Assembly: GCA_003635265.1 (NCBI GenBank)
Contig: PYIZ01000053.1
Location: 62,001 to 126,000, forward strand
Length of the DNA: 64,000 bases
Source: Candidatus Poribacteria bacterium
GTDB lineage: Bacteria > Poribacteria > WGA-4E > PCPOR2b
Direction: 5' to 3'
The notes under the pieces were generated by a model. That model ran no database searches and was not told the origin of the DNA. It saw only the letters and a list, made by a program, of their open reading frames with translations. Positions 1-64,000 of the stretch are shown here, piece after piece. Position 1 is the first letter of the stretch. The number at the start of each line of letters is the position of its first letter. A program made the translations under genes and the position numbers.

Positions 1-249
1 GTTAAATCAGGTGTTTTGCTTTCTCCTGCCTCGTCACCATATCTCCAATGATGCTATCCGTCAGTAACGGTAGAAATTTGACGTGCATTTTAACTATATT
101 TTAGTTATAATGGTAAGAAACCGAGCAACTTACGCAAGTCCGTGATTCCCCATTCTTAACTGGCGTTGCTTTTGCCCAATCGTCATTCAGGAAGGTTGGA
201 CACCTCAACCGATTCTATACGAAAGCAAAAAGCAGAAAGGAGCCTGAAA

Positions 250-708
250 ATGATTCATACATTGGTGAGAGATTGGATGGCACAGGAGTTAAGCACAGCC
301 GAACCGCAAACCGAGATTGTCGAGGCATATCAACTGATGCTTACCGATCAGATTCGGCGCCTGCCAGTTGTGACTGCCAATCGACTCGTTGGCATCGTAA
401 CGTTGAGCGATCTGTATCGAGTGTTTGATTTATTGAGCAACACAGAACAGACACTATCCCAAAAGCTGGAACAGATGACTGTGGGAGAAGTAATGACACC
501 CGACCCAGTAACCGTTGCCGAGGATGCAACAGTTGGCGAGGCAGCGCAAAAGATGCTGGAAAATAAGATTAGCGGTCTACCCGTTGTTGATCCCGTGGGG
601 GTGAATCTTGTTGGTATCATTACAGAGTCCGATATTTTCCGCATTGTTGCCCAAGAATGGTCAACTCGACGGCACGGTTCCATTCAGCTACCACGTAGAT
701 CGACATGA
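250..708 (+). CDS. Tandem CBS-domain protein
   Basis: ORF 166..708, likely internal ATG at 250 (MIHTLVRDWM...). Two CBS-like units: 'DQIRRLPVVTANRLVGIVTLSDL' and 'NKISGLPVVDPVGVNLVGIITESDIF'. Confidence 0.85.
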   Translation: MIHTLVRDWMAQELSTAEPQTEIVEAYQLMLTDQIRRLPVVTANRLVGIVTLSDLYRVFDLLSNTEQTLSQKLEQMTVGEVMTPDPVTVAEDATVGEAAQKMLENKISGLPVVDPVGVNLVGIITESDIFRIVAQEWSTRRHGSIQLPRRST

Positions 709-897
709 AAATGGGCAGGCTGAGACGACTGTCTGCTTATACCGTATTCTTCCACCCGATATACTGTTGACCGCGATGCTCATGACACAATGCGTAGGGG
801 TTAGGTTTCCCAACCCATTGGATGCCTCCCATTGAATGACAGACACTCCTCACACAAATCTCAACGTGCCTTACCGACCTCCCTTAAACATAAAAAA

Positions 898-957
898 AGT
901 GAAACCCAACACCTAATTCAACGGTCCCGCTGATTTTTGGTGTTGAGTTTCACTTTA
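898..957. terminator. Stem-loop, probable bidirectional terminator
   Basis: AGTGAAACCCAACACC ... GGTGTTGAGTTTCACT (one mismatch) flanked by A-run and TTTATT, between a + gene and the 3' end of a - gene. Confidence 0.65.
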
Positions 958-1027
958 TTGGTTCATTCGTTCGGATGAAGCATAATATGCAATGTGTAAA
1001 AAATCTTACGTATTACGTATTACGCAT

Positions 1028-3736
1028 TTAGAACGTATAACCGAACTTGGCATACACGTACCTGCCGTTAAAGCCGAACGGGCTAAACTGACCATATTGG
1101 TTGCCAATATTGCCCGACCCCGGATTTTCATCGGGGTACTGGTCGAGAAGATTCTGGACACCCAGACTGATGTTGAGACCGACGGCGGCCCAGTAAGTCG
1201 TTTCTATGTCGAAAAGGACCTTACCGGTGTACGTTTCACCATCCTCAGAATCGAACCAGTCACCGAAATAACTGCCCCGACCAAGCACGCTCCACTGGCT
1301 CGTTATGGATTGTGTTACTGTGAGACTTGCGCGCTGTTTCGGCAGGTTCTCTTCCAATTCTTTGATCCGCAAATCATCGAGCGTTTTCGGGTTGAAATCC
1401 GTAACCTCCGTCACTGTGCGGTTATAAACAGCAGTGACATCACCATTCGGTACTGGCACCGTGAGAACGACATCCACACCGTTGGTGGTGGTGTCGAAGT
1501 CATTGGTAAAGAATCGGAACTCTTGGAGACCCGCTGCACTAGTTACCCCTTCCGCAAGTAGCTGGTCCCTTTGTGCGTCAGTTAGTAGGTTGTCTCGGGA
1601 CAGGGCTAACCGGTCTTTCATCCGAATATCAAACAGGTCCACAGTAAGGTTAATATCCCTTACCTCAAAGGTGAAACCGGCGGTGAAGTTTGTGGAGGTT
1701 TCAGGATCAAGTGAGTTATCTTCCTCACCCGTCACCACCGCAACAGCGGGGTTAGTTGAAGGAATCGTTCCGTTGTTGACCAAATCATTCTTTTCAAAGT
1801 TAAATTCGGTCGTAATGTTGAAGGCGTTCTGTTGCCCCGGAGTCGGCGCCCTAAATCCTGTGCTATAACCTCCACGGAATTTCAGGATCATCGCATCATT
1901 GGCAATCATATTGGCGTCCTCAAGAAAGTCTGTAACACCAATATTGGTGGCGACCTTATAGTTGAGGGTCTGGCCAAAATCTTCAAAATCTTCACCGCGC
2001 ACCGCAAGACTAAGCAGCCAGTGTTTGAGAGGTCTGATTTCACTTTCCAAATAAGCCGCAACGTTGGCACGATCCCATTCGCCTGAGGCAATTTGGCTAA
2101 ATCCGGAAAATCCGTTAGAGGCGGGCTGGTAGCCTTGACCCGTCAGAGGACCGATTTCATACGATTCTCTTTGGCCCTCCACTATCTCGAAGCCCTCGTT
2201 CCGGTATTCTAAACCCGAAGCGAAGAACAGCATGTCGCTCAGTGGGTAGGTCAAATCAAAGTTAAGGTTATAATCGGTCTGGATGTAGTCACCCGGATTG
2301 AAGTATGTCGGCGTAGCGGGACCTAGAGAGGCATTGACGGTGTTAAAGATAAAAAAGTCGGCATGATGCCGTCCGAAATAGCCACTCAAATCCCAGCCCA
2401 ATCCTGCTGAGGGAAGCATCGATTCCAAGGCGGTGCCTTTAATCCCAACGAGAACGGAACTATCCACCGTCTCTGCCCCAAATCTCGGTGTGAACCCACC
2501 CGGGAACATCTCCCTGTACGAGAATAAATTCGGATCCTCAACCACTGCTTGCCACTGAGCCGGATCTGCTGGAACTCCGTTGGCAATTGCTGTACGCTCT
2601 GCAGCGTTGGTGGCGACTGTTGAACCAGTTTCAGGGTGAGCTAACAGAATGTCGTCATCCTCTTTAGCTGCCCCTTCTGGCAGACCCGCTAAATTCGCAA
2701 CGAGTAGGTAAAATTCGTCTGGGGCTCCGTCACCATTTGTATCTGCGTTACGGCCAAACACACCGCTGCGGGTGTTGGGATTTCGGAAATAGAACCCACC
2801 TTCGACCCGTTTGCTAGCATAGTTGGCGTGCCCATAGAACTTAATGTTATCCGTAAGGGTGCTACCATAATTGGCGAAGAGTTTGACGTCACCCTCTACA
2901 ATGGGCTGTCCCCAAATTTGAGCGGGGTCTCTCACGCTGAAATTGCCAGCATCAACGAGTGCGAGGGCATCATCGCGTTGTACCGAGCGGATAGTCGGGT
3001 CAGAACCGCCATATTCTAAACTCAGGTTGGTCCAAGTTTCCTCACTGCCCAAACCGATATTACCAGCGACCGCGTATTGGCGACCATCACCATACGAATT
3101 GATGCCAGGCTTGAATTCAAAGGAGCCACCCTCATGGCTATCTTTAAGTTGAAAATTCATCACACCGGCGATGGCATCGGAACCGTATTGGGCAGATGCA
3201 CCGTCACGGAGCACCTCCACCTGTTTCAGCGCGATCGCCGGGATGGCAGACAGGTCAGGTCCTTGTGCGCCATCAGCTAATCCATTACCTAACCAGTGAA
3301 TCACCGCCGCACGGTGGCGCCGCTTACCGTTGATCAGCACCAACGTGTGGTCGGGTGCCAGCCCTCGTAAATTCGCAGGTCGAACAACTGTTCCCGCGTC
3401 GCTGATTGGCTGGACGTTCACGTTGTATGAAGGTACCAAGTTTCTAAACATGTCTTGTAAATCTGTGATACCTTGCTTGGCGATTTCATCGCCACGAATG
3501 GTGTCAATCGGTACCGCAGAATCAATAACAGAACGCGGACGTGCTCTTGAACCAATCACGACCTGTTCTTCAATTAAAATAGGCTCCTCTTCAGCTGCGG
3601 TATCAGATGACATATCAGCACCCATATCATCTGACATTTCTGCTTCGGTTGATTCCTGCGCCACGGCGGTAGACAGGACGAAAAGTGACGCAATAACACT
3701 AACCAGAATTAGCGCTATTTTCCCTGTTTGAGACAT
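1028..3736 (-). CDS. TonB-dependent outer-membrane receptor
   Basis: 902 aa; signal peptide; plug-like 'VPIDTIRGDEIAKQGITDLQDMFRNLVPSYNV'; 'LRGLAPDHTLVLINGKRRH'; 'VEVLRDGASAQYGSDAIAGVMNFQLK'; terminal aromatic 'FGYTF'. Confidence 0.95.
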   Translation of the reverse strand: MSQTGKIALILVSVIASLFVLSTAVAQESTEAEMSDDMGADMSSDTAAEEEPILIEEQVVIGSRARPRSVIDSAVPIDTIRGDEIAKQGITDLQDMFRNLVPSYNVNVQPISDAGTVVRPANLRGLAPDHTLVLINGKRRHRAAVIHWLGNGLADGAQGPDLSAIPAIALKQVEVLRDGASAQYGSDAIAGVMNFQLKDSHEGGSFEFKPGINSYGDGRQYAVAGNIGLGSEETWTNLSLEYGGSDPTIRSVQRDDALALVDAGNFSVRDPAQIWGQPIVEGDVKLFANYGSTLTDNIKFYGHANYASKRVEGGFYFRNPNTRSGVFGRNADTNGDGAPDEFYLLVANLAGLPEGAAKEDDDILLAHPETGSTVATNAAERTAIANGVPADPAQWQAVVEDPNLFSYREMFPGGFTPRFGAETVDSSVLVGIKGTALESMLPSAGLGWDLSGYFGRHHADFFIFNTVNASLGPATPTYFNPGDYIQTDYNLNFDLTYPLSDMLFFASGLEYRNEGFEIVEGQRESYEIGPLTGQGYQPASNGFSGFSQIASGEWDRANVAAYLESEIRPLKHWLLSLAVRGEDFEDFGQTLNYKVATNIGVTDFLEDANMIANDAMILKFRGGYSTGFRAPTPGQQNAFNITTEFNFEKNDLVNNGTIPSTNPAVAVVTGEEDNSLDPETSTNFTAGFTFEVRDINLTVDLFDIRMKDRLALSRDNLLTDAQRDQLLAEGVTSAAGLQEFRFFTNDFDTTTNGVDVVLTVPVPNGDVTAVYNRTVTEVTDFNPKTLDDLRIKELEENLPKQRASLTVTQSITSQWSVLGRGSYFGDWFDSEDGETYTGKVLFDIETTYWAAVGLNISLGVQNLLDQYPDENPGSGNIGNQYGQFSPFGFNGRYVYAKFGYTF

Positions 3737-4215
3737 AGCTAGTTAAACTCCTTAAATTAGGTTGTTGATTTTGAGTTAGGCACATAAGATTTGACATGGC
3801 GACAAAGGCGTGGGGGATCCGCTCGGTTGAAATTGGGCACTTGTCAATTGCAGCCGATTTTTTCGGATATTTTTTGCCGCAATGAAATAGTATATTATTG
3901 TGTTAATGATTGTCAAGTTTTTTTCCATATACTAACGCCAAGCGGCATATCGCTTGGAGGTTTGTTTCATATCGAGTTGTGAAATGTAGGAGGGCAAAGG
4001 GAGTTGTAAATTTTGGGGTGGAAAGTATTACGTGCAGGAGATGGTAACTACGAGCGATGAAAAGTGCCTTAAGAAGCCCTGTCGTTGTGACGATGCAGAT
4101 CCACAGTGAACTGTTGAAGGGCGGCTCGGATTGGGGCTCCAAGCCGACCAGTTATGGGTAGCAGATTCGATCGTTGTGGATTGACATATCCACAGCACGC
4201 TGTTGAAAGACAATC

Positions 4216-7083
4216 CTACTTCAGAATAACCATCTTACGGGTTGCTCTTGATTCAGGTGTGATTAGCTGATAGAAGTAAACGCCTGAAGCCAGTAGTTCA
4301 CCAGAATCGTTACGACCATCCCAGTAAGCAGCACGCGCCTTTCCAACGTAATATCCTGCCTGCTGAAATCCAAGGTCAAGAGAGCAAACAAGCTCTCCCG
4401 CCTGCGAGTAGATGCGAATTGCAGCCTGAGTGTCGTTTGCTAACTGATACGGGATCCACGTTTCAGGATTGAACGGGTTTGGATAATTGGGGAGCAGGGC
4501 GGTCTGTTTCGGTTTCAGGTCCTCCGGGGTCAATATCAACTCCGTGAACGCGCGACGGATATCTGTTGCATCAATTTCATGATGTAGTATCCGGATTAAT
4601 TGACCATTTGTATCACGCACTTCAATCGTCAGCGTCTCACCGATAGAAGCAACCGCGCCGCGGTTGATGTCTGCCCAGACAGCATGTGACCTGTTCATAT
4701 CAACAATTTCCGAAACGCCAATGCGCGGGTTGCGAACGGTCAACGTTACCCCATCAATCCCTTCGAGTTGGGCGCGAAGGACCAACGCCCATACATGAGG
4801 AGTCTGAGGAACCGTTGGCGCGGCTGGAACTGTCGTCGGTCTATTTTCCCACGCACGTCCGGTGAATCTCACAACCTTGGAGTTGGGGAGGTTTACAATA
4901 TAACCCTTCCCGCCTTCGATAGGGAAACCGTTACCAGAAGAATTTGCTGTGAAACCAATAAAACTACGGACCGATGGGTTGTACTCTATCACGACTGTCG
5001 CACCGAGTTTTTCCATGAAAGAACGCGCTGTATACGGATCGTCCGACATCAAAGGTAAACTAATCATGTTCAATCCTGCGCTGAGTTGCATGTTGAATGC
5101 ACTCATGCTTCGAGGCGTTGTTATCAGGCTGTCGGCGCGAAATGCGAGGTTCTGAGTGCGTTCATCGCCTTCAGGAGCAACATCAGCAACCGCAAACGGG
5201 GTTGCTGAAAAACTCGATGCGAGATATTCCGCAAGTGCGTCCTGTTCCGTACCGGGAGCGGTAAAGGTTGCTTGCCCACCCGACTGTTCCTCTGTCATTA
5301 CTGCGGATAGGTCTACACGGTCGGTATTCGGGAAATTTGGATAAGGATAATCATCACCACCACCCGCAAGGAAGTCAATTGTGACCATGCGGAAGGAGCG
5401 ATTTGGATCGCCAACAACCTTGCTATTTTGTACGACGATGTCAGTCGCATTCCCAGTAGCATCGGTGAGCACGAGCGACCTAACCCTTGAACCGGCGGGC
5501 TGCGAAATATCGAAGCTGAAAGCAAATCCAGCAACTTGGGCGAATTGCCCGGGGGTTGAGCCCGGCTCAGATCTGGCAACGGCGTGTTCGATGACCTCAA
5601 GTAGCTCCGCTGCCGTGAGTGTTAATAGACTCAGGCCATTGTTAAATCGGAGGGTGTTTTCTATGTCAACCTGCGAAATTTGACCCGCCATTTTGCCAAC
5701 CAATGGATTATCCGGCGGTGGGAGTGTGCTGCCACCAACGGTGACACCAATAGACGCACGGATGCCTCCACCATTTTTTAACGAGACAACAACCGTTGGA
5801 TCTACCCGGCGCGCTACATATAGATTAGCATCAGCAATTAAGTTACCGAGATTCGTTTCCTCTGTACGGACCGAACCCCGATTTCCATTAAGGTAAACGC
5901 TTGTTTGCCCAAAAATATTGCCATCCTTTGCAATAACCACATTCTGAATCGCTTCAGTAATTTCAACCACACGCGCCGCTGGCATAACGTTGCCAGTATC
6001 CACAACGCCTTGTTCGTCCGCAGCGAAGGCACCACTTATCTCAGTATCGATTGATTCCGGTAACAGGAGGCCCGCCTCGTCAAAATCCACGACTAATCGA
6101 CCGACGTACCTGTAATTCCCATCTGTGCTAACAATTGCAATCGGTTCATTTGTCATGGAATTTGTCAGAATCGGATAAGGTCTATTTGCAACATCGCCTT
6201 CGCGCAGGCGATCTGTGTCATCCGCTAGCAGTGTGTTTGAACCACCGGCAATGATAATGTCAACATCGCGCAACTGCGATGCCATCATCTCATCGAGGCG
6301 AATTTGTTGAAGGTGTCCGGTAACGATTATCTTGTCTATTCCGGTTGCTGTCAACGCATCAACAGATGCTTGGACGATTGCTGCCAATGCCGCAATATCA
6401 TCTGGATCTTCAGGGGCAATCCCGACATCTCCTGACTTGGATAGACTGCCGAGCCATGGTGTGGTTATGCCAACAACACCAATCTTTTCGTCCGAAGACG
6501 TTGTGATGACCACACTCTTGGTGATACTATTTGGAATCGTGCTTGCCTCCTGCCCTGCGTCGACAACGAGATCTGCAAGGTTGCTATCGAGGCTAAAATC
6601 CAAGTTCGCACTCAGGAACGGGAACGCGGTGCCGACGTAGCCTCTACCATCATTCCGAATCAACCCTGCAAGTGTACTAGTGCCCGTGTCAAATTCATGG
6701 TTGCCGAGTGCTGCCGCCATAAATCCCATCGCATTGAGTATCAAAATGTCTGCCCGTCCCGATCCTTCACGTCCTAAGATATCGCGAAGGCTTCGATCAT
6801 TACCCGCTGCGAAAAACGGTCCGGGGATATAGCTATCGCCCGCTCCGATGATAACAGTATTCTCATACTCAGCACTGAGTGCATTCAGTATTGATGAAAA
6901 CCGGGGGACATTTTCGAGTGCTTCGATGTCGCCTTCCATGTCCGCTGCATGGAGCAGTTGCAGTGTGAAACTTACATCGGTTTCTGCCCCGTTGTCAGAG
7001 AAAACCAGCGTGATAGATCCCAGAATTAAGGTCGCCAAAACTGAGAAACCAATAATCGAAATAAAGTGTTCCTTTCTATACAT
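4216..7083 (-). CDS. 5'-nucleotidase/metallophosphoesterase-family secreted protein with C-terminal sorting domain
   Basis: 'LLHAADMEGD', 'VIIGAGDSYIPGPFF', 'ALGNHEFDTG', 'VTGHLQQ', 'NGGGIRA' of the 5'-nucleotidase family; C-term 'LLPNYPNPFNPETWIPYQL...AYWDGRNDSGELLASGVYFYQL...RKMVILK'. Confidence 0.9.
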   Translation of the reverse strand: MYRKEHFISIIGFSVLATLILGSITLVFSDNGAETDVSFTLQLLHAADMEGDIEALENVPRFSSILNALSAEYENTVIIGAGDSYIPGPFFAAGNDRSLRDILGREGSGRADILILNAMGFMAAALGNHEFDTGTSTLAGLIRNDGRGYVGTAFPFLSANLDFSLDSNLADLVVDAGQEASTIPNSITKSVVITTSSDEKIGVVGITTPWLGSLSKSGDVGIAPEDPDDIAALAAIVQASVDALTATGIDKIIVTGHLQQIRLDEMMASQLRDVDIIIAGGSNTLLADDTDRLREGDVANRPYPILTNSMTNEPIAIVSTDGNYRYVGRLVVDFDEAGLLLPESIDTEISGAFAADEQGVVDTGNVMPAARVVEITEAIQNVVIAKDGNIFGQTSVYLNGNRGSVRTEETNLGNLIADANLYVARRVDPTVVVSLKNGGGIRASIGVTVGGSTLPPPDNPLVGKMAGQISQVDIENTLRFNNGLSLLTLTAAELLEVIEHAVARSEPGSTPGQFAQVAGFAFSFDISQPAGSRVRSLVLTDATGNATDIVVQNSKVVGDPNRSFRMVTIDFLAGGGDDYPYPNFPNTDRVDLSAVMTEEQSGGQATFTAPGTEQDALAEYLASSFSATPFAVADVAPEGDERTQNLAFRADSLITTPRSMSAFNMQLSAGLNMISLPLMSDDPYTARSFMEKLGATVVIEYNPSVRSFIGFTANSSGNGFPIEGGKGYIVNLPNSKVVRFTGRAWENRPTTVPAAPTVPQTPHVWALVLRAQLEGIDGVTLTVRNPRIGVSEIVDMNRSHAVWADINRGAVASIGETLTIEVRDTNGQLIRILHHEIDATDIRRAFTELILTPEDLKPKQTALLPNYPNPFNPETWIPYQLANDTQAAIRIYSQAGELVCSLDLGFQQAGYYVGKARAAYWDGRNDSGELLASGVYFYQLITPESRATRKMVILK

Positions 7084-7437
7084 TACAAACTCCTTAAATG
7101 ATATAAACTCAATCGGAATTGACTGTAAAATCCTAGGAAAAACGCTTCCAAGCGATTGTTACCGGGATACTTGGTCACACCTAGGTGCCAAGAAATATAG
7201 CTGTGAAAAAGTGGGAAATGCCCAAAAATCCCATCAGCGGGAAGAAGGTGATATGTATGCGCTGGAGTCTTTAAGGAGTGCGTCTACACCCGTAAGTGGG
7301 TAACCTGCAAGGAACAGGTCGCCTCTTGACAGCAGCACGGCGCGTTGGTAAAATCTAATGTATACACCTAAAGTTAAGATCCAACCCTCTCGATCTCCCA
7401 ATGTAGGGACTGAGTAATGATGACACCCTAAACAGCA

Positions 7438-9354
7438 ATGAAACTAGAAATCCAACGAGCCAGAAATCCAAAACGAACGGAACGGCTAACACTTCAGTCG
7501 ATTCTATTCCGTCGATTGGTCTATACTATTATAGCATTTACTCTATTTACTGCATCCCCTATTGCGAGGTCGAATGTCGAGCAACACCCAAAAATCTCCC
7601 CAGCCATTCGCTTCCATGTGCCTAGCGCAAGGCTAAAAGTATGGGTACTCTTTGCCGACAAAGGATTCTCGACAGCGGCCGATCAACACAGCGCGATAGA
7701 TCAGTATCAAACCCAGATGTCAAATAGAGCGAAGTATCGCCGCGAGTTACGGGGGCATCTCCGTCGTCCTGATGTTACGGATTTGCCCATCGAATCTCGC
7801 TACATTGAGGCAGTGCTTCGATCGGGAAGCAAACTCCGAAGCCAGAGTCGATGGTTGAACGGCATAGGCTTGGAAGCGACGGAGCAGGAGATTCGCGAAA
7901 TCGCTCGTCTGTCGTTTGTCCGCGCGATTGATCCTATTCGTCAGTATACCATGTTTTTTGAAGTACCTAGCCCCAGTTCATTTTCACCGAGTGCGCCTTC
8001 ACCTGCCAAGGTTTTAGATTATGGCAACGCTAAGGCACAAATTACACAAATTCAGGCGGACTTCCTACACCAAGAAGGCTTTTTAGGAGAGAGCATTGTT
8101 ATCGGGCTACTGGATACAGGGTTCAATCTGGAACATACCGCGCTTGAACATGTGGATGTTATCGCCCAACACGATTTTGTCAATGATGACGTTAACACTG
8201 CCGATAAGGTAGATCAGGATGATCCGCATCAGGACGATCACGGGTCAGTAGTATTGGGTATCCTCGCTGGCGACGCGCCGGGACAACTCATCGGTATTGC
8301 ACCCCGCGCCCGCTACCTTCTTGGGAAAACAGAGCTAGTTTCGCTGCGTGGTGTTGTGTTTGAGCGGCAAATCGAAGAGGATTGGTGGGTTGAGGGACTT
8401 GAATGGCTCGAAGAGATGGGCGCAGATGTGGTAAGCAGCTCACTGGGCTATTTTGATTGGTATCGTTTTGCAGACTTGGATGGAAAAACCTCAAAAGTCA
8501 CGGTTGCCGCGAACCTTGCGGTTCAAAAAGGGATGGCTGTCGTCATTGCTGCTGGAAATCTGGGTGCCCAGCCACTGAGCGATGGCTTGGGGCTGCAAGG
8601 TCGAATCAACCCTCCCGCAGATGGGTTTGACGTGCTCGCTATCGGTGCTGTAGACCGCGACGGGCGGGTGTTACCTTTCAGTTCGCAAGGGCCCACCTAC
8701 GATGGCCGAACTAAGCCGGATCTCACGGCGATGGGTGCAGGGGTCACAAGCATTAATTCAACCACCCGTGAGGGTTTTTCGAGTGATCATAACGGCACGT
8801 CATTCGCAACACCTCTGGCTGCGGGCGCTGTTGCACTGCTAATTGAGGCTTTCCCACTAGCAACCGTGCGGGATATAGTCAACACACTTCGTATGACGGC
8901 TTCGCGAGCGAACAAGCCCGATAATATCGCCGGTTACGGGATTATTCGCGCCCGCGCGGCGTATGACAGATTACTCAATCAGTTTGGGGGTACAGGGCTT
9001 CCCAAACCCGTTGCAGTTCAACCAACCTTGGATTTTCTGCCGACAACTTTGGGCAAACTAAAACGGGGCGAACTCTTGCAGAACTATCCCAACCCTTTCA
9101 ATCCTGAAACTTGGATACCCTTTAAGTTGACATCTTCCGGTCAGGTAGTGATTCGGATCTACAGTCTTAATGGCAAATTGGTTAATGCCCTTGAACTTGG
9201 GAGGTTGCCGGAGGGCGATTATTCTGCAAAGCATCGTGCGGCTTATTGGAATGGACGTAATCTAAACGGTGAACGGGTGGCAAGCGGCACCTATTTTTAC
9301 GTCCTAGAATTTCAAGGCGAAACCGCTACTCGGAAGATGATTGTGCTGGAATGA
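7438..9354 (+). CDS. Subtilisin-like (S8) serine peptidase with C-terminal sorting domain
   Basis: Catalytic motifs 'GLLDTGFNLEH' (Asp), 'DDHGSVVLGILAG' (His), 'NGTSFATPLAAG' (Ser); C-term 'LLQNYPNPFNPETWIPFKL...AYWNGRNLNGERVASGTYFYVL...RKMIVLE'. Confidence 0.95.
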   Translation: MKLEIQRARNPKRTERLTLQSILFRRLVYTIIAFTLFTASPIARSNVEQHPKISPAIRFHVPSARLKVWVLFADKGFSTAADQHSAIDQYQTQMSNRAKYRRELRGHLRRPDVTDLPIESRYIEAVLRSGSKLRSQSRWLNGIGLEATEQEIREIARLSFVRAIDPIRQYTMFFEVPSPSSFSPSAPSPAKVLDYGNAKAQITQIQADFLHQEGFLGESIVIGLLDTGFNLEHTALEHVDVIAQHDFVNDDVNTADKVDQDDPHQDDHGSVVLGILAGDAPGQLIGIAPRARYLLGKTELVSLRGVVFERQIEEDWWVEGLEWLEEMGADVVSSSLGYFDWYRFADLDGKTSKVTVAANLAVQKGMAVVIAAGNLGAQPLSDGLGLQGRINPPADGFDVLAIGAVDRDGRVLPFSSQGPTYDGRTKPDLTAMGAGVTSINSTTREGFSSDHNGTSFATPLAAGAVALLIEAFPLATVRDIVNTLRMTASRANKPDNIAGYGIIRARAAYDRLLNQFGGTGLPKPVAVQPTLDFLPTTLGKLKRGELLQNYPNPFNPETWIPFKLTSSGQVVIRIYSLNGKLVNALELGRLPEGDYSAKHRAAYWNGRNLNGERVASGTYFYVLEFQGETATRKMIVLE

Positions 9355-9506
9355 TCGGTGGAAGCCGGACCATTACTCGTCATGCGAGACCCTGACATCT
9401 AACTTTTTGGTTGGCAATGAGAAGATTTTCGGTTATAATTGGACTTCGGTTTTAGCCGACTAAATTTTGGAATCTACACTAATCACTACATACTAGGAGG
9501 CGTAAA

Positions 9507-10184
9507 ATGGGATTCTTCAACCGTGTATCCACTATCTTCAAATCCAATGTAAATGCTGCGTTGGACCAAGCAGAAGATCCGGAAAAGATGTTGAATCAGA
9601 TTACGAACGAGATGCAGGAACAACTCGTCAAAGTCAAGCAGCAAGTTGCTACCGCTATCGCACAGGAAAAGCGGCTTCAGAAAGACTACGAAAACGAGCA
9701 GGAACAAGCAAACGGCTGGGAACAGAAAGCGACAATTGCTCTCCAGAGAGAGAACGAAGACCTTGCACGCGAAGCGCTGACTCGCCGCAATGAGCATGCA
9801 AGCGTTGCAACAGGCTACAAGGAGCAGTGGGAGAAGCAGAAACAGGCGGTCACCATGCTCAAGGATAATCTCCGAACGCTTGAGCGGAAAATTGATGAAG
9901 CAGGCCGTAAGAAGAACCTGCTGATTGCGCGACAAAAACGGGCGAAAGCACAAAAGGCGATCCATGAAACGATGGCAGGCATGAAGGATAATAGTGCTTT
10001 TGCGACTTTCGATCGTATGGAGCAGAAAGTCGGGGATATGGAAGCGCGCGCCGACGCTGCATCAGAAATGTCTGAGTTAAGCCGTGATCCACTTGAGGAA
10101 GAATTCGCAGCCCTTGAAACCGGGAATGTAGACGACGACTTGGCAGCGCTGAAAGCCAAGATGGGCGGCGACAAGAACGCTTAA
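9507..10184 (+). CDS. PspA/IM30-family membrane-stress protein
   Basis: 225 aa coiled coil; 'MGFFNRVSTIFKSNVNAALDQAEDPEKMLNQITNEMQEQLVKVKQQVATAIAQEKRL'. Confidence 0.93.
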   Translation: MGFFNRVSTIFKSNVNAALDQAEDPEKMLNQITNEMQEQLVKVKQQVATAIAQEKRLQKDYENEQEQANGWEQKATIALQRENEDLAREALTRRNEHASVATGYKEQWEKQKQAVTMLKDNLRTLERKIDEAGRKKNLLIARQKRAKAQKAIHETMAGMKDNSAFATFDRMEQKVGDMEARADAASEMSELSRDPLEEEFAALETGNVDDDLAALKAKMGGDKNA

Positions 10185-10255
10185 CGTAGAACTTAGGCAT
10201 ACCAGCAGAATCGGTTTGAAATTTCTTTCGCACGTGGCAGTGAAGGAGAACAACA

Positions 10256-10666
10256 ATGTCAAAATTAAACACACCGGTAGACATCACCGTATTCCTCGAC
10301 GAGCAGGGATATAGCGTTTCTACAGAGGATGAAATCCTAATCATCCAAGATGAAGATGGACTCAATATGTTTGCCGTGGTTGACGAAACGCAGATTGAAT
10401 TTATGATAGACCTATGCAGCGTCAACGATCTCGATACATCAAGGCTGGAAGAAATTTACGGAAAAATCCTTGACCAAAACACTGAAATCCTTCCAACCTG
10501 TTTTGGAATTGATTCAAGCGAACCCGATGACCACCACATCGTTCTAGTGGATAGTCTTGCAACGGAGAACATGGATTCCAACGAGCTATTGCTCGCTTTG
10601 GATTCTCTCGCGGTCAATGTCGTGACTGCCCACGAATTGCTGCTCCCCTACCTCAAGCAAAGGTAA
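10256..10666 (+). CDS. DUF2170/YjfI-like protein (PspA neighbour)
   Basis: 136 aa acidic protein directly after PspA; family assignment from sequence character plus the yjfI-yjfJ type neighbourhood; not searched. Confidence 0.5.
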   Translation: MSKLNTPVDITVFLDEQGYSVSTEDEILIIQDEDGLNMFAVVDETQIEFMIDLCSVNDLDTSRLEEIYGKILDQNTEILPTCFGIDSSEPDDHHIVLVDSLATENMDSNELLLALDSLAVNVVTAHELLLPYLKQR

Positions 10667-10675
10667 AAAGAGGAT

Positions 10676-10900
10676 TTGATGAAAATCTATATCCTCACCG
10701 ACTTGGAAGGCCCTGCGGTGGCTGAAGCGTGTGAAAACATCAGTCAAATTACACCTTTGATGATCGAGCCACCCTACGAACAGGAAATCCGTGTCCTTGA
10801 GGGGCAGTCTATAGAGGGATATCTGCGTCGAGGTGCAACGAGGATTGATGACCGTACCGTTGTGAAACGCGCCGACACGATGTGTGAGTTATTCATATAG
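10676..10900 (+). pseudogene. Internally deleted M55-family D-aminopeptidase remnant
   Basis: 74 aa: M55-like N-terminus 'MKIYILTDLEGPAV' joined to an M55-like C-terminus 'PYEQEIRVLEGQSIEGYLRRGATRIDDRTVVKRADTMCELF'; catalytic core missing. Confidence 0.6.
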
Positions 10901-11008
10901 TGTCGATATTGAACAGAACAACAGAGGTGAGTGTCTGAAGTTATATCCTTCGGTTTATCGAAAGTTAAGAGATTCGTCGCATCGGTTGTATATCGTGAGA
11001 CGTTTATA

Positions 11009-12073
11009 TCAACGTCCATGATCTACCGGATCTACTTTATCCTGCGACCATTCTTCTACTCGATTCCATACCGTGTCAACCGTTAATTTCTTCGTGCACT
11101 CCCAGCCAATCTTGCATTTGTGTGCACTACAGGGCCAACACGGCATATCTCGCCTGACAATCGTTGCCTCCTCACTGAGCGGTTTCCAAGCCACATGATC
11201 GGTAGGACCAAAGATTGCTACAGTTCGTACATCCAAAGCTGCAGCGATGTGCATGGGTCCTGAGTCGTTGCACACAAAGAAATCGCAGTGTTTTATCAGG
11301 GCAGCAAGTTCGCGTATCGACTTCGGGGCGTAGGCAATAGATGTGGATTGTAGGGCTTTCTGGACGTTTCGCTCTAATTCAGCTTCGTCGGGACCTCTGA
11401 GAATCAAAATCTTCGCACCGTATTGATGTGCAAGTGTATCGGCAACTGTGGCGTAATTTTCCTCGGGCCACCGTTTATCAAACGAACTGCCGCCGGGATG
11501 GATGCCAACTAAGAAGTCGTTCGGGGCGATTTCCCAATCCGCTAACAGTTGTTCTGTTGCCGTGATTTCATTATTGAGTAGATTCAGCACCAATCGTCGA
11601 TGTCCTTGTCCATTGCAAATTAGCCCAACTAGGTCAAAATTTCGATCGATTTCGTGGACTTCCCCTTTCTTATACTGTCCCTGCCAAGTGTGTGTCAGGA
11701 GACTCTTGAACCGCTTTTGGTAGCGCCCTAACCGATACCTCGCGCCCGACAGAAATGCAACAAAATTGCACCACGAAGCCGTCCGCATCGCAACGGCAAG
11801 ATCATACCGCTCATGTCGTAAATTCTGATAAAACCGTAATCGATCTCGCAGCCGACGATGTTCGTTTTCCCGGTCAAAAATCAATACCCGATCAACATCA
11901 GGATTGCCGACCAATATCGGCGCATTCAACGGCTGGGCGAGCACCGTGATTTCTGCATCGGCATAATTTTGGCGTAACAGCGCAATGGCGGGTGTTGAAT
12001 TGAGTAGGTCACCGATGCCATCGTTGCGGATTACCAAGATTTTCTGGATATTGGGAAGGCGATGGTCGGACAT
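11009..12073 (-). CDS. Glycosyltransferase family 9 (heptosyltransferase-like)
   Basis: 'KILVIRNDGIGDLLNSTPAIALLRQ', 'VGIHPGGSSFDKRWPEENYATVADTL', 'FVCNDSGPMHIAAALDVRTVAIFGPTDHVAWKPL'; internal start used. Confidence 0.9.
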   Translation of the reverse strand: MSDHRLPNIQKILVIRNDGIGDLLNSTPAIALLRQNYADAEITVLAQPLNAPILVGNPDVDRVLIFDRENEHRRLRDRLRFYQNLRHERYDLAVAMRTASWCNFVAFLSGARYRLGRYQKRFKSLLTHTWQGQYKKGEVHEIDRNFDLVGLICNGQGHRRLVLNLLNNEITATEQLLADWEIAPNDFLVGIHPGGSSFDKRWPEENYATVADTLAHQYGAKILILRGPDEAELERNVQKALQSTSIAYAPKSIRELAALIKHCDFFVCNDSGPMHIAAALDVRTVAIFGPTDHVAWKPLSEEATIVRRDMPCWPCSAHKCKIGWECTKKLTVDTVWNRVEEWSQDKVDPVDHGR

Positions 12074-12235
12074 AATACCGGACCTTAAATCAGGTGTGAA
12101 AAGGAAACTTTTATGTCTCACTAGAGATGTGGTAGAAAACACACACTCCGCACACACTATTGTCTACACTGTGATTAGACCCTGCATCAAAAACCTTAAC
12201 AAGGATATCCGAACAGTCATAAAAGGTGAACACAA

Positions 12236-13081
12236 ATGTTAAAAATCATTGACACACATCAGCATCTCTGGGATACATCAAACTTGAGTTACCCCTGGTT
12301 GGATGACTTTGATGCCCTAGATAAACGCTATCTAATCGACGACTATCGTCGAGCCTGCGAGGGAATCAACGTCGTCCGATCCGTCCATGTCGAAGCAGAT
12401 GTAGCACCCGCACACGTGGTCGATGAGGTCAAGTGGTTGGCACAAATTGTGCAACAGCATGGCATGATTGGTGCCATCGTCGCGTCTGCTCCCCTTGAAG
12501 AATCGGGTGTTGAAGAAATCCTCAAGCAACTTACTGAGTACGATCTCGTAGTTGCGATTCGCCGCATGGCTTGGCACCGTCCCGATAGTCAGTTTTATCG
12601 AAGTCCCGAACTCGTCAAAGGGGTTCAACTGCTTGAAAAGTTTAACCTCTCCTTTGATCTCTGTGCCAATCACCAGCAGCTTCCCGCGGCTATTGATTTA
12701 GTGAGGGCAACGCCGAATGTGCGACACGCCGTTAACCATTGCGGGGGACCCGATATAAAAGGCGCACAATTTCAACCGTGGGCTGACCATATGAGTGAAC
12801 TTGCGTCGTTTAATAATGTACACTGCAAGGTTTCAGGTATCGTAACAACTGCCAGTGAGAACTGGACGAAAGCAGAACCGAAGCCGTACATTGATCACCT
12901 TGTGGCGGCGTTTGGCTATGACCGTCTCATGTTCGGTAGCGATTGGCCCGTCTGTACACTAGCCGCGGAGTACCAACAGTGGGTGGAAGCCCTACTTTGG
13001 TCAGTAGGTAATGCTACCGACACGGACAGACGGAAGCTGTTTCACGATAACGCAGAACAATTTTACCGAATCAAGAGTTAG
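12236..13081 (+). CDS. Amidohydrolase family 2 (metal-dependent hydrolase, lactonase-like)
   Basis: 'KIIDTHQHLWDTSNLSYPWL', 'MFGSDWPVCTLAAEYQQW', 'LFHDNAEQFYRI'. Confidence 0.9.
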   Translation: MLKIIDTHQHLWDTSNLSYPWLDDFDALDKRYLIDDYRRACEGINVVRSVHVEADVAPAHVVDEVKWLAQIVQQHGMIGAIVASAPLEESGVEEILKQLTEYDLVVAIRRMAWHRPDSQFYRSPELVKGVQLLEKFNLSFDLCANHQQLPAAIDLVRATPNVRHAVNHCGGPDIKGAQFQPWADHMSELASFNNVHCKVSGIVTTASENWTKAEPKPYIDHLVAAFGYDRLMFGSDWPVCTLAAEYQQWVEALLWSVGNATDTDRRKLFHDNAEQFYRIKS

Positions 13082-13218
13082 TACTAAGCAAAGAAACGTT
13101 GGCTGAACTTTTGATAGATATTATCAAAACAGCATTGACTTTGTCAAAAAAAATTGCGTTATAGCATTGATCCACTGCACCCACATCGTAGGTATGCTGC
13201 CAGACGTCTTAACATCTC

Positions 13219-13309
13219 CGCTCATGTTAAGATTTAGTGCAAAGAAACCGAGTTTTTTCTTCAAAACTCGGTTTCTCTGAGTGCTTTGCACTTTCTTTTT
13301 ACATGAGCC
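13219..13309. mobile_element. MITE family A copy 1 (91 bp, nested hairpin)
   Basis: cgCTCATGT...ACATGAGcc ends; inner AAACCGAGTTTT/AAAACTCGGTTT hairpin and AGTGCAAAG/CTTTGCACT arms; flanked by AACATCTC / AACATCTT (7 of 8). Confidence 0.85.
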
Positions 13310-13476
13310 AACATCTTTTTGAGCGCACACTTCGGTGTCTTGACAGTTCGTGAGTGCTGTTGTATACTATACGACAATCTGATGTCGGCAGACCGGTCAA
13401 ACAATGACCACAGCCACTCCAACACAATATAGCGGAATACCTTCACTATAGCGTTAATCCCGCGAGGAAATTAAGC

Positions 13477-15402
13477 ATGAAACATATATCTAACTTCAAG
13501 CACGTACTAATCTGGCTTCTTTTGGTTCTCTTATGTGCACACGTCGGTTATGGACAGCACTACATCTCAATTTATCTCGAAAACGGAGATCACCTCAAAG
13601 GGCGTTGGCTGGGCGGTGATGCAGAATCAATCCAGATTGAAGTCTACGACCAGCAATTATCAATTCCTTTCCGTGAAATCATCTACATCACAGCTTTTGA
13701 TGATGTGCGTGCCATCCCCAGCGAGGCAGCCGAAAAACACTTCCTCAACGGCCAGACCTTCTTACAGTTGGATATGTATGATAGAGCGAAAACGAGTTTT
13801 ATGAAGGCAATTGATGAATATCCTAAATATACTGATGCCCATTATCAACTTGCCCTTCTCTTTGAAGCGGAAGGAAACAATGATGAGGCACTCAGATATT
13901 TTGGAAATGTTGTGAAGATTGATCCCAACGCATACAGCATGGAGGACAAGTTTAAGACAGCAGGCGATGCCTACCTCGCAGCTGAAGAATACCGTAAAGC
14001 AGTCAGCGCTTACTTACTTTTGTTCCGAATTTACCCCGATCGGTACGGCGCCGACGAAGCTGCCTACACCGCAGGCTTTCTGTTAGCAGTTGAGTTGGAT
14101 GAACCCCAAGAGGGACTCAAAGTCCTCCAGGAAGCTGTGGCGCATTTCCCAGATAGCCAACATCTAGAACGCGCTACATACCTCATTGGATCGCTACACT
14201 CCAAGCTAGGAAATGCTGAAATGGCAGTGGAGACATTGAGTAGTTTTATCCAAAACTATCCGCAAAGTCGGTGGCTTGCCATCGCTTATATGGCGCGGGG
14301 TGATGCATATACACAGTTGCGGCGACGTACGGAGGCAGTGGCTGACTACAATTCCGTCGGGCCATACACGTCAAATCTTAAGCTGAAGAATGAAGCGCGA
14401 AGAAAGCGAAGCGAGAGTGCGTGGACAATCTACACTGTCTCTGACGGGATTCCAAGCAACCAGATTCAAGCGATCGCTATTGATGGGACGACCCTATGGA
14501 TTGGCACACCAAACGGGTTGGCACAAATTGACCTCAGTTCGGGAACGTGGCAGCCAAACACGGACATAACCGATCACATCAATACCCTTTTTGACGAAGA
14601 AACGCCGATTGATGTTCGAGCGCTTGCAGTTGATAGTCAAGAATTGTGGATTGGGACGCTGAATCATGGTTTAATTCGTTATAACAAAACGACGACATTT
14701 CCCGAAATTTTCGATATCCGCAATGGGCTGCCGGATAACACAATATATGACATTAAAATTGACAAAGAGGAGGTTTGGATCGGCACCTTTGCGGGAGTCG
14801 CCCGTCATCTGCGATCTACCGGAGAGTGGAAAAGCTATAGAAAAGCAGATGGTTTGCCTGCTGATGATATTGTTGCGTTGGCTGTCACGCCGGACAGGGT
14901 CTGGATCGGTACTTCACAGAATGGGTTGGCAGTCTACAATCGAAGCATGGACATTTGGCAAAGCTTTAGTGCCCTTGACAACCTCGACCTAAAAACCGGC
15001 AGTGAAATTGTAAGTTTTGATATCAGTGCTGATAAAGTTTTCTTTACTTGGAATTATAGTGTGGACAAAGCCAACGGATACGGCGAAATCCATCAGGGGG
15101 ATCTGAGCAGTACAGTTGAAGCTGTCCTCCGTTTTGTAGATATGGTGCCGTATCAGAGTATCTACGTCGCTGCTACTAAAGGTCCAATAACCGCGGTTAA
15201 ACCTGCTACAGTGTGGATTGCGACCAACGGTGGTGTGTGGATCAAAACCGCAGAGGGGTGGCGAGACCCCATTGAATTCCCCTCTAGTCGAATCAGTGCA
15301 CCTATCGTTAGCTGCATCACGCTGGGCGTAGGTGCAGCTTGGATTGGCACCGCTGATGGACTCGCTAGGATCGACACCAACGCAATTTATGGAAACAACT
15401 AA
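13477..15402 (+). CDS. TPR protein with C-terminal Reg_prop-type beta-propeller
   Basis: Signal peptide; TPR units (AKTSFMKAIDEYPKYTDAHYQLALLFE...); repeated 'IAIDGTTLWIGTPNGLAQID', 'IKIDKEEVWIGTFAGVARH', 'LAVTPDRVWIGTSQNGLAVY'. Confidence 0.85.
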   Translation: MKHISNFKHVLIWLLLVLLCAHVGYGQHYISIYLENGDHLKGRWLGGDAESIQIEVYDQQLSIPFREIIYITAFDDVRAIPSEAAEKHFLNGQTFLQLDMYDRAKTSFMKAIDEYPKYTDAHYQLALLFEAEGNNDEALRYFGNVVKIDPNAYSMEDKFKTAGDAYLAAEEYRKAVSAYLLLFRIYPDRYGADEAAYTAGFLLAVELDEPQEGLKVLQEAVAHFPDSQHLERATYLIGSLHSKLGNAEMAVETLSSFIQNYPQSRWLAIAYMARGDAYTQLRRRTEAVADYNSVGPYTSNLKLKNEARRKRSESAWTIYTVSDGIPSNQIQAIAIDGTTLWIGTPNGLAQIDLSSGTWQPNTDITDHINTLFDEETPIDVRALAVDSQELWIGTLNHGLIRYNKTTTFPEIFDIRNGLPDNTIYDIKIDKEEVWIGTFAGVARHLRSTGEWKSYRKADGLPADDIVALAVTPDRVWIGTSQNGLAVYNRSMDIWQSFSALDNLDLKTGSEIVSFDISADKVFFTWNYSVDKANGYGEIHQGDLSSTVEAVLRFVDMVPYQSIYVAATKGPITAVKPATVWIATNGGVWIKTAEGWRDPIEFPSSRISAPIVSCITLGVGAAWIGTADGLARIDTNAIYGNN

Positions 15403-15532
15403 TTGGTCTATCTATGGGTGTAATTTTATGCTTTGCAGCTTTTTGAAGGTGTGCTATAATAGGCTACCTACAAATCCGGATCGGCTGGACTTGTAGTTTC
15501 ATCAATACCATAGACGACAAGGAGAAAATAAA

Positions 15533-15973
15533 ATGGCAGGAGTTATTCCCACAATTAGTTCAGGTGTTGCTGGTCCCCTTGGTGTTCTGCATCTACCAAG
15601 ATTTTGGAGTAAGGTCACGTTGGACGCAGTAGGTCAACTACATTCGGATTATCCGGCATGTGGTGCTGGCTTCGATCAGATGGTTCTTGATGGGCTTGGC
15701 CTCGATAAGGACGCAACGTTGGCATATATCAGCGACAACCGTCCAAGCTATACCGAGTTTGAAAGCTGGATTCTGGAGCAAAAAGGCGGGAGTCTAGATC
15801 AAGCCGCAGTTGATGAGTTGAATGCCGCGATTACGGGCTACAATCACGATGACGATACCCGTGGAGCTATCTTAGGCGCAGCCGGTGTTTCCGATGACGG
15901 TTCAATCTTGGATGCCGTGCATCTCAATAACCTTGAGGATTGGACTGACTGGCATGCTGATCTGACAGGGTAA
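15533..15973 (+). CDS. DUF5069-like protein
   Basis: 146 aa; 'GPLGVLHLPRFWSKVTLDAVGQLHSDY..GAGFDQMVLDGLGLDKDATLAYISDNRPSYTEFESWI' resembles the DUF5069 pattern; not searched. Confidence 0.55.
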   Translation: MAGVIPTISSGVAGPLGVLHLPRFWSKVTLDAVGQLHSDYPACGAGFDQMVLDGLGLDKDATLAYISDNRPSYTEFESWILEQKGGSLDQAAVDELNAAITGYNHDDDTRGAILGAAGVSDDGSILDAVHLNNLEDWTDWHADLTG

Positions 15974-16012
15974 GCACTAAACAATTCGTATCCCTAGAAA
16001 AACAGACGAAAA

Positions 16013-17128
16013 TCAAACCATGTAATTAAAAAGGGGCAACTTGAAAGCTTGCCCCTTTTTTTCTTTTATCGCGCTAGGTAGCGACGATTGGATTAGCTTC
16101 CCATATGCCTTCTCTGGAGCACGGAAATCTTCCGTTGTCGAAGGCTTGAGTTGGTCTATAACCGATAGAAGGGCATCAGGCGTTGCGCCGCTGATCCGAA
16201 GATTGGATATCTTTGGAAAAACCTCAACGGCGGAACCACGCACATCAACCGAGAGGTTCAGTACTCGTGTTCCTTCTATACCATAGGCGGGAAGGCTGCC
16301 ATGCAGACGGGCAGAGACAACTGTATGAGCGGAGGCGTATTGTCGGAGCAGTGTGTAGGGATCTCCGTGAAACCAAAGGGCTTCGGACGGAATTGTGTCT
16401 CGGAGGGCATTGTACTCCCTATAAGCATGACAGAGCACCCGTACATCGTATCCGTTTTCTTGGAGAATCACGTAGAAATTCTTCCAGCTATCCGCGAATT
16501 GTTGAAGCCTGCTGCGGCGGGAAATGCGTCGATGTCCAGACCGTTTCGGCGTGTGGCGCGGTGACGGTGGAACAAGAATGAGGTAAGGTCTCTGCTCTGC
16601 CGGCGCGATATTCCACATCCTACTTGCCCAAGCCGCAGCGCATGGAAGGTAGCGATTGGGTATTTCAAGTGCATTCAGCAGGGCGTGTGCATACGCATCA
16701 CGAACCGTGAAACAAAGACTCGGTTCAACTCGCTGACGAATAATTCGCTCTGTCTTTTTGCTCTTTCTGCAATGTGCGACATACGCATCAATGCTAATAT
16801 CCGGGTGAGAAAAACCGGCCCCGCCTGCCATTGTAAAGACTTTTAATCCCCATCGAATGATAAAATCACGCCACATTGCGTCGTCGTACCAATGCTTCCA
16901 GTCGTCGTAATTATTGTATTGCGGCATCCCGCCGTACACCAGAAACGGAGCATTCCGGATAACATCTTCAAAGTCTCGGAATCCCTTTGGACTAAAGCGG
17001 TCAATCAGCACCCACACCTGAGGTCCCAAAATCTGTTCAAACAGATATTGCAGTCCCACTCCAATGAAGGTATCACCCGGATTATCATTTGTCCGTCCAG
17101 TTGTAGTTATCAGCGGAATGTGCGTCAT
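16013..17128 (-). CDS. Polysaccharide pyruvyl transferase family protein
   Basis: 371 aa; 'NDNPGDTFIGVGLQYLFEQILG', 'FLVYGGMPQYNN', 'VVSARLHGSLPAYGIEGTRVLNLS'. Confidence 0.75.
   Translation of the reverse strand: MTHIPLITTTGRTNDNPGDTFIGVGLQYLFEQILGPQVWVLIDRFSPKGFRDFEDVIRNAPFLVYGGMPQYNNYDDWKHWYDDAMWRDFIIRWGLKVFTMAGGAGFSHPDISIDAYVAHCRKSKKTERIIRQRVEPSLCFTVRDAYAHALLNALEIPNRYLPCAAAWASRMWNIAPAEQRPYLILVPPSPRHTPKRSGHRRISRRSRLQQFADSWKNFYVILQENGYDVRVLCHAYREYNALRDTIPSEALWFHGDPYTLLRQYASAHTVVSARLHGSLPAYGIEGTRVLNLSVDVRGSAVEVFPKISNLRISGATPDALLSVIDQLKPSTTEDFRAPEKAYGKLIQSSLPSAIKEKKGQAFKLPLFNYMV
16028..16062. terminator. Stem-loop terminator
   Basis: AAAAAGGGGCAA-cttgaaagc-TTGCCCCTTTTT, perfect stem with A/T runs; overlaps the 3' end of the convergent gene. 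Confidence 0.85.
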
Positions 17129-17181
17129 CGTTGCAAAATGTCAAATGGGAAAAGGTGTGGAGGAACTGCCAGCCGAAAATT

Positions 17182-18801
17182 TCAAATCAGCGGCTGTCCA
17201 GTCATTTCTGATGGCTGATCTAAACCCAATAATTTTAGCGCAGTTGGGGCAATATCCGCTAATCTGCCATCTGTCTTCAATTGATGACCCTTGAAGCGAT
17301 TATCGACCACGATGAGGTTGACAGGGTATGTTGTATGTGCCGTATGGGGTGCCCCGGTCTCAGGATCAACCATCTGCTCACAGTTGCCGTGATCGGCAGT
17401 CACGATTAAACCCCCACCTTTTGCCATTACCGCATCAACCACCTGTCCCACACATGCGTCCACCGTTTCTACCGCCTTAATCGCGGCAGGCAACGATCCT
17501 GTATGACCGACCATGTCGCCGTTTGCGTAGTTCAGGATGAACAGATCATACCTGTCTGATGTTATCCGACGTAGCATCTCTTGAGTAACCTCTGGCGCAG
17601 ACATTTCGGGTTTCTGGTCATACGTGGATACATCACGCGGCGACGGGATGATTTGTCGGTCCTCCCGGTCAAATGGCTCGTCTTGATAATCGTTAAAGAA
17701 AAAGGTGACGTGCGGAAATTTCTCCGTTTCGGCGCAGCGGAATTGTGTCAACCCAACCTCGCTCGCGTATGCCCCCAGAATGTTAGGCATTTTGGGCGGT
17801 TTCGGGATTGCAACCTCTACGGGAAGCCCCCGTTCATATTCAGTCATCGTGACGAACTGAATATCTAACTTCTTTCCACGTTCAAAACCCATTTGTTGGA
17901 TAACTCCGTCTTTGCCGGCCGCTTCAAACGGAAACTCTGTGAGACAGAAAGCCTCGCAGAGTTGACGCGGTCTATCCCCTCGAAAATTATAAAAAATCAC
18001 CACATCACCGTCAGAGATTCTCGGCAACGGGTTGCCTTGATCATCGATAACAACTGTTGGCTCGATAAATTCGTCTCCGACTTGGTTATTTGTGGTGGAG
18101 GCGTCATAATAGCGTTGATATCCTTCCGCGGCCGATCTCACCTGATCTCCTTTGCCTTCAGTCAACAGCCGGTAAGCTTTCTCCACACGATCCCAACGAT
18201 TATCACGGTCCATAGCATAATATCGTCCTACTACTGAAGCAACCCGTCCGATACCAATCTCCTTCATTTTGGCTTCGATCTGCTTACAAAAGTTGATGCC
18301 ACTTGTTGGTGAGCAGTCGCGGCCATCGCTAAAGTTATGCACCAGCACACGGTCAGCCGAGATACCTGCGTCTTTTGCCAATGCAAGCAGAGCATAAAGG
18401 TAATTTAGGGAACTATGTACACCGGCTTCGCTTGCCAACCCCATAAGATGAAGGTTCCTACCCTGTGCTTTTACATGGGTCATAGCAGCGACCAACGATC
18501 TGTTCTGTGTGAATTCACCTGAGCGAATCATTCTGCTGATTCGTAAAAGTTCCTGATCGACAATCCGACCGGCACCGATATTCTGGTGACCTACCTCGCT
18601 ATTTCCCATTGTGCCTGTTGGTAAACCGACATCTTCACCGGACGTATGAATGCGCACGTGCGGATATGCCCGCATGAGCCGATCATCAACCGGTGTTTTT
18701 GCAAGATGAATCGCGTTGGTTCTGTTCCACTTTGGGTACGGGTTGTACCCCCAACCATCCCGAATGATAATTACCATCGGGCGAATTTGTAGCTTCGTCA
18801 C
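17182..18801 (-). CDS. gpmI: 2,3-bisphosphoglycerate-independent phosphoglycerate mutase
   Basis: 'IIRDGWGYNP', 'GNSEVGHQNIGAGRIVDQEL', 'FSDGRDCSPTSG', 'VVGRYYAMDRDNRWDRVEKAY', 'VTADHGNCEQM'; GTG start. Confidence 0.96.
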   Translation of the reverse strand: MTKLQIRPMVIIIRDGWGYNPYPKWNRTNAIHLAKTPVDDRLMRAYPHVRIHTSGEDVGLPTGTMGNSEVGHQNIGAGRIVDQELLRISRMIRSGEFTQNRSLVAAMTHVKAQGRNLHLMGLASEAGVHSSLNYLYALLALAKDAGISADRVLVHNFSDGRDCSPTSGINFCKQIEAKMKEIGIGRVASVVGRYYAMDRDNRWDRVEKAYRLLTEGKGDQVRSAAEGYQRYYDASTTNNQVGDEFIEPTVVIDDQGNPLPRISDGDVVIFYNFRGDRPRQLCEAFCLTEFPFEAAGKDGVIQQMGFERGKKLDIQFVTMTEYERGLPVEVAIPKPPKMPNILGAYASEVGLTQFRCAETEKFPHVTFFFNDYQDEPFDREDRQIIPSPRDVSTYDQKPEMSAPEVTQEMLRRITSDRYDLFILNYANGDMVGHTGSLPAAIKAVETVDACVGQVVDAVMAKGGGLIVTADHGNCEQMVDPETGAPHTAHTTYPVNLIVVDNRFKGHQLKTDGRLADIAPTALKLLGLDQPSEMTGQPLI

Positions 18802-18818
18802 AATAACCTTTCAAAGAA

Positions 18819-18909
18819 CGTTCATGTTAAGATTTAGTGCAAAGAAACCGAGTTTTTTCCGCAAAACTCGGTTTCTGTTCGTACTTTGCACTTTCTTTTT
18901 ATATGAGCC
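18819..18909. mobile_element. MITE family A copy 2 (91 bp)
   Basis: Near-identical to copy 1; flanked by perfect 8-bp duplication TCAAAGAA (18811-18818 and 18910-18917). Confidence 0.9.
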
Positions 18910-19008
18910 TCAAAGAAAATATAATATTATGGCACCAATAAGCCATAGGTCAAAATAATAAGCTTTTTTATTACCTATTTCCTAAACGACAGAATTCGTA
19001 TCAAGGCG

Positions 19009-20034
19009 TCACATCAAATGCTTCTTGAGAAATGCCAGCCCCGGCTCAACGTCCACCTCATGGCCCCCTTCAAAGTAGTCCAACTCAAGGTTATCTGGAC
19101 GACCGGCTGCAGCATAGATCTGCTCAATATGATTAAACGCAGTTTTGGCATCTGACGCGATGAAACAACTATCGTCCGATGCTATTTGCGCCATGCAGGG
19201 ACGCGGTGCAATTAATCCCGCAACATCCGATATGTCCCCATGTCCACGCAGCCCAAACATGAATTGAGAACCGCAAGTATTTCCGCGTCCCCGATCGTTG
19301 AGCGCATCGGTCAGGGTGCTGAGGTAGCAAACGATAACCGCCGCCTTAATCCGTTGATCCAAAGCAGAAACGTAGGTTGTCATCGTTCCACCGAACGAAC
19401 AGCCCATACAGCCAAGCCGGTTCCCATCTACATCGGGTCGGGATTGTAAGTAGTCCAAGCACCGTTGGGCGTCACAGATATGGAGTTGGAGTAGTTGATA
19501 GCCAAAGTAACCGTACGCCATATAAGCGACATTGCATCCGTCACGCCCGGGGCGGCGAACCCATTCATCCCGATCTTTACGTTCACCAAAGGTGCGCCAG
19601 TCCGGTGCAATCGTGACGAACCCCTGCCGTGTCAACTCGACAGCGAACTGTTTCTGGTAATCCTCACCTATCCCGGCGAGCGGATCTTTTCCGATCCCGT
19701 GCCCGTGTGCACAGAGCACCGCCGGGCAACGGTTGTCCGGACCTGCTCCTTCAGGACTCAGAACATAAGCGGGAATAGAGGAGAAGGGATCGGGATTGAA
19801 GATAATCTTCTCCCGTGTATATCCGTCCATCTCTGTCCGTTCTAACACCTCGACCTCTAGCGGAATAGCTTCCGGTTTCGGACCCAAGTCTCTGACTAAC
19901 TTACGTCGAAAGGTTTTGCGCCATTCCTGCCACTCCGCTTTTGATGTCCCAGTGAAATGCAGAGGTGGAATCTGTTTCAACAGGTGCTCTACACCAAGTT
20001 CCGCAGTTAAAAAACGGGGGGTTGTATTTGCCAT
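19009..20034 (-). CDS. Alpha/beta hydrolase (acetyl xylan esterase / dienelactone hydrolase-like)
   Basis: 'PAVLCAHGHGIG', 'DYLQSRPDVDGNRLGCMGCSFGGTMTTYVSALD'. Confidence 0.85.
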   Translation of the reverse strand: MANTTPRFLTAELGVEHLLKQIPPLHFTGTSKAEWQEWRKTFRRKLVRDLGPKPEAIPLEVEVLERTEMDGYTREKIIFNPDPFSSIPAYVLSPEGAGPDNRCPAVLCAHGHGIGKDPLAGIGEDYQKQFAVELTRQGFVTIAPDWRTFGERKDRDEWVRRPGRDGCNVAYMAYGYFGYQLLQLHICDAQRCLDYLQSRPDVDGNRLGCMGCSFGGTMTTYVSALDQRIKAAVIVCYLSTLTDALNDRGRGNTCGSQFMFGLRGHGDISDVAGLIAPRPCMAQIASDDSCFIASDAKTAFNHIEQIYAAAGRPDNLELDYFEGGHEVDVEPGLAFLKKHLM

Positions 20035-20084
20035 TTTGAATCTCCTTCTCTACTGTCAATTTATGGTGAATTCCAAAAAATAAA

Positions 20085-20160
20085 GGCTCATGTTAAGAAA
20101 TAGTGCAAAGAAACCGAGTTTTTTCTTCAAAACTCGGTTTCTCTTCGTTCTTTGCACTTT
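20085..20160. mobile_element. MITE family A copy 3, right end truncated
   Basis: GGCTCATGTTAAGAAATAGTGCAAAGAAACCGAGTTTTTTCTTCAAAACTCGGTTTCTC...CTTTGCACTTT; outer right arm missing. Confidence 0.8.
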
Positions 20161-20404
20161 TAGGCTCTGGTGCTTCTTTATAGAAAATGTCTTGCTCAAC
20201 TTCACGCGCAAACGTCAACCCCGCTCGTGATAGTTCAAGTGCTAACCCTTGTTGATAAATCACTTCTTGGAAGCCGTTGCCTAAAAACGTATGGACCTCA
20301 AAAGCAGCCCCGATAATCTTGTCAGTGATATCACCGTATTTTAGATTGTGGTTAATTGTTTGTATCCTGTGTAGGTATAGAATAGCGGATTGCCGCAGAT
20401 TCAA
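20093..20404 (-). pseudogene. GxxExxY protein truncated by MITE copy 3
   Basis: 'LKYGDITDKIIGAAFEVHTFLGNGFQEVIYQQGLALELSRAGLTFAREVEQDIFYKEAPEP' then a MITE-encoded tail 'KSAKNEEKPSFEEKTRFLCTIS'. Confidence 0.8.
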
Positions 20405-20470
20405 AAATCCGCACTAGTCTGTGTAATCCTCTTAATCCGCGATTCAGATGTTTTCCGCCTTAACGGTCTG

Positions 20471-20863
20471 TTACTGAATCCATTGCTGTATATGGTCGGC
20501 GATTATCTCAAGATCGGTGATTGTCCCATCCGCAATGTTAAAGCCGAGTTCAATAATCGAATCTTCAATGTTGCGATGAAGGGAACAGCCATTCAAAACT
20601 AAAAATGTGAGCGCGCAGGTCAGACCGATACGTTTATTCCCATCGGAAAACAGATGTCCAGTAACAGTGTGATGGGCATATACGGCAGCCTTTTGGGGCA
20701 AGGTCGGAAACAGTTCTGTATCACCCAATTTCGCGCTAACTATTTCAACCAAATAGTGTAACTGATTTTCATTTAACAACTGATAGCTGCCTACATGCCT
20801 CTCGGCAACCCTCAGAATTTCCGAAATTGTCAAATACCTCAAGGCTTGCCCAGCGTTTTCCAT
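20471..20863 (-). CDS. Fic/Doc-family toxin
   Basis: 130 aa; Fic motif 'HLFSDGNKRIG'; 'AAVYAHHTVTGHLFSDGNKRIGLTCALTFLVLNG'. Confidence 0.9.
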   Translation of the reverse strand: MENAGQALRYLTISEILRVAERHVGSYQLLNENQLHYLVEIVSAKLGDTELFPTLPQKAAVYAHHTVTGHLFSDGNKRIGLTCALTFLVLNGCSLHRNIEDSIIELGFNIADGTITDLEIIADHIQQWIQ

Positions 20864-21048
20864 GCTCGATCGTATTTTCTTACTATCTCGTCTAAGACGC
20901 TTTCAAAATCGGTCGCCGATTCGTGGGTGGCTTCCTGCCCTTCCTTGTCTCGCAGATAGGTCAGATAGTCAACCCCCGCTTTCAATTGTTCTGTCGAGAG
21001 TTGCTTGATTAACTCAACCGCTTGCTGTTGTAGGTCTGCTTTTCGCAT
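20839..21048 (-). CDS. Antitoxin partner of the Fic/Doc toxin
   Basis: Short protein from internal Met (MRKADLQQQAVELIKQLSTEQL...) overlapping the toxin start by 25 bp. Confidence 0.65.
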   Translation of the reverse strand: MRKADLQQQAVELIKQLSTEQLKAGVDYLTYLRDKEGQEATHESATDFESVLDEIVRKYDRAWKTLGKP

Positions 21049-21224
21049 GGGGCTCCTCTTTCGTTCTGTTTGCCCTCTATTGTTTGAATAGTGGATTGGC
21101 ACGGATTATTGGTATATTAACCCAAGTTGTTAGTTGATAAACCAGGCAGGGGGCGTACCTTCCAAATCGCGACTCTGACGCTTGATATTTCCCATTGATT
21201 GTGTTCAACTCACGTTGCGACCTA

Positions 21225-21296
21225 AAGCCCCAGCGGGGCGATATGTATATAGAATATCAGTGTCCTAAGTCCCCTAGCCCCAGCGGGGCGACATGT
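21225..21296. repeat. Two copies of the AGCCCCAGCGGGGCGACATGT palindromic repeat
   Basis: 21225-21246 (aagccccagcggggcgatatgt) and 21276-21296 (agccccagcggggcgacatgt). Confidence 0.85.
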
Positions 21297-21405
21297 GTCG
21301 CATTGGGATCATGCCTGATATATTGAGAATCCGTAATTCTCTTCCTTCATCGTCTGAATCGCGGATTAACGGATTACACGGATTAAAAAACATCGGCGGT
21401 GATGC

Positions 21406-22404
21406 TTATTGCTGGGGTGTCAACATTGCGGCGATGTCTGCCGGTAGTTTAATGCCTATTATCCGCTCAAAGTCCGGGACGCTCGCGTAGTCGTTATGAA
21501 ACGAAGTGATGATATTTACACCCATGTCCCTGGCAGTTGTTAGATCAAACTTGGCTCTTTCCCATTCGCTGAGGTGTAACCATGCTTCGCCGCGACTCGC
21601 ATAAGACTCAGCAAGGTCAGGTTTCCGTTGTATCGCTCTGTTATAATCTTCAATCGCACGGGCATACTCGCCTGTTTTAGTGTAAGCATTGCCACGATTG
21701 TTATAAGCTTCAACAAGCTTAGGTTTTATTTCTATCGCTGTGGTATAGTCTACGATGGCACGGTCATAATCGCCTTTTTCCCCGTAAGCTCGACCACGAT
21801 TGTAATGTGCCTCAACGAGATCCGGCTTTAGTTGTATGGCTTTGTCGTAATCTGCGATAGCTCGGTCAATCAGGCCCTTTTCTCGATAAGCGGCACCGCG
21901 ATTGCTGTAAGGTTCAGCATAATTTGGGTTGAGCTTTATTGCTCTGGTACAATCTTCAATCGCACGAGCATAATTGCCCTCACTGCGGTAAGCTCCACCA
22001 CGATTGTTATAGGCGTAGGCATAATTGGGGTTCAGCTCTATCACTTTGGTAAAATCTTCAATCGCACGGGCAAAATTGCCTTTAGCGTAGTAAGCCATAC
22101 CACGACTGTTATGGGCAATGGCATAATTGGGTTTGAGTTGTATCGCTTTGTTCAGATCTTCGATGGCACTGATAAAATTGCCTTTAGCGTAGTAAGCAAT
22201 ACCGCGATTGTAATAGATGTTGGCATCATCCGGTTTGAGTTGTATTGCTTTGGTAAAGTCCGCGATAGCACGGTCATACTCCCCCTTTTTGTCGTAAGCA
22301 ATACCACGACTATAATATGCCCTGGCGAGGGTAAGTTTATCTGGCTGTAACGCCCCAACTTCAGCGTGAGAGGTTATGCTTCGTGAGCTCATTCTAAATC
22401 TCAT
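21406..22404 (-). CDS. TPR repeat protein (possible C-terminal part of a broken FRG-TPR protein)
   Basis: 332 aa with about 8 34-aa TPRs; C-term 'IKLPADIAAMLTPQQ' shared with the downstream-oriented TIR-TPR paralog. Confidence 0.85.
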   Translation of the reverse strand: MRFRMSSRSITSHAEVGALQPDKLTLARAYYSRGIAYDKKGEYDRAIADFTKAIQLKPDDANIYYNRGIAYYAKGNFISAIEDLNKAIQLKPNYAIAHNSRGMAYYAKGNFARAIEDFTKVIELNPNYAYAYNNRGGAYRSEGNYARAIEDCTRAIKLNPNYAEPYSNRGAAYREKGLIDRAIADYDKAIQLKPDLVEAHYNRGRAYGEKGDYDRAIVDYTTAIEIKPKLVEAYNNRGNAYTKTGEYARAIEDYNRAIQRKPDLAESYASRGEAWLHLSEWERAKFDLTTARDMGVNIITSFHNDYASVPDFERIIGIKLPADIAAMLTPQQ

Positions 22405-22651
22405 TTTTCTGATCGTGCCCTAGGAGCTGCGCTTTCTCTATTAAGTCCTGATTGATTCGGAGGAGCCAAGCCGGATTATTTCTCGCCCCTTTTGGTAAGC
22501 GGCGATAGGCAGATGCTTCTATTTCGTAGGACTCGTTTGAAACACCCCGAAACAGATATTGACCGTCATTGAATTGTGCTGCCCATTTGATAAAACTATT
22601 CAGCGTTTTGACACGGCTCGACGCTTTTTCTGCCATACTTTTTGTTCTCAC
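22394..22651 (-). pseudogene. FRG-domain N-terminal fragment
   Basis: 'TLNSFIKWAAQFNDGQYLFRGVSNESYEIEASAYRRLPKGARNNPAWLLRINQDLIEKAQLLGHDQKNEI*'; domain cut short, overlaps the TPR ORF by 11 bp out of frame. Confidence 0.65.
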
Positions 22652-22734
22652 GCAATGGTGATTTCTTCACTGTCTGAATCGCGGATTGTCGCGGATTCAG
22701 GGATTACACGGATTAAAAACATCGGCGGTGATGC

Positions 22735-25095
22735 CTATTGCTGGGGTGTTAGCATTGCGGCGATATCTGCCGGTAACTGAATGCCATGTTGTTCAATTCC
22801 TTGCTCCTTGGCAATTATCAGGTCTATTTTCGCTTTTTCCCGTTCTCCCAAGCGTAGCCATACCATACCACGATTATAATAGGCTCCGGGATAATTGGAT
22901 CTCCGCTCTATTGCTCTGGTATAATCTTCAATGGCCCGGGGATAATCTCCTTTTTTGTTGTAAGCTGTCCCTCGTCCGCAATAGGCTTCAGCATAGTTGG
23001 TATTGGATTGTACTGCTTTGGTGTAGCTTTCAATAGCACGATCATAATCACCTTTGTTGATGTAAGCATTCCCACAATTGTTATGGGCCATAGCATAATC
23101 TGGTTCAAGTGTTACTGCCGCATTATAGTCATCAACGGCACGGTCAATCTCACCTTTAGCATTGTATGCTACACCCCGATTGTTATAGGCTTCTGCATAA
23201 TTGCGATTCAGTCGTATCGCCTCAGTATAGTCATCAATGGCACGGGGATAATCGCCTTTTTTCCAGTACGCCTTACCCCGATTGTTATAGGCTTCTGTAT
23301 AATTGCGATTCAGTCGTATCGCCTCAGTATAGTCATCAATGGCACGGGGATAATCGCCTTTTTTGTCGTAAGCGTTGCCACGATTGTAATAGGCTTCAAC
23401 ATAGTCTGATTTGAGTGTCACTGCCGTATTATATTCATCAATGGCACGATCAACCTCACCTTTATCACTGTAAACCGCACCGCGATTGTTATAGGCGTTG
23501 GCATAATCAGATTTCAAGTCTATCGCCTTGTTATAGTTACTGATGGCATGGTCAAAATCACCTTTAACATGGTAAGCGGCCCCAAGACCAAAATAGGCTT
23601 CAGCATAATTGGACTTGTATTGTATTGCTTTAGTGTACTCGCCCATAGCACCGTCAATATCACCTTTGTTGACGTAAGCAGCCCCACGACCACAATAAGC
23701 TTCAGCATAATTGGACTTGAACTGTATCGCTTTGGTATAGTTCTCGATGGCAAGGTCATACTCGTCTTTGTGACTGTAGGCACTACCGCGATTGCTATAA
23801 GCCTCAGCATAATCAGGTTTCAAGTTTATCGCTGTGCTCAAATCTGCGATTGCACGGTCATAATCGCCCTTTTTGATGCAGGCACTACCGTGATTGTAAT
23901 AGGCGTGGGCAGAATCTGGTTTCAGGAGTATCACCTTAGCAAAGTCATCAACGGCACGGTTATAATCGCCTTTTTTATCGTAAGCACTACCCCGATTGTT
24001 ATAACCTTCTACATAATTGGGTTTCAGGTCTATTGCTATGGTATAGTCACCGATAGCACGGTCAATCTCACCTTTTTTTTCGTAAACAACACCGCGATTG
24101 TTATAGGCGAGATAAATAGGCCTCAAGTCTATCGCTGTGTTCAAGTCTTTGAGGGCACGGTCATAATCACCCATTTTGCCGTAAACGCCACCACGATTGC
24201 TGTAGGCTCCTGCGTCATCAGGTCTCAGTTGTATTGCTTTGGCAAGGTCCACAATGGCATGATCATACTCGTTTGTTTCTTGGTAAGAAATACCACGATT
24301 GTTATAGGCACCAGCATAATCCGGTCTCAGTTGTATTGCCTTAGTAAAGTCCACAACAGCAAGACCATGCTCGCCCGTTTCTTGGTAAGAAATACCACGA
24401 TTGTTATAGGCATCAGCATAATCCGGTCTCAGTTGTATTGCCTTGGTAAAACCTGCAATGGCAAGATCATATTCACCCCTGCTGTTGTAGATATTGCCGC
24501 GATTGTTATAGGCTTCAACCAGCTGCGGATATAATCTTAATGCTTCGGTATAATGCTCAACAGCTCTGTCATAATTTCTTCTATTTTGATGGGTCAGACC
24601 ATTGAAAAATTCCGCCACGGCATTTAGATTTACTGATTGTTCGACAGTATCTGCATTTATAGTTTCAGATGCAGCAGGTTGAACAATTTCACGGATACGC
24701 TGGAGGTTGACATCCCAATCCTCATAGAGACTAACATACTGAATATCCCGTAAGGTTTCTCCTGGACCAATGGGAAGATCAGGTATTTCACATTCGTTCA
24801 ACTTGACGGGGATAAACCATGCTTGGTCAATAGGTCGCAGACGAAGTTCTTCAATGGCGATCCTCAGTTCTTCGTTCATGTAGGTCCGATCGCGCTCGTA
24901 ATATTCCTTTGAGAAACACGCAATGAAAAAAGCCCCTTGTTGAATAGCCCGGCGAATTTCCCGCTTCCAGCGAGCTCCCGGAGCAAGATCTTTTCGGTCC
25001 AGCCAGACTTGGATGCCGTGTGATTTGAGTTCTTGGTAGAGATTTTTAACTATTTCTATATTTTCTTTAACGTAAGAGATAAAAACTTTTTTCAT
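22735..25095 (-). CDS. TIR-domain protein with a long TPR array
   Basis: N-term 'KKVFISYVKENIEIVKNLYQELKSHGIQVWLDRKDLAPGARWKREIRRAIQQGAFFIACFSKEYYERDRTYMNEELRIAIEEL'; then roughly 17-18 34-aa TPRs; ends 'IQLPADIAAMLTPQQ'. Confidence 0.93.
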   Translation of the reverse strand: MKKVFISYVKENIEIVKNLYQELKSHGIQVWLDRKDLAPGARWKREIRRAIQQGAFFIACFSKEYYERDRTYMNEELRIAIEELRLRPIDQAWFIPVKLNECEIPDLPIGPGETLRDIQYVSLYEDWDVNLQRIREIVQPAASETINADTVEQSVNLNAVAEFFNGLTHQNRRNYDRAVEHYTEALRLYPQLVEAYNNRGNIYNSRGEYDLAIAGFTKAIQLRPDYADAYNNRGISYQETGEHGLAVVDFTKAIQLRPDYAGAYNNRGISYQETNEYDHAIVDLAKAIQLRPDDAGAYSNRGGVYGKMGDYDRALKDLNTAIDLRPIYLAYNNRGVVYEKKGEIDRAIGDYTIAIDLKPNYVEGYNNRGSAYDKKGDYNRAVDDFAKVILLKPDSAHAYYNHGSACIKKGDYDRAIADLSTAINLKPDYAEAYSNRGSAYSHKDEYDLAIENYTKAIQFKSNYAEAYCGRGAAYVNKGDIDGAMGEYTKAIQYKSNYAEAYFGLGAAYHVKGDFDHAISNYNKAIDLKSDYANAYNNRGAVYSDKGEVDRAIDEYNTAVTLKSDYVEAYYNRGNAYDKKGDYPRAIDDYTEAIRLNRNYTEAYNNRGKAYWKKGDYPRAIDDYTEAIRLNRNYAEAYNNRGVAYNAKGEIDRAVDDYNAAVTLEPDYAMAHNNCGNAYINKGDYDRAIESYTKAVQSNTNYAEAYCGRGTAYNKKGDYPRAIEDYTRAIERRSNYPGAYYNRGMVWLRLGEREKAKIDLIIAKEQGIEQHGIQLPADIAAMLTPQQ

Positions 25096-25314
25096 TTCCC
25101 TGTTCTCCTTAATCTAGTGCCCGTCAAATATTGCTTAACCCAATCTTCCCTTCAGTTGAGTAACTTTCCGCACAATATCAGTTTCTCCATTGTCAGAATC
25201 GCAGATTATCGCGGATTAAGGGATTACACGGATTAAAAAATCCGCGCAATCCTCCCCGATTTTATCCCCGATACATCGGGACTAAGAAGCGGGATGTGCC
25301 ACTTAATCCGCGAT

Positions 25315-28300
25315 TCAGACATTTTCCGCTCCCTCCACAATATCAATTTCTTCAGGGGCAAGACCGTATAACAAGTATACTATCTGATCAATCCGTTTTT
25401 CAAGTTCGGATACATTTGCGTCCGGGTCAGTGCGTTTGGCATCGAGGATCTGATCGACAAGTTCAATAATTGGTTCTTGTTTTTCAGGAGACACATCAGG
25501 AATTGGCAATTGTTTCCAATCATCAGGATACAGGTGGATATTGCTGCGGCGATTTGCCCTCAAGAAATCATGTGCAGCAGCCGAGTTCATCACACCAAGT
25601 AGGAACTTCACACCAAAACGATGGCTGATCTTTTCAAGGTCTTCCCGCTGGGGTAAATCTAGGCGTCGAGGCTTTTCGTTACGGTAACGAGTCAACTTTT
25701 TAATCGATCTATTGTGTATACCGGATAAGCTATGCCAAAGAATGAATCCGACACTGCTTGGCGTGAAAATTAGGTACTGATTATCATAACAAACTTTTGG
25801 ATCCGGTCCAGGGCTTCGTTGAGCTAGAATTTTTTCACCGACTGTATACATTTCTGGAAATGTTGGTCTACGAAATTGTGAAGGGGCTCGATCAGATCCG
25901 TACTCTAGCCAAAGATTCATCACCGGAAGCCAATAATCTAAATGCTTTCCTTCTACAAATGGCTTGCAATGGAGTTCATCCTTCTTATCTGCAACTAAAT
26001 CAGAAGTGGTAAATTCCCCTTTAGCTGTCTTTTCGTTGCTACTTGGTGTCAGTCCATAACTAATGTAACAGATGTCTGATAAGGCAACCGTTGGGGTCAA
26101 AAACTGCTGAAGATTAATATCTTCCGGAAAAAACGCACGGTAGGTAAGGTTACATTGTTCACCAGTTGGCAAGAGCGTAACAGCACCGACTTCTGGATTA
26201 TGAACGCGGCGCTCTGGCTGTTGACGGCTGCCAGCTACCTTTTGAAACAGATAGGTAATGTTACGAACCCCTGCATCGAAGATTTTAATCTTACTAAAGA
26301 AGTCAAGTCGTAGGATTCGGCTATTTTTGAGAAACCAGTTTTGTGATTTCTGGGCGTATTTTGAGTGACAGTAGGCATCTGAGACAATGAGTGTTGTGAA
26401 GCCCTCTGGCTTGAGCAGCTTATAGCTGCGTTCAATGAAAGGAATATACAGATCCCACTTCTCCCAAAGGGTTTCATACTGGTTGCTATCCTCAATTTTT
26501 TGGCGCATTTTAAGGTGCTCATCACCTGAATCCGCCCTGACATAGGGTGGATTCCCAATTGTAATATCAAACCCATCTATGACACCAAACATCCATTCCG
26601 AATCAAACCAATCTGCACTTGCGTTCTGGTCGTAGGGGTCCCAATGGGCAATTTTCTCCGCATCATCGGGGGGCATCCCAATATCCTTTAATTCCTTCGC
26701 CAACCCTCGCCGCAATTTCTTGTCTTCTCGTTTACACGCCAGTTTCTGCGGGCGCGTCGTGGCGTGGAAATGCCGCTCGCGGTTATCGCCCAATTCCCGC
26801 TCTAAATCCCTCGCTTCGGGACTGGTCAGAGTTCTCTCTTCTTCGAGACCGATGAGTGTGTTTGCCGCGATAAACCGTGTCTCCAGATTCGGCAGCGGCT
26901 TGATGCCGAAGTTGTCGGCGTTGTTATCCGGCTCCTGCTCAATGGCAAGGGAGATGAAGAAGCGGAGTTTGGCGATTTGGCAGGCGATGGATTGAATGTC
27001 CACGCCGAAGATGCTGTTTTGGATAAGGTACAACTTCCGTCCGAAGTCCGAATCGCGGTAGCGTTTGAAAGTTTCGTTGATTTCGAGGAGTTCCTCACGT
27101 CGCGCTTGATCATCTTCCGTATCAAACGCATCCGCCGCGCGTTGGGCGGCACGCTCCTTTTGCAATGCTTCCCAGCGTTTGTTATCCGGATCTAGCCGCC
27201 GCAGTGCGAGGGTCAGTTTGTGCAAGACACCCATCGGAAACGCACCGGAACCAACCGCCGGATCCAGTATTTTAAGTTCTGAAATTGCTCGCACCACCGC
27301 GTCAGCTTCGCGGCTATCGAACCATTCGCTCGCATCGTCAAACACCTTCGCATAATCGAACAGATAGCGTAACCGTTTCTCCCAAAACTCCGCATCTCCG
27401 TGTGTTGGCGATACCTTTCCCGCTAGCGTCGTCACTAACGCCTCCTCCACCATGTAGTCTACGATGGGGCGCGGGGTATAGTAGGAGCCGGTCTGTTTCC
27501 GTGCCGTTGCGCCGGTTTCGGGGTTATATGCGGCGAGCAGATTTTCAAACACCTTGCCGAGCAGTTCTGGATCTAAAGCGACCTCTTGCTCTATCGGTGT
27601 GTTTTCCTCAACGGTGAACTTGTAATGTTCTAGGAGAGGAATCAAACCACGGTCCTTGTCAAAGAAGAGACGGTTGGGAACTCTCAACTTATCGTAATCC
27701 ACATCGGAAAAGCAGTCGATACGGTAGCCGCCGTCTCGTGTTGCTTCCTCGCTGTCGAGGCAGTCAAACAAGCCGCCGTTGATAAAGGGCGTTTTCTCAA
27801 ATAGCTCCAGCAATTTATCGGGGTCGGTTATCTGATCCTTGTAGCGATATAGTGAGAAATTGCGATGGCGTGGGTTTCCCCCTTCGCTAAACTTACGCTT
27901 TTCTATCTCGGTGTTCAGCGTGGCAAAAAATAGGTTTTGTAGGACGGCGCGGTAGTAGGAATTGCCGGCATCATGGTCATAGTCCTTCAGTAAGGGAGCG
28001 ATTTGCGCCTCATTGAACAGTTCATCGGCAACCAACCCCTTCTCCTTGATGAACCAGACGAATAGGAGGCGCGTGATTAAGCGGATGACGTGCTCCTCTG
28101 GATCTAAGCTGCGGTTTTTATCTGTGGGGAATTTCCCCACAGCAACCGCCCATTCAAACCAGTTGAACAGTTCCCGGTAGAATTTCTTGTTGAGTTCTTC
28201 GGTATCCAGTCGGGCAAGCCACGCCGCGAGTAAACCGTCAAAGTTCTCCTGTTCGTTGTGGTCACGCATCCACTTCGCACATTCCTCTAACGAAAGTGCA

Positions 28301-28878
28301 AACAGGATATCCAGATGCGCCCGGTGTGGATCATCTAAACGAATGTCCTTGATTAGCGTGACCTGTTCTAGCACGTCGCGGTCTGGGTCACGCCGGTGTT
28401 GACGGCGACCGACAAAACCGATGGTCAAACGGTCTTTAGCGCGAAAGAATACCACAACAGGCATCATAAATCGTTTATTAATCTCTCTCGTAAACTGGGC
28501 ATATTTGCTCCGGGGGTAGTCTGAATCTTTCAATTCAATTGCAAAGAATGTGAAAGTCCTCACATATCCCTCATCAAAGGTAGGCACCTCAAACAGCATC
28601 GGCTGATCGTCGGGGGCAATTTCCGTGCTGCTGACCTGAAACACCAGCTCGACTGATTCCACGTTCTTGCGGAATTCCCGCTCTGTGTCGGTGTTTTCGT
28701 TTCGCGCTGGAAATCGCCAGATAAAGTGATCCGCTGTTACCGGGAAGTTCGCAGTCCGATCGCTACAGTAGCCCAAAACCTCCAACAGGTCCTTTGAGGT
28801 TTCCAAAAAATCGTCGTCAATCATTGCCGACAAAGCGAATTCGATTTCTTCCTTCTTTCTGATTTCTTCGTTGTTCAT
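25315..28878 (-). CDS. Eco57I/type IIG-like adenine-specific DNA methyltransferase (restriction-modification type)
   Basis: 1187 aa; 'LLAAYNPETGATARKQTGSYYTPRPIVDYMV', motif I 'ILDPAVGSGAFPMGVLHKL', motif IV 'IGNPPYVR', TaqI-like C-terminal region. Confidence 0.93.
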   Translation of the reverse strand: MNNEEIRKKEEIEFALSAMIDDDFLETSKDLLEVLGYCSDRTANFPVTADHFIWRFPARNENTDTEREFRKNVESVELVFQVSSTEIAPDDQPMLFEVPTFDEGYVRTFTFFAIELKDSDYPRSKYAQFTREINKRFMMPVVVFFRAKDRLTIGFVGRRQHRRDPDRDVLEQVTLIKDIRLDDPHRAHLDILFALSLEECAKWMRDHNEQENFDGLLAAWLARLDTEELNKKFYRELFNWFEWAVAVGKFPTDKNRSLDPEEHVIRLITRLLFVWFIKEKGLVADELFNEAQIAPLLKDYDHDAGNSYYRAVLQNLFFATLNTEIEKRKFSEGGNPRHRNFSLYRYKDQITDPDKLLELFEKTPFINGGLFDCLDSEEATRDGGYRIDCFSDVDYDKLRVPNRLFFDKDRGLIPLLEHYKFTVEENTPIEQEVALDPELLGKVFENLLAAYNPETGATARKQTGSYYTPRPIVDYMVEEALVTTLAGKVSPTHGDAEFWEKRLRYLFDYAKVFDDASEWFDSREADAVVRAISELKILDPAVGSGAFPMGVLHKLTLALRRLDPDNKRWEALQKERAAQRAADAFDTEDDQARREELLEINETFKRYRDSDFGRKLYLIQNSIFGVDIQSIACQIAKLRFFISLAIEQEPDNNADNFGIKPLPNLETRFIAANTLIGLEEERTLTSPEARDLERELGDNRERHFHATTRPQKLACKREDKKLRRGLAKELKDIGMPPDDAEKIAHWDPYDQNASADWFDSEWMFGVIDGFDITIGNPPYVRADSGDEHLKMRQKIEDSNQYETLWEKWDLYIPFIERSYKLLKPEGFTTLIVSDAYCHSKYAQKSQNWFLKNSRILRLDFFSKIKIFDAGVRNITYLFQKVAGSRQQPERRVHNPEVGAVTLLPTGEQCNLTYRAFFPEDINLQQFLTPTVALSDICYISYGLTPSSNEKTAKGEFTTSDLVADKKDELHCKPFVEGKHLDYWLPVMNLWLEYGSDRAPSQFRRPTFPEMYTVGEKILAQRSPGPDPKVCYDNQYLIFTPSSVGFILWHSLSGIHNRSIKKLTRYRNEKPRRLDLPQREDLEKISHRFGVKFLLGVMNSAAAHDFLRANRRSNIHLYPDDWKQLPIPDVSPEKQEPIIELVDQILDAKRTDPDANVSELEKRIDQIVYLLYGLAPEEIDIVEGAENV

Positions 28879-28901
28879 CTGTTTTGTTCCTTGTTATGCG
28901 C

Positions 28902-28929
28902 GTAGGGAACGCAGATCTGCGTTCCCTAC
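28902..28929. repeat. Perfect 28-bp palindrome upstream of the methylase gene
   Basis: GTAGGGAACGCAGATCTGCGTTCCCTAC, 14+14 perfect. Confidence 0.9.
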
Positions 28930-28951
28930 AACCTGAACTGCGTAAGTCCTA

Positions 28952-29326
28952 ACATGTCGCCCCGCTGGGGCTTGGAATGAGGAGCGAATTGCCCGGCTAT
29001 AGACATGTCGCCCCTCTGGGGCTAAAAGCTAGGCTTCCCATTTTCTGTGCCTTATCCGCGTCATCTGTTAAATCCGTTTTAATCTGCGATTCAGACAAAT
29101 GGCACATGTCGCCCCGCTGGGGCTTGGGAGAAAGGACCTATCGCCTAGCTATAAACATATCGCCCCTCTGGGGCTAAAAGCTGGGCTTCCCATTTTCTGT
29201 GCCTTATCCGTGTAATCCGTTAATCCGTTTTAATCTGCGATTCAGACAACGGGCACATGTCGCCCCGCTGGGGCTTTGGTTATTTGCGTATTCCGCGTAC
29301 TATAAACATGTCGCACCTCTGGTGCT
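28952..29326. repeat. Three degenerate ~150-bp tandem units, each with two ACATGTCGCCCC(G/T)CTGGGGCT palindromes
   Basis: Palindromes at 28952, 29003, 29104, 29155, 29255, 29306; shared 'cttcccattttctgtgccttatccg..aatccgttttaatctgcgattcagaca'. Confidence 0.85.
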
Positions 29327-29361
29327 AAATATTCGCTTCCCGCTTTCTCGTTTTCCCGTTT

Positions 29362-32300
29362 TCAGTTTTTTTTCTGTGGGGTGGTGATAACTAGCCATGT
29401 CACTAACTCAAAATCGCCGGTATCCCTAGGGGTTTCGGATTTTAGAGGGAGTTCAAAGTCGCGTGTGCCGCTAAGTCCCATATTGTTGGTTTGTGTCGTG
29501 GTGTGCGCCCTACTGATGTGGTCAATAACCGCTTTTAACAGTCCGTTATACAGCCCCATGTTCTCACCGTTTTTGGTTTCGGTGTCAAATTGGATGCACA
29601 AGTCTTGTAACGAATCAATCTTCCCAACAGCCGCCGATTCAAACAGATCCAGCACCTGTCGGGTGTTTGCACAACCGTAACGGATGTCACCGGTGTTGCG
29701 GATATAGACCGCATAAAAGGGGTGGAGGGGACTGGCTGTTTTTCGCTGTATATCTGTGCTAGCGTTCCGTTGGCGGAGAAAAAAGATAACCCCTTTTTCC
29801 ATCGGACGGTTTTCATCGTGGGTGACAGCATACACGCCGTTGGGGGTCGCTTCCAACTCCTTTTTATTTTTTTCTAGATACCGCAACAGTTGGGTGAAGA
29901 AGTAGTCGAGCGTAAAATCGCTCAACACAACGCCGTCGGAGAGATCGTCGAAGTCTAGCACCTCCTCGCGCAGCTGCTTCAGCTGCTGGTTACGGAAATT
30001 CAGTTCCATCTGGGCTTGTTCATAAGCCGATTCGTTCAATGGGTCATCAGTACCGGTTGCCGCCGCGTCCGCGAGTGCCATGCGAGCCTCGACACGGCTT
30101 TGTAAGCGCAGGTAGACCTCCATGTCCTCGGTGGGCCAATAGTTAATCATTCGCACTGACTTGTTGCGGCTGCCGATGCGGTCAATGCGGCCGAAGCGTT
30201 GGATGATACGCACCGGATTCCAGTGGATGTCGTAGTTCAGCACCGTGTCGCAATCCTGTAGGTTCTGTCCCTCCGATATGCAATCGGTGGCGATTAGCAG
30301 GTCAATTTCATCGCCTCCCTCCTCAGCGCGTCCCCGTGCTCGCGGTGCGAAATTGGTCAGGATGGCGTTGAAGTTGTTTGGTCGGGATTGGGTTCGTGTC
30401 ACATCCCCGGAGACCATCGCCACCTTCAGGCTCAGTTCCGCTGCCAGATCTGACAGGTTTTCATAGAGGTACTCCGCCGTGTCCTTGAAGGTGGTGAACA
30501 CTAACAGTTTGCGATTGATCTCCCCGTCCTTGTCGGTCAGTGGGTTTTGTGCTTTGTCCCGAATATGCTCCCTGATTGCCCTGAGCTTGCCATCCCGCTC
30601 CGGCGTGATCCCTTTGACGCTTTTCCACGCCTCGGTCAACGTCTCTCTGTCCTTTATGAGATCCTTTTTCCAGCGGGCGCAATCCAATTCTCGCAGGTGA
30701 TAGGGGTGACGCGCCCTATTCACCAAAAACTCCTCATCGTCTTCATCGTCCTCCGGTAGGATGTCGTCATCTAGCAGAATCTCTGCCCCCGCTTGCGGTG
30801 TCTGCTGATTTTGTTCGTAGCGAGCAATCTTTTCTAGCAAGGCATCAATTTTGCCGATTGTGCGTTCAAGCGTTTCTGTGAGGGAGTGTGCCGAACTCTC
30901 CAAACGTTTCAGAAAGTTGGTTTGCATCATCCCAATCAGGAACTTTTCACGGTCTAACTGATTGAAACGGAAGTCCTGTTTTTCTTTTGCCAGTCGCTGT
31001 ATTGCTGCTTTACTGATCACGTAGCTGGACGGCGTGTAAACGGACAGGGAGAATTTCTCTATCTGATCCGCCAAATATTTATAAGAGAGCGCGCCGGTCA
31101 GGTCGGTTAGTGGGTGATGGTTTTCTGGTTTCAGTTGTTCGGGAAACTCCCCAATTCGCCCTATTTCATCGGCGTAGAAATTTTCAATGTGCCGCCGTGA
31201 ACGGGCGATAGAAACGCCGCCGAGTAACTGGAAGAAATCGGCTCCCAATTTAGCTAGCAATTTCGATTTGTCTCTGCCACTGTCCTTATCGTCTTCCCAT
31301 GCCTTAAACTCCCTTTGCGCCTGTCCCAGCAGAGCACGGATATTGCTGATGCCCAAACTTTTCTGGAAGGCATCTTCGCGCTTCTCGGTCATTAGGTAGA
31401 TTTGATTCCGTAGGTCAATGAGTGAGGTGTTCACCGGCGTCGCTGAAAGCATCAACACCTTTGTTTGGGCACCTTCCTTGATAACCTCTTCTAACAGCCG
31501 CGTGTAGCGACTGTGGTGGGTAATATTACCGGCATCATCACGCTTGGGTTTGGTGTCGTTGCGGAAGTTGTGCGATTCGTCGATTACTACCAAGTCAAAA
31601 TTGCTCCAATTAAAGCCTGCCAAATCAGTGCCATCGGCATCACCGGTGTAACGGGAAAGGTCGGTATGCGATAGCAGCGAGTAGCCGAATTTGTCGTCCT
31701 CAAAAGGATTGTTGCGTTGGCTGTAATACACCGGATACAGTGCCCAGTTTTCACGCAGTTTTTTGGGACACAACACTAAGACACGGTCATTTCTTAATTC
31801 AAAGAACTTGATCACTGCTAACGCTGTGTAGGTTTTTCCCAACCCCACACTATCGGCGAGGATGCAGCCGTTGTGCCGTAGCAGACGGGCGATAACGCTT
31901 TTGACACCATCTTTCTGGAAGTCGTACAATTTATCCCAGATTTTGGTGTCATACAAGTGCGTGTCTTCCAGTTTCTGCTCGTTGTTCATTCGGGCTTCTA
32001 AGTCGTCACGGAACAGCTCGTAGAGCGTCTTGTAATAGATGAACTCTGGTGCCTGATCGTCCCCAAGTTTTTCCAGTCTAGCAATTACCTTTTTCTTTAC
32101 ATCCTCGACCCGTTCATCGTCATTCCAGACATCATCAAACCACGCTTTGAGGTCTCGGCGGTCTTGGGAGTCCTCCACCTCAAGATTGAGCTCAATGTTA
32201 TTGTTCGACTGACTCAACCCGAGTCCCTGCACAGTAAAATTGGAACTGCCCATGACGGCTTTTTCCACACCGTTGTTGACGATGTGATACATTTTCCCGT

Positions 32301-32661
32301 GGAGCAGATTCGATTGCCGGGTTGATTTAATCTCTACTTTCTTTTCTATCCAGTCAGCGCATTCTTGGGCAATCGGCCTCTGTTGAAGCGGTTTGTTAAG
32401 CTGCAAGCCCTCGTCCTCAATTTTGAAGACTTTCGGATCGGTGTCCCTTGAGTCAAGATTTTTGATAAAGTCAGGTTCACCGAACAGGAATCGCAGTCCG
32501 TCAATTTTCCACAGATACGCTTTGAGCGCTTCAAAGGCGTGGATCGTGAAGTACGCGGATACAACCGAGAGCGATGAACCGTTTTCGATATTTGCCTTCA
32601 GAAAATCGCCGACCGTTCCTCGATCGTGATTATCTCGGATTCGAGTGTTACGGTTTGACAT
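29362..32661 (-). CDS. PLD-domain SNF2-family helicase (defence-type)
   Basis: PLD-like 'LLHGKMYHIVNNGVEKAVMGSSNFTVQGLG'; Walker A 'DSVGLGKTYTALAVI'; 'LVVIDESHNFRN'; 'LSATPVNTSLIDLRNQIYL'; 'ATDCISEGQNLQDCDTVLNYDIHWNPVRIIQRFGRIDRIGS'. Confidence 0.93.
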   Translation of the reverse strand: MSNRNTRIRDNHDRGTVGDFLKANIENGSSLSVVSAYFTIHAFEALKAYLWKIDGLRFLFGEPDFIKNLDSRDTDPKVFKIEDEGLQLNKPLQQRPIAQECADWIEKKVEIKSTRQSNLLHGKMYHIVNNGVEKAVMGSSNFTVQGLGLSQSNNNIELNLEVEDSQDRRDLKAWFDDVWNDDERVEDVKKKVIARLEKLGDDQAPEFIYYKTLYELFRDDLEARMNNEQKLEDTHLYDTKIWDKLYDFQKDGVKSVIARLLRHNGCILADSVGLGKTYTALAVIKFFELRNDRVLVLCPKKLRENWALYPVYYSQRNNPFEDDKFGYSLLSHTDLSRYTGDADGTDLAGFNWSNFDLVVIDESHNFRNDTKPKRDDAGNITHHSRYTRLLEEVIKEGAQTKVLMLSATPVNTSLIDLRNQIYLMTEKREDAFQKSLGISNIRALLGQAQREFKAWEDDKDSGRDKSKLLAKLGADFFQLLGGVSIARSRRHIENFYADEIGRIGEFPEQLKPENHHPLTDLTGALSYKYLADQIEKFSLSVYTPSSYVISKAAIQRLAKEKQDFRFNQLDREKFLIGMMQTNFLKRLESSAHSLTETLERTIGKIDALLEKIARYEQNQQTPQAGAEILLDDDILPEDDEDDEEFLVNRARHPYHLRELDCARWKKDLIKDRETLTEAWKSVKGITPERDGKLRAIREHIRDKAQNPLTDKDGEINRKLLVFTTFKDTAEYLYENLSDLAAELSLKVAMVSGDVTRTQSRPNNFNAILTNFAPRARGRAEEGGDEIDLLIATDCISEGQNLQDCDTVLNYDIHWNPVRIIQRFGRIDRIGSRNKSVRMINYWPTEDMEVYLRLQSRVEARMALADAAATGTDDPLNESAYEQAQMELNFRNQQLKQLREEVLDFDDLSDGVVLSDFTLDYFFTQLLRYLEKNKKELEATPNGVYAVTHDENRPMEKGVIFFLRQRNASTDIQRKTASPLHPFYAVYIRNTGDIRYGCANTRQVLDLFESAAVGKIDSLQDLCIQFDTETKNGENMGLYNGLLKAVIDHISRAHTTTQTNNMGLSGTRDFELPLKSETPRDTGDFELVTWLVITTPQKKN

Positions 32662-32814
32662 AATTTGTTCCCATTTTAGGTTGTTCTGGTTCATTGGTTC
32701 ACTGAACTCATGGACTCCATACATTACAATCTGCTTTCACACATCACGTTTCACGCATCCTTACCCGTGCTATCCGATTCATCTGTCTAATCCGTGATTC
32801 AGACAATACTATAC

Positions 32815-32835
32815 ACATGTCGCCCCGCTGGGGCT
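32815..32835. repeat. ACATGTCGCCCCGCTGGGGCT palindromic repeat
   Basis: Exact consensus copy just upstream of the helicase gene. Confidence 0.9.
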
Positions 32836-33773
32836 ATGTGGTTTATTGGTTCGTCAACTGTGGTTACGGCATACGGAGTATGCCTACTACTTTATCCGTG
32901 ATTCAAATCGCTTCGCCTCTCTTCCCACGGGCTAAGGGGCTTGTAGGAGGGGATTCCTAGACTCGATGATAAACTGATATGGCTCTCCCCCGGCTTGTTG
33001 AGCGTAAGCGAAATCCTGAACTGGCAGGATGAGGCGGAATAAGGGCGGTAGCCTTCCAATCAACTCAGATCAAGATAAGTTTCCTGTCGAGAATTCGGTA
33101 TATTCAGTATATCATACAACCTATATTCAATCCATCGTTTTTACCCTACGAATTAATCCAAGTTGCTAGTGGTAGGTATATTGCTTTGAATCCCAATCTG
33201 AGACTCCCTATGCCTTAACCATTGCTCTCGTAGCCACAGATTTCCTAATCTGTGATCGGGGCATACCTGCCACCAATATAACCTGCGATCACTTGGGAGC
33301 ATATAATTGCACGCACCGGTTCGTAGTAGCGCAATTCATTGCGCGTCAGATACCAACGACGTCAGTCTTAGTATTTTATTTGATAAATCACCCTACCACA
33401 AACCTACCAATTTACTGTAGTTGCCCGCCTGTCCCGATTTAGCGGAGATTTATCCGGGCGGCGATAAATCGCTGAACTACAATGTTTTGAACGCTCAACT
33501 TTACTGTAGTTGCCCGTTCCGTTTCACGAGAATCCCGATGAATCGGGACCTGTCCCGCCTGCCTGCTCTCGGCTTGTCGGAGTCCCGATTTATCGGGGAC
33601 AAGTCAGGGATTCATCGGGCGTCCGTTCCGAGTAAGTCCTAAAAAAATTAGAGTAACTGCGAAACTTTTAGTTGAATTAAATGTGTTATGGGATGAAGTT
33701 GATGAGGTTCATCAACAATTCATGGCGATCTACAACTCGCCTTTCCTATAGGAGCGTTCCTTCCCAACTCATT

Positions 33774-34214
33774 ATGTATTACCGATATTTAGCATCAACT
33801 ATAATATTGTGTTTTATCCTGACCGGCTGTGGTCAGCGAGGATTAGAATTTTCGCGAGAATTATATATCAATAGTTCACACACTGCAAACAACCTCGCGG
33901 AGCATAAACAACGGGAAGCCGCAAGGCGATATAAACGTAAAAAAACAGTTAAACAGATCAAAGCTAAGTCGAAAGAACTAGAGAGTCAACTTCGTTCTAT
34001 ACTTGTAGGAAAGCACATATCGTTGCCTATAACAAAGCTGGGAGAACCAACAGCGATTGGAGGTGTTAGTTGGCTGGGAAAAATCTACACTTGGCGTGAT
34101 GGAGGTAAAAGAACATGGATTGAGGTGAGTCTACTTACGAATTCTGAAGGGGTCATAAAAGATGTGTCAGTAAAAGGAGGTATAAAACGATCCTCATTTG
34201 GCGTATCTCATTAA
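33774..34214 (+). CDS. Small putative lipoprotein
   Basis: 'MYYRYLASTIILCFILTGCGQRG' lipobox; internal ATG used. Confidence 0.65.
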   Translation: MYYRYLASTIILCFILTGCGQRGLEFSRELYINSSHTANNLAEHKQREAARRYKRKKTVKQIKAKSKELESQLRSILVGKHISLPITKLGEPTAIGGVSWLGKIYTWRDGGKRTWIEVSLLTNSEGVIKDVSVKGGIKRSSFGVSH

Positions 34215-34488
34215 TTCTAAAATCCACTATTAGTTGATTTTCGTAGTAAAATATGGCAAAATTCTGATACGTCCTAAAGTGGGAGAACTTCACCTCTACA
34301 CCCTCTGCAGGGTCTCCCGTTGCCTTCAGTGAAGTCAAGGCATTGGACGCTAAGGGACGAAAACCAAGCCTCATATCAGGACAAAAACCAAGTCCGAAAA
34401 ATCTATGCTGTCGCGGCGGGACACGCCGATCCCGATAATCGGGGCTTTGAAGGCGCAACTCGTTGAGGAGGTCATAATAAAACGCCAC

Positions 34489-34779
34489 ATGCCGAAAATA
34501 GGTTTAGGGTTACTGGCCGTCATGTTACTTGTGGTGATAGGTATCGTTATTTATATGAGGAACGCACCCGTCGAAGATGTGTGGGTATTTGAATTGCAGG
34601 ACGCGAGTCCGGCAGAGCCTAGGAAGTCCGACCATATCAATAGCACTCCCGCAATCGAATCACCAACGCACAATGTGGATACAACTGAGAGTTCGGATCA
34701 CGATGCAGACGTTGACGCTGGAACTGTTGTAGATTCAGGTCCTGCTGCAACGGACAGCACCGTGGACTCGGAAAAATGA
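34489..34779 (+). CDS. Small single-TM protein with acidic Ser/Thr/Asp-rich tail
   Basis: 'MPKIGLGLLAVMLLVVIGIVIYMRNAPVEDVWVFEL...'. Confidence 0.5.
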   Translation: MPKIGLGLLAVMLLVVIGIVIYMRNAPVEDVWVFELQDASPAEPRKSDHINSTPAIESPTHNVDTTESSDHDADVDAGTVVDSGPAATDSTVDSEK

Positions 34780-35020
34780 GGTTAAGCGTTATCTCTATTG
34801 CTCGCATCCAGTAGCCCCTAGGCGTTTTGTTTGGAGGCTTTTTTCTGTGCCCCGAAATGTCCTATAACACAGAAGAAGCTATATTGGTATAAAACCTACC
34901 CGTGAAGATGTCCTAAAAGCTGTAGGAATTATCGTGACTTATTGTGACGAGTTTGAAGACTAACTAGGTTCTGTTGATATTCGAGAAAGTGTGCCAATAT
35001 CACCGTTACACACCTCGTGG

Positions 35021-35042
35021 GTACAGGTTTCCTAACCTGTAC
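35021..35042. repeat. Perfect hairpin GTACAGGTT-TCCT-AACCTGTAC
   Basis: 9-bp perfect stem, 4-nt loop, upstream of the enolase-superfamily gene. Confidence 0.85.
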
Positions 35043-35075
35043 GTACAACAACCATAAATAACCCAAAGGATAACC

Positions 35076-36215
35076 ATGAAAATAACTGACATAGAGGTCA
35101 TTCAGTTTCGGACAACGACCCGGGGCCACCCTACCAAGTGGGGATACGGTATCTGGGGCGACGAAGTGGACAGTGTGAGCACGATCACCAAAATCTCGAC
35201 TGACGAAGGTGTCGAAGGGCATATGCTCGGCGGCGACAAAGCCACGATGGAGGGCGTCATCAAGCCGCTCATTGTGGGTGAAAATCCGTTGCACCGAGAG
35301 CAGATCTGGCACTGGATGGACCAGATGTCCACTTTCAGCCATAAGCCATCGGAGAGTGAAATGGGCTTGGTCGATTGCGCATTGTGGGATCTGTTGGGCA
35401 ATAAAGCAGGCCTCCCCGTCTATCAACTGCTCGGTGGGGCGCGTGATAAGGTCAGAGCCTATGCTAGTACCTTCCCGAACCTAGGGGGTCCCGAAGTTTA
35501 TGCCGAACACGCGCTGGCTTGTAAAGCGAAAGGCTACAAGGCTTACAAGGTCCATGCCTACATCTGCTGGAATCCCCACACCGAAGAACCTGCCCCTCAA
35601 CTGCCGGGCTTCCCGAAGGAAGATGTTGAGGTGTGTAAAGCGGTGCGCGAAGCGGTAGGCGATGATATGGTGCTAATGCTAGATCCGTTTGGTGTCTACA
35701 CCTTAGATGAAGCAATCTGGGTGGGACGGGAGTTGGAAAAACTCAATTACTACTGGTTAGAACACCCCATGGTCGAAACCCGTGTTGAAGCGTACCGACG
35801 ACTCTGTCGCGAGTTGGATATCGCTATCTGTTCGCCGGAACATGTTCCGGGGGGCGTGTTCAGCCGGGCGGAATGGATATTACAGGGTGCGTGCGACATG
35901 ATGCGCGTTGACATCTTTTATGGCGGAATTACAGGATGCTGGAAGGTGATCAATCTGTGTCAGGCTTACGGCATACAGTGCGAACTACACGGCACAGGGG
36001 CACCTCACGTCCATCTTGCTTGTGCTGCACCGGAAGCCACCTGCCGGTATTATGAGCGAGGTCTCTTGCGTCCGGGCGTTGATTATGAACAGCCACCACC
36101 CTATCTGAAAGCGATTGATGATCCAATAGACTCCGAAGGCAACGTCATCGTTTCCCAGAAGCCCGGACTGGGTATAGAATACGATTGGGATTATATTGAA
36201 GCAAACCGGATATAA
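35076..36215 (+). CDS. Mandelate racemase/muconate lactonizing enzyme (enolase superfamily)
   Basis: 379 aa; 'GLVDCALWDLLGNKAGLPVYQLLGGARDKVRAYAST', 'MLDPFGVYTLDEAIWVGRELEKLNYYWLEHP', 'PEHVPGG'. Confidence 0.92.
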   Translation: MKITDIEVIQFRTTTRGHPTKWGYGIWGDEVDSVSTITKISTDEGVEGHMLGGDKATMEGVIKPLIVGENPLHREQIWHWMDQMSTFSHKPSESEMGLVDCALWDLLGNKAGLPVYQLLGGARDKVRAYASTFPNLGGPEVYAEHALACKAKGYKAYKVHAYICWNPHTEEPAPQLPGFPKEDVEVCKAVREAVGDDMVLMLDPFGVYTLDEAIWVGRELEKLNYYWLEHPMVETRVEAYRRLCRELDIAICSPEHVPGGVFSRAEWILQGACDMMRVDIFYGGITGCWKVINLCQAYGIQCELHGTGAPHVHLACAAPEATCRYYERGLLRPGVDYEQPPPYLKAIDDPIDSEGNVIVSQKPGLGIEYDWDYIEANRI

Positions 36216-36276
36216 ACATAATCCAGTCTAATTCGTGGCGCCTTCGCGGTAGGGAGCAACAATCGTTGTTCCCTAC

Positions 36277-37479
36277 CTACCCCATAAGCTGCGCCTCTAC
36301 CGTTTCACCCGCATTTATCGTTACGCCCGCTGGAATAACGATAAAACCGTTGGCTAAGACAAGCGAGTGAAGGATGCCAGAACCTTGCGGTCCCGTTGTT
36401 TTTGCGTAATATTTCCCATCGCGCGAGGTGATAATTGCCCGCATAAAACTGACACGTCCATCTCTATTTGAGACCTCTTCGTCCAGAACCGCATTAAAAG
36501 TTGGGCGGAGCAGTTCCGAATGTCCCGCCATTTTCAGGAGCGCAGGACGGACAAAGAGCTCAAACACAACCAGCGAAGAAACCGGATTCCCCGGCAATCC
36601 AAAAATCGGTTTGCCATCAGCGATACCGTAAGCCTGCGGTTTCCCCGGCTTCATCGCTACGCGCCAAAAATTGATTTCACCGAGTTTAGATAACACCGCT
36701 TTGACAACGTCGAACTCTCCGACGGAGACCCCACCACTGGTGATGAGGGCATCCGCCCCGTCCAACGCTTCGCGGAACTTACGTTCTGTCTCCGCTTCAT
36801 CGTCACGGGCAATTCCCATATCAACGGGATAGCAGCCTGCCTCCTCGATCTGAGCGCAGATGCCGTAGCGATTACTATCTCGAATCTTGCCTGCTTCAAG
36901 TGATTGTCCGAGAGGCGTTAGCTCATCGCCTGTGGACACCACTGCCACTTTCGGACGTTTGTAAACCTCAACCTCAGATCGGTTTAGCGAAGCAAACATC
37001 GCAATTTCCTGTGGGCGGATGAGTTTGCCTTTTGACATGACCAGATCGCCCTGCCCCACACTCTCGCCCATAAACCGGACGTTCTCATCTTTTTCCACAC
37101 CTTCAAGAATTGCGACCTGTTCCCCTTCCAATTGCGTTACTTCTTTCATGACGACAGCATCCGCGCCTTCAGGCATCATCGCGCCTGTCATGATACGCGC
37201 AGCACTTCCTCGTTGCACGCGGGCTGAGGGGGCATAACCCGCCTGAATCGTCTCAATGATGGAAAGTTGGATCGGCTGCGCTTCGGACGCGTTCGACACA
37301 TCCTCCGCAACTACAGCAAAGCCATCCATCGCCGAATTGTGAAATGGTGGTATATTCTCGCTAGCGTACACATCTTCAGCGAGGATTGTGCCGAGACTGT
37401 CTAGAATACCGCGCGTTTCTGTGGGTAGAGTGGTAATGGTATCTAACATTCGTTGACGCGCTTCTTCAACAGTTAGCAT
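36277..37479 (-). CDS. moeA: Molybdopterin molybdenumtransferase
   Basis: 'NSAMDGFAVVAEDV', 'GSAARIMTGAMMPEGADAVVMKE', 'STGDELTPLGQSLEAGKIRDSNRYG', 'TSGGVSVGEFDVVK', 'FGLPGNPVSSLVVFELFVRP'. Confidence 0.96.
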   Translation of the reverse strand: MLTVEEARQRMLDTITTLPTETRGILDSLGTILAEDVYASENIPPFHNSAMDGFAVVAEDVSNASEAQPIQLSIIETIQAGYAPSARVQRGSAARIMTGAMMPEGADAVVMKEVTQLEGEQVAILEGVEKDENVRFMGESVGQGDLVMSKGKLIRPQEIAMFASLNRSEVEVYKRPKVAVVSTGDELTPLGQSLEAGKIRDSNRYGICAQIEEAGCYPVDMGIARDDEAETERKFREALDGADALITSGGVSVGEFDVVKAVLSKLGEINFWRVAMKPGKPQAYGIADGKPIFGLPGNPVSSLVVFELFVRPALLKMAGHSELLRPTFNAVLDEEVSNRDGRVSFMRAIITSRDGKYYAKTTGPQGSGILHSLVLANGFIVIPAGVTINAGETVEAQLMG

Positions 37480-38117
37480 GATGATTTCCTCCAATATACA
37501 GTCGCTTTCTCAAAATCTTCAGGTGTATTAATGTTGAAAAACGAAAGCCCCTGCGGATCAAAAGCCTGCCATTCATGCGGTCGCACAATGCGAACATCAA
37601 TGTGATCGTACAGCGCATGAACGCGCAATTCACCTGCTGCCAACATCGCATCAACAGCGGGTAAGCATCGTTTGGAATAAACAGCCGACAATGTTTGAAA
37701 GACGGGAGCAGACCGGTCTGCCGCTTGGACGCAGGGAACTACAGCATCATAATTACCGAGGAGGGTGGTCAGATGAGATATGAGATTCGGTTGTAACAGC
37801 GGCATATCGCAGCCGACACAGACCACCGTACTGTTTCCGGCGTAAGTCAATCCCGCGTGGAGTCCTCCCAATGCGCCCATGCCCGGCAGTATATCTGGGT
37901 ACATCGGCAACTTCAGGTCGGTGTATAGGTCTGGCTCATTCGTGATTAGCAGGAGTTCATCTGTGGCCCATTCCAGTTGGCGAATAACATGTGCAATGAG
38001 CGGCTCTTTCCCCAAGCGCATCAACGCCTTGTTTTGTCCCATGCGCCGGCTCCGTCCACCGGCAAGTATAACGCCCGTAACGGGGGTGTCTATAGCTTCC
38101 GTCATCATCCGTGACAT
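37473..38117 (-). CDS. mobA: Molybdenum cofactor guanylyltransferase
   Basis: 'VTGVILAGGRSRRMGQNKALMRLG', 'VVCVGCDMPLLQP', 'FFNINTPEDFEKA'; overlaps the moeA start. Confidence 0.92.
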   Translation of the reverse strand: MSRMMTEAIDTPVTGVILAGGRSRRMGQNKALMRLGKEPLIAHVIRQLEWATDELLLITNEPDLYTDLKLPMYPDILPGMGALGGLHAGLTYAGNSTVVCVGCDMPLLQPNLISHLTTLLGNYDAVVPCVQAADRSAPVFQTLSAVYSKRCLPAVDAMLAAGELRVHALYDHIDVRIVRPHEWQAFDPQGLSFFNINTPEDFEKATVYWRKSSC

Positions 38118-38242
38118 CCCATCTATATGATACTTCCAATCATAGCACTTCGGGGCGGCAGCGTCAATAAAAAAACAGGAGCGAGCACTATATCTAATCT
38201 GAATCTGTTTTCGTCCGCTCCTACAAAGCATCAGTCTCAGAT

Positions 38243-41200
38243 CTAAGGCACCGGTGCTTCCAAAATCAGCAGTCCCAAATCGCTTGGAAACACCGGACCC
38301 GCCTCTGGCATCTGCGCTGCCCAGTAAATCGCTTGATTGTTGGATCGGTGAATGACAAAGTTGAACCCGATGCGGTTATGCTGTCGCGTTTTCAGGGGAT
38401 GAAATCCACGAAGCACGGGGAAAAATGGGATGCGCGCCTCGATAACATAGTAATTTGGCTGTTGTCTCACCGCGACATCGAGATCTGCTGCTTGATAGTT
38501 CGGGATAAATTCGGGTGCTCCCTGCCCGATATAGGGACGGTCACCATGAAAACCACCGCCTTTGGGACATATCCAAATAACATACCGGTTCGGATCGTTC
38601 GCCATCTGCAAGTAATTCGGCCTTTTGACGGCGTCCGGTTGGAGATCTATGTGCAACTCCAGCGCATCTGCATCGCGGTAATATTCGATGACATCTGGCA
38701 CAACGACATCTTCATCATAGATCTGTGCGAGCAAGTAGAGGTTATCTCGGTCCCACTGCAACCAGAGCAGCCCTTCATCTTGAGAGGTTTTGACGACTTT
38801 CTCAAGGGGCCAACCGTCCTCATGTCCATCAATCAACACCGGTCGATTTGTATGCGGCACCCAAGCGATAGAATTTGCGCGACAGCTTACGCTGATTTCA
38901 ACGTTGGTTTCACCTGTATCCGTAAGTCCATCTTCATAAGTTGCCCTGACAGTATCGCCACCAACCAGTCCAAGGATCGGTGATTGATCAACCCCCTCCG
39001 AAGGAGATGTTGATACGTCAACTATTGCTCGCCCATACTGTGTAGAAATCTGTCCCCGGAAGATATGGGAGTTCGCGTTCTCCTCATAGAGGATAATCGA
39101 TGTTTCCTGTGCTTCTGTCACAGCCTTTAGTTCTGTCGATTCAACCTTAAATGAATCGAGATTCAAGTCTGCATCCTCAAGTCGAAAATGAAGGGGAAGA
39201 CCTACATTAAAATGCCGAACTGGCGTACCGTCTTCCCGAGTGATTGCGAGATACCCACGAACGCCTTTGTTGGTGTAAGCGAAATCTTCGACGACGGGGT
39301 AGTTGACCCCCAGAAAAGTTGGTGTATAGGTTGCCCGTATCTCTTCGTCACCTTGTACGTCCAGCGTGTCATCTGCAATCGGTGTTGTGCCGTATCGGCT
39401 CGGAACAGAACCGATAAAAATGCCTTCAACGCCTGACTTCTTACGGAGTGTAACTCCAACTTCGTCCGCTGTTTTGTCGCCGGTGACTGTAATCTTGACT
39501 TCATCGGCTTCGACAACCGTGCTAAGAAGTAGATCTTCCAGCCAAAAGTAGATCGTTTGCCCGGCATTAAAGCTAGCTAATTCATGGGTTGATGCGAAAT
39601 CTTGCGGGGCGGCCGTGAAGATAGGAATTGCCGTTTCGGGATTAAACAGTGAATCAATAATGTGTGCATCAACGATGCGTAGCATTCCCGCGCTGCTGCC
39701 TAACACAACAGCTTGGGTTTCGGTCTGAACGTCAGTTTCGCCAGTTGCAGTAATTTCATCGATATATGCAGCGGTAATAACCTCTTTGTCCGTGATTTGC
39801 AGGATTTCATCCGTGGTGAGCGGTGTATCGCCTTCAATAATTGATGATTCCCCTTTTTGGGTTGGGAGATTACCCTCAAAAACTGCACTGTTAATAGATG
39901 TCTCGCGCACAATGATCTGAACATCATCAGCGACGACATTGCCCCAGACTACCACGTTCACACTGTCGGACAGCGTCGGAGATAGATTCAGGTCCTTATC
40001 TGTCAAACGAATTCTTAGCCTTTCACCTACGTTAAAGCTGCCGGTGCCCACAACAGAACCGCTGATAATCACCCCGCTGTCTGCGCTATAGATTTCCAAT
40101 TCACCTGTATCACCCGTTTCGACAGAAAGCCTCTCTTGAATAGGCACCAGTGTTGCGCCTGTGTTCTGTAGGGTATCGATATAGGTGCATATCACAACGC
40201 CTTCACCCTGTACCTGCAAGATGTTATCGTCTGGAATCGGGTCATTACCATAGGCGGTTCTAATCTCACCGCGAAAAATGTCCACACTATCCGCCGTTTT
40301 AGCCAATATCACACTGGCACTATCCCGACCCGTAACTTCAGTGAAATCGGTTTCAAGCAGCTGTGCGATTACCTCTGTGCCGTCTAGATCGGCGTCTTGG
40401 ATTTCCAAAATCAACGTATCGCCAGCTCGGAAACTTGATATCTCAAGATTTTGAGCCAAGGCATAATCAAAATTGTTCTTGTTATAGACTCTGAGTTTCC
40501 CACTGATGCCAATATTTGCCGTACAGGTATCATAAAATACCACATTAGTTTCACCTGTCGATTGCAGTTCGTCGACATAGATGGCTTGCACCTGCTCCGT
40601 TCCTCGTACCTGTAAGATACCATCGTTCTCTTGGCCCTCTGTGCCGTATGCGGTTTGGATTAAACCGAAGAAAGTTCCTTCGACGGGGTAGATGCGTGTC
40701 CCTTCCTCCATGGATTGGAACAACCGTACTGTTTCTCGATCATTCACTGTTTCCCCAACGAGCGTGATTTGAACGAATTCATCGGTGATGTCTGTGTCGA
40801 GGAGACGAAAGTAGAGTCTGTTTCCCGCATTGAAGTTTTCCAAACTGGTGACGTAATTCGCTGTGAGGATGTCGAGTACCCCGTTTTGTCCGGCACTGAC
40901 CTGCGCTGTGTCTGTGACCGTGACCTTCGTGTTTCCAGAGCCAGCTAGTGCGTCAACATAGCTGACTGTTACAGCCTCTTTTCCCGTGACTTCAAGCACA
41001 TCGTTGGTTAGGGTTGCGCTTGTTGCGTACCGGGTCCTAAATGTCCCTGTGAATTGACCCGAAACATCGTGCGCTTCTTTGAGGGCAAGTTGGTACTCAT
41101 CCTTGAGCCGATCGCCCTTTAGTAGAACGTGAACGGTTTCCTGTTGGTTCTCATCGCGGTTCAAATCTATGTCTTGCAACCGGACGCCGAGCGTACTGCC

Positions 41201-44200
41201 TGCCCTGAAAAATTTCTGATTATCCAATAATAGAAGATTGTCTGTCGAACCCAATTCAATTCGTGCCGTGTCGCCGATAGCAACGTCTGCTTGCGCGCTG
41301 ACCGGGACGTCCGTTTCGCCGGTAATCTGAATCTCATCCAAATAGATTGCTGCCACTCTCTGTGCGCCTAATGCTTCCAAGCGACCATTACGCGGTGTTG
41401 GAGTGGCATTGTAGCCCGTAACAACCGATCCAGAATAGTGTCCTTCCTTCGGTTGATAGATCAGTTTCACAGGCTCAACCTCTTGCATCTCCGGTACAAT
41501 ACACCTGACAGTTATCTCCGCATAGGGTGGTGTTGATGCATTAACCTCCTGATTCACTGAACTGCCTTCATCCGCGGATTTGCCTATTGCTTTGAGTAGG
41601 TCGGGATCTTCAACCTGTATGTAGAGGATTTCGCCAAGCTCAAATGCCTCAATCGGTTCGCCGGACTTCGTTGTTATTGCAATTGTCCCGGTCGATCCAG
41701 TATTCACTGTCACAGTGGTATTCACCGTTTGGTTTCGTTGGGTGCTGCTATAGTACGGATCGATGTATTTCAAGGAAACTGTTTCCTTACCGTGAACAAA
41801 AAGCGTTTGCGAATCTGTTCCGCCTTCCTCGTTACTGCCATAAGCGGTGGAAATCTTCGCAGCAAAGAGGGAACTGTTCTTCCCTAAATCGTTCTCTGAA
41901 TTATCATCAGCCCCGATTGCATCGGGATTCAAAGCAACAAGCGCGGGAAAGTTGGATTCACGGAGGGTAACTGGTATTAATTGACCGGATGTATCATTTC
42001 GCAATTCCGCTTCAATTGATTCCACCCGATGCCGATCTGTATTTCGATCAGCATCCCAGACACAGAGGGTCAGTGTGCTGCCAGCGTTAAACGACGAGAG
42101 CAATTCGGCTGCACGTCCATCCATGAACACAGTACTTCCACTGACTCGATTGATAAGCTCAACTTCATTCCAGCGGTTCGGTGGAGCGGTGAGTTCGTCT
42201 GAAGCGTAAGCGAGCCATCCAGATGGTCCCTTCGTCAGCTTGAGGTTAGTCATAATGTAATTGAAGCCGATAGAGCGGTCAAGCACTGGTTGAAACGCAT
42301 TTAACCCCAGATCTTTAGGGATTCTAGCTTCGAGGATATAACCACTCTCTGTTTTCGCAGCCTCCACTTCAATGTGTTCGTGGAAATCGATGTTTTGTGG
42401 AATGGCATCGAGGTGATGGTGGATCTGCGATGGATGCACCCGAGGTTGAGGACGCTGTGGATTGTGGATGGTCAAAACGAAGTGGTGTTCACTGGGCGTG
42501 TACATCCCCGGAGAACCTGTCCGCATCGTATCAATAAACAGATGCAATGCCTCGTCCCCGCTGGATTTTTGCTGCGTCGGAGGTGGTTCTGTATCTCGAT
42601 TGATAATTGCTGCGATATAAAAATTGTCATCAGCCCACTGTGCATATAGCACCACAGGCGAATCCGCAGGGTTGTCGTAGTTTTGAGGAAGCATTGGGTA
42701 AAGCAGGGGCCACTCATCTAGCGTTCCGTCAATTACGATTTGCTCGCTCATGCGAATCGCCTGCCCGATTGTTTCGTCACTCGATTCTGCTGATTCAATG
42801 GCAGTGCTGACCGCTCCGATGGTTGGATTGGCTTCAAAGATTGAGAGCTCCGAAACCGCTGCATTCGGTCCCGCCAAACGGTTAAAGTTGAGGACAATCT
42901 CGCCATCGGCATACGCCTCACGTGGGAGCCCGTAGGTGTAGGACTCAGCCTGACCTTTCGGAGGGACCAGTGCGTCGTGCAGCAGAAATCCGTCAACATT
43001 GAGGTTCTGTATCCGGCTGCCGCTCCTTTCCTGAAGATAGGTTACTTTCAGCCAGTATAATAGCGCCGGTTGTAGATCTGTGAATCTGAGGCTGACCATA
43101 TCATAATGGTAAGCAAAGCTCCTCTGACTCGGTGTATTGCCCGCCTCCACCGCATCGGGGCCCTCACCTTCTGGCAGTCGATAACGGTTTTCATCGCCGG
43201 TATCCCTATCAAACGCAAAACCTTGTACCAGATGTGGTGCTAATACGTTTCCGCCCTCTCCCATATTTTCATAGTGCATCTGTACTGCGTTGTACTCATC
43301 TAGTCTGTTGTCAGTCGGAGGGGGTAACCGGTAGGTGTCCGTGAAAATCTCAAACTCTCGAATCTCAGGATAATCTCCGTACCAATCCCCCTGCTCAATC
43401 TGCAAGCGGACGTAACGTCCTGATATCGGCGGCTGAAATTGACGTAGGTGGGTAACCGTTTCATCAACAAGTGTGTGAGACGCAAAGACCTCCCTATATT
43501 CCTGTCCGTCGTCGCTGACGGAAAAGTGATACCGCTTCAGATTGTTGCCGGGACCGTCTGTCGTCAGACGCACACCGTAGATCTGCTGATTTGAGCCGAG
43601 ATCGCCAATCACTTGAATCTCGCTTGTCGGTGCCTTAAAGGAGATTTCCACCACTTTCTTTCCATCCCCTTGCGTTGCCTTGTTTTCTATTCGTTCTGCG
43701 CCGATCCATTTAGCGTTCTCAAAGGGAAGGAGGTCCGTCAGTCGTGGGAGGTCAGCGACGTTGTAGTTGGCATTGAGCACCAAAATTGGGCTATGGGGTT
43801 GATAGCGGGGACCGACGCGAAACGCATCTTTTTGCAGTTGCGGCTTGCTACTGAACCAGTCGTTGATAACGACTTGCACCCAGCGCGCTTCAACCGGAAG
43901 GGGAAATGCCTGTCGGGGATATGTATATTCGCGGGAACTACCTGTATAAGAAAAGGCCCGTTCAAACCGCTGCCCAGTCCGATTGGTGTGAACAAGGAGG
44001 TCATATTGCCTAGGACCGCTCTCATCGGGGTTCTCGAAGCGGATTTCTGCCTTATCAATCCTGTACACGAACCCCAGATCGTACGTTGTGACAATCGGAT
44101 CCGTTCGCAGAATGCCCGTGTAGTGGAGTGGTTCATTATCAAGCGTGCGAACAGGTGCGATAAAATCCTGATCGTCAACCGGAGTAACCTCTCCACGCGG

Positions 44201-44257
44201 AAAAAACAGGAATCCGAGAAGCAGCGCACTTCCGCCAAGTATCAGATACTTTATCAT
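38243..44257 (-). CDS. Giant (2004 aa) secreted repeat protein: discoidin-like and two CBM9-like domains flanking a long tandem domain array
   Basis: F5/8-C-like 'VRLTTDGPGNNLKRYHFSVSDDGQEYREV...RYVRLQIEQGDWYGDYPEIREFEIF'; CBM9-like segments near 'EWPLLYPMLPQNYDNPADSPVVLYAQWADDNFYIAAII' and 'GWPLEKVVKTSQDEGLLWLQWDRDNLYLLAQIYDEDV'; about 7 repeats ending 'Y(I/V)DE(I/L)Q.TGETDV'. Confidence 0.85.
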   Translation of the reverse strand: MIKYLILGGSALLLGFLFFPRGEVTPVDDQDFIAPVRTLDNEPLHYTGILRTDPIVTTYDLGFVYRIDKAEIRFENPDESGPRQYDLLVHTNRTGQRFERAFSYTGSSREYTYPRQAFPLPVEARWVQVVINDWFSSKPQLQKDAFRVGPRYQPHSPILVLNANYNVADLPRLTDLLPFENAKWIGAERIENKATQGDGKKVVEISFKAPTSEIQVIGDLGSNQQIYGVRLTTDGPGNNLKRYHFSVSDDGQEYREVFASHTLVDETVTHLRQFQPPISGRYVRLQIEQGDWYGDYPEIREFEIFTDTYRLPPPTDNRLDEYNAVQMHYENMGEGGNVLAPHLVQGFAFDRDTGDENRYRLPEGEGPDAVEAGNTPSQRSFAYHYDMVSLRFTDLQPALLYWLKVTYLQERSGSRIQNLNVDGFLLHDALVPPKGQAESYTYGLPREAYADGEIVLNFNRLAGPNAAVSELSIFEANPTIGAVSTAIESAESSDETIGQAIRMSEQIVIDGTLDEWPLLYPMLPQNYDNPADSPVVLYAQWADDNFYIAAIINRDTEPPPTQQKSSGDEALHLFIDTMRTGSPGMYTPSEHHFVLTIHNPQRPQPRVHPSQIHHHLDAIPQNIDFHEHIEVEAAKTESGYILEARIPKDLGLNAFQPVLDRSIGFNYIMTNLKLTKGPSGWLAYASDELTAPPNRWNEVELINRVSGSTVFMDGRAAELLSSFNAGSTLTLCVWDADRNTDRHRVESIEAELRNDTSGQLIPVTLRESNFPALVALNPDAIGADDNSENDLGKNSSLFAAKISTAYGSNEEGGTDSQTLFVHGKETVSLKYIDPYYSSTQRNQTVNTTVTVNTGSTGTIAITTKSGEPIEAFELGEILYIQVEDPDLLKAIGKSADEGSSVNQEVNASTPPYAEITVRCIVPEMQEVEPVKLIYQPKEGHYSGSVVTGYNATPTPRNGRLEALGAQRVAAIYLDEIQITGETDVPVSAQADVAIGDTARIELGSTDNLLLLDNQKFFRAGSTLGVRLQDIDLNRDENQQETVHVLLKGDRLKDEYQLALKEAHDVSGQFTGTFRTRYATSATLTNDVLEVTGKEAVTVSYVDALAGSGNTKVTVTDTAQVSAGQNGVLDILTANYVTSLENFNAGNRLYFRLLDTDITDEFVQITLVGETVNDRETVRLFQSMEEGTRIYPVEGTFFGLIQTAYGTEGQENDGILQVRGTEQVQAIYVDELQSTGETNVVFYDTCTANIGISGKLRVYNKNNFDYALAQNLEISSFRAGDTLILEIQDADLDGTEVIAQLLETDFTEVTGRDSASVILAKTADSVDIFRGEIRTAYGNDPIPDDNILQVQGEGVVICTYIDTLQNTGATLVPIQERLSVETGDTGELEIYSADSGVIISGSVVGTGSFNVGERLRIRLTDKDLNLSPTLSDSVNVVVWGNVVADDVQIIVRETSINSAVFEGNLPTQKGESSIIEGDTPLTTDEILQITDKEVITAAYIDEITATGETDVQTETQAVVLGSSAGMLRIVDAHIIDSLFNPETAIPIFTAAPQDFASTHELASFNAGQTIYFWLEDLLLSTVVEADEVKITVTGDKTADEVGVTLRKKSGVEGIFIGSVPSRYGTTPIADDTLDVQGDEEIRATYTPTFLGVNYPVVEDFAYTNKGVRGYLAITREDGTPVRHFNVGLPLHFRLEDADLNLDSFKVESTELKAVTEAQETSIILYEENANSHIFRGQISTQYGRAIVDVSTSPSEGVDQSPILGLVGGDTVRATYEDGLTDTGETNVEISVSCRANSIAWVPHTNRPVLIDGHEDGWPLEKVVKTSQDEGLLWLQWDRDNLYLLAQIYDEDVVVPDVIEYYRDADALELHIDLQPDAVKRPNYLQMANDPNRYVIWICPKGGGFHGDRPYIGQGAPEFIPNYQAADLDVAVRQQPNYYVIEARIPFFPVLRGFHPLKTRQHNRIGFNFVIHRSNNQAIYWAAQMPEAGPVFPSDLGLLILEAPVP

Positions 44258-44710
44258 GAGGCGTCAGATCTCCTTACAATCATAAGACACGATCTGTTTG
44301 AATATACTCCAAACGAAGCAAACGGTAAGAGTATATATCACGCCTTACAAAAAGTCAAAAATCGTAACACTTTTTGGCAGACCGAGCGGAAACGCGGGAA
44401 CAGGTAGGGTTCGATTGGCGGGTTTTCTAGCAACGAACACTAGAGTCGAAACCGGAGGTGGATTGTCAAATGAGGTAGAACAGATCTGTATTGAGATGCA
44501 AGGATAGTCCTATGCAATAAAACATAAATTTCATTCTTATGTTTCTACTAAAGTTTGGATAATTCACGGCACGGCTGGCTAGTTGAAACCGCTCTTAGTG
44601 ACGCTAAACAGCACTTAGAAATCATTCTCACTTGACTTTATACCAGAGGGAAGGAAGCAACTTCAGCAAAATTGAAGATTCCCACCATATTGGCTTAAAA
44701 CCCAACGTGG

Positions 44711-44730
44711 CGCAGGTTGCCCAACCTGCG
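44711..44730. repeat. Perfect hairpin CGCAGGTT-GCCC-AACCTGCG
   Basis: 8-bp perfect stem, 4-nt loop. Confidence 0.8.
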
Positions 44731-44917
44731 ATCCCCCGGGAGCTAGATATTTTCAATTTTGGAAAATCGACCTACAGAAACCCGACATCGTTTCTGACGT
44801 GTGAACAAAGGGTTGGGAGACCCAACCCCTACGAAGAATCATGCGCCTATGCCCCCTCTTGATTGTCTAATTGCGCTGAAATGTCAACAGAACCTACGAA
44901 GATGTTATAAATGATTG

Positions 44918-47377
44918 CTACTCCACCGATTTTTTAATTTCGCTCTTTATCAAGTCGATTATGTTCATCCGTTGGAGAGCGGCACGAATCTGATCAATCG
45001 GAATTGGGTCAGCACTTGCCCCCCAAACATCGAAACGCGCCTCATTGTCAACCGCGACTGCGAGCAGCCGTCCGTCGTGGTAAACAAGCGCGTCGCCTCT
45101 GATGATTTCGCCCGGTTTGAAAGGTCTCGCAACCGTCAACGTTGTCACTTTTCCGTGGTTGTCAATTTCGAGTTCCATGACGCCCACCGACCGTTCAGTT
45201 GGCCGTTCAACGGCGCGCCGATGAATTTCCGGGGGTAAATTGGGAAAATTGGGATAGCCGCGTGTGGAGATCGCCGCTATATTTGGGTACGTGTAACCAT
45301 CTTCTGGATTGGGTAATGGAATCGGAATGTACTCCCGCAGGTCCTCCACGTTTCCAAGCACGACGGGTCGCAAATCTGTCTGCCCGTCGACCTTCACTAT
45401 TGCTAATCCGCTGTCCCAGTCGATAGCGACAACTTTAGCGGATCGATAATCGACGATTTTGACACGGATGGTCTCTGCTTCTGTCACGTTTGCAGGCACG
45501 AGGATATGACCGACTTGGCTCAGAATAACGCCCGTGAAGATTTCACCGTCTACTTTGACCGCCACGAACGATTTATGTGCGTCAGATAGATCTTCTGCAT
45601 ACATTTCGCGTTTCCGGTTTGCTTCAAGCGAATGTCTATTGGCTTCGGTTAATGGCGTTTCTGCGATGAGTTTCTGAAATTCAGGGATGTCCTGAATCGC
45701 TGCAAAACGTTCCGGTTGTTCTTTTGCATAGTTGATGGCAGAGTTATTGTCATCCTCATCGTGTGCAACCGCTATCTGAAACAGCGCCCACGTTTTTTCT
45801 CGGTCGCCTTGCCGCGAGCAGAAAGTCGCCAACTCAAGCGCCTCACTTACGATAACATCTCCTAGGCTTGGAGTTGCTTGGCTCGCTTCGACAATCCGAT
45901 CATATGCTTCATTCATCCATGCCGTTGCGTCACCCCCTCGCGGTCGTTTTTGGTAGAGCCCCGACATCATAAGTTCAAATTTGCGATAGCGAACCTCCCA
46001 CATGATGTAGGGATTGTCTGGCATGAAAGCGAGGAGTTTTTCGTATTCGGCAATGACTTCTTCCTGTTCGTCTACCCTATTGGCACGAAGTTGACTGATT
46101 CGGGGAATGATACGTTCGCCAGCAACGTCTGTGTCCTCCGCGAGCAATGCTTTTACCAAGTGTTCGACTGCCGAATCTTCCAGCGCGAAACCGTGTGCAC
46201 TCTCTCGAAGTATCCCCGCTTTATCAAGGATGACGTAGTAGGGCCAACCATCGACACCGAACTGATACGGTACGAGCTCGGGGTCAACGAGCAGGTGAAT
46301 GCCCGGCATCGCATGTGTTTCGACGAACTGCTTCAGCTTCGCTTCACTGCTTTGGGAACAGACGGTGACTAAGACAAAATCGGGATTTTCGCCGTACATT
46401 TTGTGCAACTGCTTGAGGTTCGAAATTTCCCCTCCCGTTTCGTCATTACTCACCGTTCGACCATCTCGCGTTGACCAGTGATAGAGCACAACCACTTTGC
46501 CACGCAAATCCTTCAACGAAACAGGGGTGCCATACACGCTAGTATGCGAAAATGCGGGGGCAGGTTTACCTAGGATAAGTTCGGCGCGAAGCAAGTTAAA
46601 TTCGTCCCATTTGGCTGAGTCCCCCATCCTTGCGTAAATTTGTCCTTTGCGGTCGTACACCTCGGGCAGCAACGCCGGGTCATCAATCCTATCCCACTCC
46701 GCAAGGGCTTCCTCGAATCTGAATTGGTTTTCAAGGCGATACGCACGGAGTTTACGGACCTTGTTGGCGTATTTCGAGGTTGGATGTTTCAAGAGAAACG
46801 CTTCAACGCTAATCTCAAATTCGTCATCCGATTTGAGATTGCGAACGTATACAAGTTTCTGATATAGAATTTCATCGTATCGTTCGCTTTCTGCATAGGT
46901 GTTGAGGAACTGCTCGCAGAGTTGCAGACCACGTTCCCACTTCTGCTGATATTGTTCGCGTCGCGCTGCTCTCTCTGCCTCCGTTGGATTTTCGGGTAGC
47001 GGATCCGGTTGGAACTTGTACACAGCCTGAATCTCCTGATACAGTGCTTGCTCCGGATCCACCGCTTCTGCCACCTGTACCACACCTATCGGCATAGCCA
47101 AACAGATAAGTGCGAGCAGCCCTATTACCACCCCTACCTTCGTCATGGGCATCCGATTCCGGCTTTCGGCAAGAATCGTTTGGAATTGCTCCCCAATTTT
47201 TGATGGTCGTACCATCACCACAGCGGACCGCAAAATAGAGCGCGCCATCGCTGGCTGACGACGCAGAATAAATCCGAATAATCCCGCCACAACGATAATC
47301 AGAAAACTTTTCATCGTAGCGTCAGTCAAGAATTTCAGCTGCAGGTTTATTTTTAGCGTTTCAATCAACGGTATCAT
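44918..47377 (-). CDS. M56-derived membrane protein lacking the peptidase domain; TPR-like, thioredoxin-like and trypsin-like segments
   Basis: N-term 'MIPLIETLKINLQLKFLTDATMKSF' matches the next gene's N-term; redoxin-like 'LILGKPAPAFSHTSVYGTPVSLKDLRGKVVVLYHWSTRDGRTV...YYVILDKAGIL'; C-term 'VDGEIFTGVILSQVGHILVPANV...'. Confidence 0.8.
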   Translation of the reverse strand: MIPLIETLKINLQLKFLTDATMKSFLIIVVAGLFGFILRRQPAMARSILRSAVVMVRPSKIGEQFQTILAESRNRMPMTKVGVVIGLLALICLAMPIGVVQVAEAVDPEQALYQEIQAVYKFQPDPLPENPTEAERAARREQYQQKWERGLQLCEQFLNTYAESERYDEILYQKLVYVRNLKSDDEFEISVEAFLLKHPTSKYANKVRKLRAYRLENQFRFEEALAEWDRIDDPALLPEVYDRKGQIYARMGDSAKWDEFNLLRAELILGKPAPAFSHTSVYGTPVSLKDLRGKVVVLYHWSTRDGRTVSNDETGGEISNLKQLHKMYGENPDFVLVTVCSQSSEAKLKQFVETHAMPGIHLLVDPELVPYQFGVDGWPYYVILDKAGILRESAHGFALEDSAVEHLVKALLAEDTDVAGERIIPRISQLRANRVDEQEEVIAEYEKLLAFMPDNPYIMWEVRYRKFELMMSGLYQKRPRGGDATAWMNEAYDRIVEASQATPSLGDVIVSEALELATFCSRQGDREKTWALFQIAVAHDEDDNNSAINYAKEQPERFAAIQDIPEFQKLIAETPLTEANRHSLEANRKREMYAEDLSDAHKSFVAVKVDGEIFTGVILSQVGHILVPANVTEAETIRVKIVDYRSAKVVAIDWDSGLAIVKVDGQTDLRPVVLGNVEDLREYIPIPLPNPEDGYTYPNIAAISTRGYPNFPNLPPEIHRRAVERPTERSVGVMELEIDNHGKVTTLTVARPFKPGEIIRGDALVYHDGRLLAVAVDNEARFDVWGASADPIPIDQIRAALQRMNIIDLIKSEIKKSVE

Positions 47378-47499
47378 GATGGGGTGCCTCCTTTTTTCAT
47401 TTGTTCAAGGCATTGGTATAGATTCTGTATTGACACAAAGGAAAATCCGAAGAACAGAGATGTAATACCCATGCCACAAAACACCGATTCCATGTCCAT
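47374..47499 (-). CDS. 41-aa small membrane ORF, coupled to the downstream gene
   Basis: MDMESVFCGMGITSLFFGFSFVSIQNLYQCLEQMKKGGTPS*; stop overlaps the next gene's ATG as ATGA; C-term resembles the BlaI-family gene's 'EQAKKGGSPS*'. Not in the supplied ORF track. Confidence 0.5.
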   Translation of the reverse strand: MDMESVFCGMGITSLFFGFSFVSIQNLYQCLEQMKKGGTPS

Positions 47500-47528
47500 C
47501 GGTCCGGCAAAAATTTGGTAGCCAACTT

Positions 47529-49910
47529 CTACTGCGCTGGTTTCTTGCTTTGACTTTCCATCAACTCAATCATGTTCATTCGCTTGAGCGCGGCACGAAT
47601 CTGGTCGATTAGTAGAGGATTGGTAATTGCCGACCCAAACTTGTAACGCACTTCATTGTCAACGGCAACCGCAAGCAACCGTCCGTCATAGTAGACGAAA
47701 GCATCGCCTCCAATAATTTTACCAGTTGGAGTTCCAGCTTGCAGTGCTGCTACTTTCCCACCATCGTCGATTTTGAGTTCTTGGATACTGCCTCCCCGAT
47801 AGGTTGGGGTTTCAAAAGCGTTTTGATGAAATTCTGGAGGCAGATTAGGGGCATTGGGATAGCCGCGTGTGGAAATCACATTTATGGTCAAGTAGGTGTG
47901 ACCAACTATGGTCGGGGAGGTGGAACCAACCTCCGGGTAGAGATGCGGAATCGGGGCGTATTCCTGCAGGTCGTCTATGTTTCCAAGAACGATGGGACGT
48001 AGCTCCGTCTGCCCATCGACCTGCACGACTGCCAACCCGCTCTTCGAGTCAACGACGACAACCTTAGCGGGTTGATAATCGCCAATTTTGGCGTGAATCG
48101 TCTCTGCCTCTGTCACATTTGCAGGCACAAGAATATGACCGACTTGACTCAGGATAATCCCCGTGAAAATCTCACCGTCCGCTTTCACCGCCACGTACGA
48201 TTTAAGGGAGGCAAAGAAATCTTTCCAGTACATATCCTGTTTCCGGTCTGCTTCCATGCGTCGCTTGTCTGCTTCTATAATCTGCGAAAATTCGGGTGAA
48301 GATTTACCTAGGATAAGTTCGGCGCGAAGCAGATTAAATTCCTTCGCTTTTTCCGAATTGCCCATCTCGGCGTAAATGGTTGCTTTTCTCTCGTACTTTT
48401 CAAGTAGCAATGCTGGGTCATCAATCTTATCCCATTCAGCAAGAGCTTCGTCGTATTTGAACTGAAACTCAAGGATATACGCACGGCGTTTACGGAGATT
48501 ACTGGTATATTTCGAGGCCGGATATTCTGAGAAAAATGCTTCAACACCTTTTTCAAATTCAGCATCGCGTCTGAGCAAAGAGATGTATGTAAGTTTTTTA
48601 TAAAAAACTTCCTCATATCGGTTACTCTCCAAATAAGTATTAAGGAACTGCTCGCAGAGTTGGAGACCATGTTCCAAGTGCTGTTGAAGCTGTTCCAGTT
48701 GTGCTGCTTGCTCCGCTTCTGTCGCGGTTTCCGGCAGCGGCTCTAGTTGGAAATTCTCTGCCGCTTGAATTTCCTTATACAATGCCTGCTCTGGCCCCAC
48801 CGCTTCTGCCAACTGCATCACCCCCATCGGCACAGCAAAACAGATAAGCGCGAGCAACCCTACTGCTACTGCAATTCTTGTTATCGGACGCCGATTCCGG
48901 TTTTCGGCGAGAACTGTTCGGAGTCGCCCTTCAATTTTTGACTGCCGCGCCATCGCTACCGCTGACCTTGTGGCAGTGTTTATTTTTTTAATATTTCGCA
49001 CAGCATCGAGTAGATGTTGGGCGTAATCAGTTGATTGATACCCCGCGTTGAGTACGTGGTCATCACAGGTACGCTCTACTTCTGTCCGCATTCGACGTGC
49101 CGCAAACCAGACGAGCGGGTTAAACCAGTACACCGCACACGTTATCTGTGCTACTGTCTGCATCAACCAATCCTGCCGCTGGATGTGTGCCAATTCGTGC
49201 AGCAGTACAGCGCGTTGCCGTTCGGGTTCCCATTCGTCCGCATCGGCAGGTAACAGAATCACCGGTCGAAACAACCCCCACACCATCGGCACCGTGACTG
49301 CGTCGCTCTTACGCATACTGACCGCACGCTTCCAATCGGGAGGCACCTGTGAAATTAAACCATTGAAATCGTCGCTACAGGTGGAAACGTGCCAGACGGC
49401 ACCAATTTCCATCAGCAAACGGGCGATAAGAAACAGTGTGCCTGCCGTCCAACACACCGCTATCCAATCAGTCCAATGAAGCGAGGCAAGACCTATCCCC
49501 AACGTGTTTGATTGTCGGGTGGCAATCTCGCTAGTAGTGGCCTCCGGTTGAATGGGTGTCGGCGTAGCCTGCACTGATGACCTAGTAGCTGTTGGTAACG
49601 GGCCTGATGCTATTGGAACAGGGGAGACGGCTGCCTGCCTATTATCTGTCAGCTGGTCTACCTGAAATCGCTCAGGGGTTGCCGGCAGAACACCAACTTC
49701 CCACTGCGGAAGTGTGAGCGAGAAGAACGGTACAGCCAAGCATCCCACCAGTGCCAAACTCCAAACCAAACCGCGCACCGCCGCCGAGTGGCGACGCAGA
49801 ATGAAGCCGAGTAATCCCGCCACGGCGAACATCGCGAAACTTTTCATCGTAGCGTCAATCAAGAGTTTCAACCATATGTTTATTTCGAGAGTTTCAATCA
49901 ACGGTATCAT
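47529..49910 (-). CDS. M56-family (BlaR1-like) membrane metallopeptidase with C-terminal trypsin-like domain
   Basis: 'AVLLHELAHIQRQDWLMQTVAQITCAVYWFNPLVWFAARRMRTEVERTCDDHVLNAG'; extended C-terminal 'ADGEIFTGIILSQVGHILVPANVTEAE...'. Confidence 0.9.
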   Translation of the reverse strand: MIPLIETLEINIWLKLLIDATMKSFAMFAVAGLLGFILRRHSAAVRGLVWSLALVGCLAVPFFSLTLPQWEVGVLPATPERFQVDQLTDNRQAAVSPVPIASGPLPTATRSSVQATPTPIQPEATTSEIATRQSNTLGIGLASLHWTDWIAVCWTAGTLFLIARLLMEIGAVWHVSTCSDDFNGLISQVPPDWKRAVSMRKSDAVTVPMVWGLFRPVILLPADADEWEPERQRAVLLHELAHIQRQDWLMQTVAQITCAVYWFNPLVWFAARRMRTEVERTCDDHVLNAGYQSTDYAQHLLDAVRNIKKINTATRSAVAMARQSKIEGRLRTVLAENRNRRPITRIAVAVGLLALICFAVPMGVMQLAEAVGPEQALYKEIQAAENFQLEPLPETATEAEQAAQLEQLQQHLEHGLQLCEQFLNTYLESNRYEEVFYKKLTYISLLRRDAEFEKGVEAFFSEYPASKYTSNLRKRRAYILEFQFKYDEALAEWDKIDDPALLLEKYERKATIYAEMGNSEKAKEFNLLRAELILGKSSPEFSQIIEADKRRMEADRKQDMYWKDFFASLKSYVAVKADGEIFTGIILSQVGHILVPANVTEAETIHAKIGDYQPAKVVVVDSKSGLAVVQVDGQTELRPIVLGNIDDLQEYAPIPHLYPEVGSTSPTIVGHTYLTINVISTRGYPNAPNLPPEFHQNAFETPTYRGGSIQELKIDDGGKVAALQAGTPTGKIIGGDAFVYYDGRLLAVAVDNEVRYKFGSAITNPLLIDQIRAALKRMNMIELMESQSKKPAQ

Positions 49911-50296
49911 GATGGAGAGCCTCCTTTTTTCGCTTGCTCAATGAGTTGGCTTAAACGGTCAAGTTCCTCATCTGAAACTTCTGCATCGGAAACTAATGCT
50001 GCAACCGTTTTTTCGATCGATTTATCGAAGAAGGTCTGAACAATCTGTTTAAGCGCAGACTGTCCCGCCTGATGGCGCGGTTGCGTCGGACGATAGATAT
50101 AGCGGGTGCCATCCTTTTGGTGAGTGAGATGCCCCTTCTCCTCTAAAATCCGCAGTAAAGCCCGCACTGTCGAATAGCTGGGAGCATCTGGGAGGTTTTG
50201 GAGCACATCGGCAACCGACGCCTGACTATGTTGGTAAATAATGTCCATAATCTGCCGTTCGCGACGGCTCAGTTTTAGGGTGTGAGAATCTTTCAT
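49907..50296 (-). CDS. BlaI/MecI/CopY-family transcriptional regulator
   Basis: 'LSRRERQIMDIIYQHSQASVADVLQNLPDAPSYSTVRALLRILEEKGHLTHQKDGTRYIYRP'; overlaps the M56 gene start (ATGA). Confidence 0.95.
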   Translation of the reverse strand: MKDSHTLKLSRRERQIMDIIYQHSQASVADVLQNLPDAPSYSTVRALLRILEEKGHLTHQKDGTRYIYRPTQPRHQAGQSALKQIVQTFFDKSIEKTVAALVSDAEVSDEELDRLSQLIEQAKKGGSPS

Positions 50297-50383
50297 GCCG
50301 TCCTCTTTTGAGGTGTTGGTTGTAAGTCCGAATCAGATTGAAATTCAGGGCAATCTGCTTGCTAGGCAACCCCATTTTGATAA

Positions 50384-50405
50384 CATGCTAATATTTTAGC
50401 ATGTG
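50384..50405. promoter_or_regulatory. Candidate BlaI-family operator
   Basis: Perfect dyad ACATGCTA-ATATTT-TAGCATGT about 90 bp upstream of the BlaI-family start. Confidence 0.6.
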
Positions 50406-50508
50406 TAAAACGAGGCGTCAAGAGAAAAATGCGAAAAATTTAGCAGAAAAGGAAAAGAGGAATTTGGAGGGGACAAAGGCGACTGATTGAGGGATCAACT
50501 ATCACCTA

Positions 50509-50640
50509 TAGGACTTACGCAAAAAGTAGTAGGCATACTCCGTATGCCGTAACCAGAAACACCTGCCACGTCCCGATTGCATCGGGGCTTGCGCGCTCGT
50601 TTCCAGTGTTGGTTTTGAGCGTTCAGCTGCGTAAGTCCTA
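50509..50640. mobile_element. 132-bp MITE-like element with 12-bp perfect TIRs
   Basis: TAGGACTTACGC...GCGTAAGTCCTA, flanked by ACCTA (50504-50508 and 50641-50645); contains GGCATACTCCGTATGCC and TCCCGATTGCATCGGGG. Confidence 0.8.
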
Positions 50641-50642
50641 AC

Positions 50643-51944
50643 CTATTTCTTCTGATCTGCGATTAAATCCGCATTGTGTTGCACATTCCGTAGCCCTAGT
50701 TCACCACACAGCACATAGAGCCTGTCCCCCGAAACCGCAACGTCCAAGGCGGGACCGGGAAGGGTTTCGAGGTGATCGCGCTTCCAAAATTCGACTTCAC
50801 CATCCCATTTCAGTCCATAAACGCCTTTCGTTCCTGCTGCCACGTACACTCCGAAATATCCATAGGCGTCTATCCCATAAAGGTGACCAAAGCGGTCAGA
50901 AGCTGTACGGTTATTCCTAAGTCTCCATGAGATCCACTTATGGCTTGTAGACAGCGAGACCACCGCGTTTGCTGTAGCTATAAAGACAACTCCCTGATCC
51001 AACGGTGTGAGCCTCTCAAATTCACGGCGTTCTTGAGGATTGGCATGCCGGTACTGCTTGATTATAGCCTCTGTTTTCCCCGTTTCCCAATCTTCGCGTG
51101 AACCCATCACAAATTTCATATCAATAACATCGCCCGGAACCGCACCCGGAGTTAGCTGTCCATCAGGATGTTCGACGGTTTTTAACCAGAGTCCGCTCGC
51201 AGTCCCCGGTCCTCGCTCAAAGTCTTGATACTCCACCAGTTCATCACCAGCGACAAACACCTGATGACGGTAAAGGCCCATCTCTACAACGGCTGCACCG
51301 GCTAAGGGATCCAAAACCCGTTCAATTCGGGGTGAATGCGGTTCTGCTACGTCGAACACCGCAGCGATACCCGCACGGCTCGGAATAATAGCACGGGGTG
51401 GGTTTGGACTCTCACCTTCCCCTTGTAGCGTCAAGACCAGTTTATTGTCCTCACACCCGATATCGGTTCCAATCGGGTCTTTGAGTGGGTTTGGCAGGTT
51501 GAGTTTAGCCAATTCGTCCGCAAGTCTCAGATGTTCGATCTGTTTCGGTTGGGTTGGATCACCGACATCCACAACCTGTAAGCCTTCCGTATTGACGATG
51601 TAGACGACATTAGCCGTTGAATGCAGAGCAAGAGCGGTATCGTAACCGGAGAGCGGGAGTGATGACAGCAAACGCAGCTTGCCATTATCGTTCTCTTCCG
51701 CTATCAAAAGTAGCTTGTAACTGGCGATATAGACACGGTCCTCCTGAACAACGATATCAGAAGGACCGGCAATCGCTTCAGTCAGTGATAGCTGGTCAAG
51801 GATTTGCCCTATAGCACCTCTGTCGGACAACTGAATCACGGTTAAAGTTCCCGGCGCAATCGCGCGTTCAACCTGAAGCGCGGCTGGACTACAACCGACG
51901 ATCATAAAGAAGATGACTAAAAACCGAAAAGATTGGCACTTCAT
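50643..51944 (-). CDS. Putative lipoprotein with beta-propeller-like repeats
   Basis: 433 aa; 'FLVIFFMIVGCSPAAL' lipobox; repeated 'VYIVNTEGLQVVDVGDPTQPKQIEHL', 'AAVFDVAEPHSPRIERVL'. Confidence 0.65.
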   Translation of the reverse strand: MKCQSFRFLVIFFMIVGCSPAALQVERAIAPGTLTVIQLSDRGAIGQILDQLSLTEAIAGPSDIVVQEDRVYIASYKLLLIAEENDNGKLRLLSSLPLSGYDTALALHSTANVVYIVNTEGLQVVDVGDPTQPKQIEHLRLADELAKLNLPNPLKDPIGTDIGCEDNKLVLTLQGEGESPNPPRAIIPSRAGIAAVFDVAEPHSPRIERVLDPLAGAAVVEMGLYRHQVFVAGDELVEYQDFERGPGTASGLWLKTVEHPDGQLTPGAVPGDVIDMKFVMGSREDWETGKTEAIIKQYRHANPQERREFERLTPLDQGVVFIATANAVVSLSTSHKWISWRLRNNRTASDRFGHLYGIDAYGYFGVYVAAGTKGVYGLKWDGEVEFWKRDHLETLPGPALDVAVSGDRLYVLCGELGLRNVQHNADLIADQKK

Positions 51945-51956
51945 CGGATTGTCCTC

Positions 51957-53204
51957 CTAAAATTCTGACACATAGATTCGTCGTTCAATTACATTGTTCA
52001 GTGTAATCTGGAGTTTCCAATAGGCGTTTGCCAAGCTTGGTCCCGCGAGTTTCTCCATGTCGTGTGGGTTCTCAAAAGCCTGAATCCATTTGCCTCCCGT
52101 CTGCGATGCTAGCAGGGGCCCCACCTCTGTATCCGCGCCGTGAATATCGAGAACAACCCCAAGTGCATGGCACCTTTCAATAACAGATAGAGGGGAATAG
52201 CCGCCGCATATCGGAATGTCGTTACCGAAGACGATAAGCCGACGCTGGGCATCTGGACGGAACGCGCACCGTTCCAGCGCGTACTGAATCGCGTTCAGTT
52301 GAATATCCATAGAGAATCGAAATTGGACACGGGCCATCACCTCAAGAGCTTTATCAAAATGGCCGCTTAACGGAAAGTATCTGATGTATTGAGGTCCTTC
52401 ACAGTATTCAATATCGGATGTGATAATACCTACCCGATAATCTTTGGCTGACGCTCGGTATCGCTGAATCTCACGTTTAGCAAATGCAACGACATCGTTG
52501 ATGTACGGATGCATTTCATCCCTACAAGAGATGATAAATACAACATCAATCAGATTTGAGCGGTTACGCTCCAACCTTGGAGGCTGAATCCGACCCGAGT
52601 CGATCGGGTCTACACGGTCGATTGCTCGCGTCGGTTTCTCCTTATCCATTGGAGACTGAAGGGCCCCGGTATGATTGGAGAAAGTGCTTTGGGAATTGAT
52701 TGCTGCTCCACCCGATACAAGACGAATCTCAATACCTGTGCCAGTACTATTTCCTAACCCTCCTTCACCGGCGTTACCACCCATCCCTCCGAAGCCTTCA
52801 GCGTTTGCCATACTTGCCGTCAGTAGGGAGTTATCGGAGGAGGACTGAAAGGGTTTTGGGGTAGAGCGAATCGCAGGTTGTCCAGAATCCTGATGTAATC
52901 GGGGAGGTACTCCCTGAGATCCAACATCTGATAGTGCTTTTGGAGAGCGAATCGGGTTGAGGGGTTTGTGCGATATTGATGTGCGTTTCAACGCTGGCTG
53001 CTTGATCGCTAAAAGGGTGACAGTGAATCCTTCCTCTACTTGAATGACAGCAGGCGATCTTAACGCAAAAAACGTGAAAACAAGTGACAGATGCACCGCG
53101 AAGGACAAAATAACGCAAAACAGAAGGAGGTGGTTTTGGATTAGCTTTTGCCGAGATTGTGATGCCGCAGTTACGGGCGCCATGCTTTTCATTGGGACCT
53201 CCAT
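51957..53204 (-). CDS. Single-TM protein with degenerate VWA-like domain
   Basis: TM 'LLLFCVILSFAVHLSLVFTFFAL'; VWA-like 'NLIDVVFIISCRDEMHPYINDVVAFAKREIQRY...YRVGIITSD...RRLIVFGNDIPICGGYSPLSVIERCHALGVVLDIHG'. Confidence 0.6.
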   Translation of the reverse strand: MEVPMKSMAPVTAASQSRQKLIQNHLLLFCVILSFAVHLSLVFTFFALRSPAVIQVEEGFTVTLLAIKQPALKRTSISHKPLNPIRSPKALSDVGSQGVPPRLHQDSGQPAIRSTPKPFQSSSDNSLLTASMANAEGFGGMGGNAGEGGLGNSTGTGIEIRLVSGGAAINSQSTFSNHTGALQSPMDKEKPTRAIDRVDPIDSGRIQPPRLERNRSNLIDVVFIISCRDEMHPYINDVVAFAKREIQRYRASAKDYRVGIITSDIEYCEGPQYIRYFPLSGHFDKALEVMARVQFRFSMDIQLNAIQYALERCAFRPDAQRRLIVFGNDIPICGGYSPLSVIERCHALGVVLDIHGADTEVGPLLASQTGGKWIQAFENPHDMEKLAGPSLANAYWKLQITLNNVIERRIYVSEF

Positions 53205-53642
53205 TGTATGGGGCTAATGGTTTATCTGCATGGATTCACTGAAAGGTGTGCATAAATGGATACGAAGTGTAAAAAAAAGATACACCGCTATGTAACTATG
53301 TAAGGCATCATGCCTCCAGCCTAATAGTGCGTTGCACTGCTCGGCAGCTGCCTCGTTTGCTCGTCCGTGTACCCTACGCAATCTGCTGAATCTGTGATTG
53401 GAATCCCGATTGTATGATATCGGCGCAATAATTATGCCCTCCTTTATTTTTACTGTGTAACTCATCTTAAATTGTGTGATTGGCAGGGTAAGATAATTTG
53501 AAAGGTATCATATCGGCGGCTGAGACTGGTGTCAAAGGAGATTTATATCCAATCGGCAAAATACACTTTACAACACAAGCTGATAGGGATATAATACCGT
53601 TTATAGTTAAAATTCGTACAATTCTTGAAGGAAAGGAAAACG

Positions 53643-54800
53643 ATGGAAGGAGCTCACTCAGGTGCGGTATCAAAAGCAAGGCACCCCATAAAAATTGAAA
53701 CAGTGGAGCCAATTCTGATTAAACCAACGACCCGCGGATACGCATTTCTGATTGTCAGAATTCGGACGGATCAAGGGATTGACGGTATCGGAGAATGTCA
53801 CGCCTCTGGGGAGGCACGGTCATTGGCGATTCGAGACTTTGTGGATTCAATGTCAGGAGAACTCGAAGGCACCAATCCGCTGGAGATTGAAGCCTTCCTA
53901 AACGGAGCCGCTCAGGGGGGTTCGGGTTGGGAGTGGTTCGCGGCGGTCAGCGCCATCGAAATTGCGATGTGGGATATTTTGGGACAGGTGGCAGGGCTTC
54001 CCATCTACATGCTGCTTGGTGGACGCGTCCGGGAGCGGATCCCGCTCTATGCGAATCATGGGGTTTTCGCGGATTCCAAGACTGTCGAAGAACGGGTCGA
54101 GCGGGCGGTAAGCACGAAAGAGATGGGTTTTGATATGTTCAAGTGGGATCCGTTCGGATACTATGGGATTCAAGGTGCGCCGGAAACGGCGCAGCTAGAC
54201 GGAGCCATCAAAGAGGTGGAAGCGATGCGGAACGCGCTGGGCGCAGACTTCAACATGGCGATTGATGCACACGCAAGGTTTAGCCTCGAAGGCGCGCTGA
54301 TGACTGTCAAGGCACTGGAGCCATTAAATCCCTTCTTCTTTGAAGAACCGACTAATCCGCCGGATCAGCCCAACCTCATCAAGCAGGTCGTGGATTCGAC
54401 TGCGATACCTATTGCCACAGGAGAACTACTCTCCGAACGGCAGAGCGCAGAAAAAGTCCTCGCTCACAGCGGCATCCAGTTTCTTCAGTCAGAAGTCGGC
54501 AATAATGGTGGCATTCTTGAGACATTTAAGGTCGCCGCAATGGCTGAAGCCCACGATGTCAAGATGGCACCACACAACTGGTGTGGTCCCGTACTTGCGC
54601 GGGCAACGGCTCACGTCTGCACGACGATACCGAATCTGGTCTATATGGAGTATGCCGGCACTGCGCCGGAAGCAGCGTGGGAACATGACCTAATTGATCC
54701 GCCTCTCCAGATTGAGAACGGTGAACTTATCCCATCGGATCTGCCCGGTCTGGGATCAAAGCTGAATGAAGATATAGTTGCTGCTCGCCGTATAGATTGA
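53643..54800 (+). CDS. Mandelate racemase/galactonate dehydratase-like enzyme (enolase superfamily)
   Basis: 'AAVSAIEIAMWDILGQVAGLPIYMLLGGRVRERIPLYANHG', 'MFKWDPFGYYG', 'FFEEPTNPPDQP', 'PIATGELLSERQ'. Confidence 0.93.
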   Translation: MEGAHSGAVSKARHPIKIETVEPILIKPTTRGYAFLIVRIRTDQGIDGIGECHASGEARSLAIRDFVDSMSGELEGTNPLEIEAFLNGAAQGGSGWEWFAAVSAIEIAMWDILGQVAGLPIYMLLGGRVRERIPLYANHGVFADSKTVEERVERAVSTKEMGFDMFKWDPFGYYGIQGAPETAQLDGAIKEVEAMRNALGADFNMAIDAHARFSLEGALMTVKALEPLNPFFFEEPTNPPDQPNLIKQVVDSTAIPIATGELLSERQSAEKVLAHSGIQFLQSEVGNNGGILETFKVAAMAEAHDVKMAPHNWCGPVLARATAHVCTTIPNLVYMEYAGTAPEAAWEHDLIDPPLQIENGELIPSDLPGLGSKLNEDIVAARRID

Positions 54801-54830
54801 ACGCCCAAAGACATATTGGAAGGTAATGTG

Positions 54831-55112
54831 ATGCCGCAGTTACGCCAAAAAATTCTCGTGCTTTATCTGCACACGCCCGATTTGAACAGCAATGTTGTCG
54901 CTTGGTCAATGTATGATGGAACAGGCAGCACGACTCCCACGACGGGCGATAGCGACAAGCCACCCTATAATTCCGTTGTTGAAGCAATGCAACACGGCTG
55001 GCGCGTGGTTCAATTCCCGCAACAATTCCCCGCCTATCCGGGCATGGAATACAGCACTTCATATCTCAGATTTGAATACATTCTCGAAAAAATGGAGGAA
55101 ATTGATGATTGA
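54831..55112 (+). CDS. Small uncharacterised protein coupled to a PhyH gene
   Basis: 'MPQLRQKILVLYLHTPDLNSNVVAWSMYDGTG...YNSVVEAMQHGWRVVQFPQQFPAYPGMEYSTSYLRFEYILEKM'; overlaps the next ATG at 55105. Confidence 0.65.
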   Translation: MPQLRQKILVLYLHTPDLNSNVVAWSMYDGTGSTTPTTGDSDKPPYNSVVEAMQHGWRVVQFPQQFPAYPGMEYSTSYLRFEYILEKMEEIDD

Positions 55113-55923
55113 CAAGAAGTATTTGCTCGATTCCAAACAGATGGCGAATTTCGTGGCTGATGGATACCTTCGATTCGATGAATTGATTCCAACGGCACTG
55201 AACGAAGCTGTCCACGCCGAGATGGAAGATCACGGTATCGGACGTGGGACTGCCGGCACCCCCTTGAGTGAAGTTTGGTCCGAATCTTCGCCCATCGGAT
55301 CTGTCTTTCGGCTTCCGGAAGTTCAAGGCATGATTCATAGCCTTGTCGGCCCCGACCCGCTCTACGACCACCACGCCGTCCACACCGTTCAGGCGGCTAA
55401 CGAAAGAGGACAACACTGGCATGCAGATGCGATTATCGACACCCGCATGCACTTCGACATTCAGTTCTTCTATTTTGCACACGACACGCCCCGTGAGATG
55501 GGTGGCACGATGATCTTACCCGGCAGCCACTATCGCCGTATCTGTGAATCGGACGTCGCTCGATATCACAACTTCCTAGAGCAGCTGCCGATTGTGTGCA
55601 AAGCTGGTACAGTCTTCGTGGTCCATCACGGTATTTGGCACTGTGCCCAACCCAATCTGACCGACCGCATGCGATATATGTTTAAGCTGAGGCTGAATCC
55701 TACGGTGCGGCAGATGTGTCTTTGGAATATCGACGATCTTGATGATCCGTCAATCCCCGGTATTCTGAGCAAGAATCACAAGTGGTACGGCAATGATGTC
55801 CGTCTTGAGATCGTCAACCGAATTAAGTTCTGGCGATTCTTAATCGGGGATGACAAGTTCGATGTAGGATACTGGATGGGACGGTTAGAGAATCTCCCCG
55901 AAAATGTGCTTGAAGCGGCGTAA
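55105..55923 (+). CDS. Phytanoyl-CoA dioxygenase family protein (1)
   Basis: 'GQHWHADAIIDTRMHFDIQFFYF', 'MILPGSHYRR', 'VHHGIWHCAQPNLTDRMRYMFKLRL'; start at overlap with previous ORF. Confidence 0.92.
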   Translation: MIDKKYLLDSKQMANFVADGYLRFDELIPTALNEAVHAEMEDHGIGRGTAGTPLSEVWSESSPIGSVFRLPEVQGMIHSLVGPDPLYDHHAVHTVQAANERGQHWHADAIIDTRMHFDIQFFYFAHDTPREMGGTMILPGSHYRRICESDVARYHNFLEQLPIVCKAGTVFVVHHGIWHCAQPNLTDRMRYMFKLRLNPTVRQMCLWNIDDLDDPSIPGILSKNHKWYGNDVRLEIVNRIKFWRFLIGDDKFDVGYWMGRLENLPENVLEAA

Positions 55924-56101
55924 TGCGTGCAAATCTTGCGCGCACTCGTAAATTTTGCGTGGTAAATGGCGCGTGCTCAGGTGCATTTTAGGGTTTTTTC
56001 CCTTGTGTTTCTGGACTTTCCTGGCTTGTGTGCTGGTTGGTACAATTCTTGCCATGCTGTAATCGTCTAAGAATATAACTTGGAAAGTAGGCGATAACAC
56101 C

Positions 56102-56680
56102 ATGGCACGAGAGTTAAGACGCAAGAGTATCCATCTTTTGGGGTTGGCCTTTCCTATCCTATACGTTTTCACAACGCGGCACACAGCCATAATCGCTGTC
56201 GGTGTCCTCCTGGCTGTCGTACTTGGGAGTGAACTACTCAAGGCACTTCTGCCAGCTTTTCGGGGCATATTCAACCGTATCTTTTCCCCGATGCTGCGTT
56301 CCCAAGAACGTAAAGGCGGGCTCACCGGTGCCACATACTACCTTATCGGATCCTTCCTCTGCATACTTCTCTTTGACAAAACGCTGGCAATCGTTTGTCT
56401 CTGCTTTCTCACCTTGGGGGACCTCTTCGCAGCGTTAATCGGGAAGCAGTGGGGACGGATTAAACTCTTTTCCCGAAAAAGTCTAGAGGGCAGCCTCGCC
56501 TGTTTTATCGTGTGCACAGCGGTTGCGCTGCTGATAGGGCTTCACCCAATCGTTGCAATCGTCGGGGCACTCGTTGCAACATTGATCGAACTCTTGCCCA
56601 CCGGAGTCGATGATAACGTAACGATCCCGTTAATTTCGGGTTTGGCGATGCACCTACTGCTTAACAACTGGCATTTCTAG
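56102..56680 (+). CDS. Phosphatidate cytidylyltransferase/dolichol kinase-like membrane protein
   Basis: 'RRKSIHLLGLAFPILYVF'; 'LTLGDLFAALIGKQWGRIKLFSRKSLEGSLACFIVC'; multiple TM segments; 'LIELLPTGVDDNVTIPLISG'. Confidence 0.85.
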   Translation: MARELRRKSIHLLGLAFPILYVFTTRHTAIIAVGVLLAVVLGSELLKALLPAFRGIFNRIFSPMLRSQERKGGLTGATYYLIGSFLCILLFDKTLAIVCLCFLTLGDLFAALIGKQWGRIKLFSRKSLEGSLACFIVCTAVALLIGLHPIVAIVGALVATLIELLPTGVDDNVTIPLISGLAMHLLLNNWHF

Positions 56681-56816
56681 TACGCTAGGTTCTGTTGATA
56701 TTTTGCAGCGTGTCCTAGTAGTAGGCACACGCCGTGTGCCGTAATCCGCGTATGCTAGTTGGTTAAGCTGCTTATTTCAATCCGATAGTTGGCAGAACCG
56801 AAATCCTAGTCCTTCA

Positions 56817-56838
56817 AAGCCCCAGCGGGGCGACATGT
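56817..56838. repeat. AAGCCCCAGCGGGGCGACATGT palindromic repeat
   Basis: Exact match to the 21-32 kb repeat family. Confidence 0.9.
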
Positions 56839-56906
56839 GCATAACTCGATACCTCCCCTTCCTCTCTCTTCTTCCATCTTTCCAAATTGAAATGCAAATA
56901 AATGAT

Positions 56907-57064
56907 GGTTCATGTAAAGAAATGGTGCAACCGAAACCGATTGAGTTCATGAGTTCACTCGTTTATGAATCAATAGATTAATGAACCCATGAACAAAGCA
57001 CTGTCACATTTTACGCATTACGTTTTACGCTTTTTGTGCTTTGCACTTTCTTTTAACATGAGCC
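56907..57064. mobile_element. MITE family A long variant (158 bp, different interior)
   Basis: GGTTCATGTAAAG ... CTTTGCACTTTCTTTTAACATGAGCC; perfect 8-bp duplication TAAATGAT (56899-56906, 57065-57072). Confidence 0.85.
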
Positions 57065-57124
57065 TAAATGATATGGCTATAGACAAGTGAACACTGATAT
57101 GATAAAATCCATTGGGGTGAGCCA

Positions 57125-57760
57125 ATGAAATTAATCTTGGAATGTCTGGTTGTTCCGCCTTTTGAGTCAAATTGTTGGATACTCGGCTGCAGTGAAACAC
57201 AGGCAGCTATCGTGATTGATCCAGGGGACGAAGCCAGCATCCTTGAAACGCTAAAAGTACACAAATTGACGCTCAAATACCTGATACACACGCACGGACA
57301 TCTAGACCATGTGTCTGCCACCGCCGTTCTTCAGCAAGAGACAGGAGCACCGGTCCTTATCCACGAAGCAGACCAGATCCTCTTGGATAATCTAGGATTG
57401 CAAGGCACAATGTTTGGACTCGCAGCACCGGCGTCGCCAACTGTCGACAGGTACATTTGTGAAGGGGATAGAATTGGTTGGGGGCAACATACGTTGTCCG
57501 TGATTGAAACCCCCGGACATAGCCCCGGCGGTGTCTGCTTGAATCTTGAAGGAGAGCACATTCTTTTCGCCGGGGATACGCTTTTTCAAGACAGCATTGG
57601 ACGTACGGATCTCTGGGGCGGAGATTATGAACAGTTGTTGGATTCGATCCGGGAAAAGCTATGGCCACTCCACGACGATACAATCGTCTGTCCCGGACAC
57701 GGTCCGCGTACCACGATTGGCAGAGAAAAGCGCGTGAACCCCTTTCTACAAGGACTTTAG
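57125..57760 (+). CDS. MBL-fold metallo-hydrolase (glyoxalase II-like)
   Basis: 'LIHTHGHLDHVSAT', 'VIETPGHSPGGVCLNLEGEHILFAGDTLFQDSIGRTDLWGGDYEQLLDSI', 'VCPGHGPRTTIGREKRVNPFL'. Confidence 0.96.
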   Translation: MKLILECLVVPPFESNCWILGCSETQAAIVIDPGDEASILETLKVHKLTLKYLIHTHGHLDHVSATAVLQQETGAPVLIHEADQILLDNLGLQGTMFGLAAPASPTVDRYICEGDRIGWGQHTLSVIETPGHSPGGVCLNLEGEHILFAGDTLFQDSIGRTDLWGGDYEQLLDSIREKLWPLHDDTIVCPGHGPRTTIGREKRVNPFLQGL

Positions 57761-57765
57761 TGGCT

Positions 57766-59676
57766 ATGCAGGGATCAGAACCAAAATACGGAATTGCCAT
57801 ATTTAAGGACGTGATGGTGTCAATGCGCGATGGAGTTCGGCTCGCAACCGACATCTATCGTCCCACCCTCGATGGAGAGTTAGTTCCGGGTACATTTCCC
57901 ACCATTCTGGGACGCACATCCTACGACAAGAACAGCCCACAGATGTGGGTGGAGCCGGTGGCTGACTTCTTTACTCAGCACGGATATGTGACGGTTATCC
58001 AAGACCTACGCGGTCGGCAGCGTTCCGAAGGCACAGGACAATACTTCCATACAGCCAATCCCACTGAAGGACACGATGGCTACGACACGGTGGAATGGAT
58101 CGCCGGCCAACCGTGGTCGAATGGGCGTGTGGGCACAGTGGGCAGCTCACACGGCGCGATTGTCCAGAGTGTGATGGCACTCTACCAGCCACCCCACCTG
58201 ACGGCGATGTGGCAAGATGTGGGACCCACCAACATTTACGCCCACGAGGCGCGTGAAGGCGGGGCGATGGCACTACACATGTTCGGTGCGCTCTTCCTCC
58301 ACGCCCACGACTCACAGGAGATTCGGGATAACCCTGTGGCGAAGGATTCAATCGCACAAGCGATGGAGCAGATGCGCGAGTTGGTCTATTCAACCCCGTT
58401 CAAACCGGGACACACACCACTAGCGGTGGTCCCCAACCTTGAGCAAATTCTTTTCAACTACTACTATCGTGGAGAGTATGATGAATTTTGGCGGCAGGAT
58501 TGCTGCGATCAGGAACGTTACTTTGATAGACACATAGACGCCCCATCAGTCTTCAGCGGTGGTTGGTACGATCCCTTTTCGGCTGCTACGACCAACTACT
58601 TTGCGACGATGTGCAAGCAGAACAAAACTGTGCAGCGGCTAGTGATGGGACCTTGGAATCACGGTGCCATGCGTGGCGTGGGGCCCTCATACGTGGGGGA
58701 TGTGGACTTCGGTCCCGATGCCGCGTGGGGCGACCAAGTATACAATCAGGAGCGTCTGCGCTGGTTCGATCGTTGGTTGAAAGATGTGCCAAACGGGCTG
58801 GAGGACGATCCACCGGTGCGCATCTTTGTGATGGGCGGTGGCGATGGTAGACGCAACAGCGAAGGACGTTTGAATCACAGCGGTATGTGGCGTTCAGAAA
58901 AAGAGTGGCCCCTCGCCCGAACGCAACATGTTACCTACTACTTCCACACGGGGGGCGAATTGAATACGGAGATGCCAGGAGAGAATGACTTGCCTGCCCG
59001 CTTCCTCCACGATCCGGACAATCCGGTGCCAACTATTGCTGCAAACGTTACAGGTTTCTACGAGCAAGTCCCACTAGGCGAGGGGATGGCATCGCAGTAT
59101 ACGCCGCCGAGAGCGCGAATGCGTAGCATTGTTATGGACGGTGCAGCTCACCAGAAGGAGGAACCCGGCATCGTGGGAGCTAAACCACCATATCTTCCCC
59201 TCGCGGCACGACCCGATGTCCTCGTATTTCAGACACGACCGCTAGATGAAGATATTGAAGTGACAGGAGCGATGGAGGTGCGGTTGTGGATTTCGTCGTC
59301 GGCAGTAGATACTGACTTTACTGCAAAGCTAATTGATGTCTATCCGCCAAACGAAGATTATCCCGCTGGCTACCACATGAATCTCGTGGATTCTATTATC
59401 CGATCCCGCTACCGGGAGGGTTGGGAGGAAGCGAAATTGATGGAACCAGGTGAGGTGTATCAGGTTCGGATCGCCCTGCCACCGACCTGTAACCTCTTCA
59501 AGGCAGGGCACCGGATTCGGCTCGATATATCGAGCAGCAACTTCCCGCGCTTCGACATCAATCCAAACACCGGCGAGCCGATGGGACGACATACACATAC
59601 CATCATAGTGCAAAATACGGTGTTCCTTGACCGCGACCACCCTTCGCACATTGTCCTGCCTGTCATTCCCCAGTGA
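57766..59676 (+). CDS. CocE/NonD-family hydrolase
   Basis: 'FKDVMVSMRDGVRLATDIYRPTLDG', 'GTVGSSHGAIVQSVMAL', 'RLVMGPWNHGAMRGVG', 'HRIRLDISSSNFPRFDINPNTG'. Confidence 0.95.
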   Translation: MQGSEPKYGIAIFKDVMVSMRDGVRLATDIYRPTLDGELVPGTFPTILGRTSYDKNSPQMWVEPVADFFTQHGYVTVIQDLRGRQRSEGTGQYFHTANPTEGHDGYDTVEWIAGQPWSNGRVGTVGSSHGAIVQSVMALYQPPHLTAMWQDVGPTNIYAHEAREGGAMALHMFGALFLHAHDSQEIRDNPVAKDSIAQAMEQMRELVYSTPFKPGHTPLAVVPNLEQILFNYYYRGEYDEFWRQDCCDQERYFDRHIDAPSVFSGGWYDPFSAATTNYFATMCKQNKTVQRLVMGPWNHGAMRGVGPSYVGDVDFGPDAAWGDQVYNQERLRWFDRWLKDVPNGLEDDPPVRIFVMGGGDGRRNSEGRLNHSGMWRSEKEWPLARTQHVTYYFHTGGELNTEMPGENDLPARFLHDPDNPVPTIAANVTGFYEQVPLGEGMASQYTPPRARMRSIVMDGAAHQKEEPGIVGAKPPYLPLAARPDVLVFQTRPLDEDIEVTGAMEVRLWISSSAVDTDFTAKLIDVYPPNEDYPAGYHMNLVDSIIRSRYREGWEEAKLMEPGEVYQVRIALPPTCNLFKAGHRIRLDISSSNFPRFDINPNTGEPMGRHTHTIIVQNTVFLDRDHPSHIVLPVIPQ

Positions 59677-59731
59677 ACGGAAAATGAAGTTAGCCCGGAG
59701 GGGTACGGGGACAGGCTCAATATGTGATAAA

Positions 59732-60136
59732 TTACCAGATTACAGGCACAAGATTAGTTTCACGGATATTTTCGTCATAGGTGAGCAGAGAGACACTTTC
59801 TCCCTGATCAATCAGAACCAAGGCCGTTGCAGTAATTTGTCGATCGTGCATCTCATTGATGTCGGTTAGCATTAGGGTTTTATCTAGAATGGTGCGATCA
59901 AGCGGAATAACAGTTACGCGAGGATCAGCGTCTATCGTTAAGAGGAAGTCTGTAGCACTCGGAATGCTCGTTCTACCGCGTTCGATGATCCAGCATACTT
60001 CGGCGAGGACTGTGATTGGAAGGATTAGTTCGCTGTTTGGGTTGGATAAGATTCGCTCGGCGTTTGGTCCAAGGCGAGAATCACCTGTGCTAAACCAGAT
60101 TATTGCGTGTGTATCCACAACATATTTATTTGGCAT
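59732..60136 (-). CDS. PIN-domain toxin (VapC-type)
   Basis: 'KYVVDTHAIIWFSTGDSRLGPNAERIL', 'ILPITVLAEVCWIIERGR', 'MHDRQITATALVLIDQGESVSLLTYDENIRET'. Confidence 0.9.
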   Translation of the reverse strand: MPNKYVVDTHAIIWFSTGDSRLGPNAERILSNPNSELILPITVLAEVCWIIERGRTSIPSATDFLLTIDADPRVTVIPLDRTILDKTLMLTDINEMHDRQITATALVLIDQGESVSLLTYDENIRETNLVPVIW

Positions 60137-60383
60137 CTTCAAACTCCGGTTCGCCTCGCCACTCGGCCAGACGGAAGTCATCCTCATCGGTCTTGATGTC
60201 CCCGGCGAACTGACCGAAGGTCATTATTCGGGGTTCTGGCACACCGACTGACGATGGAGGAGTGCCGAAGTTCTTTTTTGTTTTTAGGAAGGTAACAAGC
60301 ACATCAGCCTGTTCAACGTCTTCAGGAATTTCTGCTAGCTCAATTTCCCCATCACGATAGGCACCTTCTACTGTCAGAAGCAT
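60126..60383 (-). CDS. Antitoxin partner of the PIN toxin
   Basis: 85 aa; 'MLLTVEGAYRDGEIELAEIPEDVEQADVLVTFL'; overlaps toxin start. Confidence 0.75.
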   Translation of the reverse strand: MLLTVEGAYRDGEIELAEIPEDVEQADVLVTFLKTKKNFGTPPSSVGVPEPRIMTFGQFAGDIKTDEDDFRLAEWRGEPEFEDAK

Positions 60384-60492
60384 TACGATTCACCTCACAT
60401 TCCGATTGGGTAATCCTAAATTGTACTGTACGCGGTAGCGATTGTCCATCGAAATCATAACTTACGTGAAGAACTGATAGCATTAACATCTC

Positions 60493-61659
60493 ATGAAACC
60501 GGAGTTTCGTATGCGAACAGTACGTGTGGCAACGTTTGATGGTCCCGGCGCAGCACCCCAGATTCAGATCGTTCCCCGACCAAATGTGCCCGGCAAAGCG
60601 GCACTGATTGAGGTCGGTGCCTGCGGGGTGTGTGGAACTGACCTACATATCCTCAAGGGGCATTGGCCCAAACCCCTCCCTTGGCCCTTTACGCTTGGGC
60701 ATGAACTGGCAGGGGTTATTGTTGAGAAGGGAGATGCCCTAGAAGTAGATTTCATGGGCAACCCATTGGAGGTTGGGAGCAAGGTCATGCTCCCGCCGCT
60801 GATGCCGTGTGGGGAATGCTACTATTGCGCGCACTACCCGGAGCACGCCAATCGCTGCCTCAATCCAACCTACTATGGTCGCTATCTACCCTTTGACAAG
60901 CCACCGCATCTTTGGGGCGGTTGGGCGGAGATGGTTTATGTTGACCTAGAGATGCTGCCAGCGACGAAGATATACCGCTTGCCAGACGATATGTCATTGA
61001 TGCTCGGAGCGTTGACTGAGCCGCTAGCCTGCTGTATCCGCGCTCTCAACCGGGCTGTCTCAATCAACGGCTTCCGGTTCGGTGATACCGTTGTAATCCA
61101 AGGCTCAGGCCCTATTGGGATATTAATGATTACTGCCGCTAAGGAGATGGGGGCGGGCCGTGTTATCATGGTGGGTGCGCCTGAGAATCCACGCCTCGCA
61201 CTGTGCCGCGAGTTTGGCGTGGAGGCTACCGTGTCGATCGATGAACATACGACAGCGGAATCCCGGATTGACGCTGTCCGCGAGATTGTGGGCGGCTTTG
61301 GTGCCGATCTTGTAGTTGATTGCAGCGGTCACCCTTCAGCGGGTCCAGAAGGGATAGAGATGCTTCGGGACGGCGGGACTTATGTGGAAATGGGGCAGTT
61401 CACCGACGCCGGTTCCATCGAAACGAACTGGCACCGCATCTGCATCAAGGACATAAAGTTGGTGGGAAGTTGGGGGATTACCGCTAACGATCTTCCCGCG
61501 GGAATTGATATGCTCGATCGGGCTCGCGACCGCTATCCTTGGCGTCAGATGCAAGTGGAGTTCCCCTTTTCTGAGGCGGGAGTGGCGGAAGCTGTGCGAA
61601 GTGCGCTAGAGATGCGCTGCGTCAAAGCCACCATCTTGCCGAATGCAGCCATCGACTAA
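60493..61659 (+). CDS. Zinc-dependent medium-chain alcohol/polyol dehydrogenase
   Basis: 'GACGVCGTDLHILKGHWP', 'LGHELAGVIVEKG', 'CGECYYCAHYPEHANRCLN', 'VVIQGSGPIGILMITAAKEMGAGRVI'. Confidence 0.95.
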   Translation: MKPEFRMRTVRVATFDGPGAAPQIQIVPRPNVPGKAALIEVGACGVCGTDLHILKGHWPKPLPWPFTLGHELAGVIVEKGDALEVDFMGNPLEVGSKVMLPPLMPCGECYYCAHYPEHANRCLNPTYYGRYLPFDKPPHLWGGWAEMVYVDLEMLPATKIYRLPDDMSLMLGALTEPLACCIRALNRAVSINGFRFGDTVVIQGSGPIGILMITAAKEMGAGRVIMVGAPENPRLALCREFGVEATVSIDEHTTAESRIDAVREIVGGFGADLVVDCSGHPSAGPEGIEMLRDGGTYVEMGQFTDAGSIETNWHRICIKDIKLVGSWGITANDLPAGIDMLDRARDRYPWRQMQVEFPFSEAGVAEAVRSALEMRCVKATILPNAAID

Positions 61660-61809
61660 TCCTTCCAAATCGGGATTTGCTCATCCTGAAAAACCGTGGT
61701 ACAAGAATCGTAGGGGCGGGGTCACCCCGCCCTACTTGCTAATAAACCAACAAATAGTTGTCACGTTTCACGCATCACGTTTCACGCGCTTTGTGCTTTG
61801 CACTCTCTT

Positions 61810-61841
61810 TTGAGATGAATCTAGCAATATATTCATCTCAA
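61810..61841. terminator. Perfect hairpin at the 3' end of the PhyH gene
   Basis: TTGAGATGAAT-CTAGCAATAT-ATTCATCTCAA (11-bp perfect stem) overlapping the stop codon, in a convergent intergenic region. Confidence 0.5.
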
Positions 61842-62665
61842 GATTCGTTTCCGAGCATTACCTCTACCTGATCGGGCGGTGAATAGAAATAAGAACCAGC
61901 CTTCCACTCGCCAATGTCCCCAACCAACCGTCGCTGGCGCGGCGTACACCGCTCCAGTAACTCAGGCGATGGCTTTTCAAAATCAAATGCCCGCATACAT
62001 TGATGAACGTAACAATAGATCAACGATTTGCGCGGTTTATCCGATCTATTTGCGACGAAGCCGTGCCACATCGCATGAGGAAAAATAGCCATATCACCCG
62101 CCTCCACACACAGCGGCAATGCTTCGGGGATATACGGTCCATCCTCGAATCCACCGTCTGGAAAGAGGCGGTTGTGGCTGCCGGGGACGACCGTGAAATT
62201 ACCCATATCCGGTTCAGGCAAATCGGTCAGGAAATATTGGAATTTGATCTGGAACGGCAGACTACTTTCACTCACCCGTATCTGTCGCATCGCCTGACCG
62301 CCATCTGTGTGCAACAACCCTTTCCCTTCGGGGTCTGTCGGTCGGACAATGATCTCGGACATACTCAGATGTATGTAAGGACTCATCAACTCAAGCACGA
62401 TTGGAAACGTCGCGGGATGATCCATCAAATCAACAAAGATGTCGTGATCCTCCATGACGTTTCGCCGATCTAGCCCTGCGTCCGGCTTCACATCGGGTTG
62501 TTGGAGATGGTCCTCGTACATCTGATCAACGATGGCTGTCAGGTTCTCGACCTCCTCCGAAGATAGGATGCCTTTCATAACCAGATAGCCATCTTCCTTC
62601 CACTGCTGTTTCTGTTTGTCAGTTAAGACACTTTCCTGTCCTTCAATTAACGGGGCTAGGTCCAT
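61838..62665 (-). CDS. Phytanoyl-CoA dioxygenase family protein (2)
   Basis: 'LLHTDGGQAMRQIRVSE', 'FTVVPGSHNRLFPDGG', 'FPHAMWHGFVANRSDKPRKSLIYCYV'. Confidence 0.93.
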   Translation of the reverse strand: MDLAPLIEGQESVLTDKQKQQWKEDGYLVMKGILSSEEVENLTAIVDQMYEDHLQQPDVKPDAGLDRRNVMEDHDIFVDLMDHPATFPIVLELMSPYIHLSMSEIIVRPTDPEGKGLLHTDGGQAMRQIRVSESSLPFQIKFQYFLTDLPEPDMGNFTVVPGSHNRLFPDGGFEDGPYIPEALPLCVEAGDMAIFPHAMWHGFVANRSDKPRKSLIYCYVHQCMRAFDFEKPSPELLERCTPRQRRLVGDIGEWKAGSYFYSPPDQVEVMLGNES

Positions 62666-62743
62666 GCTGACCTCCTTGAAAGATCTCTCAAAATATATAT
62701 TGACTCAAACATCTAACGACATGACGGATTATTGCCGTTTCAT

Positions 62744-63028
62744 TTAACAGTCGCACGGCGTAGATTCGCACTTAGGACAGCCAGCTGCGTAAATTTTTGC
62801 AGCTTCAGTGAGATCAACACCAAGCAAACTAGCGAGCGTTGACATCCACGCAAACACATCGGCGAACTCAGCCCGGAGCCGTTCTATATCCCGTTGTTCA
62901 CGCCGAATCTCTTTGGCAAGTTCGCCAACCTCCTCAGTGAACCAAACAAACGTGCCCTCTACACCGCGTTCAGCATCTCGATTATAATAAATGCGTTCGA
63001 TAAGTTTTTGAAATTCCTGAATAGTCAT
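62744..63028 (-). CDS. MazG-like nucleotide pyrophosphohydrolase
   Basis: 'GTFVWFTEEVGELAKEIRREQRDIERLRAEFADVFAWMSTLASLLGVDL'. Confidence 0.9.
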   Translation of the reverse strand: MTIQEFQKLIERIYYNRDAERGVEGTFVWFTEEVGELAKEIRREQRDIERLRAEFADVFAWMSTLASLLGVDLTEAAKIYAAGCPKCESTPCDC

Positions 63029-63187
63029 TATGGGTTCCCCAAAATACACTTCCGATTTAATTTCACATCGTGTATACTTTGACGGATAGCGATCGGCGCA
63101 TTTTCCTGTAGGAGGGATCTCCGAATCCCGACGCTGTATAGCAGACATCAAAGGGGTATCTATACTAAAAAAGAGGTTATACAAATT

Positions 63188-64000
63188 ATGGCAAACGACC
63201 GCACATGGCCTCATCTCAAAAGAGATTTAAGATTCTATCCGTCTAAATGCGAACAGCCACGTCGGCTTTCCCAAGAACAGATCGAATCGTACAATCAGAA
63301 CGGCTACCTGAAAGGGTTTCGCATCTTCAGTGACGAGGAAACGGATGCGAACCAACAATATCTCGACAAATTACTCGCGAATCTCGAACCCGAAAAAAAT
63401 AGCTACTCAATCAACGGCTATCATAAACACTGCCAAGGTCTCTACGACCTCGTAGTGAATCCAATCATCTTGGAATACGTTCAGGATCTGCTCGGACCGA
63501 ACTTTGTCTGCTGGGGAACACACTACTTCTGCAAGATGCCCGGCGATGGAAAAACGGTCTCATGGCATCAGGACGCGCATTACTGGCCCCTAACCCCCTC
63601 AAAGACTGTCACTGTGTGGCTTGCCATCGACGATGCGGATGTCGAAAACGCCTGTATGCAATTTATTCCCGGATCCCATCGCCGCGGAGAATTAAAACAC
63701 CATGCCAGCGATCCCGCTGAGGACAATGTGCTATACCGAACCGCCGAAGCCACAGAAATTCGCGCTGAACCCGTTCATATCGAGTTGAAAGCCGGTGAAA
63801 TTTCCCTGCATTCTGACCTATTGCTGCACGGTTCTCCACGGAATAACTCCAACCGTCGCCGTTGCGGGTTGACAATGCGCTACGCTTCGACCGATGTGAT
63901 CGCTCACGAAAGGTGGAACAAGAGCAGCATCCTCTGTTGTGGCGTAGATGCCGACAAAAATTGGGCGAACATTCAGCGCCCTGAGGAAGAGATTGTATGA
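63188..64000 (+). CDS. Phytanoyl-CoA dioxygenase family protein (3)
   Basis: 'VSWHQDAHYWPLTPSKTVTVWLAIDDADVENACMQFIPGSHRRG', 'HSDLLLHGSPRNNSNRRRCGLTMRY'; stop at window end. Confidence 0.95.
   Translation: MANDRTWPHLKRDLRFYPSKCEQPRRLSQEQIESYNQNGYLKGFRIFSDEETDANQQYLDKLLANLEPEKNSYSINGYHKHCQGLYDLVVNPIILEYVQDLLGPNFVCWGTHYFCKMPGDGKTVSWHQDAHYWPLTPSKTVTVWLAIDDADVENACMQFIPGSHRRGELKHHASDPAEDNVLYRTAEATEIRAEPVHIELKAGEISLHSDLLLHGSPRNNSNRRRCGLTMRYASTDVIAHERWNKSSILCCGVDADKNWANIQRPEEEIV

Follow-up and report, generated by a model that had tools for sequence, protein, structure and literature searches.

The two neighbouring TPR genes analyzed here lie in a 64,000-nucleotide stretch of DNA, called the window below, from a 5.3 Mb genome of a Poribacteria of the sponge-symbiont type. 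Judging from their sequences, they belong to a large and so far unnamed family in which TPR arrays end in a conserved C-terminal cap; its members are called TPR-cap proteins in the following. TIR and FRG domains replace each other repeatedly on this scaffold and often adjoin a restriction-modification gene, which is why the results suggest an antiviral alarm with exchangeable parts and not a simple duplication.

The explanation that we favour, and consider fairly probable, is an abortive-infection scaffold linked to restriction, on which effectors directed at NAD+ can stand in for each other. The TPR proteins with their conserved three-helix cap would act as the common sensor or adaptor, and the effector, TIR or FRG, either of which probably consumes NAD+, would be supplied as an N-terminal fusion or from an overlapping upstream ORF. 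A pair consisting of an HKD-SNF2 protein and an Eco57I/type IIG-like methyltransferase would recognize or restrict foreign DNA. On sensing infection or a failing DNA arm, the TPR protein would let the TIR domain deplete NAD+, and the cell would stop. In the window lineage, the methyltransferase is now followed by a TIR-TPR unit and then by an FRG/TPR unit, the two being connected through repeat-bearing 3′ ends. We infer the NADase activity, the trigger and the antiviral role, whereas the family, the repeated FRG/TIR changes, the gene neighbourhood and the deletion in FRG are shown by the sequences.

Organization of the locus

The features of the locus are collected in Table 1. Read 5′ to 3′ on the minus strand, the order is HKD/PLD-SNF2, Eco57I-type methyltransferase, TIR-TPR, FRG ORF, TPR_A, antitoxin-like gene and Fic/Doc.

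Table 1. Features of the locus (positions in the window; block and repeat copies included).
Feature	Position	Strand	Evidence or remark
Fic/Doc death-on-curing toxin	20471..20863	-	Pfam Fic 1.6e-08; NCBIfam DOC_P1
Antitoxin-like protein	20839..21054	-	homologous tail fused to TPR-cap proteins in G020, G018
Shared 3′ block, copy A	21359..21456	-	98 bp, 89.8% identity to 22689-22785
Direct repeat GGATTACACGGATTAAAAA, copy 1	21371..21389	+	exact 19-mer
TPR-cap protein TPR_A, 332 aa	21406..22404	-	Pfam TPR_1 3.1e-80; N-terminus comparison
Remnant of separate FRG gene, first ~83 codons	22394..22651	-	PADLOC PDC-S15 8e-06; FRG relatives
Shared 3′ block, copy B	22689..22785	-	pairs with copy A
Direct repeat GGATTACACGGATTAAAAA, copy 2	22701..22719	+	exact 19-mer
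TIR-TPR-cap protein, 786 aa	22735..25095	-	Pfam TIR_2 8.2e-25, TPR_1 6.7e-148
TIR domain of the TIR-TPR protein	~24646-25095		then TPR array, then shortened C-terminal cap
Direct repeat GGATTACACGGATTAAAAA, copy 3, 5′ side of TIR-TPR gene	25221..25239	+	exact 19-mer
Eco57I-type adenine methyltransferase, type IIG-like, 1187 aa	25315..28878	-	Pfam Eco57I 1.4e-28; PADLOC REase_MTase_IIG 8e-55
HKD/PLD-SNF2 helicase, 1120 aa	29362..32724	-	Pfam Helicase_C, SNF2, PLDc_2; PADLOC C3a139 HKD+Snf2 2e-105, DrmD 1.6e-35

In the TIR-TPR protein, about 17 TPRs follow the TIR_2 domain. The catalytic Glu of the TIR domain (in NEEL) is kept and is invariant among 15 aligned relatives, and the nearest solved sequences are 3h16, Cat1, Roq1, 8qlo and 7uxr. 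Its TIR domain is probably an NAD+-consuming effector. The genome has three TIR_2 domains in all, each of them on a cap protein.

The ORF of TPR_A is intact. Its N-terminus matches those encoded by TPR ORFs in G022, L124 and L161, each of which overlaps an intact FRG gene, a comparison that places the native start probably at 22392, and TPR_A is likely the partner of the lost FRG. The shared C-terminal ending, already pointed out in the sequence-only reading of this DNA, is real: both window TPR proteins terminate in LPADIAAMLTPQQ, although ~17 residues of the TPR_A cap (NIITSFHNDYASVPDFE) are missing from that of TIR-TPR.

The TPR-cap family and its effectors

The cap consists of the last ~65 residues, with W-L-x-L-x-EW followed by F-x-N-D-Y-x-S-V-x-D-F-E and then by G-[IV]-x-L-P-x-D-I-A-A-M-L-T. 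An AlphaFold2 model of this region shows two TPRs and three short helices (pLDDT 97). When the model was used in a fold search, a PDB match was obtained for the TPR part only and none for the three terminal helices. No NCBIfam model matched the terminal 37 residues, and only repeat-type Pfam models were among the best matches listed for the full cap protein.

With eight cap proteins in the source genome, the terminal motif is not private to the window pair. Neither is it universal among TPR proteins, as only 8 of 68 TPR-like candidates from a first look passed. Across the phylum, 67 of 85 genomes contain the cap, a single genome having as many as 17 of them, and when named genomes were scanned it turned up in Poribacteria, Latescibacterota, Entotheonella, Gemmatimonadota and gammaproteobacterial MAGs.

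We collected 164 distinct cap proteins. Because they were sampled by cap similarity, the following proportions are those of the sample and not of the phylum: about 92 have an FRG domain or overlap one (52 as a fusion, 40 as a separate ORF directly upstream, three of these 40 being FRG-TPR cap proteins themselves), and 33 a TIR domain (31 fused, 2 separate). The unknown 160-aa domain U160 is found on six and DUF2971 on one. A recognised effector is absent from 29 proteins, and a further 4 are interrupted by contig ends. Counted across the whole genome, the FRG matches number five, of which three are in cap units, one belongs to a TPR protein that ends differently and one stands alone.

A scaffold tree was calculated from the cap and the last repeat (60 FRG or TIR rows). 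The FRG/TIR label changes nine times on it (bootstrap range 7-10; none of 200 trees had just one change), and 18 times on a tree of all 164 rows, compared to a mean of 29 when the labels are shuffled; these counts are approximate, since the cap tree is short (98 columns) and many of its forks are unresolved. One origin of the FRG/TIR difference is rejected (AU p=0.035). Together with the sister methyltransferase slots described below, these results support the swapping of effector modules on a retained scaffold that the sequence-only reading had suggested, and they do so more strongly phylum-wide than inside the window. A published analysis assigns Frg to the ART superfamily and considers it a potential NADase (PMC9503650). 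Both of the interchangeable domains, TIR and FRG, probably target NAD+. An AlphaFold2 model of FRG reached a pLDDT of only 61, and Foldseek gave no PDB match for this low-confidence model.

Linkage to the methyltransferase

Homologues of the window methyltransferase are found in 58 of the 85 phylum genomes. For the METHYLTRANSFERASE link, the top 40 homologues were chosen after omission of those with no room downstream, and irrespective of what adjoined them. Among the 38 with some downstream sequence, 17 are followed by a TIR or FRG(-TPR) gene on the same strand within ~500 bp, and in two cases (L242 and L271) the methyltransferase and effector genes overlap by 4 bp. The same pair is found in Latescibacterota (L172, TIR, again with a 4-bp overlap) and in Entotheonella (L187, FRG), that is, the pairing occurs in three phyla. 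In addition, nine cap proteins, six of them bearing TIR, have a C-terminal domain akin to the one that gives this methyltransferase family its specificity, with identities reaching 45%; a Pfam TaqI_C match was confirmed for one representative (L102), and the tail of the L087 protein gave none.

The overlaps, the short distances, the recurrence across phyla and the TRD-like domains on TIR-TPR-cap proteins all argue against the view that independent defence genes have simply clustered in one island, with the methyltransferase/helicase pair and the TIR/FRG-TPR genes functionally unlinked. Such clustering would be in line with the numbers in the source genome, where one such methyltransferase stands against eight cap genes, most of which are not beside it, and with the presence of Fic/Doc and further defence genes in the same island. 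On balance, we regard it as unlikely.

The FRG remnant

In the sequence-only reading, FRG was taken as the N-terminal part of the TPR protein. This does not hold, as can be seen from a comparison with G022, a genome of the same genus, in which FRG (L069:7445-8368, 307 aa) and TPR-cap (8365-9720) are two ORFs with a four-base overlap. The intact G022 FRG (PADLOC PDC-S15 9e-31) is the closest relative of the window remnant, with 85% amino acid identity over 82 residues, and the remnant covers its residues ~18-98. In the window, too, FRG is a separate ORF; it overlaps TPR_A and has lost ~200 codons. Its match to intact FRG domains ends at residue ~83, the DNA similarity to FRG-TPR relatives ends at nt 250, and in the genome-wide scan the Pfam FRG score is 15 bits, below the cut-off of 25. 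A complete FRG domain was not found in the window. The N-terminus of the window TPR protein (MSSRSITSHAEVGALQPDKLTLA) is of the same kind as that of the G022 TPR-cap, and the bases GATTTAGAATGA are retained, which would fit the final FRG codons (DLE, stop) plus the overlap with the TPR ORF. Judging from these comparisons, FRG has been cut by a deletion and inactivated in the window lineage.

It could be argued that FRG and TPR-cap form a pair resembling toxin and antitoxin, with the TPR protein holding the overlapping FRG in check, and that the window TPR protein is a left-over restrainer. The separate ORFs of about 40 FRG/TPR-cap pairs, several of them overlapping as ATGA, would agree with this, as would the adjoining Fic/Doc toxin and antitoxin and the antitoxin-like tail fused to some TPR-caps. 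The same scaffold is, however, found in 52 FRG-TPR and 31 TIR-TPR fusions, which makes such a pair improbable compared to the abortive-infection scaffold.

Shared 3′ block and history of the locus

The near-identical 3′ flanks of the two window genes, described in the sequence-only reading, are recovered when the pair is aligned at the DNA level. The similarity is confined to the 98-bp block, which spans the last ~50 coding bases and ~46 bases downstream; elsewhere between the two 3′ regions, the next best match is 70% over 180 bp. Exact matches to GCATCACCGCCGATGTTT occur only at these two blocks in the 5.3-Mb genome, and the ggattacacggattaaaaa portion of the flank is a repeat. The 19-mer GGATTACACGGATTAAAAA has three exact copies genome-wide, all here and all in the same orientation, and from their positions (21371, 22701 and 25221) it follows that each effector-TPR unit is flanked by direct repeats. 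With the exact 19-mer confined to this locus, a widespread dispersed repeat can be rejected as the nature of the 3′ flank; diverged copies of the flank repeat are found near the C49 cap gene and near C38 FRG-TPR. The local block and the direct repeats suggest that the units may have been joined or exchanged via recombination at their 3′ ends.

To compare the locus between genomes, we anchored it on the flanking hydrolase (19009-20034). At this site, the island is absent from the closed G022 genome and also from G018, the latter being weaker evidence because the sequence there has masked bases. The G021 island contains SNF2 (89% identity) and the methyltransferase, and its TIR-TPR-cap protein has a specificity tail of TaqI-like type. 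In G020, SNF2 (86%) and the methyltransferase (71%) are followed by an FRG-TPR-cap protein with an antitoxin-like tail, where the contig stops. In the window, G020 and G021, the slot after HKD-SNF2 and the Eco57I-type methyltransferase is accordingly filled by either TIR-TPR or FRG-TPR. The window and G020 methyltransferases are sisters with full support, which means that TIR-TPR follows one sister and FRG-TPR the other. Because the FRG of G020 and the window remnant belong to different subtypes, more than one exchange is implied. The best reading of the window is that TIR joined an FRG unit that later broke, and that effector replacement may be in progress.

A tandem duplication, also proposed in the sequence-only reading, would mean that an effector-TPR gene was copied in place and that one copy swapped its N-terminus. 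The 98-bp block of 90% identity and the common repeats are consistent with this, and in G022 a TIR-TPR gene and an FRG/TPR unit share 524 bp at 93%, a recent 3′ duplication clearer than that of the window, so the mechanism does operate in the genus. For the window pair, on the other hand, the similarity is local, FRG is a separate gene, and the C-terminal part of TPR_A is sister to the G020 FRG-TPR (support 99/95; 69% amino acid identity over 305 residues) and not to the neighbouring TIR-TPR. Furthermore, caps from the same locus are no more alike than caps from other loci of the same genome (p=0.38), and a general homogenisation of caps within loci is thus not significant. The scaffold tree and the cap comparison reject a pure tandem duplication, and we give a simple one little chance as the origin of the pair.

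Equally doubtful is the idea that the TPR proteins are eukaryote-like and serve contact with the sponge host, with restriction genes as neighbours by chance: a role in host interaction has been discussed for TPR proteins of Poribacteria (PMC3909097), and some cap loci outside the phylum stem from sponge symbionts, but about three quarters of the cap proteins have a cytosolic TIR or FRG attached to or coupled with them, the linkage to the methyltransferase is tight and repeated, nine cap proteins carry methyltransferase-type specificity domains, and those N-termini that were inspected by eye have no evident signal peptide.

If the TPR-cap proteins are a class of immune receptor, as considered below, many of the "eukaryote-like" TPR proteins in Poribacteria, and in some further uncultured bacteria, would be antiviral receptors and would not serve host contact. 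A testable system can be proposed behind a phylum-wide TPR gene expansion that has so far been read mainly as sponge-host interaction. The locus also offers a natural series in which the unrelated, probably NAD+-targeting TIR and FRG domains replace each other on one scaffold and in one operon slot. This opens a direct way to ask if the trigger is determined by the scaffold, with the effector contributing no more than the chemistry of killing.

Comparison with known systems

The window SNF2 protein resembles DrmD, and the methyltransferase resembles PglX, DrmMI and type IIG enzymes, which brings to mind DISARM, BREX and type IIG systems. The NCBIfam scores are, however, far below the cut-offs (DrmD 148 vs 610 bits, PglX 40 vs 500), no DrmA/B/C or Brx genes were found in the island, and no other drm gene was recognised between 20 and 35 kb. 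The island has a TIR/FRG-TPR component instead.

With Thoeris ThsB and the TIR of short-Argonaute systems, the window protein has in common a TIR domain with the conserved Glu; PADLOC matches one TIR type (C21) to ThsB (1.7e-27) and the window TIR to Aga_TIR (3.6e-13). Here, the TIR domain is instead fused to long TPR arrays, and neither a ThsA nor an Argonaute partner is found beside it, the neighbours being the methyltransferase, SNF2 and Fic/Doc. The FRG domain is shared with the phage-defence candidates of PDC-S15 type (PADLOC; FRG, PF08867), with the difference that FRG is here joined or coupled to TPR-cap and alternates with TIR.

The PrrC anticodon nuclease guards a type I restriction locus. 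It is similar to the proposed system in that an abortive effector within a restriction operon would act as a back-up, whereas the effector chemistry, the scaffold and the methyltransferase class are all different.

A close parallel in architecture is the TPR/GreA-B-C/PIN conflict system of EAD10 type, in which 13 effectors can replace one another at the N-terminus (Kaur et al. 2021, PMC8195603). As in the TPR-cap proteins, a constant TPR region is combined with swapped N-terminal effectors, including TIR. The TPR-cap proteins differ in having another C-terminal cap, FRG as the commonest effector and the link to an Eco57I-type methyltransferase. No GreA/B-C or PIN domain was present among the best 25 Pfam matches of each window protein, which are dominated by TPR, or in those C-terminal tails of relatives that were tested. 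A description of the TPR-cap scaffold, the FRG/TIR alternation or the methyltransferase link was not found in the literature, with many subscription papers lying outside the search. Tentatively, the TPR-cap proteins may form an undescribed immune-receptor class, coupled to restriction, with a modular NAD+-destroying effector and sometimes a methyltransferase-type specificity domain, a possibility that we take seriously while leaning somewhat against it. The principle of exchanging effectors on a constant TPR-bearing region is already known (PMC8195603).

The FRG domain is not confined to the scaffold that ends in the cap, the conserved C-terminus of the TPR-cap family, since the FRG-TPR protein C45 ends differently, in AEAKHDFQMALKLAEQ.

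The effector position, i.e. the N-terminal slot of TIR or FRG, is occupied in six cap proteins by a domain of ca 160 residues without a Pfam match, called U160 (see Table), and in L072, L084 and L097 an FRG-TPR-cap gene adjoins the U160 protein. Another cap protein carries DUF2971 at this position; it is placed within a TIR clade of the cap tree, and a TIR-TPR-cap gene adjoins it.

Domains are also found after the cap. DUF4268 and Mrr_N occur there, each in single proteins (C-terminal tails of L107, L112 and L079), and two TPR-cap proteins have a fused antitoxin-like tail that is homologous to the protein at window 20839-21054. In the genome G018, a tail-fused TPR-cap protein adjoins Fic/Doc.

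In the window, the Fic/Doc pair is adjoined by a GxxExxY protein. Elsewhere in the window, two neighbouring large proteins have N- and C-terminal stretches in common and are apparently tandem paralogues, the first of which seems to have lost an M56-like peptidase part.

Table. Coordinates of the features discussed
Feature	Location	Remark
FRG-TPR protein C45	L025:4299-5843	
U160-bearing cap proteins	L099, L105, L072, L084, L097, L123	N-termini
DUF2971 cap protein	L074:4092-6905	
Tail-fused TPR-cap proteins	L156:163-2481; L066:6506-7582	
GxxExxY protein	window 20093-20404	NCBIfam TIGR04256, 2.7e-14
Large protein, first	window 44918-47377	
Large protein, second	window 47529-49910	
Region upstream of SNF2 helicase	L153:2538-8122	G021

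Upstream of the SNF2 helicase in the sister island, the G021 counterpart of the defence island, our reading of the sequence suggests a ParA-like ATPase, and an ORF there matches pAgo/Aga_SIR2-associated PADLOC models.
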